Positions 1-64,000 of a stretch of DNA of 64,000 nt are shown here, in pieces; position 1 is the first letter of the stretch; each line of letters starts with the position of its first letter. The DNA is taken from the NCBI RefSeq assembly GCF_000263735.1, contig NC_017946.1, forward strand, positions 1,467,348 to 1,531,347, written 5' to 3'. Below the pieces are notes generated by a model that searched no databases, was not told where the DNA came from, and saw nothing but the letters and a program-made list of their open reading frames with translations. The position numbers and the translations under genes were made by a program. Source of the stretch: Pyrococcus sp. ST04. GTDB lineage: Archaea > Methanobacteriota_B > Thermococci > Thermococcales > Thermococcaceae.

Positions 1-323
1 TTTCAAATGTATTCAATTGGCGGGAAATTACCACTGGTGGGGTAATCTGAAAACTAAATCAGTTTTTATGGTCTTATTCTTGTTTTACTCTATTATCATT
101 GCTTATTTTTTGAATCTTGACCCCGAGCAGTGCTTCAATCCTCGAGCACTCAATGCATTAACCCTAACTCTACAAATGAAAAAACCAGCATAACACAAAA
201 TAACACCAAACAAACAAAAAAAATAACACTAATCACCCGATTTTTCAATACTCTTTACCTTATAAGGATGGTATAGAAGAGGGAATTCATACAGAATAAA
301 GCAGAAAGGAAGAGGCAAGAAAA
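1..323. other. Gene-free stretch downstream of gdhA
   Basis: I see no convincing coding frame, tRNA or C/D motif here. It is AT-rich, and just past the gdhA stop on the minus strand there are T-rich runs of the kind that end transcription in Thermococcales. Anything to its left lies outside the window. Confidence 0.5.
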
Positions 324-1586
324 TCAGTGCTTAACCCATCCACGGTCAAGCATTGCCTGGTAAACTCTCTGGACTGCAACTACGTATGCTGCATCTCTCA
401 TGTGGATGTTCTTCTCCTTCGCGGTGTTGTAGACATCGTAGAATGCCTTGGTCATCTTCTTGTCAAGCTTCTCTCTAACCTCCTCAAGCGTCCAGTAGTA
501 GCCTGTTATGTTCTGCACCCACTCGAAGTAGCTGACTGTGACACCACCAGCATTACAGAGGAAGTCTGGTATCTGCAGAATTCCCTTCTCGAAGAGGATC
601 TCATCTGCCTCTGGTGTGACTGGTCCGTTAGCAACTTCGGCAACGATCTTGGCCTTTATGTTGTCGGCGTTCTTCTTGGTTATTACTTCCTCGATTGCGG
701 CTGGTGCGAGAACATCTACTTCAAGCTCAAGGAGCTCCTCGTTGGTTATGTTTGTTGCTCCTGGGAAGTCCTTAACGCTACCGTGTTCTTGCTTCCACTT
801 GAGAACCTCGTCAGCGTTGAGTCCATCTGGGTTGTAAATTCCACCCTTGCTGTCGCTCACTGCAACGACCTTCATTCCATAGTCCTCGCTCATTATCTTC
901 GCTAGGTAGTAACCTGCATTACCGTAACCCTGGATTGCGATGGTCTTGCCCTTGAGGTCACCCCATCCTAGAACCTTTGCAGCCTCCCTTATTGTATAGG
1001 AGGCACCTCTTGCGGTAGCCTCGTTCCTTCCAAGTGATCCTCCAATGCTTAATGGCTTTCCGGTAATTATTCCAAAGGCTGGTGTCTTTCTTCTGCTTAT
1101 TGCCTCGTACTCGTCCATCATCCAAGCCATTATCTGTGGGTTGGTGTAAACGTCAGGTGCTGGGATGTCCTCATATGGGCTTATGACATCATAAATAGCC
1201 CTTATGTAACCTCTCGCAAGCCTCTCCTTCTCCCTGTCGGAGAGCTTCTTTGGATCTACGATAATTCCACCCTTACCTCCACCGTATGGGAGATCCATAA
1301 CAGCAGTCTTCCATGTCATCCAAGCTGCGAGAGCCTTAACGGTGCTAAGGGTCTCCTCTGGGTGCCATCTAATTCCACCCTTAGTTGGACCTCTAGCCCA
1401 GTTGTACTGAACTCTGAATCCGGTAAATACTTTAACAGTTCCATCATCCATCTCAACAGGAATCGTAACCTCAACAATCCTCTGAGGTCTCTTGAGGAAT
1501 TCAAGGGCTTCCTCACTTATCTTCATGTATTGGGCAGCTCTCTCAAGCTGCTTAACGGCAATCTCAAATGGGTCTTGCTCAACCAT
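324..1586 (-). CDS. gdhA: Glutamate dehydrogenase
   Basis: Hexameric cytosolic enzyme that interconverts glutamate and 2-oxoglutarate plus ammonia with NAD(P). The 420-residue protein is nearly identical to my memory of P. furiosus GDH. The glutamate-site lysine lies in the YGGGKGG motif (Lys about 105), and the dinucleotide fold has the IQGYGNAGY motif near residue 217. The start is the ATG at 1586 (MVEQ...), six bases after a GAGGTGAT ribosome site; the frame extends three codons further to a GTG but that would overlap the ribosome site. It is a single-gene unit with its own strong TATA box. The product links amino-acid fermentation to the ferredoxin-dependent 2-oxoacid oxidoreductases found at the other end of the window. 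Confidence 0.98.
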
Positions 1587-1634
1587 GTTCATCACCTCAA
1601 TTTAGTCGATTGGCGATACAAATTTGGACAATAA

Positions 1635-1645
1635 GCTATATAAAA
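1635..1645 (-). promoter_or_regulatory. TATA box and BRE of gdhA
   Basis: On the minus strand this reads TTTTATATAGC preceded by a purine-rich BRE (CCGAAAG). It is about 50 bases upstream of the gdhA start, which puts the transcription start near 1612-1615 and leaves a leader of roughly 25-30 bases. It matches the known strong gdh promoter layout of Pyrococcus. Confidence 0.85.
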
Positions 1646-1698
1646 CTTTCGGTAAATAAGGGTGGAAATCCTTTTGTTTATTGAGTTCTCAATTTAGA

Positions 1699-1717
1699 AA
1701 TTCAATTCGATTGAATT
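1699..1717. promoter_or_regulatory. Perfect inverted repeat upstream of the gdhA promoter
   Basis: AATTCAAT-TCG-ATTGAATT is an 8+3+8 perfect inverted repeat about 55 bases upstream of the gdhA TATA box. Its position suits an activator or a regulator of the strong gdh promoter, but no binding protein can be named from sequence. Confidence 0.35.
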
Positions 1718-1849
1718 GCAAAACTATAGCAAATATTTTGGCAAAAGGAGGTTGTATTTATCGAATTTTACATACACCAATGCACAAAGGAGGACTTTAA
1801 TGCCCGTAAATTTATAGCCATAAAATTTTGGAATGATAAAAGATAAAAT

Positions 1850-1908
1850 ACCCTCAGCGGGAAGTCGGTCATCATCAAATCAGCTCACTCCAGTTCCAAT
1901 CATCGGGG
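1850..1908 (-). ncRNA. Candidate C/D box guide sRNA overlapping the antiporter stop codon
   Basis: Read on the minus strand: a C-like box ATGATTG (1897-1903), a 13-nt guide, D' box CTGA (1880-1883), a 4-nt spacer, perfect C' box ATGATGA (1869-1875), an 11-nt guide, and D box CTGA (1854-1857). CCC before the C box and GGG after the D box can form the closing stem. The C box keeps the UGAU kink-turn core but differs at its last two bases. It overlaps the stop codon of the antiporter gene, so the RNA could be processed from that mRNA. Such sRNAs direct 2'-O-methylation of rRNA or tRNA. Confidence 0.65.
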
Positions 1909-3180
1909 CTTCTTTTTCCTTTCAATCCTCTCTTTTCTACTTTCAAGCCTTGCTCTCTTTTGAGCCTCGACCTCCTCTTTGAAGGCCCATTTGAGGAGTG
2001 GTGGGGTGACTAATACCGAGACCGTTATGAATATCAGCGTTGCCGCTATAAACTTTGGCACATCATCAGGGGATATTGCACCTCCGTGGATTGCAACCAT
2101 AAGATCAACTAGGGCGACTTCTGTTCTAGGAACAGAACCTATTCCCATTTGGAGTGACATCTTAAAGTTCTCACGGGTGAACAAGAATTCTCTTCCCCTA
2201 CCCCAGGCCGTTATCCACGCTCCAAATCCTCTTCCAGCTATTTTCCCGATTATTGCAATTGCGCTGAGAACGAAGGCCAGCTTCAGTGCATCGGCATGTT
2301 CAAACACCGTTAAGTTCAGCATTGCTCCAGTATGAATGAAGAATATTGGAATCAGGAGACCGTAACCTATACTCTTTACTTCCTCCATTATTCTTTTACC
2401 TTCTGGAAGCTTGGAAAGAATTAGGCCCATCATAAAGGCCCCTTCTATTGCGGCAGCGAACCATCCCTCAGCTAATGCCGCAAAGATAAACATCATCCCT
2501 ATCATTAGGCCAAGGATTCCCTTCTCCACATGTAGCTTTTCTGCAAATTTGACGTAATGGTCAATGAAATACCATCCAAGAACCCCCGTGATTAGGAAGA
2601 ACAAAATTATCTTAACCGTAAGTCCCAACAAGGAGCCAGAACCTACTGCAAATATTACGAGAGCTATCCCAAGAAAGTCATCCATTACGCTAGCACTCAG
2701 AGATGCTGCACCAACCTCACTCCTGAGGACTCCAAGATCCATCATTACCCTAACGGTTAGACCAATGCTCGTTGCAGTAAGTAAAACGCCACCCGCAAAA
2801 GCTTCTCTGTGCTCATAACCCAGCCATCTCAGGGCATAATATCCCATGATCAGAGGGACAAAGACTCCCATTATTGTGGAAACAGTTGCCGTTAGTCCAG
2901 TTCTCTTTAGTTGCTCTATATCAGTATCCAGTGCACCCAGGAAGAGAAGGAATATAATCCCTAACTTAGCCAAAAAGTCTATAGCCTCACTTGCACCCAC
3001 CGTTATTGGAAGATACTCCTTGCCCACAATACCAAAATACACAAGGTTTCCAAGAAGCATTCCCATTAAAAGCTCCCCAAGAACTCCAGGAAGCTCAAAT
3101 CTCTCAATTATTGCATCCCCAATTTTAGCAGCTATTATTGCTACTCCGATTGTGAAGAGGATCCATGTTGCGGCCTCCAT
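1900..3180 (-). CDS. Cation:proton antiporter, CPA2/NapA-KefB family
   Basis: Integral membrane antiporter of 426 residues with about 12-13 hydrophobic segments and a basic, lysine/arginine-rich cytoplasmic tail. The membrane core contains the paired acidic motif SVMDDFLGIA near residue 165, expected for the ion-binding site of CPA2 Na+/H+ exchangers. The start (ATGGAGGCC...) lies inside the 3' end of the preceding CBS-domain gene (40-bp overlap), so the two are translated from one mRNA. The CBS protein is a plausible nucleotide-sensing partner for the transporter; that link is inferred from gene order only. The substrate (Na+ or K+) cannot be fixed from sequence. Confidence 0.9.
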   Translation of the reverse strand: MEAATWILFTIGVAIIAAKIGDAIIERFELPGVLGELLMGMLLGNLVYFGIVGKEYLPITVGASEAIDFLAKLGIIFLLFLGALDTDIEQLKRTGLTATVSTIMGVFVPLIMGYYALRWLGYEHREAFAGGVLLTATSIGLTVRVMMDLGVLRSEVGAASLSASVMDDFLGIALVIFAVGSGSLLGLTVKIILFFLITGVLGWYFIDHYVKFAEKLHVEKGILGLMIGMMFIFAALAEGWFAAAIEGAFMMGLILSKLPEGKRIMEEVKSIGYGLLIPIFFIHTGAMLNLTVFEHADALKLAFVLSAIAIIGKIAGRGFGAWITAWGRGREFLFTRENFKMSLQMGIGSVPRTEVALVDLMVAIHGGAISPDDVPKFIAATLIFITVSVLVTPPLLKWAFKEEVEAQKRARLESRKERIERKKKPR

Positions 3181-3665
3181 TCCTCACCCCCCATTCTTAT
3201 TAACCTCAGAAACTCATTTATTAGTAGTCTAAGGCTTATTTCACCTACCAGCTTTCCTTCAGCATCTACAAGAGCCAGAATTGGCATTCTGTATTTCTTC
3301 ATTTTCTCAAGGGCTTCAAGAACAGTCGCATCTTCCTCGATCGTGAGAACATTCCTCTCCATAACGTCTCTAGCTCTTTCCGCTCCGCCCATTATGGATT
3401 TAAAGAGAGAGCTTATTGTGCCTAGCCTTGCCCTCCTTGGAGGAAGCAATATGTCAACTATATCGAAATACCTTATTACCCCAACGAGCTTCATGCTTTC
3501 CCTGTTGTCAACAACCCACACATGGTGCCTAGTCCTTAGGATTTTCAGTGCATCAATTATTGGAGAGTTCTCTTCAACTATTGGCATCTGATGGATTGAA
3601 GGCGTTATCTGGCTAACCTTCATTGAGTGGAACGCATTGAGTGCCCTTTCTAACTCCATCCTCAT
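3141..3665 (-). CDS. Tandem CBS-domain protein
   Basis: Soluble protein of 174 residues made of a CBS pair (about 17-70 and 100-160). CBS pairs bind adenine nucleotides and often gate transporters or enzymes. The second repeat includes the MERNVLTIEEDATVLEALE stretch typical of the fold. Its ATG overlaps the stop of the MoaD-like gene (ATGA), and its own 3' end overlaps the antiporter start by 40 bp, so all three are one tightly coupled transcript. A role in regulating the antiporter is likely but inferred. No other domain is present. Confidence 0.85.
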   Translation of the reverse strand: MRMELERALNAFHSMKVSQITPSIHQMPIVEENSPIIDALKILRTRHHVWVVDNRESMKLVGVIRYFDIVDILLPPRRARLGTISSLFKSIMGGAERARDVMERNVLTIEEDATVLEALEKMKKYRMPILALVDAEGKLVGEISLRLLINEFLRLIRMGGEEWRPQHGSSSQSE

Positions 3666-3889
3666 CCCCCACTTAATACTGGCATAACCTTAACAAAATC
3701 TTCATCCGAGACCTCCGCGTCTTCACTGGCAACTTTCCCATTGATGATTATTATCTTATCTTTAACGTCATTAAACCTTGGAATAACCTCCCTCAAGACA
3801 TCTCCTATCCTTCTCTTTCCCTCAATCCTAACCTCTATTTCCTCGGCTCCCGCTAGGTGAGAAAATAAACCCATGACTCTTATTCTCAT
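3662..3889 (-). CDS. MoaD/ThiS-family ubiquitin-like sulfur carrier
   Basis: Small beta-grasp protein of 75 residues starting MRIRVMGLFSHLAG and ending in the Gly-Gly tail (VLSGG) that is thiocarboxylated or conjugated in this family. It could be the small subunit of molybdopterin synthase, a thiolation carrier, or a ubiquitin-like modifier (SAMP). No MoaE gene is adjacent. The ATG at 3889 is chosen because it follows GGGGGTGA; the open frame runs ten codons further upstream but those codons reach into the promoter. The stop overlaps the CBS gene start (ATGA). Linkage to a CBS/antiporter operon is unusual for a molybdopterin gene. Confidence 0.85.
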   Translation of the reverse strand: MRIRVMGLFSHLAGAEEIEVRIEGKRRIGDVLREVIPRFNDVKDKIIIINGKVASEDAEVSDEDFVKVMPVLSGG

Positions 3890-3936
3890 CCCTTCACCCC
3901 CGAAAATATTTAAGGACATTGGTTAAATGTCTTTTC

Positions 3937-4584
3937 ATGTTCAAAGGGCTAAGGATTTCGATAGTTATTCCAGCGTACAACGAGGAAAAAAGAATAGGGA
4001 GTGTCTTATCAAGCATTCCTAGCTTTGTCGATGAGGTTATAGTTGTAGATGATGGGAGTTCCGATAATACTGCAGAAGTTGCAAAAACCCATGGAGCCAA
4101 GGTAATCAGAATGAACAGAAACAGGGGGAAAGGAGCTGCAATGAGGGAAGGAGTAAAAGTAGCCAGTGGAGATGTGATAGTATTCATGGACGCTGATGGC
4201 CAGCATGATCCAAAGGAGATTCAAAAATTGCTGGAACCAATAGCCCAAGGAGATGCAGACTTCGTCATAGGCAAGAGAGTTGTAAAGGCCGGTGAAAGGC
4301 CATTCATTAGAAAGGTCAGCAACTTTATAACAACGACGCTCATAAGAGTAAAAACAGGGCTCAAAGTTGAGGATTCTCAAAGTGGATTTAGGGCAATAAA
4401 AAAGGAATTTTTGCCAGAAATAAAGAGCGATAGGTATGAAGTAGAGACAGAAGTCTTAGTGAAATCTGCAAAAATGGGTGCTAGAATAGTTGAAGTTCCG
4501 ATTTCAACACGGTATGATGTCGAGACTGGCCACTTTAAATTTGAGGATATCGTGAGGTTTCTGTATGTTCTGATAAAATATTGA
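3937..4584 (+). CDS. Family 2 glycosyltransferase (dolichyl-phosphate mannose synthase-like)
   Basis: Cytosolic GT2 enzyme of 215 residues. It begins ISIVIPAYNEEKRIG, has the nucleotide-binding VVDDGSSDNT motif near residue 38 and the metal-binding FMDADGQHDP near residue 88, then the acceptor-site motif SQSGFRA. This matches DPM1-like transferases that load a sugar from a nucleotide donor onto a lipid carrier. There is no C-terminal membrane domain. The ATG at 3937 is preferred to a TTG at 3919: a TATA-like element (AATATTTAAGG, about 3905-3914) places transcription start almost at this ATG, so the mRNA is probably leaderless. It is divergent from the MoaD-like operon. Confidence 0.88.
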   Translation: MFKGLRISIVIPAYNEEKRIGSVLSSIPSFVDEVIVVDDGSSDNTAEVAKTHGAKVIRMNRNRGKGAAMREGVKVASGDVIVFMDADGQHDPKEIQKLLEPIAQGDADFVIGKRVVKAGERPFIRKVSNFITTTLIRVKTGLKVEDSQSGFRAIKKEFLPEIKSDRYEVETEVLVKSAKMGARIVEVPISTRYDVETGHFKFEDIVRFLYVLIKY

Positions 4585-4601
4585 GAGCATAAGGTTTAAT
4601 T

Positions 4602-4647
4602 TTGAGGAACTCTAACTACTTTAGTTGAGGAACTCTAACTACTTTAG
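4602..4647. repeat. Two perfect tandem copies of a 23-bp unit
   Basis: Copies at 4602-4624 and 4625-4647 are identical and abut with no spacer; each begins TTGAGGAACTCTAAC and ends TACTTTAG. Each holds a short inverted repeat (CTAA...TTAG). They sit in the 131-bp gap between the glycosyltransferase and AMP phosphorylase, upstream of the latter. With no spacer this is not a CRISPR. It could be a tandem operator or a recent slippage duplication. Confidence 0.9.
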
Positions 4648-4715
4648 CTTGACTAAAAAATGAAATATCGCCCACTTTCAAAGTGAAGAATCCTGGAAAG
4701 TTTGGAGGTGATCCT

Positions 4716-6227
4716 ATGAGGGGGAAAGTGAAAATACTCAACCTAGAGACTGGACATTTTACGATTTTCATAAATCCTCAGGACGCTAAAGTCTGGAAAC
4801 TTCACCCAAATGATCTTGTAAGAGTGGAAACGGGGAAGAGGTCAATATATGGAAGTGTCGTAATTAGTGATTTTGTTGGTGAGGGCGAGGTCGGATTATC
4901 AAAAGATGTCTTATCCAGTTATCAGTTTTCTGAAGGAGAATTAGTTACTGTAACGCCAGCGGGAACTCCAGAGAGCGTTAGATACATTCGTAAGAAGATG
5001 AGGGGTGAAAAGCTTAGGAAAGTTGAAATCGAAACAATAGTAAAAGATATCGTAGATAGAAAGCTCAGAAACACAGAAATAAGCGCGTTTGTTACTGCAA
5101 TCGAGATCAATGGCCTTGATATGGACGAGATAGCAGCCCTAACGATAGCAATGGCAGAGACGGGAGATATGCTTGACATAGACAGGAAACCCATTATGGA
5201 CGTTCACAGTATAGGTGGGGTTCCCGGCAACAAAACTAACGTAATTGTGGTTCCAATAGTTGCCGCAGCAGGTTTAACGATACCAAAAACAAGCTCAAGA
5301 GCAATAACGAGCGCAGCCGGAACGGCCGATGTCGTTGAAGTCTTGACCAATGTTACCTTGAGCCTTGATGAAATAAAGAGAATAGTTGAGAAAATAGGGG
5401 CATGTCTAGTGTGGGGTGGAGCACTAAATTTAGCTCCAGCAGACGATTTGACGATCCACGTTGAGAGAAGGTTAAGTCTCGATCCAAGAGGATTAATGCT
5501 CGCAAGCATTATGTCCAAAAAATACGCTATAGGAAGCCAATATGTTCTCATAGATATTCCCACCGGAAAGGGGGTTAAGGTTGAGACATTAGAAGAAGCG
5601 AGGTCACTGGCTAAAGATTTCATAGAGCTGGGGAAGAGGCTCGGGCAGTACGTTGAGGTGGCAATAACTTACGGAGGCCAGCCAATTGGTCACACAATAG
5701 GGCCAGCACTTGAAGCCAAAGAAGCCTTAGAAACACTGATGACTGGTAAAGGACCAGGAAGCCTGGTTGAGAAAGCAATAGGACTAGCTGGAATCCTATT
5801 AGAGATGGGAGGAGCTGCTCCTAGAGGAATGGGTCGAAAAATGGCCAGGGAAATCTTAGAAAGTGGAAAAGCATATGAGAAGATGAGAGAGATAATTGCA
5901 GAGCAAGGAGGAGATCCAGACATAAAGCCTGAAGATATTCAAATCGGGGATAAAACTTACACAATATATGCTCAAGCGAGCGGATATGTAACGGGTATAG
6001 ATAATAAAGCAATGACTGCCATAGCAAGGGAAGCCGGTGCTCCAGAAGACAAGGGGGCAGGAATAATGCTTCATGTTAAAGTGGGAGAAAAGGTCAAAGA
6101 AGGAGATCCGCTCTTCACAATACATGCGGAGAGCGAGGGTAAGCTAGACAAGGCAATAGTGCTTGCAAGAAGGCTAGAACCCATAAAAATTGAAGGAATG
6201 GTGCTACAAGTGATCGGGAACCTTTAA
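4716..6227 (+). CDS. deoA: AMP phosphorylase
   Basis: Converts AMP (also CMP, UMP) and phosphate to the free base and ribose-1,5-bisphosphate, the first step of the archaeal nucleoside-monophosphate salvage route that ends at type III RuBisCO. The 503-residue protein has an N-terminal archaeal extension (1-84), the thymidine phosphorylase family helical domain, then the glycine-rich phosphate site [12 protein letters not shown] near residue 167 and [15 protein letters not shown] near residue 195. The ATG at 4716 follows GGAGGTGATC; an upstream in-frame GTG at 4683 has no ribosome site. The partners (R15P isomerase, RuBisCO) are not in this window. The 3' end overlaps the next, convergent gene by 4 bp. 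Confidence 0.95.
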
Positions 6228-6616
6228 TGTTTTCCGTGCTTTTCGTACCATCCCCATTCTTTTTTAGGCCCAAATGCCCTAACCCCTTTGTGAACTAATG
6301 TAACTCTCAACTGCTTTGCCATCTCCGGCGTGATTTCTCCCTGCTTTTCCATCCAGTTTATTATTTCCAAAGCCTCTTCGTCTGTTTCACATCTCCTAAG
6401 GAAATCTATTATTGTTGGGTTATATCCGGAGAAGTCTATTTTTTCTTCTTCCTCTTCTTCTAACACCTGATATTCATCAAGCCGTATTCCCGTTATTTCT
6501 ATTCCTTCTTCTCCTTCTAGCTCCTTAGCTAACGCTGGAAACTTCTCCCTAAATTCTTCTATATCATATTCTTGCCAAGGTAACTCATCGATTGGCTTTT
6601 TCTTTCTCTCTGGCAT
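6224..6616 (-). CDS. Conserved archaeal acidic protein (possibly DUF2095)
   Basis: Soluble 130-residue protein of unknown function. It has a basic start ([14 protein letters not shown]), a strongly acidic middle with a run of glutamates ([12 protein letters not shown]), and a C-terminal half with helical segments ending [15 protein letters not shown]. From memory it resembles an archaeal DUF2095-type family, which I cannot verify. No catalytic motif is seen. It is convergent with AMP phosphorylase (4-bp overlap) and divergent from the MinD gene. Confidence 0.75.
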
Positions 6617-6745
6617 CTTATTACTATGGGAGATTTAAAACAGTTAAATATTTTTCTCTTGAGCTTTTGGGAAGAGAGAAAGATATTTAACTTAAATGTA
6701 CAAAAATCTGGTAAGATACTCCAATTCACTACTGGGGGGATTAAC

Positions 6746-7528
6746 GTGGAAGGTCGCTCAATAGTCTTCGCCTCCGGAAAGGGTGGTACAGGTAAAACCA
6801 CCACTGTTGCTAATATTGGAGTTGCATTAGCTCAATTCGGAAAAGAAGTAATACTTATTGATGCCGATATAACAATGGCAAACCTCAGCCTCATTCTTGG
6901 AATGGAAGATATCCCCGTGACACTTCACGATGTTTTAGCCGGAGAAGCCGACCTAAAGGACGCAATATACGAGGGACCAGCTGGTGTAAAAGTGATTCCG
7001 GGTGGATTAAGTTTAGAGAAAGTCAAAAAGGCCAGACCCGAAAGACTTAGGGAACTTATAAGAGAAATTGGCCAGATGGGAGATTTCATTCTAATAGACG
7101 CACCGGCAGGTCTTGAGTTAACTTCTGTAACGGCATTACTTATTGGAAAAGAGCTTATTATAGTCACAAATCCAGAAATTGCCGCCATAACGGATTCCCT
7201 AAAAACTAAACTTGTTGCTGAGAAACTTGGTACATTGCCCCTTGGAGCAATTCTAAACAGAGTCACAAGTGAGAAAACTGAGCTCAGTAAAGAGGAGATA
7301 GAAGCTCTGCTTGAAGTTCCTGTCATGGGCATTGTTCCGGAAGATCCAGAGGTAAAGAGAGCTTCTGCTTATGGAGTGCCCCTCGTAATTAAAAACCCGA
7401 CTAGTCCAGCCGCAATAGCATATAAACAAATAGCCGCAAAACTTGCCGGAATTAAATGGAAACCTCCTGAGCCAGAGAGCCCCGTGAAAAGAATATTTAG
7501 GGCATTATTTGGGGGGAGGAGAAGATGA
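6746..7528 (+). CDS. minD: MinD/ParA-family ATPase
   Basis: Membrane-associating P-loop ATPase of 260 residues. The deviant Walker A FASGKGGTGKTTT is at about residue 9-21, switch I/II motifs follow (LIDADITMANLS; LIDAPAGLE), and the tail VKRIFRALFGGRRR is a basic amphipathic helix like a MinD membrane-targeting sequence. I choose the GTG at 6746 because GGGGGGA lies just upstream and it puts the Walker motif at the usual distance from the N-terminus; the open frame extends 40 codons further without family similarity. Its stop overlaps the start of the next small gene (ATGA). Archaeal MinD homologues position cell-surface machinery; the target here is unknown. Confidence 0.9.
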   Translation: MEGRSIVFASGKGGTGKTTTVANIGVALAQFGKEVILIDADITMANLSLILGMEDIPVTLHDVLAGEADLKDAIYEGPAGVKVIPGGLSLEKVKKARPERLRELIREIGQMGDFILIDAPAGLELTSVTALLIGKELIIVTNPEIAAITDSLKTKLVAEKLGTLPLGAILNRVTSEKTELSKEEIEALLEVPVMGIVPEDPEVKRASAYGVPLVIKNPTSPAAIAYKQIAAKLAGIKWKPPEPESPVKRIFRALFGGRRR

Positions 7529-7770
7529 ACTCGCTTCTAGTTGTTCTATTAATTTCAGTGCTCTTCAATATAATAATGCTCATGCTGTACTTCTCTGCCA
7601 AGAGAAATCCCTATTATGTAGTTTATGACGAAGAGACAAAGACCCAATTAAAGAGACGTGTGCTTCATTTAAAGGAGGATCTAGAATCAGAACTTGAAGA
7701 ATTTGATGTCACTGAATGGGAGAAACAACTTGAGAAATCGTTGGAAGAAGAAATTAAAGAGCTTCAGTAA
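7525..7770 (+). CDS. Small single-pass membrane protein with coiled-coil tail
   Basis: An 81-residue protein with one N-terminal transmembrane helix (about 3-25) followed by a charged, heptad-like cytoplasmic segment rich in Glu, Lys and Leu. The start overlaps the minD stop (ATGA), so it is translationally coupled to MinD. I do not recognise a family. Its shape, a membrane anchor plus a soluble helix, suits a MinD partner or topological specificity factor, which is inference from the operon alone. Confidence 0.75.
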   Translation: MNSLLVVLLISVLFNIIMLMLYFSAKRNPYYVVYDEETKTQLKRRVLHLKEDLESELEEFDVTEWEKQLEKSLEEEIKELQ

Positions 7771-8003
7771 GCAAGAGCCCCAACTGCTCTCTCCTTTATT
7801 TCCCCGATTCTTCTAATACTTTCTACAGCTCTCAAAATGTCTAAGGCTATTTCTTTAAGTTCATCTGGAATTATACCACTCCCTGACTCGGCATATGACA
7901 GTACTTCCTCAAGAGATGCCTCAATGAGCTTGCCTTTGAACATCAACACGCTGTCATCACTAATAACAACTACAGCATCTGGATACGCAAGTCTTATCTT
8001 CAT
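7764..8003 (-). CDS. Small conserved protein of unknown function
   Basis: 79-residue alpha/beta protein (starts MKIRLAYPDAVVV). The start at 8003 follows a strong GGAGGTGAC; the open frame runs five codons further through that site. No known motif is seen. It is convergent with the MinD-partner gene (7-bp overlap) and sits just downstream of the Rpp21 and RtcB genes on the same strand, so it may belong to that RNA-processing cluster, but nothing in the sequence itself shows this. Confidence 0.75.
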   Translation of the reverse strand: MKIRLAYPDAVVVISDDSVLMFKGKLIEASLEEVLSYAESGSGIIPDELKEIALDILRAVESIRRIGEIKERAVGALAY

Positions 8004-8061
8004 TTTAGTCACCTCCATTAACTATATAAAAATAAGAGGAGATATTTAAAGATTTGGATGA

Positions 8062-8415
8062 TTATTGTTTCTTTTGTCTTCTTTTCTTTTTAATTTCCCG
8101 TAAATAGGGATAGCGCATGATATTTCCACATTCCAGGCATGTAACGACAACGTGAGGCATTCTTTTTGTCCTTAACCTAACCCTAGCATTAACTCCAGGA
8201 ACTAAAAAAGCATGGCACTTTTTGCAGTATCTCCTCTTCCATTTTCTCGGAATTTTAACTTTAGCCTTTTTCTGCACTTCAAGGGCTAGTTCGACATATC
8301 TCCTAGCTAATTCAGGAGAATATGGGAAAACTCTTTCAGCAAGTGTGAATAGTGTGTCTATTCTTTCTTTAGCAACCCTTCTCTTCTCCCTTTTCTCCCA
8401 ATCTCTTCTAACCAA
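8062..8415 (-). CDS. rnp4: Ribonuclease P protein component 4 (Rpp21)
   Basis: Protein subunit of archaeal RNase P, which trims tRNA 5' leaders and pairs with Rpp29 on the specificity domain. About 117 residues: two N-terminal helices, then a zinc ribbon formed by CKKC and CLEC, and a basic tail (KKKRRQKK). The start is a TTG at 8415 because AGGTGG lies about 8 bases upstream; the open frame continues to a TTG at 8439, inside which the ribosome site falls. It lies 44 bp downstream of rtcB, joining two tRNA-processing genes, as in P. horikoshii (PH1601/PH1602, from memory). Confidence 0.93.
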   Translation of the reverse strand: MVRRDWEKREKRRVAKERIDTLFTLAERVFPYSPELARRYVELALEVQKKAKVKIPRKWKRRYCKKCHAFLVPGVNARVRLRTKRMPHVVVTCLECGNIMRYPYLREIKKKRRQKKQ

Positions 8416-8459
8416 TTCTAAATCCCACCTAAAAATCAAAAAGGATTAATTAAGGGAGA

Positions 8460-9905
8460 TCAACCCTTTGCTACTCCGATAGGCCTCATTCTTGCAACTA
8501 ATTTTGCAATTCCTGCCTCACTAACGACTTTAACAACATTGTCGACATTCTTGTAAGCTCCTGGAGCCTCCTCAGCAACTACTCTCATGCTGGCAGCCCT
8601 TACATAGATTCCTCTCTGCAATAACTCATTCCTTATCCTGTCCCCTCTGTACTGTCTCGTTGCGGCTTTTCTACTGAGAACTCTTCCAGCTCCGTGGCAG
8701 GTGCTTCCAAAGGTCTCTTTCATAGCACCCTCGGTTCCAGCTAAAACGTAGCTTGCTGTACCCATTGAACCCGGTATCAAGACGGGCTGGCCAACATCCC
8801 TATATATCCTTGGAATTGCCTCATGTCCTGGAGGAAATGCCCTAGTTGCACCCTTCCTGTGAACTATTACAGTGACCTTCTTCCCATCTACTTCATGCTC
8901 TTCGACTTTACCAATGTTGTGAGCAACATCGTAAACTATGTCCATTCCAAGGTCTCCCTCCGGATCTTGCCTGAATACCTCCTGGAAACTCTCCCTTACC
9001 CAGTGTGTTATCATCTGTCTATTTGCCCACGCAAAGTTTGCTGCGGCCTTCATTGCTGAGAAGTATCTCTGACCTTCTTCACTCTGGAATGGGACACTGA
9101 CAAGTTCTCTGTCTGGCCAAGGAATCCTGTACTTCCTGATAGCTCTCTCCATGATTCTCAAGTAGTCACTTGCTACCTGGTGACCTAGACCTCTTGAACC
9201 AGTGTGAACCATTACAACAACTTGTCCCTCAAAAAGGCCATATGCCTTGGCAACTTCCTCGTCGTAAATCTTATCAACAACCTGAACTTCAAGGAAGTGG
9301 TTTCCAGAGCCCAGTGAACCTAGCTGGGGTGCTCCTCTCTGCTTGGCCCTCTGACTCACGGCATCTGGATCTGCACCTTCCATCCTTCCTCCTTCTTCTA
9401 ACCTCTCCAAATCTCTCTCCCAACCATACCCATTGTCTACTGCCCACTTTGCCCCATCAACAAGAACATCGTCAATTTGCGTCCAGTGAAGCCTTATTCT
9501 ACCCTGGCTACCAACGCCAGAGGGAACGTTTTTGAAGAGGGTATCGACAAGTTGCTTTATCTTTGGTCTGACCTCTTTCTCAGTTAGATTTGTTCTGATT
9601 AAACGCACACCACAGTTGATGTCGTAACCAATACCCCCTGGGCTTATGACTCCTTCTTTAACATCGAAGGCTGCAACACCACCAATTGGAAATCCATATC
9701 CTTGGTGACCATCTGGCATTACAATTGAATACTTGTATATCCCTGGCAACATTGCAACGTTGGCGGCCTGTTCAAGAGTTCTATCACTTCTCATTTTTTC
9801 TATCAAGACTTCATCAGCATAAACTCTCCCTGGAACTCGCATCCTTTTATCAAACTTTGGGATTTCCCATCTTATCCTGTCAATTCTTTTTAGTGGTACG
9901 GTCAT
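8460..9905 (-). CDS. rtcB: RNA ligase RtcB
   Basis: GTP- and Mn-dependent ligase that joins 2',3'-cyclic phosphate (3'-P) and 5'-OH ends after tRNA intron splicing. The 481 residues match the P. horikoshii PH1602 enzyme closely. The metal cysteine is in [11 protein letters not shown] (about Cys98), metal histidines in [21 protein letters not shown] and YDVAHNIGK, and the guanylylated His in [12 protein letters not shown] (about His404). There is no intein here, unlike some RtcB genes. Start ATG at 9905 after GGTGAG; a TATA-like AATTTAAAAG lies about 35 bases upstream. Confidence 0.97.
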
Positions 9906-9965
9906 TGCCCACTCACCGGAATAGAAGTCAGACTTTGATCTTTTAAATTAACCGATCAAAAAATA

Positions 9966-9977
9966 CACAATATTGTG
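9966..9977. promoter_or_regulatory. 12-bp perfect palindrome between rtcB and ino1
   Basis: CACAATATTGTG is a perfect palindrome, followed at once by another CAATATT. It is just upstream of the rtcB promoter and far upstream of ino1. This divergent 289-bp gap otherwise holds only promoters. The role as an operator is speculative. Confidence 0.3.
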
Positions 9978-10097
9978 CAATATTTCCAAAACCAAAAAAT
10001 AAAAACGAAGTTACTTTTTAAGTTGACAATAACAAATCAGTTAAAATCCTCAGAGACTAAATTCTGGTAATATATCTGTCAAATTCTCTCGCGAAAA

Positions 10098-10125
10098 GTT
10101 TATAAGCCGTAATTTCTTATAAATA
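10098..10125 (+). promoter_or_regulatory. Promoter region of ino1
   Basis: Two TATA-like elements: GTTTATAAG (10098-10106, with a purine-rich GCGAAAA BRE upstream) and CTTATAAATA (10116-10125). They predict leaders of roughly 65 and 45 bases before the ATG at 10195, longer than usual for this genome. The leader ends in a strong GAGGAGGTGA ribosome site. Confidence 0.5.
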
Positions 10126-10194
10126 CCTGACTTTCTAATTTTAGAGTTTTCAATATGCCAGAATTTTTCTAAAAACTTGAGGAGGTGACGAAAA

Positions 10195-11346
10195 ATGGTT
10201 AGGGTTGCTATTATAGGCCAGGGATACGTTGCAAGCATTTTTGCAGTAGGATTAGAAAGGATAAAGAGAGGAGACCTTGGATATTATGGGATACCACTTG
10301 CAAACGAACTTCCAATTAAAGTTGAGGACATTCAAATAGTGGGTTCATATGACGTTGACAAGACTAAGATTGGTCTCCCACTCTATGAGGTCGTCCAGAG
10401 GTACTGGAGAGGAGACGTCCCAGAGAGCCTTAAAGAGGTCTTTATAAGAAAAGGCATACACCTAAGGAGCTTAAGAAACTTACCAATAGAAGCAACAGGT
10501 CTCGAAGATGAAATGTCACTTAAGGAAGCAATTGATCACCTCGTCAACGAGTGGAAAGAACTTAAGGTTGATGTCATTCTCAATGTTCCCACAACGGAAG
10601 CTTTTGTTCCTTTTGGCAAATTAGAAGACCTTGAAAAGGCAATTAAAGAAGAACAAAAGGACAGGCTAACAGCGACCCAAGTTTACGCTTATGCAGCAGC
10701 CCAGTATGCCAAGGAAGTTGGGGGAGCGGCATTTGTGAATGCAATACCAACCCTAATAGCGAATGACCCTGCCTATGTAGAACTAGCAAAGGATAGTAAC
10801 CTGGTCATATTCGGTGACGACGGGGCAACCGGAGCGACACCACTCACCGCAGATGTTTTGGCACATCTGGCCCAGAGAAACAGACACGTACTCGACATAG
10901 CCCAGTTCAACATCGGAGGAAACACTGACTTCCTTGCATTAACGGACAAAGAGAGGAACAAGAGCAAGGAGTACACCAAGTCAAGTGTTGTTGAGGACAT
11001 CCTAGGATATGACGCCCCACACTTCATAAAGCCAACTGGATACCTTGAGCCTCTCGGAGATAAGAAGTTTATAGCAATGCATATAGAATACATAAGCTTC
11101 AATGGAGCCAGGGATGAACTAGTTATAACTGGAAGAATCAATGACAGCCCAGCACTAGCAGGACTCCTTGTAGACCTTGCAAGGTTAGGAAAAATGGCAG
11201 TCGACAGGAAGGCATATGGAACTGTTTACGAGGTCAATGCATTCTACATGAAGAACCCAGGACCAAAGGAGGCCAAGAACATACCAAGGATAATAGCCTA
11301 TGAGAAGCTTAGGCAATGGGCAGGATTACCACCAAGGTACCTCTGA
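10195..11346 (+). CDS. ino1: myo-Inositol-1-phosphate synthase
   Basis: NAD-dependent isomerisation of glucose-6-phosphate to inositol-1-phosphate, the entry to di-myo-inositol phosphate, the heat-stress solute of Pyrococcus, and to inositol lipids. The 383-residue protein opens with a Rossmann motif (AIIGQGYVASIFAVG), then has the substrate-site segment FGDDGATGATPLTADV near residue 205 and the INO1-family FNIGGNTDFLAL near residue 240. Start after GAGGAGGTGA. It stands alone with its own promoter. Expression is expected to respond to heat. Confidence 0.95.
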   Translation: MVRVAIIGQGYVASIFAVGLERIKRGDLGYYGIPLANELPIKVEDIQIVGSYDVDKTKIGLPLYEVVQRYWRGDVPESLKEVFIRKGIHLRSLRNLPIEATGLEDEMSLKEAIDHLVNEWKELKVDVILNVPTTEAFVPFGKLEDLEKAIKEEQKDRLTATQVYAYAAAQYAKEVGGAAFVNAIPTLIANDPAYVELAKDSNLVIFGDDGATGATPLTADVLAHLAQRNRHVLDIAQFNIGGNTDFLALTDKERNKSKEYTKSSVVEDILGYDAPHFIKPTGYLEPLGDKKFIAMHIEYISFNGARDELVITGRINDSPALAGLLVDLARLGKMAVDRKAYGTVYEVNAFYMKNPGPKEAKNIPRIIAYEKLRQWAGLPPRYL

Positions 11347-11401
11347 AACTCCTTCCCAAAAGGTAGCAATTTTTAAATCCTTTATTTTCTAATTTTAAAC
11401 C

Positions 11402-11701
11402 ATGCCCAAACATTTTAAAAAAGGCGTTAAGAGAGAGCACCATTTCCTCAAAGGACTTGAGAAACCGCTTGAAGAAATAGCAAAAATTCCTGGTGTTAAA
11501 AAGGTGATTCCTGGAAGGATATATTCCTCCGATTCTAGGGGATTTGATATAAAGGTCTCGAGAGAGACCTATTCTGGATTAAAAATCGTTGCAAAAAGCG
11601 ATGGGAGCGTTCAGGATGTTTTCCTCGTTGTTGACAAAAAAGACAGGGAAAGAGTAAAATTAGAAATAGAAAGACTTGCAAAAAAGTGGAGGAAGACTTA
11701 A
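11402..11701 (+). CDS. Small basic conserved archaeal protein (possibly DUF2103)
   Basis: 99 residues, lysine-rich, with histidines near the N-terminus (KREHHFLKG) and a compact alpha/beta core. From memory it resembles DUF2103, annotated as a possible metal-binding protein; I cannot confirm this. A TATA-like TTTTTAAATCC lies about 30 bases before the ATG, so the mRNA is probably leaderless or nearly so. It stops 26 bp before the next gene. Confidence 0.75.
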   Translation: MPKHFKKGVKREHHFLKGLEKPLEEIAKIPGVKKVIPGRIYSSDSRGFDIKVSRETYSGLKIVAKSDGSVQDVFLVVDKKDRERVKLEIERLAKKWRKT

Positions 11702-11720
11702 AAATCCATTACGGATTTTA
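11702..11720. repeat. Short inverted repeat at the DUF2103/MBL gene junction
   Basis: AAAATCC-ATTAC-GGATTTT (7+5+7) followed by a further AAAATCC directly before the next ATG. It could be a weak terminator-like hairpin for the upstream gene or simply repeated promoter-like sequence. Confidence 0.3.
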
Positions 11721-11726
11721 AAATCC

Positions 11727-12476
11727 ATGATAGTTTATTTCATCGGAACTGGGGGAAGCGAAGGGATCCCAGTTCACTTATGTAATTGCTCCACATGCAA
11801 TGAAGCAAGAAAATTTGGATTTTCTCAAAGAAAACCTTCAACCCTAGCAGTAATTGGGGAAAATGGAGAAGTAATTTTGTTTGATGTCGGAACGGATATA
11901 AGAGAATTCTTAAACACTCCCTTGAACGCAATATTCCTTACCCATTGGCATCATGACCATATATACGGCTTGTACAAGCTCAGGTGGACTGCCATGGAAA
12001 CTACGCTTTACGCTCCAGAAGGACATGCTGACGCCCTCATACTTAATGATCCAAAAAACCTGAAGCCAGTAATAATTAAAGCCGGAGAGAAAGTCAAAAT
12101 TGGAAGAATAACCGTAACAGCGATAAAGCTTAACCATCAAATAGAAACATTAGGGTATTACACAGAGGAAGACGGAAAGGGAATTGCCCTTCTATATGAT
12201 ACAAAAGGACTTCCAGAAAAGACATGGGAATTCTTTGAGGATAAAACTCCCATTAGACTGGCAATAGTAGATTCCACGTATCCACCAGGCTTCGAAGATC
12301 CCTATCACAACAACGTTGATGAAGCGGCAAGGATAGGAATAAAACTAGCAGAAAGAACGATACTGAGTCATATTTCCCACAAAAATCTCCCATTCCTTCA
12401 GCTAGTGAGGTATGTCAGGGGAAGGTGGGGGGATAAAGTTCTTGTGGCCTATGATGGAATGGTCTTCTATGTGTAG
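11727..12476 (+). CDS. Metallo-beta-lactamase-fold hydrolase, PhnP-like
   Basis: 249-residue metal hydrolase. It begins MIVYFIGTGGSEGIPV, has a cysteine knuckle CNCSTC near residue 21 as in PhnP-type phosphodiesterases, the dinuclear metal motif THWHHDH near residue 74, a later VDSTYP aspartate and a C-terminal histidine pair (SHISHKN). Likely a cyclic-phosphate phosphodiesterase, but the substrate is unknown. The ATG at 11727 is chosen because the family fold begins there; the open frame extends 17 codons back into the preceding gene. Possibly co-transcribed with that gene. Confidence 0.87.
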   Translation: MIVYFIGTGGSEGIPVHLCNCSTCNEARKFGFSQRKPSTLAVIGENGEVILFDVGTDIREFLNTPLNAIFLTHWHHDHIYGLYKLRWTAMETTLYAPEGHADALILNDPKNLKPVIIKAGEKVKIGRITVTAIKLNHQIETLGYYTEEDGKGIALLYDTKGLPEKTWEFFEDKTPIRLAIVDSTYPPGFEDPYHNNVDEAARIGIKLAERTILSHISHKNLPFLQLVRYVRGRWGDKVLVAYDGMVFYV

Positions 12477-12511
12477 CGAAAAGGAAATAAGGGTTTAAGG
12501 AAAAAATATAT

Positions 12512-12610
12512 CGCCCGACGAGTACTAAGGGTTGCGATGACGTCGGGACCCCCAGGGGGCCGACACTACGAAAATGGCCCCCAAACTTTTTAACCCCGCC
12601 GGCGGTTCTT
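12512..12610 (+). ncRNA. GC-rich candidate structured RNA (Hgc-like island)
   Basis: An abrupt GC-rich block in AT-rich surroundings. It can fold as CCCGACG (12514-12520) with CGTCGGG (12541-12547) around a 20-nt loop, and GGGGGCC (12555-12561) with GGCCCCC (12576-12582) around a 14-nt loop. A palindrome CCGCCGGCGG (12596-12605) and a T run follow. In AT-rich hyperthermophiles such islands are a known marker of ncRNA genes (the Hgc screen). Class and strand are uncertain; no clean H/ACA or C/D architecture is seen. The 3' part overlaps the probable TATA box (CTTTTTAA, 12585-12592) of the next gene. Confidence 0.6.
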
Positions 12611-12615
12611 TTTTC

Positions 12616-13398
12616 ATGCTTGAAAAAGCTATTAAGGAAGCAAAAGAGTTTGGAGAGAAAACTGGAATCATAAATGAGAGAATTCTCGTATTATTCTCTG
12701 GGGGAAAAGACTCAAGTTTAACACTCTACCTGCTGAAAAAGGCAGGATATGATGTTTCTGCCCTAACGTTCTTCCATAAATGGAGCTGGCCGGAAGTTGT
12801 TAGATGGGGAATGAAGTTTACAAAATCTCTTGGTGTTGAGCATTATCTAATCAATATAACAGATGCCCTTCTTCAAAAAGCTACCGGAAAAAAAGGTCCA
12901 ATATGCATACACTGCAAAAAGATCATGTTGTGGAATGCAAAATGGTTTGCATTGAACAATGACTTTGGTTTAATAGCCAAAGGGGATAACGCAAATGATA
13001 AGATAATTGGAACTCTACTTGACCAATGCCCTGGGGACATAAGACTTTGTGAGATACCAAAAATTGGAATACCAATTTTTAGACCCCTTATTAGATACAA
13101 AGCAGTGGACATTGAAAGAATGGCGGATGAAGCCCATATCAAGCCCTATAGAATGTACGAACACGGTAGAAGAAGACAGTGGAGAGAGGGGTGTCCTCTT
13201 CAGTATATCGACGAGGAAGAGAAGATAACGAAAGAGCTTATGGATCTTGCGTTTAAGATTAACTACGAAGTCAGCAAGATTGCCAGAAGAGAAAGAATTA
13301 GGGTAAGTGTCAGAGTTCCAAGCTTTGAAATTATGTGCTGGAACTGCAATAGTAGGGTTCTTGAGGAAGTCAAAAGGATAATAGGGAAGTATCAGTAG
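12616..13398 (+). CDS. PP-loop ATP pyrophosphatase, tRNA-thiolation type (TtuA/TtcA-like)
   Basis: 260-residue N-type ATP pyrophosphatase with the PP-loop FSGGKDSS at residues 27-34, an internal CIHC pair near residue 98 that fits an Fe-S or catalytic site, GDNANDKI, and a C-terminal CWNC knuckle. This matches enzymes that adenylate a base or carrier in tRNA sulfuration; the exact position modified cannot be told. The ATG at 12616 follows a T run and the frame extends 14 codons upstream into the GC-rich RNA island. A TATA-like CTTTTTAA about 28 bases upstream suggests a leaderless mRNA. It overlaps the convergent arginine decarboxylase gene by 7 bp. Confidence 0.85.
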   Translation: MLEKAIKEAKEFGEKTGIINERILVLFSGGKDSSLTLYLLKKAGYDVSALTFFHKWSWPEVVRWGMKFTKSLGVEHYLINITDALLQKATGKKGPICIHCKKIMLWNAKWFALNNDFGLIAKGDNANDKIIGTLLDQCPGDIRLCEIPKIGIPIFRPLIRYKAVDIERMADEAHIKPYRMYEHGRRRQWREGCPLQYIDEEEKITKELMDLAFKINYEVSKIARRERIRVSVRVPSFEIMCWNCNSRVLEEVKRIIGKYQ

Positions 13399-13868
13399 GG
13401 GAACATTATAACAGCAGCGACGGCTGCAGCGGGTTTATCCTTCACGGTTATCTCAGCCGAAACAACCTTAAACTCCTTAAGCTTCCAGCCTCTCACTCTG
13501 AACCCTTCCTCAACCATTTTCTTTACCATCTCCTCGGCTTCTTCCTTGGTACAATAACCCGCATATTCATATATCAATCCTCCCTCATTACCCTCGCTTA
13601 TTCCAACCCCAAGAGCAGCACTTATTGTTGATCCCGGTTCATCGCTTTCTATGTGAGCATATACAGTTGGGAGAAGCATCCCTATTGGAATGTTCTTTGG
13701 GAGTTCGTCAAGCCACTCTATATGGGCGGGAATCACACTACTCAATTTTACGAGGTTAACATTTCCAATCCCCATCTTAAGAAGTGCATTGTCAAAGGCA
13801 TTGAGTTTTGTCCCGCCCTCCGCCGTTGCAGATAGCATTATAGCCTTTTTTGGAGTTGTCCAGCTCAT
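13392..13868 (-). CDS. pdaD: Pyruvoyl-dependent arginine decarboxylase
   Basis: Makes agmatine from arginine for polyamine and agmatidine synthesis. The 158-residue proenzyme self-cleaves between two serines in VKLSSVIP (Ser43/Ser44) to give beta and alpha chains, the latter with a pyruvoyl cofactor. Further family motifs are MLLPTVYAHIES and GISEGNEGGLIYEYAG. Start ATG at 13868 after GGGGGTGTGAGG; the frame extends ten codons upstream without similarity. It is monocistronic here. Confidence 0.95.
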   Translation of the reverse strand: MSWTTPKKAIMLSATAEGGTKLNAFDNALLKMGIGNVNLVKLSSVIPAHIEWLDELPKNIPIGMLLPTVYAHIESDEPGSTISAALGVGISEGNEGGLIYEYAGYCTKEEAEEMVKKMVEEGFRVRGWKLKEFKVVSAEITVKDKPAAAVAAVIMFPY

Positions 13869-14035
13869 TTCCTCACACCCCCTTAGAACTCTCGCCAAAC
13901 GGGTAAGTTGCTGGTTATCTTTTAAATGTTTCGCAAATTTAAGCTGTCCTAATTAAAAACAGAACCTTTTTACTGGAGCTTCTCTAGACCATAGAGTTTT
14001 AAACATGCCCTATTTAATCCAAAGTGGGGATATTA

Positions 14036-14449
14036 ATGCTAAACACGATAGTTTTGATAAGAACCGACAACTTTGAAAAAGCAATGACAGCCTTGGCAGA
14101 TTTGGTGAGATATGGCGGGATGAAAATCAGAGGGAAACCAAGGATAATCCCTCCAGCACTGTCAGACTGGGCGTTCGAACAGATAGTTGGGGAAAAGCCT
14201 AGAAAGAAAGTTAAAGCCCATGTAGTTGCCCAAATAGATTTACCGGCCTCAAAGGCAATTGGCAGAATAAGAGAGATACATCCCCCTGCACACATTATTG
14301 TAATACCCGTTGGAACACACGTGCATAGAGAATTATTAAGGCTGTGGGGGACATTTAAGGAGCTTAAGGGGTTTCACCCACCTAAAGAAGTCAAAAGGCC
14401 AGAGAACATTGAAATTGAATTCGAGGAGAACAGTGATGAAGAGATTTAA
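14036..14449 (+). CDS. Conserved archaeal protein of unknown function (possibly DUF356)
   Basis: 137-residue soluble protein starting MLNTIVLIRTDNFEKAMTAL, with a glutamate-rich C-terminal tail. The core has a beta-alpha-beta look and a conserved-looking IREIHPPAHIIVIPVGTHVH segment. It resembles DUF356 from memory, low certainty. The ATG at 14036 follows GTGGGGAT; an in-frame GTG 12 bases upstream is possible. A TATA-like GTTTTAAAC lies about 35 bases upstream. Confidence 0.75.
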   Translation: MLNTIVLIRTDNFEKAMTALADLVRYGGMKIRGKPRIIPPALSDWAFEQIVGEKPRKKVKAHVVAQIDLPASKAIGRIREIHPPAHIIVIPVGTHVHRELLRLWGTFKELKGFHPPKEVKRPENIEIEFEENSDEEI

Positions 14450-14463
14450 AAAACAAAAAGGAG

Positions 14464-16179
14464 TCATCCTCCAAATATAAGCTCTCTAAGCTTCTTTGGA
14501 ACTTCCTCAATTTTCACCCTTATCTGTTCTCTCGTATCTCTATCCCTTATCGTTACCATGCCATCCTCGGGAGTTTGATTATCAACTGTAACGCAATATG
14601 GCGTTCCTATTTCATCGTACCTCATGTACCTTTTTCCAATGCTGTCTTTCTCATCGTAAACAACTATAAACCCCTCTTTCTGGAGGGTTCTGTAGAGGTC
14701 ATAAGCTATACTGGTCAAAGGCTCTTTTGCAACTAGAGGAAGAACCGCAACCTCTATTGGAGCCATGTCCTTCTTTATCTTTAGATAGATCCTCCCATCC
14801 TCGTCCACAGTGAGGGAATTTTCGAGAAGCAGATAGAAAGGTCTGTCTATTCCAAAACTCGGCTCCAGTACATGTGGAACTATCTTTTCACCCGTTACCT
14901 TTTCCTCAACTTCCTTAATAATGAAGTCATCTTTATCAAGCTCATAACCCTCGATAACTATTTTACCCTTCTCCTCAAGCTCCTTAACGATATTTCTAAG
15001 CTCTTCTTGGCTCATCGACCTCAATTTTTCATTTATCTTCTTTGCATCAGCTTTGAGCTTTGGACCAACCTTCTTCATGTTTAGAGAAACTTGAAGCTTT
15101 TTGATTATCTTGGGCTTATCATAGTGAATCATTACAGTCAAATCCGCCCCGCTCATTCTCATATGCCTGCTTAAGTCATAGTTGGTTCTATAGGCCAATC
15201 CCACACATTCTACCCATCCAAATCTCTCACTATAAACTTCGGCATCCCACGTATCAGCAGAGTAGTGTGCCCTTTCCTCAGGTAGCTGTTGCCTAAACCT
15301 TATTTTGTCCTCAGGAATGCCTATATCCAGGAGAATCCTTTTTATCATGACCATGTAATATGCAAAGAATGTATTCATAACATAGCCTTTCTTAACCGCC
15401 TCCTCCGCTGTAACCTCTATCATTCCAAGATCCTTGAGTTGGTTTTCTATTGGATATAGCCTTAACACCTCATCCTTCACTTCGTCGAAGTGAGGATGTT
15501 CAGTTTCTTCGGGGTTAAAGAATATTTCTACCTCTGCTTGCGTAAATTCCCTAAGCCTTATCATCCCCTGTCTTGGGGAGATCTCATTCCTATATGCCTT
15601 TCCTATCTGGAACACTCCAAAAGGAAGCTTATTCCTCGCAAAAGCGTTAAGTCTCTTGAAGTTCACAAATATACCCTGGGCAGTTTCTGGTCTTAAATAG
15701 GCCTTCTTATCCTTATAGGGGCCAATGTATGTTTCAAACATTAAATTGAAATACCATACATCGCTTAGCTCTCCTCCACATTCTGGGCATCTCAAGTTGT
15801 GCTCCCTTATTATTTTGGTCATTTCTTCCGCGCTCTTGCCCTCTACGTCAATTCCCAATGCTTCCTCAATTAAATGATCTGCCCTAAACCTAGCTCCACA
15901 TTTTTTACATTCAACTAGAGGATCAACGAACTTCTCAACGTGGCCACTAGCTATAAAAACCTGTTCGGGAGTTATATCGGGGGTTTCTATCTCAAAGAAT
16001 CCCTCTCTAATAAACGCTTCCCTAATTTTCTTTTCTATTTTCCTCTTAATAGTGGCCCCCAGTGGGCCGTAATCGTAAAACCCTCTTGCTCCTCCATAAA
16101 TCTCAAAACTTCCCCATGCAAAGCCTCTCCTTCTCATCAAGTCTTGAAGATACTCATACTTATCGAACCTCTCACCCAT
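14464..16179 (-). CDS. glyS: Glycyl-tRNA synthetase
   Basis: Class II homodimeric synthetase of 571 residues that charges tRNA-Gly. Motif 1/2 regions are present (AYRNEISPRQGMIRLREFTQ near residue 200), and the eukaryotic/archaeal-type insertion near residues 90-140 carries a CKKC...CPEC zinc ribbon. The C-terminal anticodon-binding domain starts near residue 470 (APIEVAVLPLV). The start is the ATG at 16179; a TTG two codons upstream is in frame. It is divergent from the radical SAM gene. Confidence 0.96.
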   Translation of the reverse strand: MGERFDKYEYLQDLMRRRGFAWGSFEIYGGARGFYDYGPLGATIKRKIEKKIREAFIREGFFEIETPDITPEQVFIASGHVEKFVDPLVECKKCGARFRADHLIEEALGIDVEGKSAEEMTKIIREHNLRCPECGGELSDVWYFNLMFETYIGPYKDKKAYLRPETAQGIFVNFKRLNAFARNKLPFGVFQIGKAYRNEISPRQGMIRLREFTQAEVEIFFNPEETEHPHFDEVKDEVLRLYPIENQLKDLGMIEVTAEEAVKKGYVMNTFFAYYMVMIKRILLDIGIPEDKIRFRQQLPEERAHYSADTWDAEVYSERFGWVECVGLAYRTNYDLSRHMRMSGADLTVMIHYDKPKIIKKLQVSLNMKKVGPKLKADAKKINEKLRSMSQEELRNIVKELEEKGKIVIEGYELDKDDFIIKEVEEKVTGEKIVPHVLEPSFGIDRPFYLLLENSLTVDEDGRIYLKIKKDMAPIEVAVLPLVAKEPLTSIAYDLYRTLQKEGFIVVYDEKDSIGKRYMRYDEIGTPYCVTVDNQTPEDGMVTIRDRDTREQIRVKIEEVPKKLRELIFGG

Positions 16180-16241
16180 AGCCAAACCCCTTACTGAAGA
16201 AGGCTAAGGTCTAAAAAGCTTTGTCTATATGTGTTGGCGAT

Positions 16242-17501
16242 ATGATAAAGTTGAAACTTCCACATTCCCACTTTGAAGACGTTGGAGATAAGATTAGATT
16301 AGTCTGGAGAAGGACTCTAATAGCTGACTATGAGAAAAAAGAAATAGAAAGAGCAATAAAAAGGAAATTCAGAGCTAACGTAGAAGTTAAAGCCGAAGAA
16401 GGTTATTTAGTACTCAACACTGACAATGAGGAAATAGAAAAGTTTGTAGCATTTTTCATTCAAAACTACCTGGGAAGTAGGCTGAAAAATAGGTATACAA
16501 GAAGGAGAATACTGTACATACATGAAGGTCTGGATATTCCACTTCTCGGATATAATGCTTTCGGCCTGATAGACAGAGGAACAAACCTAATTCAAGTTAG
16601 GGGATCAACAGGATGTAACTTGAGCTGTATCTTCTGCTCAGTTGACGAGGGGCCATACTCAAGGACTAGGAAGCTGGATTTTGTGGTTGACATAGACTAC
16701 CTCATGAAATGGTTTGACTGGGTCGCACAGCAGAAGGGAAAAGGCCTTGAAGCGCATTTAGATGCCCAGGGAGAACCTCTAATATATCCTTTCATAGTTG
16801 AGCTAGTTCAAGCCCTAAGAGATCATCCAAATGTTTCCGTCATCTCAATGCAAAGTAATGGAGTACTCCTTGATGACAAGTTAATTGAGGAACTGGCCGA
16901 AGCTGGACTTGATAGGATCAACCTCTCTATTCACTCCTTAGATCCTGAGAAAGCGAAGATGCTTATGGGAATGAAGAACTATGATCTTAACCATGTCCTT
17001 GAGATGGCAGAAGCGTTGGTAAATGCAGGGATAGATGTTCTAATAGCTCCCGTCATTATATTTGGAATTAATGACAATGAAGCGGAAGCATTCATAGAGT
17101 TCGCAAGAAAAATAGGTGCAGGGAAGAGATGGCCAGCATTAGGGTTCCAAAATTACATACCCTATAAATTTGGAAGAAATCCAACAATAGCAAAACCAAT
17201 ACCTTTCAAAGAATTCTATGAATGGCTTAGAAGGCTAGAAGAAAAAACCGGCATGAAGCCTCTAGTTTTAAAGCCCCACCATTTTGGCATGCACCCAAGG
17301 CCCTTTATACCATTAGCATTTAAAAGAGGAGAAGTCGTTAAAGCGGAAGTCGTTCTCCCTGGAAGGATTGAGGGCGAAATGATTGCCAAGGCAAGAAATA
17401 GGCTCATTCAAGTTATAAATACAGATGCTAAGGTTGGTGACAAAATAAGAGTAAGGATAGTTAGAACTAGGCATGGGATTTACGTTGGAACGAAAGTTTA
17501 G
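16242..17501 (+). CDS. Radical SAM protein with C-terminal TRAM domain
   Basis: 419 residues. An N-terminal RNA-binding-like extension (1-110) precedes the radical SAM core, with cluster cysteines in CNLSCIFC near residue 124-131 and a SAM-binding region DAQGEPL. The last 65 residues (from about 355) form a TRAM domain, which binds RNA. The combination suggests an RNA base-modifying enzyme, as for the methylthiotransferases, but the central domain is not of that family and the substrate is unknown. I place it in the archaeal COG2100-type group from memory. Start at the ATG 16242; an upstream frame extension of seven codons overlaps the promoter. TATA-like CTAAAAAG about 30 bases upstream. Confidence 0.85.
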   Translation: MIKLKLPHSHFEDVGDKIRLVWRRTLIADYEKKEIERAIKRKFRANVEVKAEEGYLVLNTDNEEIEKFVAFFIQNYLGSRLKNRYTRRRILYIHEGLDIPLLGYNAFGLIDRGTNLIQVRGSTGCNLSCIFCSVDEGPYSRTRKLDFVVDIDYLMKWFDWVAQQKGKGLEAHLDAQGEPLIYPFIVELVQALRDHPNVSVISMQSNGVLLDDKLIEELAEAGLDRINLSIHSLDPEKAKMLMGMKNYDLNHVLEMAEALVNAGIDVLIAPVIIFGINDNEAEAFIEFARKIGAGKRWPALGFQNYIPYKFGRNPTIAKPIPFKEFYEWLRRLEEKTGMKPLVLKPHHFGMHPRPFIPLAFKRGEVVKAEVVLPGRIEGEMIAKARNRLIQVINTDAKVGDKIRVRIVRTRHGIYVGTKV

Positions 17502-17548
17502 AAAAGTTATTATAGAAAAATCATGAGCAGTCATAAAGGTGTTCATAA

Positions 17549-17956
17549 ATGATGGGTCATGGAATCGGAACATTTCTGGCACTAGGTTTTGGAGCGTTGG
17601 TAGTGGCGTTCATAGTGTACCTTGTCATAGAAGCCGTTTTCCTATATTTAGGAGCAAAGCTTGCTGGTATAGAAAAGGCCACATTCGGAAGGTCATTTTT
17701 AGCTGCACTACTCCTCGTAATTCTAATGCCAATATTTGGGCTAATATTCGGCCTGATATTTTCCTTCATCCCAATAATAGGGCACCTAATTGCCCTTATC
17801 CTCTTATTCATCGTTGGTTTATGGATAGTAAAAACAGTCTTCGATACTGGATGGATCAAAGCATTTATAGCCCTCTTGCTAGCATTTGTGATAGCCATAA
17901 TAGCGGGAATAATCTTAGGAGCACTACTGGGCTTTTCACTACTCGCGTTTCTCTGA
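17549..17956 (+). CDS. Small polytopic membrane protein
   Basis: 135 residues, almost wholly hydrophobic, with about four transmembrane helices and Gly-rich faces. Few charged residues occur; the short polar loop KLAGIEKATFGRS near residue 38 is the main soluble part. No family is recognised. AAAGGTG lies about 10 bases before the first ATG of a paired ATGATG. It follows the radical SAM gene by 47 bp and may share its transcript. Function unknown. Confidence 0.75.
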   Translation: MMGHGIGTFLALGFGALVVAFIVYLVIEAVFLYLGAKLAGIEKATFGRSFLAALLLVILMPIFGLIFGLIFSFIPIIGHLIALILLFIVGLWIVKTVFDTGWIKAFIALLLAFVIAIIAGIILGALLGFSLLAFL

Positions 17957-17994
17957 AAATTTTTAAATTTCCCTCTCTTATATTTTAATGGCGG

Positions 17995-18060
17995 GCTTAT
18001 GATGAACTTTCCCTACGGCCTGAGCCATATGGCGATGAGGAATACAGCCAGGGCTGATTT
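17995..18060 (+). ncRNA. C/D box guide sRNA
   Basis: Textbook layout: C box ATGATGA (17999-18005), 14-nt guide, D' box CTGA (18020-18023), spacer, C' box GCGATGA (18032-18038), 15-nt guide, D box CTGA (18054-18057). The first guide would pair with target GCCGTAGGGAAAG, which recalls archaeal 23S rRNA from memory; the second with CCCTGGCTGTATTCC. A TATA-like TTTTTAAATT (about 17960) lies about 30 bases upstream. It lies in the leader of the downstream phosphodiesterase gene, just before its ATG. Confidence 0.88.
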
Positions 18061-18072
18061 TGGTGAGCACAA

Positions 18073-18765
18073 ATGGTCGTGGCAATAATCTCAGACATTC
18101 ACTCAAACTATGAAGCCCTAAAGGCGGTATGGAGAGAAGTGAAGGATGCAGAATTTATTGTCTGCCTTGGTGACTTGGTAGGGTACGGAGCCAGCCCAAA
18201 TGAAGTAGTTGAGTTTATGAGAGAGTATATTGAGAAGGGTAAGGTTCTATGTATTAGGGGAAACCACGATAATGCAATAGCATTTGGTGCAGACTGGCAC
18301 TTTAATCCTTATGCGAGGCAGGCCGTCAGATGGCATCAGAAGGTAATGACACTAGAAAACCTTGAGTTTCTAAGATCACTTCCAGTACGGCTTTTCTTCA
18401 AATATGGAGAAAGAAGCTATCATATGGTTCACGGTTCTCCAAGGGCTCCCCTAGATGAATACCTGTTTCCGTGGCTCCCGGATTCTGAGTTTGCCGACTG
18501 CCTTAGGTATATAAGGGAGGACGACCTATTGGTTGGACACACCCATGTCCCAATGCTGAGGGATATAAGGGGAAGGAGAGTTATTAACCCTGGAGCAGTA
18601 GGCCAACCCAGGGATGGGGACTGGAGGGCAAGCTATGCACTCCTATATGAAGATGGTAAGGTAGAGTTCTTTAGAGTCGAATACGATGTCGAAACTGCAG
18701 CCAGCAAAATAATAGACGCTGGATTGCCAGCTTTCCTTGCAAAAAGATTATTCGAGGGGTATTAA
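18073..18765 (+). CDS. Calcineurin-like metallophosphoesterase
   Basis: 230-residue dinuclear metal phosphodiesterase of the YfcE/MJ0936 type. All metal motifs are present in order: ISDIHSN (residue 6), GDLVGYG (near 37), GNHDN (near 71), HGSP (near 118) and GHTHVP (near 155). Likely substrates are cyclic nucleotides or bis-p-nitrophenyl-like diesters; the physiological one is unknown. Start ATG at 18073, only 15 bases after the C/D sRNA D box. The 3' end overlaps the convergent GH65 gene by 18 bp. Confidence 0.9.
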   Translation: MVVAIISDIHSNYEALKAVWREVKDAEFIVCLGDLVGYGASPNEVVEFMREYIEKGKVLCIRGNHDNAIAFGADWHFNPYARQAVRWHQKVMTLENLEFLRSLPVRLFFKYGERSYHMVHGSPRAPLDEYLFPWLPDSEFADCLRYIREDDLLVGHTHVPMLRDIRGRRVINPGAVGQPRDGDWRASYALLYEDGKVEFFRVEYDVETAASKIIDAGLPAFLAKRLFEGY

Positions 18766-20862
18766 CTTTGACCTCTCCTTACTAACTTCAACGAGATACT
18801 TCTTACCCCTATATTTCAGTTTCAACTTTATTTTCCTAATTTTCCCTGGAAGTACTGGATTTTCAATTTTAATTGAATTGTCATCTATTTTAACTCCACA
18901 GAGCCCCCAGAATATTACCTGCCAGACTCCACCAGCAGTTGCAATGTGAAGGCCCTCTGATGTATTTTTATAGATATTTTCTAGATCAACATTTGCACAT
19001 TTTAAAAGATACTGATACGCTATATCCTCTCTTCCTATCCATGAAGCTACTATAGCATAGGGAGGCATTGAAAGAGAGGAGGCGTGAGTCGTTCTCTTTA
19101 TGTAATAATCAAAGTTTGATTCCATTTCCTCCCTTGTGAATTCATCTCTCAGAAGAAACATTGCAGCAATTACATCGGCTTGTTTTACTAGCTTTGTTTT
19201 TTGAAGATTCTCCCTTATTCTCAAAGGAAGCCTCCCTTCACCCACTTCAAATATATCCTCCAAAATGTAATCTTCTAGTTCAAAGTATCCATCAAATTCC
19301 TCATATACGTTTCCAACTTTCTTTGGGATTTTTATCCTCCTTGCAATTTCTTCCCATTGCCAGATTTCCTCATCAGAAACACCAAGTTCTCTGACCTTCT
19401 CCCTGAACTTTTCATCCCTACAGTACTTAACAGCCAACAATAAGTTACGGCGAGCCATTAGATTCGTAAAGAAATTGTTATTCACATGTTCATGATACTC
19501 ATCTGCACCTATTACCCTATTTATTACATATGTATCCCCCTCTTTCTCTACTCTACTGGCCCAGAATCTGGCTGTTTCTACTATTATTTCAAGTCCATAG
19601 TTTTTCATAAAATCGTCATCTGATGTGAACTTATAATACAAGTCTACAGAATATGCTATGTCAGCAGTTATGTGATGCTCCTCTTCCCCAGTGTATATCC
19701 TAATTTTTCTCTCACCAATCATGTCAAGCGGAATCTCTCCAGGTGTTGCCTCTTTTCCATCATCCGCAGACTCCCAGGGGTATTGGGCTCCCTTAAAACC
19801 ATTTTTCATCGCATTTAACCTAGCTTCGGGGAGAAGATTGTACCTATATAGAAGAGCTCTTTTTGCAATTTCAGGAAAAGTTGCGATGAAAAATGGCAAG
19901 ACATATATTTCCGTATCCCAAAAAACGTGGCCCCTATATCCAAAACCGTGTAAACCTCTTGCCGGGATTGAAACCTTTGAAGAGTATGGAGCAACTTGAA
20001 GGAGATGGAATATATTAAAGTTTATTGCCAACTCAAGATCTTCATCACCCTCGATTTCAACCCTTGCGGTATCCCATAAGTTCTTCCAATATTTCCTATG
20101 ACTATCCACTAACTTGTCAATACTTTCTCCTCTATATTTCTCCATTAACCTTTCAGCATTTCCATCTGAGACAATGATGTACTTTATAAATTCGTATTTG
20201 TAACCCTTCTCAACTCTAATCCTACTGATTTCACTTATGTTGTCCTTTCCACGAACTACTTCTCTTTCAACGTTGTCATAGGGGGAATAAAGACCCGTCC
20301 CAAACTCTAACCTATACTTGCCATCCAAAGTCTGAACCTCAGAATAAATTCCAAGATCGTTTTCCCATACTTTAATTGTTTGATAATGCTTCACCCGGAT
20401 GTATTCTGTATAAGAGGGATTCGTTGTGTTAGTTTCTATAGGGTTCACTAGGATTATCTCCCCAGAAAACTTAGGAATAAATTCAAATTTTATTAAACCG
20501 AGATTCTTTTCCTTTCCATGAACTATCACGGTGCTCTTATATTCTAAAAGGTCATGTAGAACCATGTTTCTAAGTTCGGCATTAATTAGGTCTAATGTCC
20601 TCTTTACTTTGCAGTTTCTAGCCGAAGGATAAAAGGGTATCCCATCTAAGTGTATGTACAATCCAGAAACCCTTGGAGCATTTATTATTTCTCGATAGAA
20701 GTACGGTGTGTAATCATAGACTCCTGCAACAATTGTCCCAAACTCTGATTGCTCAAGTTCCAAATCTCCCTTAATGCTAAAATACCCATTAGATAATGTG
20801 AAGATTGTGGAATGTTCTTTCTCCTTTGGATTTTTTCCAATATATTCAACGGTGATCTCCAT
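18748..20862 (-). CDS. GH65 disaccharide phosphorylase (kojibiose/trehalose/maltose phosphorylase type)
   Basis: Inverting phosphorylase of 704 residues that splits an alpha-linked glucose disaccharide with phosphate into beta-glucose-1-phosphate and glucose. Family marks: GHVFWDTEIYVLPF near residue 330 (substrate site), the general acid Glu in GADEYHEHVNN near residue 480, KQADVIA, and the phosphate-binding THASSLSMPPY near residue 600. Start ATG at 20862 after GGAGGTGGTGGGG. It overlaps the HAD gene (17 bp). A kojibiose phosphorylase of this type is known from Pyrococcus sp. ST04 (from memory), so kojibiose is the first guess, but the linkage cannot be read directly. Confidence 0.9.
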   Translation of the reverse strand: MEITVEYIGKNPKEKEHSTIFTLSNGYFSIKGDLELEQSEFGTIVAGVYDYTPYFYREIINAPRVSGLYIHLDGIPFYPSARNCKVKRTLDLINAELRNMVLHDLLEYKSTVIVHGKEKNLGLIKFEFIPKFSGEIILVNPIETNTTNPSYTEYIRVKHYQTIKVWENDLGIYSEVQTLDGKYRLEFGTGLYSPYDNVEREVVRGKDNISEISRIRVEKGYKYEFIKYIIVSDGNAERLMEKYRGESIDKLVDSHRKYWKNLWDTARVEIEGDEDLELAINFNIFHLLQVAPYSSKVSIPARGLHGFGYRGHVFWDTEIYVLPFFIATFPEIAKRALLYRYNLLPEARLNAMKNGFKGAQYPWESADDGKEATPGEIPLDMIGERKIRIYTGEEEHHITADIAYSVDLYYKFTSDDDFMKNYGLEIIVETARFWASRVEKEGDTYVINRVIGADEYHEHVNNNFFTNLMARRNLLLAVKYCRDEKFREKVRELGVSDEEIWQWEEIARRIKIPKKVGNVYEEFDGYFELEDYILEDIFEVGEGRLPLRIRENLQKTKLVKQADVIAAMFLLRDEFTREEMESNFDYYIKRTTHASSLSMPPYAIVASWIGREDIAYQYLLKCANVDLENIYKNTSEGLHIATAGGVWQVIFWGLCGVKIDDNSIKIENPVLPGKIRKIKLKLKYRGKKYLVEVSKERSKLIPLE

Positions 20863-21550
20863 CCCCACCACCTCCAATAAGGGAGAGAAGAGTATCTACT
20901 GACAGCTCTCCAAAACTTGAAAATCTAAAATCCGCCTCCTCCAGAGATGATTCTCTCTCATACCCTAATGTTATCGCTCCAATAGCTTTTCCAGCCCTTA
21001 TTCCAGAGGGAGCATCTTCAACAACAAAGAAATATTTAATTTCTGGAAAATTTAGTTTCAATTCTTCCTTAGCTAGTTTAAACACATCTTCTTTTGTTTC
21101 TGCTCTTCCACTAACATTTAGGTCAAATATTTCAAGAAGAGATTTATTATTAACCTTTATCTTCCGAGCAAGCTTTTCTGCATTTTTAGATGCTGAAGCA
21201 AGAGCATTCTTAATTCCTTTCTCTTTTGTTTCGAGTAGGAATTTAATTGCTTCCCAGTTTACCTCATATTCCCCCCTTTCGAACATTTCGTTAACAATTC
21301 TATTTTTTAATTCAGCGAACTCCAGTAGAAGCTTTAGCTTCTCTTCTTCAGTTTTGACGCCTAGTTTTTGATATATCCCAAGACGAGAAAGTATATTTGC
21401 AGCCCCCTCATATCTAGGTCTACCCGACACATACTTAACAAAAAAGTCATGGGTTAAAGTGGCCCCATACATTTCAGTGGCTATTTTCCATGCCTTCTCA
21501 TGAGGCGTGAAAACTAAAACCCCATCAAAATCCCAAATAATTCCAATCAT
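20846..21550 (-). CDS. HAD-family sugar phosphatase/beta-phosphoglucomutase
   Basis: 234 residues. The HAD nucleophile motif IWDFDGVLV is at residue 5, a helical cap follows (20-100), then motif II (SASKNAEK), lysine motif III and the acidic motif VVEDAPSGIRAG near residue 180. VEDAPSG is typical of beta-phosphoglucomutases, which convert beta-glucose-1-phosphate to glucose-6-phosphate. That is exactly the product of the coupled GH65 enzyme. The start overlaps the regulator stop (ATGA). The family also holds plain sugar phosphatases, but the context favours the mutase. Confidence 0.85.
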   Translation of the reverse strand: MIGIIWDFDGVLVFTPHEKAWKIATEMYGATLTHDFFVKYVSGRPRYEGAANILSRLGIYQKLGVKTEEEKLKLLLEFAELKNRIVNEMFERGEYEVNWEAIKFLLETKEKGIKNALASASKNAEKLARKIKVNNKSLLEIFDLNVSGRAETKEDVFKLAKEELKLNFPEIKYFFVVEDAPSGIRAGKAIGAITLGYERESSLEEADFRFSSFGELSVDTLLSLIGGGGDGDHR

Positions 21551-22608
21551 CCCTCAACCCTCTCTATTGTGACTTTCTGAGCCTCTATATCTTCAACCTC
21601 TGCATCGAAACCGCCAACACTAAATACCCCCTCTTCTGTCTCCAGAACGAAGTTACTTATGATCTCTGATTTGTTAATCCCTCTAACTCTGCCAAAAAGC
21701 TTGATTGGAGTTCCTTCCCTTACATCCCTACCTTCCACCGTTACATATGGTGAGTAGCCCATTCTGAGAAGAGACTCTAGTTCATCTAGTACGAGAGAAA
21801 ACTCCAAGAAATCCTTGGGATAAACATCAGTTCCTGGTTTCCATCCTATAACCTCCTTTGCCTTTCTCCATAATACATTGTGGATGTTTAAAAGACGTAG
21901 GAGGAGATCCTTTTCATGAATTTCATACCCATAGATTTCCGTTGAAGATGGAGGTAATTTTGTTGGACTGAAGAATCTTCTTTTAGAGTAGATGGCCTTT
22001 GATAAGTCACCTATGACTAGAAGGAAATTCCCCAACTCTGACACCCTTATTCTGACATTGGTTGAATGCTTCTTGAAATCATCATGGAACGCCACTTTCT
22101 CAGGATAAACGAGAACATATACATTTACTCCCCTTCTAACGGCATTTAGAATGTAATCCTCAACTTTTTTGAAGATTTGATAAGGTACTTCAAGCCTTAG
22201 TTCAATTTCACTAGAATTTATGACTTCTATTATGCCCGCAATAATGCCCTCAAGACTTCTTATTATAGAAATGTATGGTTCTTCGTTAGAACTTACCGTT
22301 TTCAAGTACTCAAGCTCTTTAACTAGGGAACTCTTTAACGAGTCTAGTTTCATTTTTTGAACATCTATTATGGCTCCAATATCAACCGCAGTATATACTC
22401 TCGGTCTTCCCGCTGAAGCCTTAATGAATCCTTTCCTTATGAGACTCTGAATTATATTATACAGTTGAGGCTGATGAACATCTAAGGTATCGAGCAGATC
22501 TTTGACGGTTGCTCCTCCTTTGCTCCATATTGTGACATATACCTCGGCTTCTCTCTTTGTTAACCCAAGTTCTTGAAGGGATTCAATAATCGTCGGGACT
22601 ATTGACAA
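21547..22608 (-). CDS. TrmB-family sugar-sensing transcription regulator
   Basis: 353 residues: an N-terminal winged helix (about 8-75; LGLTKREAEVYVTIW and a YNIIQSLIRKGFI recognition region), a coiled-coil linker, and a TrmB-type C-terminal sugar-binding domain (from about 110). TrmB proteins repress sugar-transporter operons and release DNA on sugar binding. The start is a TTG at 22608, three bases after GGGGGTGAG. It is the first gene of the TrmB-HAD-GH65 operon and faces the ABC operon, whose palindrome-bearing promoter it probably controls. Confidence 0.9.
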   Translation of the reverse strand: MSIVPTIIESLQELGLTKREAEVYVTIWSKGGATVKDLLDTLDVHQPQLYNIIQSLIRKGFIKASAGRPRVYTAVDIGAIIDVQKMKLDSLKSSLVKELEYLKTVSSNEEPYISIIRSLEGIIAGIIEVINSSEIELRLEVPYQIFKKVEDYILNAVRRGVNVYVLVYPEKVAFHDDFKKHSTNVRIRVSELGNFLLVIGDLSKAIYSKRRFFSPTKLPPSSTEIYGYEIHEKDLLLRLLNIHNVLWRKAKEVIGWKPGTDVYPKDFLEFSLVLDELESLLRMGYSPYVTVEGRDVREGTPIKLFGRVRGINKSEIISNFVLETEEGVFSVGGFDAEVEDIEAQKVTIERVEG

Positions 22609-22642
22609 CTTCTCACCCCCACCTTCATAATTATCAAGTTCT

Positions 22643-22687
22643 TACTATATAAGCATTATTGTAATTATTACAGAAAAGTTTATATAA
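22643..22687. promoter_or_regulatory. Divergent promoter pair with central palindromic operator
   Basis: A left-facing TATA (GCTTATATAGTAAG on the minus strand, 22641-22654) serves the TrmB operon and a right-facing TATA (TTTATATAA, 22679-22687, with BRE GAAAAG) serves the ABC operon. Between them lies a perfect palindrome TGTAAT-T-ATTACA (22660-22672). A protein bound there would touch both promoters. The neighbouring TrmB homologue is the obvious candidate. Confidence 0.65.
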
Positions 22688-22712
22688 AATCATTGTAGTA
22701 TAAAATTTGAAG

Positions 22713-22728
22713 ACCCCCTAGGGGTGAT
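22713..22728 (+). promoter_or_regulatory. Hairpin over the ribosome site of the ABC operon
   Basis: ACCCC-CTA-GGGGT (22713-22725) is a 5-bp stem with a 3-nt loop whose right arm is the ribosome site GGGGTGAT (22721-22728) of the binding-protein gene. It could hide the site at low temperature. Functional meaning is untested. Confidence 0.4.
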
Positions 22729-22733
22729 TATTC

Positions 22734-24095
22734 ATGAAGAGAATTTCCACAATCTTGTTAGTCTCCATATTAGTCCTTGCAATTGTTGGATTAGGATGTA
22801 TAGGAGGGACAACACAAACTCCTCAAACTCCCCAGACAGTAACAGTAACCCAAACCCAAGTCCAGACAAAAACTGAGACAAAAATTCAAAGTCAAGTCTT
22901 TATAAGATTCGCTGGCTGGAGTGCCGGAGAGACTGAGATGAAGAACTATGAGAAGATAATCAAAGAGTTCGAGAGAAAGTACCCCAACATAAAGGTCAAG
23001 TATGAGGTTATACCACAAATGTTCCACGAGAATATTCTTGCATCTTTCGGTGCTGGAGTTGCACCAGATGTGTTTTATGTAGACAGTTCTTGGGCTCCAA
23101 TTTTCATAGACAAAAATGCCCTATACCCAGTCTCTGAACTTGCAAGCAAAGAGTTCGTTGATATGTTCTATCCATTCCTGCTAAAGCCTTTCGAAAAAGA
23201 TGGAAAACTCTATGGCTTGCCAAAAGATTGGAGTATGTTAGCCTTGTTCTATAACAAGAAGATATTTGAAAAAGCAGGACTAACTAGACCCCCACAAACC
23301 TGGGACGAGCTCCTAGAATACGCAAAGATAATCACCGAAAAGACAGGGATTCCAGGCTTAGCAATATATGTTGGAGGATTCAATAGGTACGTACCAGTTG
23401 CAGTAAGCAACGGGGCTCCAAGACCTTGGTTCGAAAAGCCAGAAGATGCCTCCTGGTTTGACAATCCTATCGTAAGGGAGACCCTGAAATGGTATATCGA
23501 TCTGTACAGGGTAGGGTATGTTGAGCAGACTAAAAACGGTAAGAAACCATATGTTGTGCAACCAAGCGACGTAGGAGCTGGATGGTTAGGGGATGCATTT
23601 GGGCAGCAAAAGGTTGCTATGGTAATAAGTGGAAATTGGATGATACCCTTCCTTGCAGATCAGTTCCCCAACTTCAAATATGGAGAAGACTGGGACATAG
23701 CCCCAGTTCCAGCTGGAAAGAAAGGAAGAGTCACAATGGCCTATACAGTCATTTTGGGGATAAATTCAAAGTCAAAACATGTAAAAGAAGCTTGGGAGTT
23801 CGTTAAATTTGTTGTAGGTCCAGAGGGACAAAAAGAGTTGGTAGTTAAGGCTGGTCATACATTACCTAGCATAAAAGGCTTCGAAAACGATCCAAATCTA
23901 TGGCCTCAGCATAAGAAAACTCTCTCCTTCATACCCCAGTACAAGGAACTCATAGTTTTCATCTGGGGGCCAAAGTCAGGGACGTTAGAGAGCAAATTCA
24001 GCGACGCAATGGCTTCAGCGATGAGGGGAGAAATAAGTGTTGACGAGGCTATAGAAATTATGAAGCAGGTCGTACAAGAAGAACTCGGAGGATGA
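22734..24095 (+). CDS. Sugar ABC transporter substrate-binding lipoprotein
   Basis: 453 residues: a signal peptide with lipobox VGLGC (Cys22), a Thr/Gln/Pro-rich linker to about residue 55, then a family 1 (MalE-like) binding fold. FAGWSAGETEMKNYEKI opens the mature domain, and PKDWSMLALFYNKKIFEKAG and YTVILGINSKS are typical of this class. It is membrane-anchored outside the cell and delivers sugar to the two permeases. The linked phosphorylase suggests a disaccharide. It is first in a four-gene operon. Confidence 0.93.
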   Translation: MKRISTILLVSILVLAIVGLGCIGGTTQTPQTPQTVTVTQTQVQTKTETKIQSQVFIRFAGWSAGETEMKNYEKIIKEFERKYPNIKVKYEVIPQMFHENILASFGAGVAPDVFYVDSSWAPIFIDKNALYPVSELASKEFVDMFYPFLLKPFEKDGKLYGLPKDWSMLALFYNKKIFEKAGLTRPPQTWDELLEYAKIITEKTGIPGLAIYVGGFNRYVPVAVSNGAPRPWFEKPEDASWFDNPIVRETLKWYIDLYRVGYVEQTKNGKKPYVVQPSDVGAGWLGDAFGQQKVAMVISGNWMIPFLADQFPNFKYGEDWDIAPVPAGKKGRVTMAYTVILGINSKSKHVKEAWEFVKFVVGPEGQKELVVKAGHTLPSIKGFENDPNLWPQHKKTLSFIPQYKELIVFIWGPKSGTLESKFSDAMASAMRGEISVDEAIEIMKQVVQEELGG

Positions 24096-24102
24096 GTGTA
24101 GT

Positions 24103-25047
24103 ATGAGGCTTTTTTCTTTTCAATCTTTTTACGAAAAGGCTAGAAATAAAGAAATAGTAGCTGGCCTATCTCTAATATCTGTGGCTGTAATCCTGAATAT
24201 CATATTTGGGTATTTTGCGATGATATTTGCATTCTATCTCAGCTTTTTTAAGTGGGATTATATAGGGGAAATGAAATTTGTAGGCCTTCAGAACTATAGA
24301 ATTGTACTAAATGACATTTTTAGAGGACTTAAGGGAGCACCTTATCTTCTCGCACCATTTTATACAGGTCTTAAGAACATTCTTATATATACTGCAATAG
24401 TTGTGCCAATCCAGACATTCCTTGCAATAGTTCTAGCTGCATTTGCAAATCAAAAAATTAGAGGTCAACAGTTCTTTAAGGTCTCATACTTCTTACCCGC
24501 AACTACATCTTCCGTAATAGTTGCTCTCATCTTCATATGGTTATTCATGAAGAATGGATTCATAAACTACGTATTAACCCACACAATTCCAGGTTTTCAA
24601 CCAATTGACTGGCTTAATGACAGAAACTATCTTCTTCTCGCTATAGCGATGGTAGCAATATGGGGAACAAGTGGCCATTTTATGGTGTCGTTCTTGGCGG
24701 CAATGCAAGCTATACCTAAGGACATCTACGAAGCAGCAATGCTAGATGGAGCTGGGCCAATAAGAAGGTTCTTCTACATAACTTTACCTATGCTAAAACC
24801 AATGATAACATATGTAGTTGTCATGGGAACGATAGGAGCACTTCAAATGTTTGATTTGGCATGGGTAATGGCCGGAGCTAATGGTGGACCAGGTGGAGCT
24901 GGATATACAGTTGCCCTTGACATATATAATGAGGCATTCACAAGGATAAGACCAGGAGTTGCGGCTGCAAAAAGTTGGGTTCTCTTTGCGATAATATTCA
25001 CAACAACCTATATTTTCCAGAAGAAGTATGGGAGGCAAGAGAGATGA
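24103..25047 (+). CDS. Sugar ABC transporter permease, MalF/UgpA type
   Basis: 314 residues with six transmembrane helices. The EAA loop that contacts the ATPase is YEAAMLDGAGPIRRFFYITL near residue 210. GGAGGATGA, covering the stop of the binding protein, serves as ribosome site. Forms the channel with the next gene product. The stop overlaps the next start (ATGA). Confidence 0.93.
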   Translation: MRLFSFQSFYEKARNKEIVAGLSLISVAVILNIIFGYFAMIFAFYLSFFKWDYIGEMKFVGLQNYRIVLNDIFRGLKGAPYLLAPFYTGLKNILIYTAIVVPIQTFLAIVLAAFANQKIRGQQFFKVSYFLPATTSSVIVALIFIWLFMKNGFINYVLTHTIPGFQPIDWLNDRNYLLLAIAMVAIWGTSGHFMVSFLAAMQAIPKDIYEAAMLDGAGPIRRFFYITLPMLKPMITYVVVMGTIGALQMFDLAWVMAGANGGPGGAGYTVALDIYNEAFTRIRPGVAAAKSWVLFAIIFTTTYIFQKKYGRQER

Positions 25048-25877
25048 CGAAATTTAAGAAAAAAATTTGGATAACAATCACATATATTGTCCTAATAACG
25101 TTCGCCCTGGTATATCTCATGCCCTTTTTAAGATCGATAGTGGCATCATTCATGACATGGGAGCAGGCATCAAAATATCCCCCAGAATGGATACCAAATC
25201 CCTTCACACTTGAGAATTATCGCAAATTGTTTAGGCTAGAACTTTTCCCAAGATGGATACTTAACACCTCCATATATGCTGGAATAATAGTTGCAGGAAA
25301 CGTAATCTTCTCTACAATGGCTGGGTACGCATTTGCAAGGCTGAAATTCCCAGGGAGAGATGCAATATTTTCTGCCTTGCTCTCATTACTCATGATTCCA
25401 ATGTTTGTAACCCTTGTTCCAAACTACATTATAATATACAAGTTGGGATTAATAGACAACATCTTTGGCCTTTCACTACTTGGACTTACAAATGTCTCGA
25501 GTATATTTCTGATGAGACAATACTTCCTATCACTCTCAAATGAAATATTCGAAGCAGCAAGACTTGACGGATGCGGGCCTATTAAGGCGTTCTTCTATAT
25601 TGCATTGCCATTATCAAAACCCGCACTAGGGGCTATTGCAGTATACCAGTTCTTAGGTTCCTGGAACGCGTTTATAGGACCTCTAATCTTCCTCAGAAGT
25701 CCTGAGAACTTTACATTACCAGTAGGTCTAACGTTTGCATTCCACAGATCAATGTGGACTGAATATACTCCAATCATCGCAGGTTCTTTAGTAGCTTCAG
25801 CCCCCACTATAATCCTGTTTATTGTATTAAACAAGTATCTGATTCGTGGAATAGTAATAACGGGAGGGAAGGGATAA
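25044..25877 (+). CDS. Sugar ABC transporter permease, MalG/UgpE type
   Basis: 277 residues with six transmembrane helices and the EAA loop FEAARLDGCGPIKAFFYIAL near residue 170. The true start is the ATG at 25044, overlapping the preceding stop; the open frame begins 23 codons earlier inside the partner gene. Its TAA overlaps the ATPase start (TAATG). The pair builds a heterodimeric sugar importer. Confidence 0.93.
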   Translation: MTKFKKKIWITITYIVLITFALVYLMPFLRSIVASFMTWEQASKYPPEWIPNPFTLENYRKLFRLELFPRWILNTSIYAGIIVAGNVIFSTMAGYAFARLKFPGRDAIFSALLSLLMIPMFVTLVPNYIIIYKLGLIDNIFGLSLLGLTNVSSIFLMRQYFLSLSNEIFEAARLDGCGPIKAFFYIALPLSKPALGAIAVYQFLGSWNAFIGPLIFLRSPENFTLPVGLTFAFHRSMWTEYTPIIAGSLVASAPTIILFIVLNKYLIRGIVITGGKG

Positions 25878-26971
25878 TGGCGAGGGTATATTTGGAAGGT
25901 GTTACAAAAGTCTTTGGAAATGTTGTTGCTGTCGATAATCTAACCCTTGAAGTTAAGGATGGCGAATTTATGGTTCTGCTAGGACCCTCTGGATGCGGAA
26001 AATCAACAACATTAAGGCTAATCGCTGGATTAGAAAAACCCACAAAAGGTAATATTTGGATCGGAGATAGGATAGTTAACGAGATTGATCCAACAAAGAG
26101 AAACGTTGCCATGGTCTTTCAGAGTTATGCTCTATATCCTCACATGACAGTTTTTGGAAACATAGAATTTCCACTAAAAATGAGCGGGGTACCAAAGAAT
26201 GAGAGAATTAAGAAAGTCAAAGAAATTGCAGAATTCCTAGGGATTTCTGAGTTACTCAATAGAAAGCCACATGAACTAAGTGGAGGTCAACAGCAAAGGG
26301 TTGCACTTGCGAGAGCATTAGTAAGAGAACCAGAAGTTTTTCTCTTAGATGAACCACTTAGCAATTTAGACGCAAAGATAAGAACTCAAATGAGGTTTGA
26401 ACTTAAGAAATTACTTAGCTATGATCTTGGAGTAACTACAATCTACGTCACACATGATCAAATAGAAGCAATGACAATGGCAGATAGAATTGCGGTTATG
26501 AATAAGGGAAAACTCCAGCAAGTAGGAACTCCAGAGGAGATATTCTACAAGCCAAAGAACACTTTCGTGGCAACATTTGTAGGTAGCCCTCCGATGAATT
26601 TAATTCCTGGAAGAGTTGTTGAAACAGAAGAAGGTGTCAAGTTTATTGCCGAGCATTTCGAACTTCTCCTAGATAAAGATATTATTGGGAAAAAAGTCTT
26701 GGAAACGATAAAAGAAAAAGACGTGTTACTCGGATTTAGACCACAGCATGTGGAGGTGTCAATTTCTGAGAAACCAGGATTTATAAAAGGGGAAATTTTA
26801 GGGGTTGAAAAGTTGGGAGTTGAAAGTTTTGCCCATCTGAACTACGGAAACTCAGAAATTGTTATTAGATTACCAGAAAACCTAACTCCGAAGAAATACA
26901 TATACTGGAGACCAGAACTTAAAAGGATATACATTTTTGACTCAAAAACTAAGGAAGTCCTATTCTTCTGA
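25877..26971 (+). CDS. Sugar ABC transporter ATPase, MalK/MsmK type
   Basis: 364 residues. Walker A GPSGCGKSTT near residue 37, Q-loop VFQSYALYPH, signature LSGGQQQR near residue 135, Walker B FLLDEPLSNLD, switch histidine YVTHD near residue 192, then a C-terminal OB-type regulatory domain (from about 235, with GFRPQHVEV). Powers import at the inner face of the membrane. Last of the four-gene transporter operon. MalK-type ATPases may be shared among several sugar importers. Confidence 0.94.
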   Translation: MARVYLEGVTKVFGNVVAVDNLTLEVKDGEFMVLLGPSGCGKSTTLRLIAGLEKPTKGNIWIGDRIVNEIDPTKRNVAMVFQSYALYPHMTVFGNIEFPLKMSGVPKNERIKKVKEIAEFLGISELLNRKPHELSGGQQQRVALARALVREPEVFLLDEPLSNLDAKIRTQMRFELKKLLSYDLGVTTIYVTHDQIEAMTMADRIAVMNKGKLQQVGTPEEIFYKPKNTFVATFVGSPPMNLIPGRVVETEEGVKFIAEHFELLLDKDIIGKKVLETIKEKDVLLGFRPQHVEVSISEKPGFIKGEILGVEKLGVESFAHLNYGNSEIVIRLPENLTPKKYIYWRPELKRIYIFDSKTKEVLFF

Positions 26972-27047
26972 TCTTTAGTTATATTTGAAGGTTAATACTT
27001 GGAAAATTTTATTACCAAAGAAGCTAATTATATAATGGGGGGTGGAT

Positions 27048-27548
27048 ATGAAGAAAGTGATATTTATGCTGATTATGTTAATAATTGGAGCCATGTTCCT
27101 GGGTAACATTATGAACATAGTGCCCAAAACACTCCAGAACATTAACACGCTAAAGACAAGTGAAATCATTAAAAAATCCTCTTCAAACATGTTGAACTTA
27201 ACTGCCTCGGAAAAGTTAGCAAACATAAGTATAGAGAACAAGATCGGAGGAATTCCTCTACAAAAAGGTGTATACAACGTGAGTCAAATAAACGAGGAGC
27301 TTAGAGAGAAGTTACTCAATCCAAGTGAATGGTACGTGACAAATACAAGCTTAAGCTACGAGTATGCTGAGAAATTGTACAACGAAACACTTAAGATTGT
27401 AGAGAATTCAACAGAACAGTCAAAATCAATACTTCAAAAATTCCTTGGAATATTTGGCAAAAACAAAAACGAAACCTCAAAACTCAAAGGAATTATCGAA
27501 GAAATAATAGAAAAGGCCGAGAACCTGACAAAGAAGATTAGGAAATAA
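27048..27548 (+). CDS. Small secreted or membrane-anchored helical protein
   Basis: 166 residues: an N-terminal hydrophobic helix (about 3-25, signal anchor) followed by an extracytoplasmic region rich in Asn, Lys, Glu and many N-x-S/T sites (NLT, NVS, NTS, NST, NET), predicted helical. No family recognised. GGGGGGTG precedes the ATG at 27048. It sits 76 bp after the transporter operon in the same direction with its own AT-rich promoter region. Sequon density suggests a glycosylated surface protein. The 3' end overlaps wecB by 11 bp. Confidence 0.7.
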   Translation: MKKVIFMLIMLIIGAMFLGNIMNIVPKTLQNINTLKTSEIIKKSSSNMLNLTASEKLANISIENKIGGIPLQKGVYNVSQINEELREKLLNPSEWYVTNTSLSYEYAEKLYNETLKIVENSTEQSKSILQKFLGIFGKNKNETSKLKGIIEEIIEKAENLTKKIRK

Positions 27549-28674
27549 AGTTTGATGACCTAACCTTTAGCATTCCCTCTTCCCATAGGGCAAGAAGTAT
27601 ATTTACAATTCTCTCTCCAGCCCGTCCATCCCCAAAGGGATTCCTTGCCGAAGCCATCCTTCTATAAAAGTTTTCATCATTGAGTAGCTTTTCCACATAC
27701 ATTAGAGCTAGGTCTTTTTCCACGCCAACTAAAACATTGCCCCCAGCCTTTATCGTTTCTGGCCTTTCCGTGTTATATCTCAGAGTAAGACAGGGGACTC
27801 CCAGGATTATTGCTTCCTCCTGAATTCCACCAGAGTCAGTCATGATTATCTTAGCATTCTTTTCTAGCTTAAGGAAATCCAAATACCCTAAAGGCTTCGT
27901 TAAGATAATGTTTTCATTTGACTCAAGCCTTTTCCAAAGACCGAACTCTTTTAGTCTCTTCTCTGCCCTAGGATGAACCGGGTAAACGACCGGGAGAGGC
28001 AAAGATGTGAGGATATCAACTAGTCTCTCCAACCTATCCCTATTGTCCACATTTTCCTTTCTATGAGCGGTTACGAGGATATATTCCTTAGGTTCTAAGC
28101 CAAGCTTCGACAGAATTTTACTTTTCCTATCTGCTATCTCGGAGTTTTGAAGAACAGCATCAACTATAGTGTTACCAACTACATAAACGCCTTCCCTTAT
28201 TCCTTCCTTCTCAAGGTTATTTTTAGCCTCCAATGTAGGAGCAAAGAGAACCTCACTTGCATGGTCGGCGAGTATCCTGTTTATTTCCTCTGGCATTGTT
28301 CTGTCAAAGCTTCTTAACCCAGCTTCTACGTGAGCTACCGGAATCAACAATTTAACACTTGCCAACGCACCTGCTAAAACGGTGTTTGTGTCCCCCTGAA
28401 CTATGCTAACGTCAGGCTTCTCTTCCATGAGAACTTTTTCTATTTTAATCATGGCGAAGCCCGTCTGCTCTGCCTGAGTTCCAGAGCCAACTTCGAGGTG
28501 GTAATCTATTTCTGGCAACTCAAGCTCCTCTAAAAATACTTGGCTCATTTCATAATCATAGTGCTGGCCCGTGTGAATTATCAAGGGGTGTACATCTTTC
28601 TTCAAGAATGCTCTGATAACAGGGGATAATTTAATAATTTCAGGTCTTGTTCCAAATATTATGGCAGGCCTCAA
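27538..28674 (-). CDS. wecB: UDP-N-acetylglucosamine 2-epimerase (non-hydrolysing)
   Basis: 378 residues; interconverts UDP-GlcNAc and UDP-ManNAc. It begins MRPAIIFGTRPEIIKLSPVI, with HVEAGLRSFDRTMPEEINR near residue 110 and TDSGGIQEEA near residue 280 (catalytic and substrate-binding motifs). The start is a TTG that overlaps the wecC stop (TTGA), after GGAGGGG. Together the two enzymes supply UDP-ManNAc uronate for surface glycans or N-glycans. Confidence 0.95.
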   Translation of the reverse strand: MRPAIIFGTRPEIIKLSPVIRAFLKKDVHPLIIHTGQHYDYEMSQVFLEELELPEIDYHLEVGSGTQAEQTGFAMIKIEKVLMEEKPDVSIVQGDTNTVLAGALASVKLLIPVAHVEAGLRSFDRTMPEEINRILADHASEVLFAPTLEAKNNLEKEGIREGVYVVGNTIVDAVLQNSEIADRKSKILSKLGLEPKEYILVTAHRKENVDNRDRLERLVDILTSLPLPVVYPVHPRAEKRLKEFGLWKRLESNENIILTKPLGYLDFLKLEKNAKIIMTDSGGIQEEAIILGVPCLTLRYNTERPETIKAGGNVLVGVEKDLALMYVEKLLNDENFYRRMASARNPFGDGRAGERIVNILLALWEEGMLKVRSSNFIS

Positions 28675-29927
28675 ACGTCCCCCCTCCCAACTCCTCTAAA
28701 GGTAAAGCCCTTTGGAGGTGTTTCTATTATCCCTCTCCCATCAACAAGAACTCTAGTTCTCATCTTACTACCTAAATAATCCCAATCAAGCCCCTTAAAC
28801 TCTAGATGGTCAGTAGCTATAACTAAAGCATCTGCTCCAGTCACAGCTTCTTCTACTGAGGGGTGAGTTCCACCGACATAGGGATCGTACGTTCTTACCT
28901 CTCGTACAATATCTTTTATTATCTCAACAAACTTCAAGGCTGGGGAATTTCTTGTATCATCTGTGCCTCCTTTATACGATAATCCTAAGACAGCAACTAC
29001 CGAATCTTCAATCTTAACTCCCGCTTCTTCAAGGGCTTCAAAAAGTAGTTCAGCTACAAATTTCGGCATGCCTTCATTTATTTTTCTAGCTCGTCTAATC
29101 AGCCCAAAATCCCTTTCAGCTGAAGATAGAAGCAGATATGGATCTTTAGGAAGGCAGTGTCCCCCAACACCAATACCAGGCAAGTGAATCCTAACCCTCG
29201 GGTGAGTGTTTGCTAGTTTTATAGCTTCGAACACGTTGACTCCATATTGCATTGCCAACAATGCAAACTCATTGGCAAGGGCTATATTAACATCCCTAAA
29301 CGTATTCTCCATAAGTTTAACCATTTCAGCAGTCGTTGCATCAGTAATGAATATTTCTCCCCTGACAAAGGATCTGTAAAGGTTTTCAGCTAATTTCCCT
29401 GCTTTTTTGCTTACCCCACCTATTATTCTCGAGTTGTACACTAGCTCTTTGAATATTCTCCCTGGCATAACTCTTTCTGGAGCATGTGCAACATAGAAGT
29501 CTATTCCCTCTCTCATTCCAGTTAAATCCTCGAGAAGCTTTGCCATCCTAACAGTTGTTCCTGGGGGTACTGTACTTTCGATGATGACAAGAGCACCCCT
29601 ATCAATTATCTCTGCAACAGTTCTAATGGCATTTTCAACGTAGCTTAAATCGGGCTTATTTCCGAGTAAGGGGGTTTGAACACAAATTATATAAGCATCA
29701 AGACCTCGCAACTCTTCTGGTCTAGTTGTAGCCTTAAGCCTTTCCTCCTTGATTACCTTTCTAAGTCTCTCATTAATTTCAGGTTCAATTATGTGGGAAT
29801 TTCCAGAGTTGATGCTTTCTACAACATCCTTCCTTATATCAAGGCCAATAACATCGTGACCCGAGGAAGCAAACATTATAGCAGTTGGAAGACCAATATA
29901 TCCAAGCCCTATTACTCCAATTCTCAT
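28671..29927 (-). CDS. wecC: UDP-N-acetyl-D-mannosamine dehydrogenase
   Basis: 418 residues; oxidises UDP-ManNAc to the uronic acid with 2 NAD. Opening Rossmann motif GVIGLGYIGLPTA, STVPPGTT near residue 115, the active-site cysteine in GVGGHCLPKDPY near residue 250, and the C-terminal UDP-binding domain. First gene of the wecC-wecB unit. A TATA-like CCTTAAAATTC lies about 30 bases upstream. Confidence 0.95.
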   Translation of the reverse strand: MRIGVIGLGYIGLPTAIMFASSGHDVIGLDIRKDVVESINSGNSHIIEPEINERLRKVIKEERLKATTRPEELRGLDAYIICVQTPLLGNKPDLSYVENAIRTVAEIIDRGALVIIESTVPPGTTVRMAKLLEDLTGMREGIDFYVAHAPERVMPGRIFKELVYNSRIIGGVSKKAGKLAENLYRSFVRGEIFITDATTAEMVKLMENTFRDVNIALANEFALLAMQYGVNVFEAIKLANTHPRVRIHLPGIGVGGHCLPKDPYLLLSSAERDFGLIRRARKINEGMPKFVAELLFEALEEAGVKIEDSVVAVLGLSYKGGTDDTRNSPALKFVEIIKDIVREVRTYDPYVGGTHPSVEEAVTGADALVIATDHLEFKGLDWDYLGSKMRTRVLVDGRGIIETPPKGFTFRGVGRGDV

Positions 29928-30174
29928 TTTTCATCCCTAGCCCGATATCTCGGGAGTGAATTTTAAGGATTTCCTATAGTGTATAGAATGGCCAAAATAC
30001 TAGCTAAATTTTCAAAATAAAAGGGAATTAGAAGTTAGAACAACTAATTCGGGTATAGTAATCCAAAATAACGCTTTCGAAAGCATGAGAAAGGATTGTA
30101 AATTCAAAAGGAAATCAAACTACTGAAAAACCCTTATAATGGCCACTTTCACGTATATAGAATAGGTGCAGGAC
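29928..30174. promoter_or_regulatory. Divergent promoter region wecC / DUF354
   Basis: Left-facing TATA near 29958-29968. Between it and the wecC start is an inverted repeat CCCGA-TATC-TCGGG (29941-29954) that could be an operator or leader hairpin. A perfect 12-bp palindrome GCTTTCGAAAGC is at 30073-30084. Right-facing TATA candidates CTTATAATG (30133-30141) and GTATATAG (30153-30160). No coding frame of note. Confidence 0.45.
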
Positions 30175-31287
30175 ATGAAAATCTGGATCGATATAATGAA
30201 TTCACCTCATGCTCATTTCTTCAAGGGAGTAATAAGAGAGCTCGAAAAAAGAGGGTTTGAAGTTCTTGTAACGACGAGAGAGTTTGACGGCCTAACTGAT
30301 ATCTTAGATATGTTGGGCATAGAGTACATCGCCATAGGAAAGCATGGAGGCTCAACGCTAGAAGGGAAGTTACTTGCAAGCACCGAGAGAGTCTACAAGC
30401 TCTCAAAGCTGATAATTGAGGAAAAACCAGACATTGCAGTATATAAAAACAACCCAGAAGCGCCGAGAATAGCGTTTGGTCTTGGTATACCCTCAGTAGG
30501 TTTCGTAGATAATGAAACGGCAGTTCCCCAGAACAAATTGATGTTCCCCTTCACAACTAGACTGATATATCCAAAGCCAATAGATGCCTATGACCTCCTA
30601 AAATGTGGTGCGGATCCAAATTCCTTGAGAAGCATAGAAGGCATAGCAGAAATAGCGAATGTATATGGATTCGTTCCAAAAGAGGAAACATTGAAGGAGT
30701 TGGGTCTGAGGAAGTATTCATACATAGTTATGAGGCCAGAACCAATAAAGGCCAACTACTTTAATGGGGACAGAGATAGGAGTATTCTAGAAGATATAAT
30801 TCCCCTTCTCCCAGACCTACCCATAATCCTCTTCCCGAGAACAGAAGAGCAAAAGAAAGCATTTGAAAGATTTGAAAACGTTATAATCCCAGAGAAAGTA
30901 GTTGACACACTAACATTACTCTTCTATGCAAAACTAATGATAGGTGCTGGAGGCACTATGAACAGAGAAGCCCTAGCCCTCGGAACTCCAGCAATCTCCA
31001 CTTACCCAGGGAAACTGTTAGCCGTCACGAAATGGCTCATAGAACTTGGTGTGAAGTTTCACTCTACCAACCCAATAGAAGTCGCAACTAAAGCATGGGA
31101 GATAATAAGGAAGAACAGCATGTACAGAAAGCACATTAGGATGATTATGAGTTCAATGGAAAACCCAGTAGACATAATAGTTGAAGAAATAGAAAAACTA
31201 GCTTATTCCGGCGATCTTAGGAGTTATGAAAGCCTCTATAAGAGCGGCTATGAAGAGCAAAAATATGGACACAGCCAAAAGCTTTAA
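30175..31287 (+). CDS. DUF354-family glycosyltransferase-like protein
   Basis: 370 residues with a GT-B-like two-domain shape. The N-terminal half starts MKIWIDIMNSPHAHFF and the second half has MIGAGGTMNREALALGTPAIS, which resembles the nucleotide-sugar site of UDP-GlcNAc epimerases and GT-B enzymes. The family (DUF354) is often found beside polysaccharide genes, as here next to wecBC, but the reaction is not established. The ATG at 30175 is preferred to an in-frame GTG three codons earlier. The last 90 bp overlap the SpoIIM gene on the other strand. Confidence 0.85.
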   Translation: MKIWIDIMNSPHAHFFKGVIRELEKRGFEVLVTTREFDGLTDILDMLGIEYIAIGKHGGSTLEGKLLASTERVYKLSKLIIEEKPDIAVYKNNPEAPRIAFGLGIPSVGFVDNETAVPQNKLMFPFTTRLIYPKPIDAYDLLKCGADPNSLRSIEGIAEIANVYGFVPKEETLKELGLRKYSYIVMRPEPIKANYFNGDRDRSILEDIIPLLPDLPIILFPRTEEQKKAFERFENVIIPEKVVDTLTLLFYAKLMIGAGGTMNREALALGTPAISTYPGKLLAVTKWLIELGVKFHSTNPIEVATKAWEIIRKNSMYRKHIRMIMSSMENPVDIIVEEIEKLAYSGDLRSYESLYKSGYEEQKYGHSQKL

Positions 31288-31755
31288 CGCTTCCTTTAAT
31301 CCCCTCTTAAATCTGTCCTGAATTTCCCCCTCTCCATGAACTATCTCTAGGAACCAAGAAACCCCTCCAACACCAGCTATTAGCAAAGCAGGAATCTCCA
31401 CTATACCATGAGGAACCAAGGAAAGTATTATCGTGGAAAGGGATTTCCCAGTATGAGCAACATATGAGGCAACAACCCCAACAACATACCCATTGAATAA
31501 CATTATAAGAAAAGGCACAACTCCAAATATCAATCCTCCAAAGGTCATTATCACGGCAACCCTCGTATTGTTAAGGAATATCATTAGGAACAGCCTAAAT
31601 CCTTGAGGAAGCTCCCCACCCCCAAGGAGCTTTTTTATGAACTTAAAGAACTCCTGAGCTATTAGTGGATTTGATCTGGCGACTCCTGTTCCAAGTAGTA
31701 CTCCCATAAAAAATGTTAGCAATAGTGCTAAGAATATCTTCACTTTTCTTCCCAT
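31198..31755 (-). CDS. SpoIIM-family (DUF95) membrane protein
   Basis: 185 residues with about five transmembrane helices. Motifs LNNTRVAVIMTFGGLIFG and SLVPHGIVEIPALLIAG are characteristic of the SpoIIM/DUF95 family, widespread in archaea with unknown function. It overlaps the lipoate-ligase-domain gene by 16 bp upstream, and its 3' end overlaps the convergent DUF354 gene by 90 bp, far more than other convergent pairs here. Confidence 0.88.
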   Translation of the reverse strand: MGRKVKIFLALLLTFFMGVLLGTGVARSNPLIAQEFFKFIKKLLGGGELPQGFRLFLMIFLNNTRVAVIMTFGGLIFGVVPFLIMLFNGYVVGVVASYVAHTGKSLSTIILSLVPHGIVEIPALLIAGVGGVSWFLEIVHGEGEIQDRFKRGLKEALKLLAVSIFLLFIAALIEAFITPKIAGIS

Positions 31756-32033
31756 TTGTAAGCCTCCAATGCCTTTCTTATTGCTATCTTAAAGTCCTCA
31801 ATGTTTAAGTATGGCATTTCAATGTCATGCCTTACTGAAAAGAAAGATTCAACGACATTCTCAAGCTCGCTAAGATTTCTTCCTTCTAGGGAATTCTCAA
31901 GCTCTTGGACTATATCTTCGGGATATATGAAAAAATCGCCTGTTATTATAACTTTTTTAGCAATTCCCCCTTCTTCATCAATTTCAACCCTTATTAGCCC
32001 CTTTCTTGCCTTGTGCTCTCCAATTAGCTTCAT
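31740..32033 (-). CDS. Stand-alone lipoate-protein ligase C-terminal domain (LplB-like)
   Basis: 97 residues matching the accessory C-terminal domain of lipoate-protein ligase: VEIDEEGGIAKKVIITGDFF and YPEDIVQELENSLEG. In Thermoplasma the catalytic (LplA) and accessory (LplB) parts are separate proteins and both are needed to activate lipoate. No LplA catalytic gene is in this window. It overlaps the SpoIIM gene by 16 bp. The family call is confident; lipoylation activity is inferred. Confidence 0.82.
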   Translation of the reverse strand: MKLIGEHKARKGLIRVEIDEEGGIAKKVIITGDFFIYPEDIVQELENSLEGRNLSELENVVESFFSVRHDIEMPYLNIEDFKIAIRKALEAYKWEEK

Positions 32034-32049
32034 GAAGCCCCCATATTGA

Positions 32050-32246
32050 ATTATAACGAGTTTAGTTAAAAAGCATTTTGATAAGACTAACTTCTTCCTT
32101 CCTACCCTAAAGGATGAGAGTTTCTCTTGAGAAAAATATAGGAGCGTCCCAAATGATCACATGGATACAAATACTACAGTAAAGAACGAAAGGTTAAGGA
32201 ACGACTTTTAAGTACATAAGAGGAGTAAAGAGTCGAGGGATACAAA
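32050..32246. other. Intergenic gap between lplB-like gene and osmC
   Basis: A 197-bp gap with the right-facing promoter (CGACTTTTAAGTAC near 32205) and an isolated 22-codon frame (32114-32182) without a clear ribosome site, which I do not call. Confidence 0.4.
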
Positions 32247-35159
<2,913 letters not shown>

Positions 35160-35163
<4 letters not shown>

Positions 35164-36161
35164 TCTATAACCTCCTCAATTCTAAGTCCTTCCCTGCTTA
35201 TCTCGGTAATCATTGGAGTTCCACCGGCTATCGTTATTGCCGTTGCAACCTCCCTCTGTCTCTCCGGAGCTAGTGCATACATGCACCCCCCTCCACCGGC
35301 ACCAGTTATTTTGGCACCCAGGGCCCCAGCAGTCCTTGCGGCATAAACTAGTTCGCTAAGCTTCTTTGTCGAAACTCCAAGGGCATCCAATAGTCCGTGA
35401 TTTATATTCATCAAAACCCCTAGCCTCTCAAACTTTTCCCTGTGGTCAATCTCCGACACTATAATTTCCCTTGCCTTCTCAACGAGCTTTCCCATTGATT
35501 CGAGAATTGGAATTATTAGCTCGGGCATCTCCTCATACCTCTTTCTAACCATCGCTACAAGTTCTTTAGTGGATCCAGAAGAGCCAGTGTATCCAACAAC
35601 TATAGGAAGCTCCATAAATGGCAGGTGCTCAAACTTCCCCTTTTCATAATAGAGAAAACCCCCAATTGCAGATACCGTTGGATCTATACCACTCGACGCC
35701 CCCTGAACAAGAAGCTCAGTTTTATGGCCCAATTTTGCTATTTCCTCTTTTGTAAGCTCTAACCCCAAAAGCCTAGAAACAGCTCCAATTGTTGCAACTG
35801 CAACTGCAGCCGATGACCCAAGGCCAGCGCCAACAGGAATTTGAGAGGTAATACTAACTTGAACCCCCGTATTTTTATCTGCCTCTTCCAAAACAAGATT
35901 TATGGCTTCTCTAACGTAACTCAAGACTTCAGCAGCTTTTCCATAATCGGTCTCAAAATATATTTCATTTTCAGAGAAGGAAACAGTTAATCCCGGAACC
36001 TTAATATCATGAGCCTCTATTCTAATTTTACCATCGTTTCTTGGCTCAGCCTCCACATATGTTCTCAGGTTTATTGCAGCAGCTATTGCCGGCTTCCCAT
36101 AGACTACACTGTGTTCTCCAAATAGTATTATCTTGGCGGGAGCCGATGCAATAACCTTCAT
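35160..36161 (-). CDS. mvk: Mevalonate kinase
   Basis: 333-residue GHMP kinase. Motif 1 [16 protein letters not shown] near residue 10, ATP loop [15 protein letters not shown] near residue 108, and motif 3 [14 protein letters not shown] near residue 280. Makes mevalonate-5-phosphate for isoprenoid lipid synthesis. First gene of the mvk-ipk unit, with its TATA-like element in the 87-bp gap upstream. Confidence 0.95.
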
Positions 36162-36248
36162 TTTTAAGCCCCTCCAAAATTCGAAATCCTATCACTCTAA
36201 CTATGAAAGTTGTTAGGGAATAATTAAAGTTAACTTAGCTCAAGGTTA

Positions 36249-37124
36249 TTACTTCTTCATAACTATACTCGCATAGCCAACGATTGCATCGGTACTTTTG
36301 CTAACCTCATAGCTCGTTGTGTAGTGCAAGAGCTCTGCCTCAACAGCTCCCGAAAGCTTTGAATATACTATTCCAACACCAACTCCTCCGGGCCCACACA
36401 TTGTGTGATTCATCTCCCTGATCTCGTCAAACATCCCTTCCACGTCAAAGTCAAGTATTCTTCTTATCACTCTCATGTCCCACTCTCTAACCATGTTTGG
36501 TATGTCCTCTGCTCTCCCGGTGAAAGGAACATAGCCATAGAAGTATCCATAGTGCATGAAGTCAGTGGATGCTATAACAACAACATCCCTGCCAAGGGAC
36601 TGAGCTGCCTCATAGACGGCTCTACCTAAGGTGTTAGCTACGTCTTCGTCCTGGATTCCCAAAGTTATTGGAACTATCATAAAATCTTTTCCAGCTAACT
36701 CCGCAAGATACTGAATGAATGGCAATTGAACCTCTATTGAGTGCTCATACTTATGAGCCAGATCATCTAAGTCAGCAATTCCAGAAAGCTCAACAATAGT
36801 CCTTGCCATTTGAGAATCAACCTTAACGCTTCCTAAGGGCGTTTCCCACTCTCCCTCTGGATAGACTGCTATTGGAGAGCCCATCCCTGTGTGGTTTGGC
36901 CCGAATATGACGAATACCTCTGGAAAGCCGTCTTCATAGATGGCCTTATATGTTCTCGAGGCAGTATAACCAGAGAATACGTAACCTGCATGCGGTGCCA
37001 CACCTGCTGTAATTCTTCTTCTGTCCCCCTCTTCACCGAGGTCACTAAAGAAATTCTCAAGCATCTCAATTAACTCATCACCTTCAGGATAAAACTGCCC
37101 TGCAACTGCCGGATACCTCCTCAT
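36249..37124 (-). CDS. MEMO1-family protein
   Basis: 291 residues. Family motifs are [13 protein letters not shown] at the N-terminus, [10 protein letters not shown] near residue 45, FGPNHTGMG near residue 75, STDFMHYGY near residue 187 and CGPGGVGVG near residue 242. It is related to extradiol dioxygenase LigB folds with a possible metal site of histidines and a cysteine. Biochemical role in archaea unknown. The gap to mvk is 87 bp, and gene order alone does not tie it to lipid synthesis. Confidence 0.9.
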
Positions 37125-37160
37125 CTCTCCCCACCTCCTGAATTAACTATCCAGTGAAAT

Positions 37161-38234
37161 TTAAATACCTTCGGTTAGTTTAAGACCACTACCAGTTAGG
37201 GGAATCAAGACCCTTGCTCCCTTCTCAATTAAGTCATCCTCCATAAGTTTCCATAACCCTGCAAGTGCAGTTGCCGACGTTGGCTCAACGATAAATCCAT
37301 TCCTCTTGAGCCAACTTAAAGCAGCCAGGGTTTCTCCCTCAGTAATGCTAACACAAGTTCCATTAGTCTCTCGAAGTATTTTAACCATCTCGTCCTTTCT
37401 GGGAGGCTCTGGAATTGCTATTCCATCGGCAAGAAAGTTCTTTATGGGAGATCTTTCACACAGGCTTTCGTATCCGGAAGATTGGACTGCCACCATCTTT
37501 GGCATTATATTTGTTTCTCCCATCTCGACTAATTCCCTGAACCCTTTCCATATGCCAATGAATAAAGTCCCACTCCCAACCGGAACAATCACGTATTCTG
37601 GAACTCCAATTTGCTCATACACTTCATATGCAACTGTTTTTGTGCCTTCCAAGAAGTATGGGTTGAGCCAATGAGAAACATAAGTTACTCCTTCCCTTTC
37701 AGAAAACTCTACGGCTCTTTTGTGAACCTCCATTCTATCCCCTTCAACAAAGTGAACCCTCGCATTTAACCTCATCAAAAGCGAAACTTTCTCTGGCTTT
37801 GTATTGTAGGAGAGAAATATATGAACTTTAATTCCAGAAAAAAGAGCATATAAAGCCATGCTTAATCCAGCATTTCCCGAACTATCGAGAACTACTTCAT
37901 GTATTCCCTCTTCTTTTAGTTTGGCTATTGTTACATAGGTTCCTCTATCTTTAAATGAACCACTTGGATGGAGGTATTCAAGCTTGAATACAGCATCGAC
38001 ACTTCCAATATTAACTTCAGAAATAGGCGTTATTCCTGGATGAAGGTGGGGAAGAAATTCCTCTTCAACAGGAATATACTCCAAGTACCTTCTCATATCA
38101 AAGTACCTAAAATCTGGTGAGAAAGAGTTGTACTCCCTCTTTACAAGCAGTGTTCCACCACACTCGCATTTCATGATAAAACTCTCGGGGTGAACTTTAC
38201 CACATCTCGTACATACCAGCAAGAGTTTCACCAA
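37161..38234 (-). CDS. Threonine synthase-like PLP enzyme
   Basis: Up to 357 residues of PLP fold type II. An N-terminal zinc-ribbon-like CTRCGK...CECGG is typical of archaeal threonine synthases. The PLP lysine is in HPSGSFKDRGTYV near residue 95, the glycine-rich phosphate loop is PVGSGTLFIGIW, and a serine of LTGSGLK closes the site. Likely converts O-phosphohomoserine to threonine. The start is unsure: TTG 38234, GTG 38231 and TTG 38222 are all in frame and no ribosome site is clear. Confidence 0.85.
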   Translation of the reverse strand: MVKLLLVCTRCGKVHPESFIMKCECGGTLLVKREYNSFSPDFRYFDMRRYLEYIPVEEEFLPHLHPGITPISEVNIGSVDAVFKLEYLHPSGSFKDRGTYVTIAKLKEEGIHEVVLDSSGNAGLSMALYALFSGIKVHIFLSYNTKPEKVSLLMRLNARVHFVEGDRMEVHKRAVEFSEREGVTYVSHWLNPYFLEGTKTVAYEVYEQIGVPEYVIVPVGSGTLFIGIWKGFRELVEMGETNIMPKMVAVQSSGYESLCERSPIKNFLADGIAIPEPPRKDEMVKILRETNGTCVSITEGETLAALSWLKRNGFIVEPTSATALAGLWKLMEDDLIEKGARVLIPLTGSGLKLTEGI

Positions 38235-38264
38235 AAATGTTCAAGGAAAAAGAGTGTAAAAAGG

Positions 38265-38873
38265 TTACCTCCTAACGATTTTCATCTCGAAGTCTTCAAC
38301 GGGTATCTTGAAGTCTTCTCTGCTCTGTATTTCTCCTCTATTGTAGAGTATCTCCCTTGCCAGTATCCAGTATATTAATGCCAGTGCTTTCCTACCTTTG
38401 TTGTTTGTTGGTATTGCAAGATCAACGTAACTCAGAAGGTTTTCGGTATCAACGAGGGCTACTATAGGTATTCCGATTTCAACAGCTTCCTTCATTGCCT
38501 GGTGATCTGCTCTTGGGTCCGTAATTATTATCACATCAGGCTCGAAGAAGTTCTTCACGGCTGGGTTGGTCATTGTTCCTGGAAGGAATCTCCCTGGAAT
38601 AGCCTTTGCTCCTGTAACTTCGCCAAATTTCTTTACGGGTTTCTGACCGTAAAGCCTAACACTCACTGCAAGGATACTCTGAGGCTCGAACTTAGCGAGG
38701 AATTTTCCAGCAACTTTTAGCCTTTCATCGGTCTTCCTAACGTCTAGGACGTAGAGCCCATCCTGTCTGACTCTGTAGATGAACTTCTTCATGTCTTTGG
38801 TCTTTTGCTGTGTCCCTATGTGGACTCCAGCAGCCAGATACTGATCGAGTGGAACCAGATACTCATCAGCCAT
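38265..38873 (-). CDS. rpsB: 30S ribosomal protein uS2
   Basis: 202 residues, beginning [20 protein letters not shown], with the S2 motif DVRKTDERL and [17 protein letters not shown]. The ATG at 38873 follows GGAGGTGGT; the open frame runs six codons further into that site. Last gene of the ribosomal protein/RNA polymerase cluster, 14 bp after the enolase-like gene. Confidence 0.97.
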
Positions 38874-38887
38874 CTTAACCACCTCCT

Positions 38888-39913
38888 TCACTCCTCAAAC
38901 GTTATAATCCTACCCCTTTCTCCTAATTCTTCGGCGATTCTATTCAACTCGTTTATCTTCTCAACAGAGTTCCAATCAATAATCATTGCCGGGCATCTGA
39001 GGCCCAGCGCGAGATGCGGAAGGGTTTCATCAGCGGGCTCATACTTAGCCTCGGATAAAATTGGGGTTATTTTTTCAGCCTTCACATCATTCACAAAGTT
39101 GTACAAGTCGGTGAGCGTGCCAAGGTTTATAGGTTTTACCGATAGTGCGTTATAGTATTTTCTGTCTAAGATATTGTTCCTTCTAAAGAGGTACTCGCCA
39201 TCAATAAAGATGCCATGAGTTCCAGCTATGAGTTCTAAAAATAGCTCCGGTCCCCCAACTGGTTTTATATATGCTATGTTGTTATCTTCAACAAGGCTTA
39301 ATACTTTCTCTATTTCCATTTCCTTTTTCATAGTTATCCCGAGGGCAACCTCAAGGCCTAGCTCCATTCCTACTTCTTCAGAAACTTTGGAGAGTTCCTC
39401 GAGTTCTATCTTTGTAACGTTTTCTTTAATCCTGGATATTGCATCAATTATGTCCGTTACCTCAAGTAGATCCCTCACTATTATGTGGTATTCAAAGGAA
39501 TCATCCCTGGCAAATGTCAGTATTGGAACTGGAAGCTCTGTTGTGAATGTTCCACCGATGTATGAATAAAGGGATAAGTCCCTAGAGCTCGCAGCGGCTT
39601 TTGCAATTGCAACTGAAACAGCGAGTGCCGTATTTGCACCTATGTGGCTGAGGTCATCAGTACCATCTATTTCCCAAAGGTAGCTGTCGATTAGTTCTTG
39701 CTCAACAGCGTCAAATCCTATCAGCTCTGGGCCAATTATCTCATCAACTTCACTTACAGCCCTTCTAGCCTCTGCAATGTGAAGAAGAGGATGTTCTTCA
39801 ATTGGGGAGGCGAACCTACCAAACCCATCATCGGTCACAACATCAACTTCAACAGAGTATTTTCCTCCCCTCAACACAACAACTCTACCAATAACATTTT
39901 GTATTACGCTCAT
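38888..39913 (-). CDS. Enolase-like protein, probably non-catalytic
   Basis: 341 residues, clearly enolase-derived but about 90 residues short of a typical enolase. The N-terminal domain keeps [18 protein letters not shown]. In the barrel, the metal-ligand motif IEDP is replaced by KPVGGPE, GDDLFVTN by [10 protein letters not shown], and the SHRSGETED segment with its catalytic His by [13 protein letters not shown]; the Lys of LLIKxNQIGT may survive as SVKPINLGT. The loss of metal and proton-transfer residues argues against 2-phosphoglycerate dehydration. It keeps the position of enolase in the archaeal rpoK-eno-rpsB order. A second, active enolase is presumably elsewhere. Confidence 0.85.
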
Positions 39914-39919
39914 CCCTCA

Positions 39920-40093
39920 TCAGCTCGGCCTTATTACTGTTATTGGTATTATACCCTTTTCAAATTCCAAGATTGCTGCTTCAAGTGGGGTAGTTCCTTC
40001 TGGAACGTCAATGAGGACAGGAGCTCCCATCGCTATCTGGAGGGCTCTCGCACCTATAATCCTAGCTTTTTCGAATCTCGTGTACTTGAACAC
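39920..40093 (-). CDS. rpoK: RNA polymerase subunit K (Rpb6 homologue)
   Basis: 57 residues, read from a GTG at 40093: [20 protein letters not shown], then [11 protein letters not shown] and a final IPITVIRP. This is the conserved Rpb6/omega core that clamps the large subunit during assembly. GGTGGTG lies just upstream as ribosome site. Too short for ordinary ORF cut-offs and easy to miss. It lies between tRNA-Pro and the enolase-like gene, with 6 bp to the latter. Confidence 0.95.
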
Positions 40094-40115
40094 GAGGCAC
40101 CACCTTCAAGTGTTT

Positions 40116-40192
40116 TGGTGGGGCCGCCGGGATTTGAACCCGGGTCACCGGCGCCCCAGGCCGGGAGGATAGCCAAGCTACCCCACGGCCCC
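40116..40192 (-). tRNA. tRNA-Pro (anticodon GGG)
   Basis: Acceptor GGGGCCG pairs with CGGCCCC, anticodon stem CCGGC/GCCGG holds the loop CTGGGGC (anticodon GGG), and the T loop is GTTCAAATC. CCA is encoded. It is set between rpoN and rpoK on the same strand and so interrupts a protein operon. Confidence 0.97.
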
Positions 40193-40219
40193 GCCTAAAC
40201 AAAGAAAGGATGGTTGTTT

Positions 40220-40417
40220 TCAATAAACCCTATAGTGCATTATCTCATCAATGAGTTCTACATGACTAAGGAGCATCCTTCTGCAACAGTATCTCTCAAG
40301 TCCAAGGTCGTCAAGCACTTTTTCTGGATCTTCACCGGCCTCAACCCTTCTCTTGAACTCGTAATATTTATCACCAATTACCTTTCCACATGTAAAGCAT
40401 CTCACGGGGATTATCAA
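40220..40417 (-). CDS. rpoN: RNA polymerase subunit N (Rpb10 homologue)
   Basis: 65 residues with the zinc site CFTC (residues 7-10) and CC (about 44-45) of Rpb10. The start is a TTG ([13 protein letters not shown]). A small inverted repeat ACCGA-CTA-TCGGT lies in its leader ahead of GGGGTG. Part of the S13-to-S2 cluster; assembles with subunits D, L and P. Confidence 0.96.
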
Positions 40418-40475
40418 GGGTTAACACCCCACCGATAGTCGGTAATAAAGAGTTTTTAAAATTAACGGAAGAAAA

Positions 40476-40883
40476 TCAACGATAACTCTTCTGCCTTTTC
40501 GCTCTTGGACCCTTCGTTGACCTGTTTGGCTTGTGGGGCTCTGTTCTTCTGGGATCTCCAACCAACATTGTTCTATCGTATTTCATGAACTTTTCCTTAA
40601 GGTTCATGTCTCCTGTCCACTCTACAAGGGCTCTTGCTATTGCAATTCTTGCCGCTTCTGCCTGACCCATGAACCCTCCACCCTGAACCTTAACGTCAAT
40701 GTCAACACTGTTCCATACCTCTTCTCCTGCGAGTATTAGGGGTTCTAAGATAGTGAACCTGGCAATTTCAGGCTCAATGATTTCTACAGGCTTTCCATTT
40801 ATCCTGACTCTTCCTTTACCCTCTCTAATAACTGCCCTCGCAATTGCAGTCTTCCTCTTTCCGGTAGTCTGGATGATCCTCAT
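40476..40883 (-). CDS. rps9: 30S ribosomal protein uS9
   Basis: 135 residues, starting [19 protein letters not shown] and ending in the basic tail [11 protein letters not shown] that reaches the decoding centre. GGTGG ribosome site. 10 bp after L13 in the same operon. Confidence 0.97.
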
Positions 40884-40893
40884 TCACACCACC

Positions 40894-41322
40894 TCAGAAT
40901 TTTCCTCCCAAAAACTTTGCAACCTCACCAACTGTCACATACTTTGGTCTTGAAAGCCTTGAAATGTGGGCCTCCATAATAGTTTCGAGTTGCTTATCCT
41001 GGAACTCCTTTGGAATGCCAACGTAAACTTTGAGCCTCTTAAATGCTTTTCTTCCTCTATCGGTCTTCCAAGGAAGCATTCCTCTGATGGTTCTTCTGAC
41101 TATTTCATCACTTCTTTTTGGATAGAAGGGACCTCTTCTTGGATTTGTTAAGGTTCTTAATTCTGTTCTTTGCTTGTACTTCTTGAATATGACATCTCTA
41201 TTACCAGTGATTACAGCCTTCTCAGCATTAACTATGACAACTTCCTCTCCCTCTAAGAGCATCTTTGCAACCTTTGAAGCAAGTCTTCCGAGTATTAATC
41301 CATCAGCGTTAATAATCCTCAT
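40894..41322 (-). CDS. rpl13: 50S ribosomal protein uL13
   Basis: 142 residues starting [20 protein letters not shown], with [20 protein letters not shown] in the middle. Follows L18e by 6 bp and is followed by S9, the conserved archaeal L18e-L13-S9-RpoN order. Confidence 0.97.
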
Positions 41323-41328
41323 GGCTCA

Positions 41329-41691
41329 TCACTCCATAATCCTTACTCCACTTCCTTTGGGGTTTCTCTCAACTAATTCTTCGATTGTTATTGCCTCACC
41401 ACCGGCCTCAATTATTTTCTTTCTCGCTGCTTCACTGAACTTCCATGCAGCAACTATTACCTTCTTCTCTAGTCTTCCTGCCCCAAGAACACTTCCAGGA
41501 ACTACTATCATTTCTCCGTCCTTTGCATATCTGTTTATTTTACTAACGTTGACCTCTGCCCTTTGTCTTCTAGGTCTTTCTAACCTCCAAGCTATGTCCT
41601 TCCATATTTTCACTCCTTGTTCGTTGGATTTCTTTCTAAGGAAGCGAATGAGCCTTCTAAGGTTTGGATCAGTTGGACCAGTCCTCTTCAT
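41329..41691 (-). CDS. rpl18e: 50S ribosomal protein eL18 (L18e)
   Basis: 120 residues starting [18 protein letters not shown], with [12 protein letters not shown] near residue 68 and the C-terminal [22 protein letters not shown] is the ribosome site. The 68 bp between it and tRNA-Leu are GC-rich and may be structured. Restricted to archaea and eukaryotes. Confidence 0.97.
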
Positions 41692-41759
41692 AAAGCCATC
41701 CTCCTTTTAATTATCTCGCCGCAGGGAAACCGACAAGGGGCGGGGTGAGCGTAAATATA

Positions 41760-41847
41760 TGGTGCGGGGGCGGGGATTTGAACCCCGGAACCCCTACGGG
41801 ACGGGACCCTAAATCCCGCGCCTTTGGCCAGGCTCGGCAACCCCCGC
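41760..41847 (-). tRNA. tRNA-Leu (anticodon TAG)
   Basis: Class II tRNA with a long variable arm. Acceptor GCGGGGG/CCCCCGC, anticodon stem CGGGA/TCCCG with loop TTTAGGG (anticodon TAG), T loop GTTCAAATC, encoded CCA. Lies between rpoD and rpl18e on the operon strand. Confidence 0.97.
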
Positions 41848-41852
41848 GCAGG

Positions 41853-42632
41853 TCAAGAGGTCAATCCTTGAAGTTCACTTATAAACCTATCGGCCTTCCT
41901 CATTAATATCTTGAGTGCTATGCTCACTATCTCCTCAACGGGGAGTTCTCCGTTAGTTTCAACAGTAAATACATATGTGTCAGGCACTATTTCCTCCCAT
42001 ATCTCCTTACCCTCATACTCTTCAAATTCCTTTGGTATGTAGAAGGGCTTTATTGTTGTGACGATAACCTCTTTTTCATTTTCCTCTACTGGAAGACCCC
42101 TCTTCTTTGCAAGCTTTTTGAGCTTTTCCCAACCCTCAATCTCCTTGCTTATGTGTATCTTCGTATAATACTTATAATAAACGAATCCAGGTTGCCACTT
42201 TGCATGATCCTTACCTCTTCCAAGCTTGGCATATGCATTAAAAACAAGTCTTTGCCCTTTTGCCAACTTAACTATGGGAATATCAGGGGTCACCGGTCTC
42301 ACGTCTGGATCGTCACTTTTTAGATCACCAGAATAAACTATCCCTGGACCTTCCGCCTCTAGGGATAGGGTTACCGTGTAATCATCAAGCTCTAGTGCAT
42401 CAAGTTCAAATCTGTCAACTGGGGTTGTTAAAGGAATCATGGCAAGCCTGTGAGCAATTATCTCATCAAAGAGTGCAGAATCATTTTCATAAAATTCAAC
42501 CTCATCAACAGCAAACGTTGGAACCTCAGCTAGAATTGTTCTCCTTAAAGCATTTGCAAAAGCTACGTGAACCCCCTTAAGGATGAATTTAATTGAATCA
42601 TCCCTTTTCTCAAGAATCTCAATCTCAACCAT
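41853..42632 (-). CDS. rpoD: RNA polymerase subunit D (Rpb3/alpha-like)
   Basis: 259 residues. The assembly platform of archaeal RNA polymerase, dimerising with subunit L. It has [19 protein letters not shown] near residue 23 (alpha-family motif) and a C-terminal dimerisation helix. There is no cysteine at all, so it lacks the [4Fe-4S] domain found in RpoD of some other archaea. The ATG at 42632 follows GGAGGAGTGG; a GTG two codons upstream overlaps that site. Confidence 0.97.
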
Positions 42633-42667
42633 TTCCACTCCTCCAGTAAAATAAAATATTAAGAAGT

Positions 42668-43081
42668 TCAGACACGTCTTCCTCTCCTACCGCCCTTAGG
42701 TCTTGTTCCATCATGTGGGATTGGAGTTACATCTTCAACCCTACCTATTTTAAGCCCGGCTCTTGCCAATGCTCTAATAGCTGCTTGAGCTCCTGGACCA
42801 GGAGTTTTGCTCTTACTTCCTCCAGGGGCTCTGATTCTTATGTGAACTCCAATAATTCCCTTTTCTAGAGCCTCTTCTGCTGCCCTTTTTGCTGCTATCA
42901 TTGCAGCATAGGGAGAAGGCTCATCCCTGTCAGCCTTCACAACCATACCACCGCTCCATCTGCTTATTGTCTCAGCTCCAGTTATGTCAGTTATGTGGAT
43001 TATCGTGTTGTTATAGCTTGAATAAATGTGAGCAATTCCCCACTTCTCCTTCTTCTTTATGTTAACTTGTTCCTCGCTCAT
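42668..43081 (-). CDS. rps11: 30S ribosomal protein uS11
   Basis: 137 residues with [17 protein letters not shown] near residue 20 and the conserved [18 protein letters not shown] near residue 91. Basic C-terminal tail KGGRRGRRV. The start overlaps the S4 stop (ATGA). Confidence 0.97.
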
Positions 43082-43620
43082 GCTTCACCACCCTGTTTCG
43101 CCTTCTCAATCATCATCCTCTCTGGATGTTGTGGATTTGCAAATGGTGAAGTTCTTGCATATGTTATAGTATCCTCCTCTTCCTTAAGGACGAGGTAACT
43201 TGGTGACCTTATTATCTGACCGTTAACCTCGATATGACCGTGAACTATTAATTGTCTCGCCTGTCTCATAGTCCTGGCTAGTCCCTTCTTGTACACTATT
43301 GTCTGTAGCCTCCTCTCAAGGATGTCCTCGATTGTTAGTGACAGCACATCATCAAGAACTGCATCCTCAGGAAGTAGACCGAGTCTCTTAAGCCTAGCCA
43401 AAAGCTGTTGTCTCTCAACTTCTGCCTGCTTACCTCTTGCTGCTAACAATCTTCTAGCTCTTCTTCTGAAGTTCTTAAGTTGTGTCTCATGCTTCCAAAG
43501 CTCTTTCTTGTTCTTAAGCTCGTACTTGTCCATTAAAACTCTCTCTCTGTCGAGCCTCTCCTTAATCCATGGGTGCGGTGGAGTTTCATACTTCTTCCTC
43601 TGCCTCTTAGGATCTCCCAT
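43078..43620 (-). CDS. rps4: 30S ribosomal protein uS4
   Basis: 180 residues with a basic N-terminal region ([18 protein letters not shown]) and an S4 RNA-binding domain from about residue 103 ([20 protein letters not shown]). Primary binder of the 16S rRNA 5' domain. Follows S13 by 19 bp. Confidence 0.97.
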
Positions 43621-43639
43621 CCTTCACCACCCCACAACT

Positions 43640-44086
43640 TCACTTCTTCTTCCTGCTAACACCAACAGTCTGACCTCTTCTGAAGTTAGACCTGGTTCTC
43701 TGACCCCTAACTGGAAGGCCAAGCTCATGTCTTATACCTCTGTAAGCCCTTATCCTCCTGAGCCTCATGATGTCTTCTCTTATGGCCATGTCAAGCTTTG
43801 CCGTAATGAGGTGCAGATCCTTACCTGTCTCATAGTCCTTAGGCCTGTTAACAGCCCATCTGGGTATTCCATGAGCAACTGGATCGCTAAGTATCTCCTC
43901 AATCTTCTTCACTTGTTCATCCGTGAGGTATCCTGCCTTCATGAAGGGATCAAGCCCAGCAACCCTGCACACCATTGTAGCGAAGTTTATGCCAACTCCC
44001 TTGATAGCGGTGAGCGCCCATCTTAACTGCTTGTGCCCATCCAAATCAACTCCCGCAACACGAACTATGTGCCTGAAATCAGCCAT
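43640..44086 (-). CDS. rps13: 30S ribosomal protein uS13
   Basis: 148 residues starting [19 protein letters not shown], with the helix-two-turn-helix region and the C-terminal [14 protein letters not shown]. The ATG at 44086 follows GGGGTGAT; the open frame continues 22 codons upstream into tRNA-Ser and is not used. First protein gene of the cluster. Confidence 0.97.
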
Positions 44087-44116
44087 TTTATCACCCCTTA
44101 AATTATAAGGATGTTC

Positions 44117-44202
44117 TGGCGCCGGGACGGGGATTTGAACCCCGGCGGGCAACGCCCACGGGCTCTCAAGGCCCGCGCCCTACCAGGCTGGGCTATCCCG
44201 GC
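44117..44202 (-). tRNA. tRNA-Ser (anticodon TGA)
   Basis: Class II tRNA. Acceptor GCCGGGA/TCCCGGC, discriminator G, anticodon stem CGGGC/GCCCG with loop CTTGAGA (anticodon TGA), variable arm GGGCGTTGCCC, T loop GTTCAAATC, encoded CCA. It lies directly upstream of S13 on the same strand and may head that transcript. Confidence 0.97.
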
Positions 44203-44360
44203 ATCCCACCATTCGGTGAGGTGTCCTACATTAGGGCTTTAATAAACTTTACCCTTAACATCCAAACAATCTCCAATTATAGGGGCATTTGAAGAGGAGC
44301 GATTCCTCCTTAATTTCAGCTCTAGAGGCATTGTTGGGCTTTAATTTTATAAACCTTTCT
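44203..44360. other. Gap between methyltransferase gene and tRNA-Ser
   Basis: Holds the minus-strand promoter for tRNA-Ser (AAAGTTTATTAAAG near 44240-44255) and a small hairpin GAGGA-GCGAT-TCCTC (44294-44308). No coding frame seen. Confidence 0.4.
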
Positions 44361-44948
44361 CTATAGCCGCCCGGCATATACTCTGTATCCGCTCCCTTTA
44401 GCCAATTCTACAACTTCACTAAAAACTTCCTCCATAATCTCCCTTATGCTCTTTGCTCCCTGCTTGGTTTTTATTACTAATTGCAAAGTGCCCCCATTGG
44501 TTAGGTAATTTGGAGCCTCTCTAATTATCCTCTCAAGCACTTCCTTCCCAGCATGAACCGGAGGATTTGTTATTATTGAGTCAAACTTCTCCCCTCTCAC
44601 TGGTTCATAAAGATTTCCAAGCCTAACTTCGGCATTTTTTACATGATTGAGCTTCAAATTTTTCCTCGCTATTGAAACAGCTCTCCTATTCACATCTGTC
44701 ATGACTACCCACTTCACAAACCTCGAAGCAACGATACCTATCGGACCATACCCACAACCCAAATCAAGGATTTTCCAGTCAGGATTTAGAAGCATATTCT
44801 TTATTAGCAACTCGGTACCTCTATCGAGCTTTCCAAAAGAGAACACGCCACTTGCCGTTATAAATTTAAAACAATAACCCCTAATGCAAACTTCAATAGT
44901 TTTTGTCTTAAGAGGTCCCCCAGGCTCCCGTGAGTAGTAATGGGTCAT
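44361..44948 (-). CDS. RsmC-like class I SAM methyltransferase
   Basis: 195 residues of the MJ0882/RsmC small-methyltransferase type: SAM-binding LDLGCGYGPIGIV near residue 57 and the catalytic NPPVHAGK near residue 122, where NPP marks amino-group methylation of a base. rRNA guanine-N2 is a reasonable guess; the substrate is unproven. The ATG at 44948 is chosen because a TATA box (GCTTATAAAACG on the minus strand) lies about 30 bases upstream, giving a leaderless mRNA; the frame extends 15 codons through that promoter. Confidence 0.85.
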   Translation of the reverse strand: MTHYYSREPGGPLKTKTIEVCIRGYCFKFITASGVFSFGKLDRGTELLIKNMLLNPDWKILDLGCGYGPIGIVASRFVKWVVMTDVNRRAVSIARKNLKLNHVKNAEVRLGNLYEPVRGEKFDSIITNPPVHAGKEVLERIIREAPNYLTNGGTLQLVIKTKQGAKSIREIMEEVFSEVVELAKGSGYRVYAGRL

Positions 44949-44989
44949 GTGTAAAAAATGCAAAATCCGTTTTATAAGCATGAAGGTTC

Positions 44990-45183
44990 TCAATCCAAAA
45001 ACTTTCCCATGATGATAGTTTTCCCGATGCTCTTCCCATATTCTCCAGCAATTTCCTTCCTCAAAGCCGTTACTACTTTTTTTAAATATCTGCCAGCAAC
45101 TCTAATGGCCTCGGGAAGATCCTTTTCTGTTTCCCACAGATAAAGCCCTCCACTCCCCCTCGGAATCGTCCCACGAAAATGTA
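44990..45183 (-). pseudogene. 5'-truncated gene remnant
   Basis: A minus-strand open frame of about 60 codons without any plausible start, reading ...GSGGLYLWETEKDLPEAI and ...KKVVTALRKEIAGEYGKS to a proper stop at 44990. Codon and residue use look genuinely coding. An in-frame stop lies just upstream, next to the end of the GNAT remnant. I do not recognise the family. Probably the decayed C-terminal end of a lost gene. Confidence 0.55.
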
Positions 45184-45195
45184 GACTGCTTTACA

Positions 45196-45430
45196 TCATG
45201 ATTTTGAAAACTCTGAAAGTTCTATTTCCACAATTTCACTTTCTACCAACTTCTCATAGCCTAGTCTTTTATAGAAACTGATGGCTCTCTTCAAGTATTG
45301 TAATTACTAATTCGCAACCTTTCTCGTAGGCAATATGTTCAACTCTCTCAAACTCATACTCTCAACAACATTAACATTCTTCTTCGTTAAGAAGCGTATT
45401 CCCTTAAAATCCTGATCTTTGCACCTGAAA
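45196..45430 (-). pseudogene. Frameshifted GNAT acetyltransferase remnant
   Basis: Three minus-strand frames join into the end of a GNAT N-acetyltransferase: KDQDFKGIRFLTKKNVNVV, then EFERVEHIAYEKGCELVIT, then RAISFYKRLGYEKLVESE, closing at a stop at 45196. RAISFYKRLGYE is the classic C-terminal GNAT motif. At least two frameshifts (near 45350 and 45290) and no N-terminal half mean it is not functional. Confidence 0.7.
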
Positions 45431-45456
45431 GTCCAAAAATAGAAAAGGAGTTTACT

Positions 45457-46113
45457 CTACCTTTTTGCGAATATTTTAAGTACTCTCCTTCCAGTAAATA
45501 ACAGGACAAGTGCCATTTCATTCTGAAGAAGAAGTCCCTTATTGTTATGGGACATAAAAACTCCAAATATCGTTCCAAAAATTGCCCCTACAATCCATAA
45601 ATATATGAGAAATCTACCAGATTCTAATCCGAAGAGAATTTTTACCCCTGCGGTTATGATTCTATAAGAGAGTGCCAAGGCGAATAGGAACAGAATTTCA
45701 AGTAGTATAGTAAACCCCACTGCTTTGCTTACTAGGCTTAGGGCTTTTCCTTTTTCTGTTTTCTTGAGTAAATTAAAATCATGTATTCCATAAATTAGTT
45801 TCTTGAAGATTACCGCACCATTCCTAAATGTTAGAAAAATAAAAAGCTTTGAAAACAAGTTTATGTTTTTGAAACTTTTTAGGGCATATATTCCAACTAA
45901 TACCCATATAGCTGTAAACAGAATTTCATACCTCTTCTTTTCATTTTTTGGAGGTTGTATTCTAAAAATCGTAGTTATTAGCTTGCTTATTGATGAAGAA
46001 AACAAGCTCACAACTAAAATCGCCAAATTCAATAGAATGAAAGGTACAACAAGGATATATGCAAAGATATAAGCGAATAAATCAAGAAGGTCCAGGATAA
46101 TCACCAAGTTCAC
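45457..46113 (-). CDS. Uncharacterised polytopic membrane protein
   Basis: 218 residues with about five hydrophobic segments (near 5-45, 65-85, 130-165, 168-190) and a basic C-terminus (GRRVLKIFAKR). No family recognised. The start is a GTG at 46113 or a second GTG at 46104, with no clear ribosome site. It is AT-rich and sits next to decayed genes, so it is likely accessory. It is divergent from the lipoprotein gene, 44 bp away. Confidence 0.6.
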   Translation of the reverse strand: MNLVIILDLLDLFAYIFAYILVVPFILLNLAILVVSLFSSSISKLITTIFRIQPPKNEKKRYEILFTAIWVLVGIYALKSFKNINLFSKLFIFLTFRNGAVIFKKLIYGIHDFNLLKKTEKGKALSLVSKAVGFTILLEILFLFALALSYRIITAGVKILFGLESGRFLIYLWIVGAIFGTIFGVFMSHNNKGLLLQNEMALVLLFTGRRVLKIFAKR

Positions 46114-46157
46114 TATTTATGCAAGATATTTTATTAGATTTTTGGGTTTGAAGTTAA

Positions 46158-46757
46158 GTGCTACTAAGTCAAGACAAATACCTGACTAAAAATATAAAAG
46201 GAGTACAAAAGGAAGAGTATAGAGGTGACATTAGGTGGACATCCGTCGATTCTTTCGCTATAATCTTGATCCTCCTAACTCTAACCATGGGATGTATAAC
46301 AAAATCCAAAGAAGAAACTGTTACCTCCAAATCTAATGAATTGGAGCTTATTGTATCTTCTCCAAAAACCATTAGCTCCCTCTCTTTTGTTATCACTATA
46401 GCCCTAAGAAACGTTGGAAGGGAGAGTATTACGGTCGCAAGGCCAATATACTACGTGACGGTTAGATTTGAATTGTATGGAGAGAATGGGAAGTTAAAAT
46501 TCCACGGCCCTATTCCGACGTATCTCCCACTAAGTAAGGAGTACGTAGTCGTGTTGGAACCCAAAAAAGAGATTACATGGAGCACAAGGGTTTCCCTCTG
46601 CTGGTGGAGTGTAAACAGAACCATTGAGAAAGGACACTATAAGCTTGTAGTTTTATATGACACAAGGAAGGTTCCAGGAGATGTTAATTTCTGGAGAGGA
46701 GAATTGAGAGGGGAGCTCAATATAACGGTTGAAAAAACAATTAAATGTCAGTGGTGA
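46158..46757 (+). CDS. Lipoprotein with apparently frameshifted signal peptide
   Basis: The continuous frame (from a GTG at 46158, no ribosome site) gives 199 residues with lipobox LTMGC about 45 residues in. A much better start is the GTG at 46235 after GAGGTGAC, which reads MDIRRFF and would flow into AIILILLTLTMGC if one base (C, 46256) were absent. So the gene looks like a typical short-signal lipoprotein broken by a single-base insertion, or a sequencing error. The mature part is a beta-rich domain (about 130 residues) resembling extracellular Ig-like or BsuPI-like modules. Function unknown. Confidence 0.6.
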   Translation: MLLSQDKYLTKNIKGVQKEEYRGDIRWTSVDSFAIILILLTLTMGCITKSKEETVTSKSNELELIVSSPKTISSLSFVITIALRNVGRESITVARPIYYVTVRFELYGENGKLKFHGPIPTYLPLSKEYVVVLEPKKEITWSTRVSLCWWSVNRTIEKGHYKLVVLYDTRKVPGDVNFWRGELRGELNITVEKTIKCQW

Positions 46758-47101
46758 AGCTTGAATTTAAAGATCTTGAGATATTCATGTTCCCTTATGA
46801 GCTCTTTGAGGAGGTCTTCAAGCCGCCAAGTTAAGGTAGTGGGAGAGGTTGTAGCAAATATAACGTCCTTAAATTTTGATTTGACTATCCTTATTATCTT
46901 CTCTATATCATCCTTTGATCCTCCATGGATTATTACGAATTTTCTGAGATGCCAGTTACATCGTCCTTCAAGTTTCTCCTGGGAAATTATTGAGGCCAGT
47001 ACCCAATCTCTGCAGTACTCAGGGATACAAATTACTTCCCCTATCTTTCTTTTTAGTTCTTCAACTTCTTCCTTATTAAAGCCTATCACGTAAACCTTCA
47101 T
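46748..47101 (-). CDS. DUF3783-like protein
   Basis: 117 residues, starting MKVYVIGFNKEEVEELKRK, with an alpha/beta layout and a SPTTLTWRLEDLLKELIREH segment near the end. From memory this is DUF3783, of unknown function. GGTGAGGG precedes the ATG. It follows cbf5 by three bases on the same strand and is probably co-transcribed. It overlaps the convergent lipoprotein gene by 10 bp. Confidence 0.75.
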   Translation of the reverse strand: MKVYVIGFNKEEVEELKRKIGEVICIPEYCRDWVLASIISQEKLEGRCNWHLRKFVIIHGGSKDDIEKIIRIVKSKFKDVIFATTSPTTLTWRLEDLLKELIREHEYLKIFKFKLHH

Positions 47102-47104
47102 CCC

Positions 47105-48109
47105 TCACCACATCTTTGGGTACCAATCTCTAGGCATGAACACCTTCTCTACATCTACTGCTATTCCCTTGCTTTTTTGAAGCATTTCTTGGCTTGTCAT
47201 TATTGCCTTTCCTAAGGCCACTAACTCATCTTTGAGAGTCATTATAGCAACTAAATCTCCTCTCTTTATACCCGCATGGAGTTTTACTATTCCTGGAACT
47301 GCCAAATCTGCTCCATGTGTCACAGCGGCAACGGCAGAGTCTTTTATCCAAACCTTTGGGAGATGTTCAACTGCTTTTTCCATTGGCTGTATGGCTTTTC
47401 TAAAGTACTCCTCTATCCCATCTTCCTTCCAAAAGTGATAGTAGTCTACCAGATCATGGAGTGTTACGAGGGTTTCATCTTCCTTAAACGGCCCGCTTCT
47501 AGTTCTCCTTAATTCAGCCATATGAGCTCCAACTCCCAATGCAAGGCCTATGTGATGGATGAGAGACCTGATGTAGGTTCCAGCTTCAACGCCAACCCTG
47601 AAGAGTACATCTCTACCCTCAATTTCTAGAATTTCTATATAGTAAACTTTTCTCGTTCTAAGTCTCCTCTTAACTGCACTCCTCAGGGGAGGTCTTTGAA
47701 TTATCTCTCCCTCGAACTCCTTCATAACCTGGACTATCTTATCCTCTGGGACATCCCCATGAAGGTGCATTAAGGCAACATACTCCTTTCCAGCGGGAAG
47801 AAGGGCCTGAACTACACGGGTAGCTTTCTCAAGGGCAACCGGCAAAACGCCACTAACCTTTGGATCTAGTGTCCCACCGTGTCCTGCTTTCTCCAGGTTA
47901 AAGAGCTTCTTTATCCATGCAACAACTTCATGACTAGTTGGTCCTGGAGGCTTGTCCAAATTTATAACTCCAAACTGTATGTGCAATTCAATTGGCCTTT
48001 TGTCAGGTGGAAAACCCCATTTGGGATTGGTTTCAGCTTTTTCATCCTTTATAAGAACTTCCCTCTTGATATCAGCTGGAAGGATTCTTCTAACTTCATC
48101 TCTCGCCAT
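47105..48109 (-). CDS. cbf5: tRNA/rRNA pseudouridine synthase Cbf5 (TruB family)
   Basis: 334 residues. Catalytic subunit of H/ACA RNPs; also makes tRNA Psi55 on its own. Catalytic Asp in GHGGTLDPKVSGVLP near residue 80, thumb and VEAGTYIRSLIHHIG near residue 185, and a C-terminal PUA domain (from about 250) that binds the ACA motif. The ATG at 48109 follows GGGTGATG; an in-frame ATG three codons earlier overlaps that site. Confidence 0.96.
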   Translation of the reverse strand: MARDEVRRILPADIKREVLIKDEKAETNPKWGFPPDKRPIELHIQFGVINLDKPPGPTSHEVVAWIKKLFNLEKAGHGGTLDPKVSGVLPVALEKATRVVQALLPAGKEYVALMHLHGDVPEDKIVQVMKEFEGEIIQRPPLRSAVKRRLRTRKVYYIEILEIEGRDVLFRVGVEAGTYIRSLIHHIGLALGVGAHMAELRRTRSGPFKEDETLVTLHDLVDYYHFWKEDGIEEYFRKAIQPMEKAVEHLPKVWIKDSAVAAVTHGADLAVPGIVKLHAGIKRGDLVAIMTLKDELVALGKAIMTSQEMLQKSKGIAVDVEKVFMPRDWYPKMW

Positions 48110-48222
48110 GAGCATCACCCACTAAAAATTTCTTGCGAGTTCAATTTATAAGGAGATTGAAAAAATTTTTTAAATGATTGCATGATTGTCTTGTGGTTAA
48201 ATAACACTGAGGGTGATATATT

Positions 48223-49599
48223 ATGCTTGATGAAGTCAGAAAACTTAGCGCTTATACAGCCTACAATGCAAACGTTGATGCAATTGTAAACCTGAACACT
48301 GAAATAGTCCAAAAGCTTATTGAGGAGTTTGGCGAGGATGAAATAAAAGAGAGAATTGAAGAATATCCTAGGGAGATAAAAGAGCCCCTTGATTTCATTG
48401 CGAGGCTAATTCATGCATTGAAAACCGGAAAACCAATGGCCGTCCCACTAGTGAATGAAAATATGCACCGCTGGTTTGATGACACATTTAAGTATGACAT
48501 GGAAAGGATAGGAGGCCAAGCGGGAATAATAGCAAATCTGCTTGCAGGGCTAAAGGTAAACAAGGTAATAGCATATACCCCCTTCCTACCCAAAAGGCTT
48601 GCAGAACTTTTCAAGCCCGGAGTGCTGTATCCAGTCGTTGAGGGTGGAAAGCTAAAGCTAAAGCCCATTCAAGAGGCATACAGGGAAGGAGACCCCCTGA
48701 AAGTCAACAGGATATTTGAATTCAGGAAGGGAATGAAGTTTAAACTTGGGAATGAGATTATTACAGTACCCCACTCTGGCAGGTTCATAGTCTCTTCGAG
48801 GTTTGAAAGCATAAGCAGAATAGAAACTAGAGACGAACTAAGACCTTTCCTTCCAGAAATAGGAAAGCTTGTTGATGGTGCAATTCTCTCAGGATACCAG
48901 GGATTGAGATTGCAGTACTCTGATGGAAAGGATGCCAACTATTACTTAAGAAAAGCCAAGGAAGATATAAGGCTACTAAAAGAGGCAGGAATAAAGATAC
49001 ATGTCGAGTTTGCCTCCATTCAAGACAGAAAACTCAGGAAGAAAGTCGTGAACAATATCTTCCCAATGGTAGATAGCGTTGGAATGGACGAAGCTGAAAT
49101 TGCATATATTCTAAGCGTTTTAGGATACAGAGATCTCGCAGACAGGATATTTCTATACAACCGGATAGAAGATGCTATCCTTGGAGGAATGATAATCCTA
49201 GATGAACTAAACTTTGAGATACTCCAAGTTCACACGATCTACTACCTCATGTACATAACCCATAGGGATAATCCACTTAGTGAGGAGGAGTTAGCAAAGA
49301 GCCTTGAATTTGGAACAACACTGGCAGCGGCAAGAGCATCCCTCGGAGATATTAGTAAACCTGAGGACTATAGAGTCGGAGAGGAAGTTCCATTTAATGA
49401 AAGAAGTGATTATGTTAGGTTAAGGTTTGAAGAGGCAAAGCAGAAATTAAGAATGAGGGAGTATAAGGTTGTGATTGTTCCCACAAAACTCGTCCCGAAT
49501 CCAGTATCAACAGTTGGACTTGGAGATACAATTTCAACTGGAACATTCCTAAGTTACATTGCGTTATTAAAGAAACATTCAAAATCCTTAACCTTTTAA
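48223..49599 (+). CDS. pfkC: ADP-dependent phosphofructokinase
   Basis: 458 residues, ribokinase-like. Phosphorylates fructose-6-phosphate with ADP in the modified Embden-Meyerhof pathway of Thermococcales. MLDEVRKLSAYTAYNANVD start, sugar-site GGQAGIIANLL near residue 96, and the catalytic Asp in STVGLGDTISTGTF near residue 437. It matches my memory of the P. furiosus ADP-PFK far better than the ADP-glucokinase. GAGGGTGAT ribosome site; divergent from cbf5. Confidence 0.95.
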   Translation: MLDEVRKLSAYTAYNANVDAIVNLNTEIVQKLIEEFGEDEIKERIEEYPREIKEPLDFIARLIHALKTGKPMAVPLVNENMHRWFDDTFKYDMERIGGQAGIIANLLAGLKVNKVIAYTPFLPKRLAELFKPGVLYPVVEGGKLKLKPIQEAYREGDPLKVNRIFEFRKGMKFKLGNEIITVPHSGRFIVSSRFESISRIETRDELRPFLPEIGKLVDGAILSGYQGLRLQYSDGKDANYYLRKAKEDIRLLKEAGIKIHVEFASIQDRKLRKKVVNNIFPMVDSVGMDEAEIAYILSVLGYRDLADRIFLYNRIEDAILGGMIILDELNFEILQVHTIYYLMYITHRDNPLSEEELAKSLEFGTTLAAARASLGDISKPEDYRVGEEVPFNERSDYVRLRFEEAKQKLRMREYKVVIVPTKLVPNPVSTVGLGDTISTGTFLSYIALLKKHSKSLTF

Positions 49600-49635
49600 T
49601 CTTCTTTTTGACTTTTTAGGGATTAGGTGGGGAGG

Positions 49636-50820
49636 GTGGAATTCAAAAGGCTTACCCCCTATAAGGATGCCCTCTCGATGGTAATTAACGATATTCAAGA
49701 GGTCGGAGAGGAGAAAATAAAGTTAGAAGACGCTGCTGGAAGGGTATTGGCCGAGGATATAGTTGCAAGTTTTGATTTACCCCCATTTGACAGATCTGCA
49801 GTTGACGGATATGCCATTAGAGCTGAAGATACGTTCCAAGCAAGAGAATACAGCCCAATAGAATTAGAGGTAATTGAAGAAGTACCAGCAGGAGCTTCTC
49901 CCTCAATGGAGATCACTCCAGGGAAAGCTATAAAAGTTCTAACAGGGGCAAAAATTCCAAAGGGGGCAAATGCAGTTATAATGCAAGAAATGGTAAAAAG
50001 AGAAAATAACAAGATCTATGTTTTAAGACCAGTAGCGCCAGGACAGAATATTGCATTTGCTGGGGAAGATGTCAAGAAAGGGGAAATTGTTCTCAAAAAA
50101 GGATCAATTTTAAGAGCCCAAGATCTTGCCATGTTAAAAGCTCTCGGCATAAGAAAAGTGAGTGTCAAAAAAAGGCCTAGGGTTGGAATAATAATCACGG
50201 GAAGTGAGCTTGTTGATGAACCAGATGAAGAAGCTTTTAGATCAGGAAAGATCGTTGAAACAAACTCAATAATGCTCATAAATCTTGTAGAGAGATATTT
50301 TGGAGAACCCATCTTCTACGGTGTCACCCCCGATGAAGAGGAAGAGATTAGAGAAAAAATTGAAAGGGCTAAAGAAGAGTGCGATCTAGTTCTAGTAACA
50401 GGCGGTTCAGCATTTGGGGACAAGGACTATGCCCACAAATTCGTAAATCTACTCTTTCACGGAACAACAATCAAGCCAGGAAGACCAATTGGATATGGTG
50501 AGAGAGTTTTTATTATGAGTGGCTATCCAGTTGCTGTCTTTGTGCAATTCCATCTCTTTGTAAAACACGCCCTAGCAAAAATGGTAGGGGCCAAGAACTA
50601 TGAGATAAAGGTGAAAGCGATTATTGAAGAGGATGTCCCAAGTCAGCTTGGACGGTATGAATTCATAAAGGTTTACTACGAGGAGGGTAGAGCAAAGGTT
50701 GTCAAAAAGAAGGGTAGCGGGATAATAAGTTCTTTAGTTAGGAGCAATGGATATTTAACAATTCCAGAAGACAGTGAAGGTCATAGGAGAGGTGAGGAAG
50801 TTTGGATTACTCTATACTGA
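49636..50820 (+). CDS. moeA: Molybdopterin molybdenumtransferase MoeA
   Basis: 394 residues. Inserts Mo or W into molybdopterin; in Pyrococcus the metal is normally tungsten. DLPPFDRSAVDGYAI near residue 49, MQEMVKREN, and the MoaB-like domain IIITGSELVDEP and LVTGGSAFGDKDY. The start is taken as the GTG at 49636 because AGGTGG sits just upstream; a GTG three codons earlier is in frame. Its last 19 bp overlap the next gene. Confidence 0.92.
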   Translation: MEFKRLTPYKDALSMVINDIQEVGEEKIKLEDAAGRVLAEDIVASFDLPPFDRSAVDGYAIRAEDTFQAREYSPIELEVIEEVPAGASPSMEITPGKAIKVLTGAKIPKGANAVIMQEMVKRENNKIYVLRPVAPGQNIAFAGEDVKKGEIVLKKGSILRAQDLAMLKALGIRKVSVKKRPRVGIIITGSELVDEPDEEAFRSGKIVETNSIMLINLVERYFGEPIFYGVTPDEEEEIREKIERAKEECDLVLVTGGSAFGDKDYAHKFVNLLFHGTTIKPGRPIGYGERVFIMSGYPVAVFVQFHLFVKHALAKMVGAKNYEIKVKAIIEEDVPSQLGRYEFIKVYYEEGRAKVVKKKGSGIISSLVRSNGYLTIPEDSEGHRRGEEVWITLY

Positions 50821-52343
50821 AAAAAAGATGGAAAAGTATATTGTTTTTTTCTTACCTTCTTCTGTTAATAGCTGGTTCAACGTACTTCATGATTGAACAA
50901 GCTAAACTCAACGATTACATGGGAGACGAAGTCTGGTATGTTTCTGCAACAAGAAATATGCTTCATTTACTTGGCTTTAACCTTAAGTATATGGAAAATG
51001 ACACCGTTGGGGTTAATGTATTCTTGAAGGAGCCCCTGTATTCCGGAAGGGTTATAGTATATTTTCATGGCCTTAGGGTCGAAGGATTTTATAGAGATTA
51101 TCCAACTCTTCCAGAATTTGCAAGAAAGCTTGGAGTCAGGATGGAAGTTATACCATTCAATTATACAAGGAACGAAACTAAATGGGAGAACATTAAACTC
51201 AAAGTTTGGGAAGTTGCATATAGGAATAAATTCGTAAATTATGAGACGTACACAAACTCTCCTGGAGTTTATTATGAGATACCAAAAGAGTATTTTAGGA
51301 ATTTCACTAGAGACCTAAAGGAGATAAAGGAGATAGTAGTGATCCCAGGATATAGATATCCCGACGAAGATAACATTCATAAGTATCTTAACACGGAACA
51401 TCCATTTTTGGGAAAGGACTTAATTGCCCTAGCAATGTTAGTTCAGGATAAGCCGTTTTATTGGAGGATTCCCGGGATTATAGAACATGTACTTATTGTT
51501 CTGATCGTGGTATTCGTTACATACAAAATAACTAAGAGTTATTTAGCTTCAGCAATAGCCGCAACGTTCTCTGCATTGGACCCACTTTTATTTGCTACGG
51601 GAATTGTGGCAATGCTCGATATACATGTAGCGTTCTTTGTTGCACTTTTTATGCTCACAATAGCCTTAAACAGAATTAGACTTTCTGGGATTACACTTGG
51701 TCTTGCAGCCGCAACAAAACTTAGTGGAGCATTCGTCTTTCCGATCCTTTGGATCAAAATCATAAGAGAAAGAGGATTTAAAGAACTTATAGTTTCAGGA
51801 ATTATTCTCCCGATTATAGCTTTTTTAATACCAGAATTCCCAATAATAAAAGCTCTTGGTTTTTTACCATGGTTTGAAGAATTTTTAGCAAGCTTCGCTT
51901 GGCACTTAAGCTTTAAAGGTGAACATCCAGCAGAAGCACCCTTCTGGACATGGTTCATTTCACTAAAACCTTTCCCCTTCCACTACAATCCAGATGTCTA
52001 CGCCGTTACAGACCCTATCCTAATGCTGGCTATGATAGTCTTTATATTCGCAGTCCCTTATGTTGCTGTAAAAAGAAAAGGATTACACGAAATATTCTGG
52101 ATGTTCTGGTCAATAATTGGGTTCTTTGCTCTCCAATATCTCCTCGGAGGAAAAACTCAATTCATCTTCTATGCAACACCCCTTGTCCCACCAGCAGCGG
52201 TAGCACTCGGGGTAATTGGATACGATATTATAAAGTGGGAGTACTTTGAGAGATCCCTTAAGATGTATTGGGAGTGGATAAAGGAATACTTTAAAGCGTG
52301 GATAGATCTGCTAAGATTTCTTAAAGAAGCTATCAAGCGTTAA
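50802..52343 (+). CDS. PMT/ArnT-like membrane glycosyltransferase
   Basis: 513 residues with about eight to nine transmembrane helices. GT-C features: acidic motif NDYMGDEVWYVS in the first extracytoplasmic loop near residue 37, then EHPFLGKDLIALA near residue 200 and SALDPLLFATG near residue 258. GT-C enzymes transfer sugar from a polyprenyl phosphate carrier to protein or lipid. The start is a TTG at 50802 within moeA after GGTGAGG. It shares a transcript with moeA without obvious functional link. The 3' end overlaps rnhB by 33 bp. Confidence 0.85.
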   Translation: MDYSILKKRWKSILFFSYLLLLIAGSTYFMIEQAKLNDYMGDEVWYVSATRNMLHLLGFNLKYMENDTVGVNVFLKEPLYSGRVIVYFHGLRVEGFYRDYPTLPEFARKLGVRMEVIPFNYTRNETKWENIKLKVWEVAYRNKFVNYETYTNSPGVYYEIPKEYFRNFTRDLKEIKEIVVIPGYRYPDEDNIHKYLNTEHPFLGKDLIALAMLVQDKPFYWRIPGIIEHVLIVLIVVFVTYKITKSYLASAIAATFSALDPLLFATGIVAMLDIHVAFFVALFMLTIALNRIRLSGITLGLAAATKLSGAFVFPILWIKIIRERGFKELIVSGIILPIIAFLIPEFPIIKALGFLPWFEEFLASFAWHLSFKGEHPAEAPFWTWFISLKPFPFHYNPDVYAVTDPILMLAMIVFIFAVPYVAVKRKGLHEIFWMFWSIIGFFALQYLLGGKTQFIFYATPLVPPAAVALGVIGYDIIKWEYFERSLKMYWEWIKEYFKAWIDLLRFLKEAIKR

Positions 52344-52979
52344 TTGTTGAGCTTTATACTTTTCTTCAATTTTCTTTACAGTCTCCCAGCTTCTCCTAAC
52401 TATTGGGGGAAAACTTTTGTGTTTTTTAAACCATTCTTCAAGCCATTTTTTCGTTCTTGGGTCACTTGGGTATCCAGAGCCAAAATCACCATATTCTTCT
52501 TTTAATTTCTCTATTTCCTCGTCCCTAATGACTTTGGCAAGGATGGAGGCTGCAGAAACAACTTCATATTTTGCGTCTGCCTTGTGTTCAGCTATAATGC
52601 TCGCATTATAAGACAGTCTAGCCCCTATCTCTCTTGCAAACCTCTCAGCTTTAACATCCGCGGCATCGGCATAAATTACTTCAGGCTTAACCTTTAAAGA
52701 GTTCAAAGCCTCGGCAAATTTTTCAACTTCAAGTTCATTCATTGTCCCAGATCTATTATCTATTTCACTAGGAGGAACCTTAATGACCACGTAGTCCTCC
52801 AATAGGGAAACAATTTCCGAGAACATTCTTCTCCTCTGCTCAGGCGTCAGCTGCTTGGAGTCCTTAACCCCAATATTTTTCAAACTAGACAACTTAGATT
52901 CATCAACGACGACAGCAACAATAACCAAAGGTCCAATAGCGGGCCCTCTCCCAGCTTCATCAATGCCTCCAACCTTCAT
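52311..52979 (-). CDS. rnhB: Ribonuclease HII
   Basis: 222 residues. Cleaves RNA in RNA-DNA hybrids and at single ribonucleotides. Catalytic Asp-Glu in GGIDEAGRGPAIGP near residue 6, Asp in YADAADVKAERF near residue 103, and VVSAASILAKV with the last carboxylate near residue 133. A PIP-box-like C-terminus (QQLTLDSFFKKS) would bind PCNA. The start overlaps the metal permease stop (ATGA). Confidence 0.95.
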   Translation of the reverse strand: MKVGGIDEAGRGPAIGPLVIVAVVVDESKLSSLKNIGVKDSKQLTPEQRRRMFSEIVSLLEDYVVIKVPPSEIDNRSGTMNELEVEKFAEALNSLKVKPEVIYADAADVKAERFAREIGARLSYNASIIAEHKADAKYEVVSAASILAKVIRDEEIEKLKEEYGDFGSGYPSDPRTKKWLEEWFKKHKSFPPIVRRSWETVKKIEEKYKAQQLTLDSFFKKS

Positions 52980-53806
52980 AGTAGTTTCCTCCTTAAAGCC
53001 AATGCTCCATAAGCCGTTCCTAGAAATATCGTAGCAAGCCCGCTAGGAGGCACGCCCAAGCCATACCCCAGAATAACTGAAATTATCTGAGTTGATAACG
53101 TTATCGCAAGGCTCCATGCTATTAATTCTCTCACATTTTTGGAGAGAGTCAAAGCTATTGCTCCCGGGAGAACAGCGAGAACTTGCAATGTTATCAGCCC
53201 AACTGTCTTAACGATCAATCCACCAATTGCTCCTACTAGGAAGTACAGAATCATAAGGTATAACCTCACATTTCCACCGTGGCTTTCAAGACCTTCAGGA
53301 TCGAAGCTCAGGTATATGAAATCTCTGTAGAATAGTAGCATTAGTGCAAATGCAAGAACTCCACCTATAACGAGAGTCCAGAGATCCTTAATCGTTATTA
53401 GGAATATCTCACCAGTCAGATACGTTACTATGCTCTCTGAGAGCCCAAAGTAAGGCCTGGATGCCATAACCTTGTACAGTATTCCAAATCCCAAAACAGT
53501 CAATCCAGCCACTATGCCAGCAATAGTTCCAACCGCAGTATCCGATGAATATCCTCTAAGTTCAAGTTCAGCAATTATAATCGTTATTAAAATTGCTACA
53601 AGGAGTGAAATCCAGAAGATTAGAGAGAGATCCCCAAGAACTAACCCAATTATCATCCCAAGAACGGCACCAAATAAGAGCGCGTGAAACGTTGCATGGG
53701 TCAAGAATGCTATCCCTTTAACGTTTATTAATGGGCTCAGTAAGCCTAATAGGGTTCCAACCATTAGACTAGCAAGTATCGCCCTAAAAAGGTACTCCTC
53801 GATCAT
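52976..53806 (-). CDS. Metal ABC transporter permease, ZnuB/MntB type
   Basis: 276 residues with about eight transmembrane helices. ATFHALLFGAVLGM near residue 37 and GLITLQVLAVLPGAIA near residue 208 are typical of family 9 metal permeases (Zn, Mn or Fe). Follows its ATPase gene by one base. rnhB is appended to this operon. Confidence 0.9.
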   Translation of the reverse strand: MIEEYLFRAILASLMVGTLLGLLSPLINVKGIAFLTHATFHALLFGAVLGMIIGLVLGDLSLIFWISLLVAILITIIIAELELRGYSSDTAVGTIAGIVAGLTVLGFGILYKVMASRPYFGLSESIVTYLTGEIFLITIKDLWTLVIGGVLAFALMLLFYRDFIYLSFDPEGLESHGGNVRLYLMILYFLVGAIGGLIVKTVGLITLQVLAVLPGAIALTLSKNVRELIAWSLAITLSTQIISVILGYGLGVPPSGLATIFLGTAYGALALRRKLL

Positions 53807-53807
53807 T

Positions 53808-54596
53808 TCACCTCACCCTCAAGTGAACGTCTCCTATTATACAGTACAACCTCTCACCGACTTTCACGGTTCTTGAAGCGGGACCGTAGACACTACCAAT
53901 TATCTCATCCCTTAACACTTCCTCAGGAGTTCCAAAAGCGACTAGCCTCTTATCTATGAGCATAACCTTGTCCCCTATTTCTATTAAAGGATTAACGTCA
54001 TGAGTCGTGATTACCATTGTTATTCCCATTTCCTCCTTTATCTTTGAGAGAGCAGAGGTAGCATCTATTCTCGCTTTTGGATCTAGGGCTGAGAGGGGTT
54101 CATCAAGTAGGAGAAGTTCTGGGTTTGACATTAAGGCTCTTGCAATGATAACCCTCTGCTTTTGTCCACCACTTAGCTCTCTAAACGGTTTATTTGCTAG
54201 ATTTTTTAATCCTAAGAAGTCTAATATCTCGAGGGCCCTCTCTATTACCTCCCTAGGAATATTGAAGTGAAGAAGCCCACTTTTGTAGATTCCACCCATT
54301 GAAACTACGTCAAGAACAGTCAGCGGGACCCTTGAATTTAAGCTAAAGGTTTGAGGGACATACGCCACTCTATCCCTAACCTCAACAGGGGGCTTTCCAA
54401 AGACAAGTATTTTCCCTCTGTATTCAGTGTGAAAACCTGCTAAGACTTTAAGCAGAGTAGTCTTACCCGCGCCATTAGGACCAAGCAAAAGAAGAGTTTC
54501 TCCTCTATTTAATCTAAACGTTAGGTCTTTAACTGCCTCATACCCATCGTACATAATCGTAAGACTCTCTGCAACTATTACCTCTTCTCCGCTCAT
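53808..54596 (-). CDS. Metal ABC transporter ATPase, ZnuC/MntA type
   Basis: 262 residues. Walker A GPNGAGKTTLLK near residue 36, signature LSGGQKQR near residue 140, Walker B LLLLDEPLSALDP, switch His in ITTHDVNP. Pairs with the permease as a zinc/manganese/iron importer. The binding protein gene is not adjacent. The ATG at 54596 is the first of the conserved part. A DtxR-like operator overlaps its promoter. Confidence 0.9.
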   Translation of the reverse strand: MSGEEVIVAESLTIMYDGYEAVKDLTFRLNRGETLLLLGPNGAGKTTLLKVLAGFHTEYRGKILVFGKPPVEVRDRVAYVPQTFSLNSRVPLTVLDVVSMGGIYKSGLLHFNIPREVIERALEILDFLGLKNLANKPFRELSGGQKQRVIIARALMSNPELLLLDEPLSALDPKARIDATSALSKIKEEMGITMVITTHDVNPLIEIGDKVMLIDKRLVAFGTPEEVLRDEIIGSVYGPASRTVKVGERLYCIIGDVHLRVR

Positions 54597-54611
54597 GGTA
54601 CCCGCCAAAAT

Positions 54612-54628
54612 TTGGTTAGCCTAACCAA
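54612..54628 (-). promoter_or_regulatory. DtxR/IdeR-type metal operator in the znuCB-like promoter
   Basis: TTGGTTAG-C-CTAACCAA is an 8+1+8 perfect palindrome very close to the DtxR/IdeR box (TTAGGTTAGSCTAACCTAA). It sits between the minus-strand TATA (TTTTTAAG, about 54630-54638) and the expected transcription start (about 54609). A repressor bound here would block initiation when metal is plentiful. Confidence 0.75.
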
Positions 54629-54864
54629 GCTTAAAAATATTCCCAATTACACACAACTGTCCAAATTTTTTCTCCCCTTATTTTAAACTTAGGGCTAAGA
54701 CAAAGCTAGTTATAAAAAGAACAGCCTTATTTCAATAATGAGGATTTGACAAATTTTCGGATGAGCAATTCAACACTCCCAGTACTCGGATTTTATCAAG
54801 TTACTAATTTTTATGGGCAAGGTTTAAATTATATATTCGTGAAATATTAGGCGAGGTGATTCTG
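54629..54864. other. Gap between metal transporter operon and glyA
   Basis: Apart from the left-facing promoter and, on the right, the glyA promoter (TTTAAATTATATAT near 54822) and its GAGGTGAT ribosome site, I see no gene or RNA motif here. Confidence 0.4.
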
Positions 54865-56148
54865 ATGAGCTACAGAGAGTACAGGGATAAGGTTCTCAAC
54901 TTTATTGAGGAACATGAAAAATGGAGGAGCCACACAATAAACCTCATTGCGAGTGAAAACATAACCTCCCCAAGTGTTAATAGGGCTGTTGCCTCTGGAT
55001 TTATGCACAAGTATGCAGAAGGGTGGCCAAGGCAGAGGTACTATCAGGGATGTAAGTATGTTGATGAGGTTGAGCTAATAGGTGTTGAATTATTTACAAA
55101 GCTCTTTAAGAGTGATTTTGCCGACCTTAGGCCAATTTCTGGAACCAACGCTAACCAAGCAGTGTTCTTTGGTTTAGGTAACCCCGGAGACAAGGTTATA
55201 GTCCTACATACCAGCCATGGAGGTCATATCAGCCATATGCCTTTTGGAGCCGCTGGAATGAGAGGACTTGAAGTTCATACATGGCCATTTGACAATGAAG
55301 CATTCAACATAGACGTAGACAAGGCTGAGAAGATGATAAGAGAGCTAGAGCCAAAGATAGTCATGTTTGGAGGATCACTCTTCCCATTCCCCCACCCAGT
55401 AAAAGAGCTTGCCCCCGTAGCTAAGGAAGTTGGAGCATTTGTTGTCTATGATGCCGCTCACGTCCTAGGTTTAATAGCCGGAGGAGAGTTCCAGGATCCA
55501 CTCAGAGAAGGAGCCGACATAATGACTGCATCAACTCACAAGACGTTCCCAGGTCCCCAAGGAGGAGTCATCCTCTACAATAGGTTTGCAGACAATGATA
55601 CAATAGCTAAGCTTCAGTGGGCCATCTTCCCAGGAGTCCTGAGCAACCACCACCTCCACCACATGGCTGGAAAAGTGATAACGGCTGCAGAAATGCTCGA
55701 ATATGGAGAAGCATACGCAAAGCAGATAGTTAAGAATGCGAAAGCACTAGCTGAAGCCTTAGCGGAAGAAGGATTCAAGGTAATCGGAGAGGATCAAGGA
55801 TATACAAAGAGCCACCAAGTCATAGTTGACGTAAGTGACCTCCACCCAGCTGGAGGAGGATGGGCAGCACCACTGCTAGAAGAAGCAGGGATAATCCTCA
55901 ACAAGAACCTCCTCCCATGGGATCCACTTGAGAAAGTCAATGAGCCCAGTGGACTTAGGATTGGAGTTCAAGAAATGACCAGAGTAGGAATGATGGAGGA
56001 CGAGATGAAAGAAATCGCACACTTCATGAAGAGAGTCCTTCTTGACAAAGAGGATCCAAAGAAAGTCAGGAAAGACGTTTACTACTTCAGGCTTGAATAC
56101 CAGAAAGTTTACTACTCATTTGACTATGGCCTGCCAATGAAGGAGTGA
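54865..56148 (+). CDS. glyA: Serine hydroxymethyltransferase
   Basis: 427 residues, PLP fold type I. Interconverts serine and glycine with a tetrahydropterin C1 carrier. NLIASENITSPSV near residue 27, YAEGWPRQRYYQG near residue 50, and the PLP Lys in TASTHKTFPGPQGG near residue 228. The ATG at 54865 follows GAGGTGAT; the frame extends three codons further. Monocistronic. Confidence 0.96.
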   Translation: MSYREYRDKVLNFIEEHEKWRSHTINLIASENITSPSVNRAVASGFMHKYAEGWPRQRYYQGCKYVDEVELIGVELFTKLFKSDFADLRPISGTNANQAVFFGLGNPGDKVIVLHTSHGGHISHMPFGAAGMRGLEVHTWPFDNEAFNIDVDKAEKMIRELEPKIVMFGGSLFPFPHPVKELAPVAKEVGAFVVYDAAHVLGLIAGGEFQDPLREGADIMTASTHKTFPGPQGGVILYNRFADNDTIAKLQWAIFPGVLSNHHLHHMAGKVITAAEMLEYGEAYAKQIVKNAKALAEALAEEGFKVIGEDQGYTKSHQVIVDVSDLHPAGGGWAAPLLEEAGIILNKNLLPWDPLEKVNEPSGLRIGVQEMTRVGMMEDEMKEIAHFMKRVLLDKEDPKKVRKDVYYFRLEYQKVYYSFDYGLPMKE

Positions 56149-56195
56149 ATCCAAATCTTTATCTTTTCTTGTTTCTATTCTCTTTGGGATGAATC

Positions 56196-56909
56196 ATGAT
56201 TAAGGTCATATTCTTTGACCTTGACGATACGCTCGCCGATACTAGTAGATTGGCAGAGATGGCAAGAAGGAATGCAATCGAGAATATGATTAGGCATGGA
56301 ATGCCCGTTGACTTTGATACTGCATACAAAGAGCTTTTAGAGCTCATAAAAGAGTATGGGAGTAATTTCCCCCATCACTTTGACTACCTTCTAAGAAGAT
56401 TAGATCTTCCCTATAATCCTAAATGGGTAGCTGCTGGAGTAATAGCCTATCACAATACAAAATTCGCATACCTAAGAGAGGTTCCAGGAGTAAAAAGAAC
56501 CTTAATAAAGCTTAGAGAGCTTGGATACCGGCTTGGAATAATTACAGACGGAAATCCAATAAAGCAGTGGGAGAAAATACTACGCCTAGAGATAGACGAC
56601 TTCTTTGAGCACGTCATAATATCGGACTTTGAGGGAGTTAAGAAGCCTCACCCAAAAATATTCAGAAAAGCCCTAAAAGCATTCAACATTAGGGCTGATG
56701 AGGCCCTAATGGTCGGAGACAGGCTTTATTCAGACATATACGGAGCAAAACAGGTAGGAATGAAAACAGTCTGGTTTAGATATGGGAAAAGAGCTGAAGC
56801 TGAATTAGAATACAAGGAGTATGCAGACTATACAATTGATAAATTCCCAGACCTTCTGGAGGTGCTAAAAAGTGAAAACGGTTCAGATAAGGAAGTTCAT
56901 GCTCGTTGA
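56196..56909 (+). CDS. HAD-superfamily hydrolase
   Basis: 237 residues. Nucleophile motif [12 protein letters not shown] near residue 6, helical cap, motif [11 protein letters not shown] near residue 115, Lys in [10 protein letters not shown] near residue 148, and the acidic motif [13 protein letters not shown] near residue 170. It fits the archaeal TIGR02253-like HAD group; the substrate is unknown. Overlaps the ASCH gene by 38 bp. Confidence 0.88.
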
Positions 56910-57447
56910 TAATAAGTACAAGAAGAAAATAATGAGCGGGAAAAAAGTGACAACGATAAGATATGGAAGTTATGAAGCAAAGCCAGGAAGTGAGGTTTAC
57001 CTAGTAATAACACCAAGCGACACGGCCATAGCAAAGGTTAGGATAACTAAGATTGAAAAAAAGAAAGTCAGAGAACTAACTAATGAAGATGCAAAGCTTG
57101 ACGGTTTTTCTGATGTTAGAGAACTCATGAGAGAGCTGAACAAAATATATGGCGAGCTCTATGGAGATGATGAGGTGACAATAATAGGATTTGAAGTCGT
57201 GAAAACTTTTGAATCAGGGATACCACTAAAGTGGCTTAAAGGCCTAAACTATAAGGAACCAGAGGAAATAGTCGAATTATTCTTTAAAAACAAAGAAAAG
57301 CTTAACATTGCAAAAGATACTGAATTCATTCTCCAAAGGGTTAGAGAAGAAGGGCTAGGAAAAGCCGTCAGGACATTTGGTCCAAAGAAAGTTCAGCAAG
57401 CTCTTCTCAAGGTATACCATGCTTTATATGACGCTGGATTAATTTGA
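56872..57447 (+). CDS. ASCH-domain protein
   Basis: 191 residues. An ASCH fold (about 10-115) with the signature [21 protein letters not shown], a family thought to bind RNA or act on N4-acetylcytidine, followed by an alpha-helical C-terminal region. The start is a GTG at 56872 after GGAGGTG, inside the HAD gene. Function unproven. The next gene starts a few bases later. Confidence 0.83.
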
Positions 57448-57458
57448 GGTGGTGTTTA

Positions 57459-58070
57459 GTGAGAAAAAGACTAGTTATACTAACGCTCATTCTCATTATA
57501 ATCGGCACTCTCGAATGGATAGGTGCTTTTAAGGAAGTAAATATTAAAATAAACAATCTCATACCAAAGGGAGGGACAATAGCACTCCTAATAACCACTT
57601 TAGGAGACTTTATAGTTGTATTTTTGATGATTACAGCTGCAATTGCAGTCCAGCTGAAGAAGGAGAAGTTACCCTTGGAAGAAATTATAAGACCATACCT
57701 TTCATTAATACTTACAACCCTGAGCGTCGGCGTGCTTAAGATAATATTCGGAGTACCAAGACCTGGGGTTACAGAGATAAGTGACAGGATAAAAGATGTA
57801 AAGTTACTAGCATTTCCTTCTGGCCATACAGCTAGAACTTCTGGATTTGCAAGGTATCTAATGGAGAGATTTCCAAAATATAAAATAATTTGGGTGCTTC
57901 TACCCCTCTCAGTAGGAATCAGTAGGCTACTACTCCATGTTCACTGGTTTAGTGATGTCCTCTTTGGATTTTTCTATGGACCCTGGATAGCTGAAGTCGT
58001 AAAGACAACTCAAGATATATGGGCACGACCAATAAGGAGGCTTGAAAAATGGGGCTTGAAGAAGTACTAA
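57459..58070 (+). CDS. PAP2-family membrane phosphatase
   Basis: 203 residues with five to six transmembrane helices. The three phosphatase motifs are present: KIIFGVPRPG (near 93), PSGHT (near 120) and SRLLLHVHWFSD (near 152). Probably dephosphorylates a lipid or polyprenyl pyrophosphate. The GTG at 57459 follows GAGGTGGTG. Overlaps the next gene by 22 bp. Confidence 0.88.
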   Translation: MRKRLVILTLILIIIGTLEWIGAFKEVNIKINNLIPKGGTIALLITTLGDFIVVFLMITAAIAVQLKKEKLPLEEIIRPYLSLILTTLSVGVLKIIFGVPRPGVTEISDRIKDVKLLAFPSGHTARTSGFARYLMERFPKYKIIWVLLPLSVGISRLLLHVHWFSDVLFGFFYGPWIAEVVKTTQDIWARPIRRLEKWGLKKY

Positions 58071-58513
58071 TACTCTCCCTTATCCCAACATTCGAGGGTA
58101 GATACGCAGTAATTTATGGGCTCGGTAGAGGATATCCGGTATTAGAGACAATAACTGCATCTATACTTGGCGTTTTAATACTCGCATTAACTTTGCCACC
58201 AGTATTGCCTTTTATAGATAAGATAATGCTCAAACTAGAAAAGGCAACATTGTTTAAGAGATTAGCCGAGACTTACTTAAGGTATGTTGAGAGAGTAAGG
58301 GCAAAAGCAAAACCATACGTTGAAAAATGGGGATTCTTGGGCCTAATAATATTCGTTGCGATACCGCTTCCAGGAACTGGCGTGTGGACAGGAGCTCTAG
58401 CTGCATATATACTTGGAATTGAAAAGAGGGTCACAATCCCAGCACTAATAATTGGAGGGATCATAAGTATTATAATAACGGCCCTTCCAACGCTGGGAAT
58501 TTTAAAAATTTAA
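58049..58513 (+). CDS. Small multidrug-export-family membrane protein (COG2426)
   Basis: 154 residues with about four transmembrane helices. LSLIPTFEGRYAVIYGLGRG near residue 9 and FVAIPLPGTGVWTGALAAYI near residue 107 mark this family, whose export role is only a name. Starts within the PAP2 gene, so translation is coupled. A link to lipid-carrier recycling is possible but inferred. Confidence 0.85.
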   Translation: MGLEEVLILSLIPTFEGRYAVIYGLGRGYPVLETITASILGVLILALTLPPVLPFIDKIMLKLEKATLFKRLAETYLRYVERVRAKAKPYVEKWGFLGLIIFVAIPLPGTGVWTGALAAYILGIEKRVTIPALIIGGIISIIITALPTLGILKI

Positions 58514-58518
58514 AGAGT

Positions 58519-59577
58519 TCAGGAAGAAGAAACAGAACAAGCCTTTGGCTGGTAAGCGTAGTTAAACGCCTCTGGATGGATGAAATACGCTATCTCCTCG
58601 AGACCTAGAACTATCCTTGGGCCGGGTCTAGAAATCAGATTATCATCACTAACCACGTACACCCTACCATTCTTGAATGCATTTGTCTTTGCGAGCGGGG
58701 TATTGCAGAGATCCCCAGGCTTGACCCCTGCATGGTAGGAGATTATTATAACGTCAGGATTCCTCGCAACTATTTCCTCCGCACTCACAGCCTTCCATCC
58801 CTCGACATCGTGGAATATATTTTCCCCACCAGCCAGGCTTATTAAGCTATCGATGAAAGTTCCTTTTCCGCCCGTCCAGTAACCATTCCAATAACTGAGA
58901 AGGAAGAACACCTTTGGTCTGGTAGAGTTTCCAACTCTAGCTTCAACACTGGAGACAATGGCTTTCATGTAATTAACAACGCCCTCAGCTTCTTCTTCTC
59001 TATTGACGACTTTGCCAAGCTTTATTATCCATTCATAGATCTCGTCAATATTCTTGGGATCAACTATTATAACAGGAGCAATTTCCTGGAGTTTGTCTAG
59101 GTATTTAATGTGCATGCTTGTTCCGATAATGAGGTCAGGCTTGAGAGATGCTATGACTTCAATGTTTGGGCCTGAAAATTCTCCAATAATTGTCCTCCCT
59201 TTTTGAACTCCTGGAGGAAAGTCATCGAACTTCGTTACGCCTATAACCTTATCAAGAGCTCCTATAAAATAGAGGGTCTCAGTAATGGAAGGGGCCAACG
59301 AAACTATTCTTCTAGGCTCCTTTTCAATTGTAACTTTCCTCCCCATAGAGTCGATTATTGTAAGAGGATAGTGAGTCGGCGCCATGGTTTTCGTTACGGT
59401 CTCTGTAATTGTTTTAGTCATTGTTTGAGCCTCTGAAGAACCTATTTCTGTAGTTTTTGTTACAGTGACTGTTTTTGGCGGAAGCGTCGTTGTGACTGTC
59501 TTTGTTGTAGTTCCCAAACAACCACTAATAAACACGATCAGGGCAACGAAGAACACTATAATTGAGACCTTTTTCAT
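58519..59577 (-). CDS. Fe/cobalamin-type ABC substrate-binding lipoprotein
   Basis: 352 residues. Signal peptide with lipobox FISGC (Cys20), a Thr/Val-rich low-complexity linker (about 23-70), then a class III (BtuF/FecB) binding domain starting near TIIDSMGRKVTIEKEP, with RRIVSLAPSITETLYFIGAL typical of the family. Binds a cobamide, siderophore or heme-like ligand. No permease or ATPase gene is adjacent, so it must work with a transporter elsewhere. Ends 6 bp from the convergent export-protein gene. Confidence 0.9.
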   Translation of the reverse strand: MKKVSIIVFFVALIVFISGCLGTTTKTVTTTLPPKTVTVTKTTEIGSSEAQTMTKTITETVTKTMAPTHYPLTIIDSMGRKVTIEKEPRRIVSLAPSITETLYFIGALDKVIGVTKFDDFPPGVQKGRTIIGEFSGPNIEVIASLKPDLIIGTSMHIKYLDKLQEIAPVIIVDPKNIDEIYEWIIKLGKVVNREEEAEGVVNYMKAIVSSVEARVGNSTRPKVFFLLSYWNGYWTGGKGTFIDSLISLAGGENIFHDVEGWKAVSAEEIVARNPDVIIISYHAGVKPGDLCNTPLAKTNAFKNGRVYVVSDDNLISRPGPRIVLGLEEIAYFIHPEAFNYAYQPKACSVSSS

Positions 59578-59661
59578 ATAATCCCCTCCGCTGGATTATT
59601 CATCCAAATCTTAATGAGACAATTTAAAAGGTTTTGGATAAAAATGCCAAAAAGAAAAGGA

Positions 59662-60204
59662 TCACTTTTCAGCTAGTTCGAATCCTTTGTGAAGGGCCTT
59701 AAGATTTATTTGCTCTGTTCCCTTTGGAACGGCATCAAGAACTGCCTTTTCAAGGCTTTCTTTTTTAACTATACCACTAAGGCCAACAAAAAGACCTAAA
59801 GTTAGGATATTCATCGTCAAACTTAAGCCTGTAGTCTCTTCAGCTATCCTAGTTAGAGGATACGCATAGACTTCTCTGCTCTTCTCAAGCTCATACTTCC
59901 TATGAGGTACTAAGTCGCTCTCTATTAATACCAATCCTCCCTCTTTAACTAATGGCAGGTATTTGTCATAAGCTTGCTGGCTTAGAAGTATTGCATAGTC
60001 GGGATTTATCGCCTTTGGATAATCTATTGGTTCGTCACTGATAACAACCTCTGCCCTACTTGCTCCTCCCCTCGATTCAGGCCCATAAACTTGAGTTTGA
60101 ACCGCATATAATCCCTCATATACTGCGGCTGCTCTCCCAAGGATTACGCTCGCTAAGATAACTCCCTGTCCACCAAAGCCGCCAATCAAAACCTCTTTCC
60201 TCAT
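59662..60204 (-). CDS. korC: 2-oxoacid:ferredoxin oxidoreductase gamma subunit (set 1)
   Basis: 180 residues with GGFGGQGVILASVILG at the N-terminus and YGPESRGGASRAEVVIS near residue 42, hallmarks of the gamma domain of KGOR-type enzymes. Part of the complex that decarboxylates 2-oxoglutarate or a related 2-oxoacid to the acyl-CoA with reduction of ferredoxin. The ATG at 60204 overlaps the beta-subunit stop (ATGA). Confidence 0.93.
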   Translation of the reverse strand: MRKEVLIGGFGGQGVILASVILGRAAAVYEGLYAVQTQVYGPESRGGASRAEVVISDEPIDYPKAINPDYAILLSQQAYDKYLPLVKEGGLVLIESDLVPHRKYELEKSREVYAYPLTRIAEETTGLSLTMNILTLGLFVGLSGIVKKESLEKAVLDAVPKGTEQINLKALHKGFELAEK

Positions 60205-61046
60205 TCTTCCCACCCCATCATTTTCTTTGCTCTCTTTATGTACTCCATGTACTCCCTTACCAGACCTGGTCTGTCTCTATCAACGAATTCCCCTATAACG
60301 ATCTTTCCTTCAAGCTCTTCAGGCTTCATCTTTTTGGCTTTCGCTAGAGGCACGGTTATCTGTTGGTACCATCTTATGAGTTCTGGAGCAGTCTTCATTC
60401 TGTTCCTTCTTCCAAAGCTTATAGGACAAGGTGACAAGAACTCAACTAGCGTAAAGCCCTCCTTGCTTAAAGCTTTCTTTATGCTGTTTATTCCTTGAAT
60501 GTAGTTAAATACTGTCCACCGGGCAACATAGTTAGCACCGGCCGCAACGGCTAGTTGTGCTATATCAAAGGGATTCTCAAACTGACCATAAGGAGCCGTT
60601 GTCCCCCTAAGCCCCTTTGGAGTTGTAGGGGCAACTTGGCCACCTGTCATTCCGTAGGTGAAGTTATTGATTAGAATGACTGTAACATCAAGATTCCTTC
60701 TAATTGCGTGAATGAAATGATTGCCTCCAATTGCTGCAGCATCTCCATCTCCCATGAAGGCTATAATTTTTAACTCGGGATTCGCGAGCTTTATTCCAGT
60801 AGCAAACGCTAATGCTCTACCGTGGGTTGTGTGGAGGCCATCAAAATTAACGAATCCAGGAACTCTCGAAGAACAACCAATCCCACTTACCCACACAATC
60901 TTATCAGGATCTAGTCCAAGCTCATCTATCGCCCTCAGCGTGAACTGTAGAACGCTACCAATTCCACATCCAGGGCAGAATATTGTAGGGAGCATGTCCT
61001 TTCTGAGATATTTATCCCTTATTTCATATGCAGAGACGAGTCTCAC
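60201..61046 (-). CDS. korB: 2-oxoacid:ferredoxin oxidoreductase beta subunit (set 1)
   Basis: 281 residues; binds TPP and a [4Fe-4S] cluster. Cluster cysteines in FCPGCGIGS (near 24), SGIGCSSR and SPCPISFG. The TPP motif runs from GDGDAAAIGGNHF to NNFTYGMTGGQ near residues 97-137. Overlaps the alpha gene stop and the gamma gene start, so translation is coupled throughout. Confidence 0.94.
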   Translation of the reverse strand: MRLVSAYEIRDKYLRKDMLPTIFCPGCGIGSVLQFTLRAIDELGLDPDKIVWVSGIGCSSRVPGFVNFDGLHTTHGRALAFATGIKLANPELKIIAFMGDGDAAAIGGNHFIHAIRRNLDVTVILINNFTYGMTGGQVAPTTPKGLRGTTAPYGQFENPFDIAQLAVAAGANYVARWTVFNYIQGINSIKKALSKEGFTLVEFLSPCPISFGRRNRMKTAPELIRWYQQITVPLAKAKKMKPEELEGKIVIGEFVDRDRPGLVREYMEYIKRAKKMMGWEE

Positions 61047-62200
61047 TTCAGATCCCTCCTCACAAAGTCAATTATTTCCATTGGAGTGTGAACCTCTCCT
61101 CCAATTTTACTTATCAGCTCAACTCTTGCTTTCCCATTTGCTCCTTCTTTGACTAGATGGTACAACTGCCCAAGATTCATCTCGGCAACGTAAATCACTT
61201 CTACTCCTTCTGCAACCCTTTCAATTAGCTCAAAATCGAAGGGCCATATTGTGTTTATCTTAAGCAATCCAGCCTTAATCCCATTTTCCCTCAGCATCTT
61301 AACAGCTCTAAGAGCAGATCTAGCCACTATTCCAGTAGAGACTATAGCAACGTCCGCATCCTCGAGTTCATAGCTCTCATAATCAAAAATATCCTTTTTG
61401 TTCTTCTCAATTTTCTCAACTATCCTCCTTATTAGCCTCTCGTGGACCTCCCTCTCAACGGTTCTTGGCCTTCCCCTTTCATCATGAGTTAGCCCTGTAA
61501 CGTAAGTCCTAAATCCCTTCCCGAATATTGGCATTGGTGGGATTCCATCCCCGTGAGGATCACCAAAAGGAAGCTTAGCCTCCTCCTCACTCTGAGGAAG
61601 CTTCCTATTTACAATCTCAATCTCATCTGGATTTGGAATGTATACTCTTTCTCTCATGTGTCCAACTTCTGCATCAGTAAGTAACACTACAGGTGTTCTG
61701 TACTTCTCAGCTAAATTGAATGCCCTTATGGTAAAGTCAAAGGCCTCCTGAACTGTTGAAGGGCTAAGCACTATGAGGGAATGATCACCATGAGTCCCCC
61801 ATATGGCCTGCATTATGTCTCCCTGAGAAGGCAAGGTTGGTTGACCAGTAGAAGGTCCTCCTCTCTGGACATCCACAACAACAATTGGAGTCTCCGTCAT
61901 TACAGCATATCCGATATTTTCTTGCATCAAGCTGAATCCTGGACCTGAAGTTGCAGTCATTGCCTTAACTCCAGCCCAGGAGGCCCCTATTATTGCAGCT
62001 ATACTTGCTATCTCATCTTCCATTTGTATTACGACTCCATCAACTAGAGGCATATAAAGGGCCATTGCTTCAAAAATTTCACTCGCGGGAGTTATTGGAT
62101 AGCCTGCATAAAACCTACACCCCGCCAGTATAGCTGCTCTCGCTATTGCCTCATCTCCTTGAATAAAATCAGCTTTACCAACTGGAAAAGGGAGTTTCAT
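61043..62200 (-). CDS. korA: 2-oxoacid:ferredoxin oxidoreductase alpha subunit (set 1)
   Basis: 385 residues. GDEAIARAAILAGCRFYAGYP near the N-terminus, the TPP-stimulating Glu region IQMEDEIASIAAIIGASWAG near residue 60, and ATSGPGFSLMQENIGYA. It lies in the operon korA-korB-korC. The ferredoxin-like delta subunit is not in the window. Confidence 0.94.
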   Translation of the reverse strand: MKLPFPVGKADFIQGDEAIARAAILAGCRFYAGYPITPASEIFEAMALYMPLVDGVVIQMEDEIASIAAIIGASWAGVKAMTATSGPGFSLMQENIGYAVMTETPIVVVDVQRGGPSTGQPTLPSQGDIMQAIWGTHGDHSLIVLSPSTVQEAFDFTIRAFNLAEKYRTPVVLLTDAEVGHMRERVYIPNPDEIEIVNRKLPQSEEEAKLPFGDPHGDGIPPMPIFGKGFRTYVTGLTHDERGRPRTVEREVHERLIRRIVEKIEKNKKDIFDYESYELEDADVAIVSTGIVARSALRAVKMLRENGIKAGLLKINTIWPFDFELIERVAEGVEVIYVAEMNLGQLYHLVKEGANGKARVELISKIGGEVHTPMEIIDFVRRDLK

Positions 62201-62709
62201 TTTGAACCCACCTCAAGCCCCTTTCTAAATGCCTTTATGTTAATCTCTTCGGTTCCTTTCGGAACTCTTCTTCTAATTGCCTTCTCAACACTCTCAGGTT
62301 TTACTACTCTAGTTTTTGCTATCAGATATCCAAGAGCAACCATATTAACAGTCAAGGCTAAACCCGTTGTTTCTTCAGCTATCCTCGTAAAGGGTGCACC
62401 CACATACTCTCTATCCGGCTTGACAAGGTCTGTGTCGATTATCAATAGGCCATCATCTTTCAGCTTGGATTTAGCCGTTTCATAACCCAATTGATGGAGG
62501 GCAACTAGAACATCGGCATTTGTAACCATAAGGTCATATATCTCCCCATTAGAGATTATAACATCAGCTATCGAGTGACCTCCTCTTGAAGCTGAGCTGT
62601 AATCCTGAGTTTGGAGAACTTTAAGTCCTTCGATAGCCGCGGCCTCACCAAGAATAACTCCCGCAAGCACGACTCCCTGCCCACCAATTCCTGCAAACCT
62701 TATCTGCAT
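62197..62709 (-). CDS. 2-oxoacid:ferredoxin oxidoreductase gamma subunit (set 2)
   Basis: 170 residues, MQIRFAGIGGQGVVLAGVIL and DYSSASRGGHSIADVIIS. Homologous to the set 1 gamma subunit but with a different mid-region and closing residues. Its stop overlaps the start of set 1 korA (ATGA), which makes the two sets one continuous transcript. Confidence 0.93.
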   Translation of the reverse strand: MQIRFAGIGGQGVVLAGVILGEAAAIEGLKVLQTQDYSSASRGGHSIADVIISNGEIYDLMVTNADVLVALHQLGYETAKSKLKDDGLLIIDTDLVKPDREYVGAPFTRIAEETTGLALTVNMVALGYLIAKTRVVKPESVEKAIRRRVPKGTEEINIKAFRKGLEVGSK

Positions 62710-62715
62710 TTCCCT

Positions 62716-63558
62716 TCACCTCACATACTTCTCCTGGACTTCCTTAATCAATTTATTAAGCTCCTCAGTGAATTCAGGCCTTCTTCTATGGACAAACTCC
62801 CCAATGACAAATTTACCTTCAAGCTCTTCCTCGCTCATTTTCTTTGCCTTACTTATAGGAACACTATTCTTTAAGAACCAGCGAAGCATTTCCGCAGGTT
62901 CTTTCATTTTATTCCTCCTACCAAATTGAACCGGACACTGAGAGATTACCTCAACCAAAGAGAACCCCTTAGTTGTTAGAGCCTTTTTTATGCTCTCTAT
63001 TAGCTGATAAACATGGGCCGTAGTCCACCTAGCAACATAAGAGGCCCCAGCCGCTGCAACAGTCTCAGCTATCTTCAGAGGATGTTCTACATTTCTATAA
63101 GGTGTTGTAGTTGTTATTGCCCCAAAAGGTGTTGTTGGAGCAACTTGACCACCAGTCATTCCATAGATAAAGTTGTTGACAAGAATCACCGTTATGTCTA
63201 TGTTCCTTCTCGCCGCATGAATTAAATGGTTTCCTCCAATGCTCGCTAAATCGCCGTCACCACTAATAACCACTACATACTTATCTGGAAGCCCAACTTT
63301 AACGCCCGTTGCGAATGCTATAGCCCTTCCATGAGTCGTGTGGAGCGTGTCGGCTAGGAAGTAGGGAGAAGCTATCCAAGCCGAACATCCTATACCACTC
63401 ACAACAACTAGATCTCTAGGATCTATCTTAAGCTGATCAATTGCATTTGCAAAAGCGTTCAGAACAGTCCCACCCCCACATCCGGGACAGAGAGCCGTTG
63501 GAAGGGCTTCCTGCCTTAGGTACTTAACCATGGGATAACGGGAATATATCTTCTTCAT
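62716..63558 (-). CDS. 2-oxoacid:ferredoxin oxidoreductase beta subunit (set 2)
   Basis: 280 residues. Cluster cysteines in LCPGCGGGT, SGIGCSAW and SQCPVQFG; TPP motif SGDGDLASIGGNHL to NNFIYGMTGGQ. Clearly a paralogue of the set 1 beta subunit (same length and motif order). Overlaps the alpha stop (ATGA). Confidence 0.94.
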   Translation of the reverse strand: MKKIYSRYPMVKYLRQEALPTALCPGCGGGTVLNAFANAIDQLKIDPRDLVVVSGIGCSAWIASPYFLADTLHTTHGRAIAFATGVKVGLPDKYVVVISGDGDLASIGGNHLIHAARRNIDITVILVNNFIYGMTGGQVAPTTPFGAITTTTPYRNVEHPLKIAETVAAAGASYVARWTTAHVYQLIESIKKALTTKGFSLVEVISQCPVQFGRRNKMKEPAEMLRWFLKNSVPISKAKKMSEEELEGKFVIGEFVHRRRPEFTEELNKLIKEVQEKYVR

Positions 63559-64000
63559 ATGGCAACACCTCTAATCTCCCTAAGAATTTCTTCAACGGTA
63601 AGGGGAACACCTCCAATCTTGTTAACACCCTTTAGAAGAACATCGTCGTTGACGAATCTTTGAACCTCAAGTATCATCTGCCCAAGATTCATTTCAGGAA
63701 CAAGAATTGCTCTAACTTTCTTCCCTAATTCTCTCATTCTCTCACCTGGGAAAGGATGGACGGTCTTCGGAACAAAGAGACCTACTCTAATTCCCTCTTT
63801 TCTTGCCTTAAGAACGGCCCCAAGTGAGGGTCTTGCAGAAACTCCCCAACTTACAACCAAGATTTCTGCATCTTCAGTGTAATACTCTTCATATTTCTCG
63901 TAAACATCCCGATTTTTCTCTATTTTCCTATGAATTCTTCTTATCAGCCTGTCGTGGACTTCAGGAGTGTATACATCTCTAAGGCCATTTTCTTTATGGG
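63555..64000 (-). CDS. 2-oxoacid:ferredoxin oxidoreductase alpha subunit (set 2), C-terminal part
   Basis: The frame is open to the window edge and enters it with ENGLRDVYTPEVHDRLIRR, then VVSWGVSARPSLGAVLKAR and VPEMNLGQMILEVQRF. This matches the C-terminal third of korA-type alpha subunits. The N-terminal part, and probably the delta subunit, lie beyond 64000. Confidence 0.9.
   Translation of the reverse strand, partial: HKENGLRDVYTPEVHDRLIRRIHRKIEKNRDVYEKYEEYYTEDAEILVVSWGVSARPSLGAVLKARKEGIRVGLFVPKTVHPFPGERMRELGKKVRAILVPEMNLGQMILEVQRFVNDDVLLKGVNKIGGVPLTVEEILREIRGVAI

Follow-up and report, generated by a model that had tools for sequence, protein, structure and literature searches.

A GC-rich island in Pyrococcus sp. 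ST04 is a copy of the known Thermococcaceae noncoding RNA sRk28

The GC-rich island studied here, in a window of 64,000 nucleotides of the Pyrococcus sp. ST04 genome (positions are counted from its first letter), is that genome's copy of the known noncoding RNA sRk28; its identity is not new. Our preferred reading, to which we give a probability of roughly 65%, is that sRk28 is an independently transcribed RNA of about 70 nt with a promoter of its own, probably acting in trans, and with loop 1 as its likely active site. What we add is the distribution of the RNA, the covariation of its stems, its promoter, the variety of its neighbors, the occurrence of the adjoining PP-loop gene in genomes where no RNA lies beside it, and a set of relics.

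Identity and structure of the RNA

In P. abyssi, Phok et al. (2011) located sRk28 within region 527697-527833 on the minus strand, mapped its 5' end to 527798 by primer extension, and found Northern bands of 70 and 100 nt, with little or no RNA in stationary phase (PMC3124441). They reported conservation in all Thermococcales then known except T. sibiricus, proposed a possible pseudoknot, saw no promoter, and suggested that the RNA relies on the upstream gene (PMC3124441). RNA-seq by Jager et al. (2014) identified T. kodakarensis sRk28 as a growth-phase-regulated orphan transcript, with the downstream gene transcribed separately (PMC4247193). The orthologous match to our island in the putative P. 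abyssi genome (G001) lies at 527730-527797 on the minus strand, so that its start falls within 1 nt of the mapped 5' end. Because this match coincides with sRk28, and a T. kodakarensis transcript exists in addition, the RNA must be regarded as already known.

The earlier note on this DNA, made from the sequence alone, had described the island as an uncharacterized noncoding RNA. The transcripts in P. abyssi and T. kodakarensis, together with the conserved stems, bear out the noncoding RNA gene, but "uncharacterized" does not hold, as Northern blotting, primer extension, and RNA-seq had already detected it. The note had also proposed an Rfam search for the Hgc and Ssc families; this search returned neither those nor any other family above chance for the island, at gathering thresholds or at permissive ones (E up to 10).

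The RNA core in Pyrococcus sp. ST04 is 70 nt long (GCCCGACGAGTACTAAGGGTTGCGATGACGTCGGGACCCCCAGGGGGCCGACACTACGAAAATGGCCCCC) and consists of two hairpins, P1 and P2, joined by a short linker (Table 1); the P2 loop opens with a conserved RACA. The sharp GC peak lies between the MBL-fold and PP-loop genes, with 62% G+C at 12515-12604 versus 31 to 50% in other nearby 90-base windows. Both strong 7-bp stems, the GC palindrome, and the T run that the note had named were confirmed. Downstream of the core come, in order, the TATA box of the PP-loop gene, the palindrome, the T run, and the PP-loop start codon, the first three outside the conserved RNA. The palindrome had been counted as part of the RNA, which its absence outside Pyrococcus contradicts. 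The proposal that the RNA 3' end covers the neighbor's TATA box fails for the 70-nt form, which stops 4 nt upstream of it, and stands for the 100-nt form, which would cover it. The plus-strand fold beats 200 of 200 dinucleotide shuffles (z = -2.65), and that of the minus strand is merely marginal by the same comparison (z = -1.63). We considered and rejected a minus-strand RNA, given the weaker fold and the plus-strand position of both the promoter and the mapped 5' end.

Table 1. Features at the sRk28 locus (window coordinates)
Feature	Position	Strand	Remarks
MBL-fold hydrolase (PhnP-like), upstream	11730..12476	+	Family searches; stop at 12476
sRk28 promoter	12479..12490	+	BRE-like AAAAGG plus TATA-like AAATAA, -34 to -23 from the 5' end
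sRk28 RNA core	12513..12582	+	Covariance-model match at 1479860-1479929
Longer sRk28 form, ~100 nt	3' end would fall in the T run ahead of the ATG	+	Northern sizes in P. abyssi (PMC3124441)
P1 hairpin	12514..12547	+	CCCGACG 12514-12520 pairs with CGTCGGG 12541-12547
P1 loop, 20 nt, highly conserved	12521-12540	+	GAGUAY...GGGUUGCGAUGA
Linker ACCCCCA	12548..12554	+	Joins the P1 and P2 hairpins
P2 hairpin	12555..12582	+	GGGGGCC 12555-12561 pairs with GGCCCCC 12576-12582
TATA box TTTTTAA of PP-loop gene	12587..12593	+	Same distance in RNA-less Thermococcus orthologues
CCGCCGGCGG palindrome	12596..12605		Between PP-loop TATA box and ATG; separate from the RNA
T run	12606-12614		Between palindrome and PP-loop ATG
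PP-loop ATPase, TtuA-like superfamily, downstream	12616..13398	+	ATG at 12616; not a cut-off-passing TtuA or QueC

The palindrome has only two copies in Pyrococcus sp. ST04, the second in the leader of a TFB gene. Nearly complete Pyrococcus genomes hold two or three sites each, including the PP-loop promoter and the TFB leader (L033 1322-1331), and the Thermococcus PP-loop orthologues have none. We take it, from this distribution, to be a Pyrococcus-only element of the promoter or leader of those genes, not of sRk28. Its occurrence at the PP-loop and TFB genes possibly marks a shared regulatory site.

Conservation, promoter, and losses

By BLAST at the DNA level, 22 of 25 Thermococcaceae genomes carry sRk28 once, and the genomes sampled from other families gave no match. 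A covariance model built from 17 sequences, searched against 94 Thermococcaceae genomes, detected the RNA in 76, always as a single copy, and gave no match in the 21 genomes that represent other families of the phylum. sRk28 is a Thermococcaceae RNA, and its conservation goes far beyond chance. The loop (GGGTTGCGATGA) and the linker are almost invariant. Among 59 distinct sequences, 99.1% of pair cells hold standard pairs, and double-sided changes occur at four pairs (41 cells); the covariation score was reached by none of 500 shuffles, nor by sliding partners. Two pairs are informative, column pair 7/30 in P1 (C-G, G-C, or U-A) and 49/66 in P2 (G-C or C-G, covarying in 24 of the 59), the other two double changes stemming from a single decaying copy, L094. 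The covariance analysis over the Thermococcales that the earlier note had called for thus reveals compensatory changes in both stems.

A second pairing is possible. The first four linker bases (12548-12551) are complementary to GGGU in the loop (12529-12532), and their pairing would give a pseudoknot or an alternative fold. This GGGU/ACCC pairing can form in 99.6 to 100% of cells, yet the columns hardly vary, and because they are almost invariant the pseudoknot is unproven. Its sole double change comes from L094 and was not trusted. Both pairing registers form in nearly all sequences. At 95°C the predicted fold is marginal for an isolated molecule, with GGGU/ACCC preferred over P1, and we therefore assume stabilization by protein or salt.

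We aligned the upstream regions on the mapped 5' end. Positions -28 to -23 contain at least five A/T out of six in 67 of 68 distinct upstream sequences, neighboring windows reach this far less often, and most distinct sequences have AA at -33/-32. Pyrococcus sp. ST04 carries AAAAGGAAATAA at the same distance as elsewhere. This pattern supports a promoter belonging to sRk28 itself, at the canonical distance, that was missed in 2011. Most Thermococcus genomes have TTATAAG at this position, and because that motif persists where the RNA is gone, it may in part be the promoter of a divergent operon.

sRk28 has been lost independently. The putative T. sibiricus genome (G024) and its relatives have no intact copy, the RNA being absent or decayed. 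Roughly 2 kb of inserted DNA (L151 955-3040) splits the sRk28 promoter of G105 from a relic with broken stems; G101 has a similar relic, G099 retains part of one, and a separate remnant appears to be present in G085. Since the RNA has been lost or has decayed in several lineages, it is dispensable over evolutionary time.

Neighboring genes and alternative readings

The downstream gene, which the earlier note took for a tRNA-thiolation gene, was named too specifically: the PP-loop protein scores 41 bits against a TtuA cut-off of 450 and 29 bits against a QueC cut-off of 150. This TtuA-like protein is conserved across the Thermococcaceae and reaches the cut-off of none of the NCBIfam families that it resembles. 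Its gene adjoins sRk28 in Pyrococcus only, where the MBL-fold gene flanks the RNA on the other side. Its own TATA box stands about 25 nt ahead of the ATG, a spacing that implies an mRNA with a very short leader or none. In 10 orthologues from other genomes, a T-rich TATA box is similarly spaced from the start codon, and no sRk28 copy lies near these loci.

Across lineages, the genes downstream of sRk28 are unlinked to it. Named by eye rather than by family search, they include the PP-loop gene, an HTH-CBS regulator, a helicase, a cupin, topoisomerase I, eL43, and DUF2284-like and HEPN-like genes. In most Thermococcus genomes, sRk28 and a neighboring operon lie head-to-head; the operon comprises two small genes and one whose best family match, below cut-off, is QueE, and in many Thermococcus genomes this QueE-like gene lies about 0.8 to 1.6 kb from the RNA. 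One locus, L132 (G059), is inverted relative to other Thermococcus: sRk28 precedes the QueE-like operon there and shares its strand. Elsewhere in the window, Rfam places two C/D guide RNAs, sR19 at 17995-18059 (+) and sR58 at 1852-1907 (-).

The genes beside sRk28 bear on another reading, which we consider unlikely: that it serves a deazaguanine-related gene as a leader riboswitch of the preQ1/preQ0 type, perhaps with trans action elsewhere. Such a reading was put forward for P. abyssi with its QueC-like neighbor (PMC3124441); the possible pseudoknot and alternative fold would suit it, and the QueE-like gene in the vicinity points weakly to deazaguanine metabolism. However, no Rfam preQ1 model matches sRk28 even at permissive E values. 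The RNA would not lie in the PP-loop leader, because that gene's TATA box is so close to its ATG, and it is not the leader of the QueE-like operon, because the operon is almost always divergent. The same orientation weakens the QueE hint, as does the retention of QueE-like genes in G104 and G105, where sRk28 is lost or decayed. With the PP-loop protein far below both cut-offs and its orthologues found without the RNA, genomic context supports neither the thiolation-gene reading nor the QueC/preQ1 one.

We also think it improbable that sRk28 is primarily a cis regulator of the Pyrococcus PP-loop gene, interfering through its transcription or through a 100-nt form lying over the neighbor's TATA box. 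That form would cover the palindrome as well, and the stretch from the RNA to the ATG is nearly invariant across all Pyrococcus. Against this, the arrangement is confined to Pyrococcus, the RNA is equally conserved beside other neighbors, and the Thermococcus orthologues of the gene do without it. Regulation of the downstream gene, which the note had raised, gains little from these comparisons, the gene having a TATA box of its own; a cis effect could occur only as a secondary, lineage-specific one.

More doubtful still is the idea that sRk28 directs rRNA or tRNA modification as an unusual guide of the H/ACA or C/D kind. Hints in that direction are that this hyperthermophile RNA has G+C-rich hairpins, that GAUGA is conserved in the loop, and that loop 2 has ACA, but among the 59 distinct sequences none has an RTGATGA box, two have CTGA, and none has ANA at the 3' end, so the island fits neither the C/D nor the H/ACA layout, as the note had recognized. 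No guide family of Rfam matches, and complementarity to rRNA does not exceed chance: the longest perfect match of loop 1 in the rRNA regions is 9 nt (23S region), and 13% of shuffles do as well.

A translated small ORF (ATGACNTCGGGACCCCCAGGGGGN..., MTSGPPGG...) conserved for its protein is very improbable, for although two covarying sites are at codon position 3 and the ATG is conserved in aligned copies, the 5' partner of the covarying P1 pair changes along with it from outside the ORF, indels break the frame in L121 and L093, codon 2 becomes Lys or Met, and RNA length (64 to 70 nt) does not vary in threes.

Probable mode of action and comparison with known systems

On our preferred reading of an independent, trans-acting RNA, sRk28 would have its own BRE/TATA promoter, with transcription beginning at 12512/12513, and would fold into two G+C-rich hairpins joined by ACCCCCA. 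The conserved single-stranded loop (GAGUAY..GGGUUGCGAUGA) is the likely active site. Most likely the molecule is a stable structured RNA that acts in trans, not a neighbor's leader; it is probably protein bound (an RNP), and growing cells would contain it whereas stationary-phase cells would not. A whole-genome search for an antisense target of the 13-nt loop found the exact complement in the RNA gene only; one mismatch gave no match, and with two mismatches the number equaled the control, as expected by chance.

We tentatively suggest, as a possibility to which we attach clearly less weight, that sRk28, a Thermococcaceae-specific RNA and neither a guide nor a known riboswitch, alternates between P1 and the GGGU/ACCC pairing and does its work in trans, whether as a growth-phase regulator or as the core of a hitherto undescribed RNP. 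If so, its repeated losses would be natural knockouts. These losses and the genetics of T. kodakarensis make the function of sRk28 testable, and archaeal RNA biology has a promising subject in a deeply conserved, single-copy, nonguide RNA that Rfam lacks. With the identity of the island settled, two published inferences are questioned on comparative grounds: that sRk28 lacks a promoter and that it is a 5'-UTR riboswitch of a QueC-like gene.

Several known systems invite comparison. The preQ1 riboswitches, an analogy suggested by Phok et al. (PMC3124441), are likewise small and may form an H-type pseudoknot, but sRk28 differs in having no Rfam sequence or structure match, in being an orphan transcription unit, and in having a neighbor that is not QueC. 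Archaeal H/ACA and C/D guides are stable small RNAs of the same genomes, from which sRk28 is set apart by lacking their defining boxes and any rRNA target found. The Hgc and Ssc RNAs of P. furiosus (SscA is sRk33) are also G+C-rich, structured Thermococcales noncoding RNAs of unknown function and were found by the same logic as the island, although sRk28 matches none of the Rfam families above chance. The sRk28 of P. abyssi and T. kodakarensis is the orthologue, sharing locus, strand, 5' end, size, and two-hairpin fold, and within Pyrococcus the adjacent gene too. There is no essential difference from the published RNA, to which we add the recognition of its promoter and the documentation of its losses.
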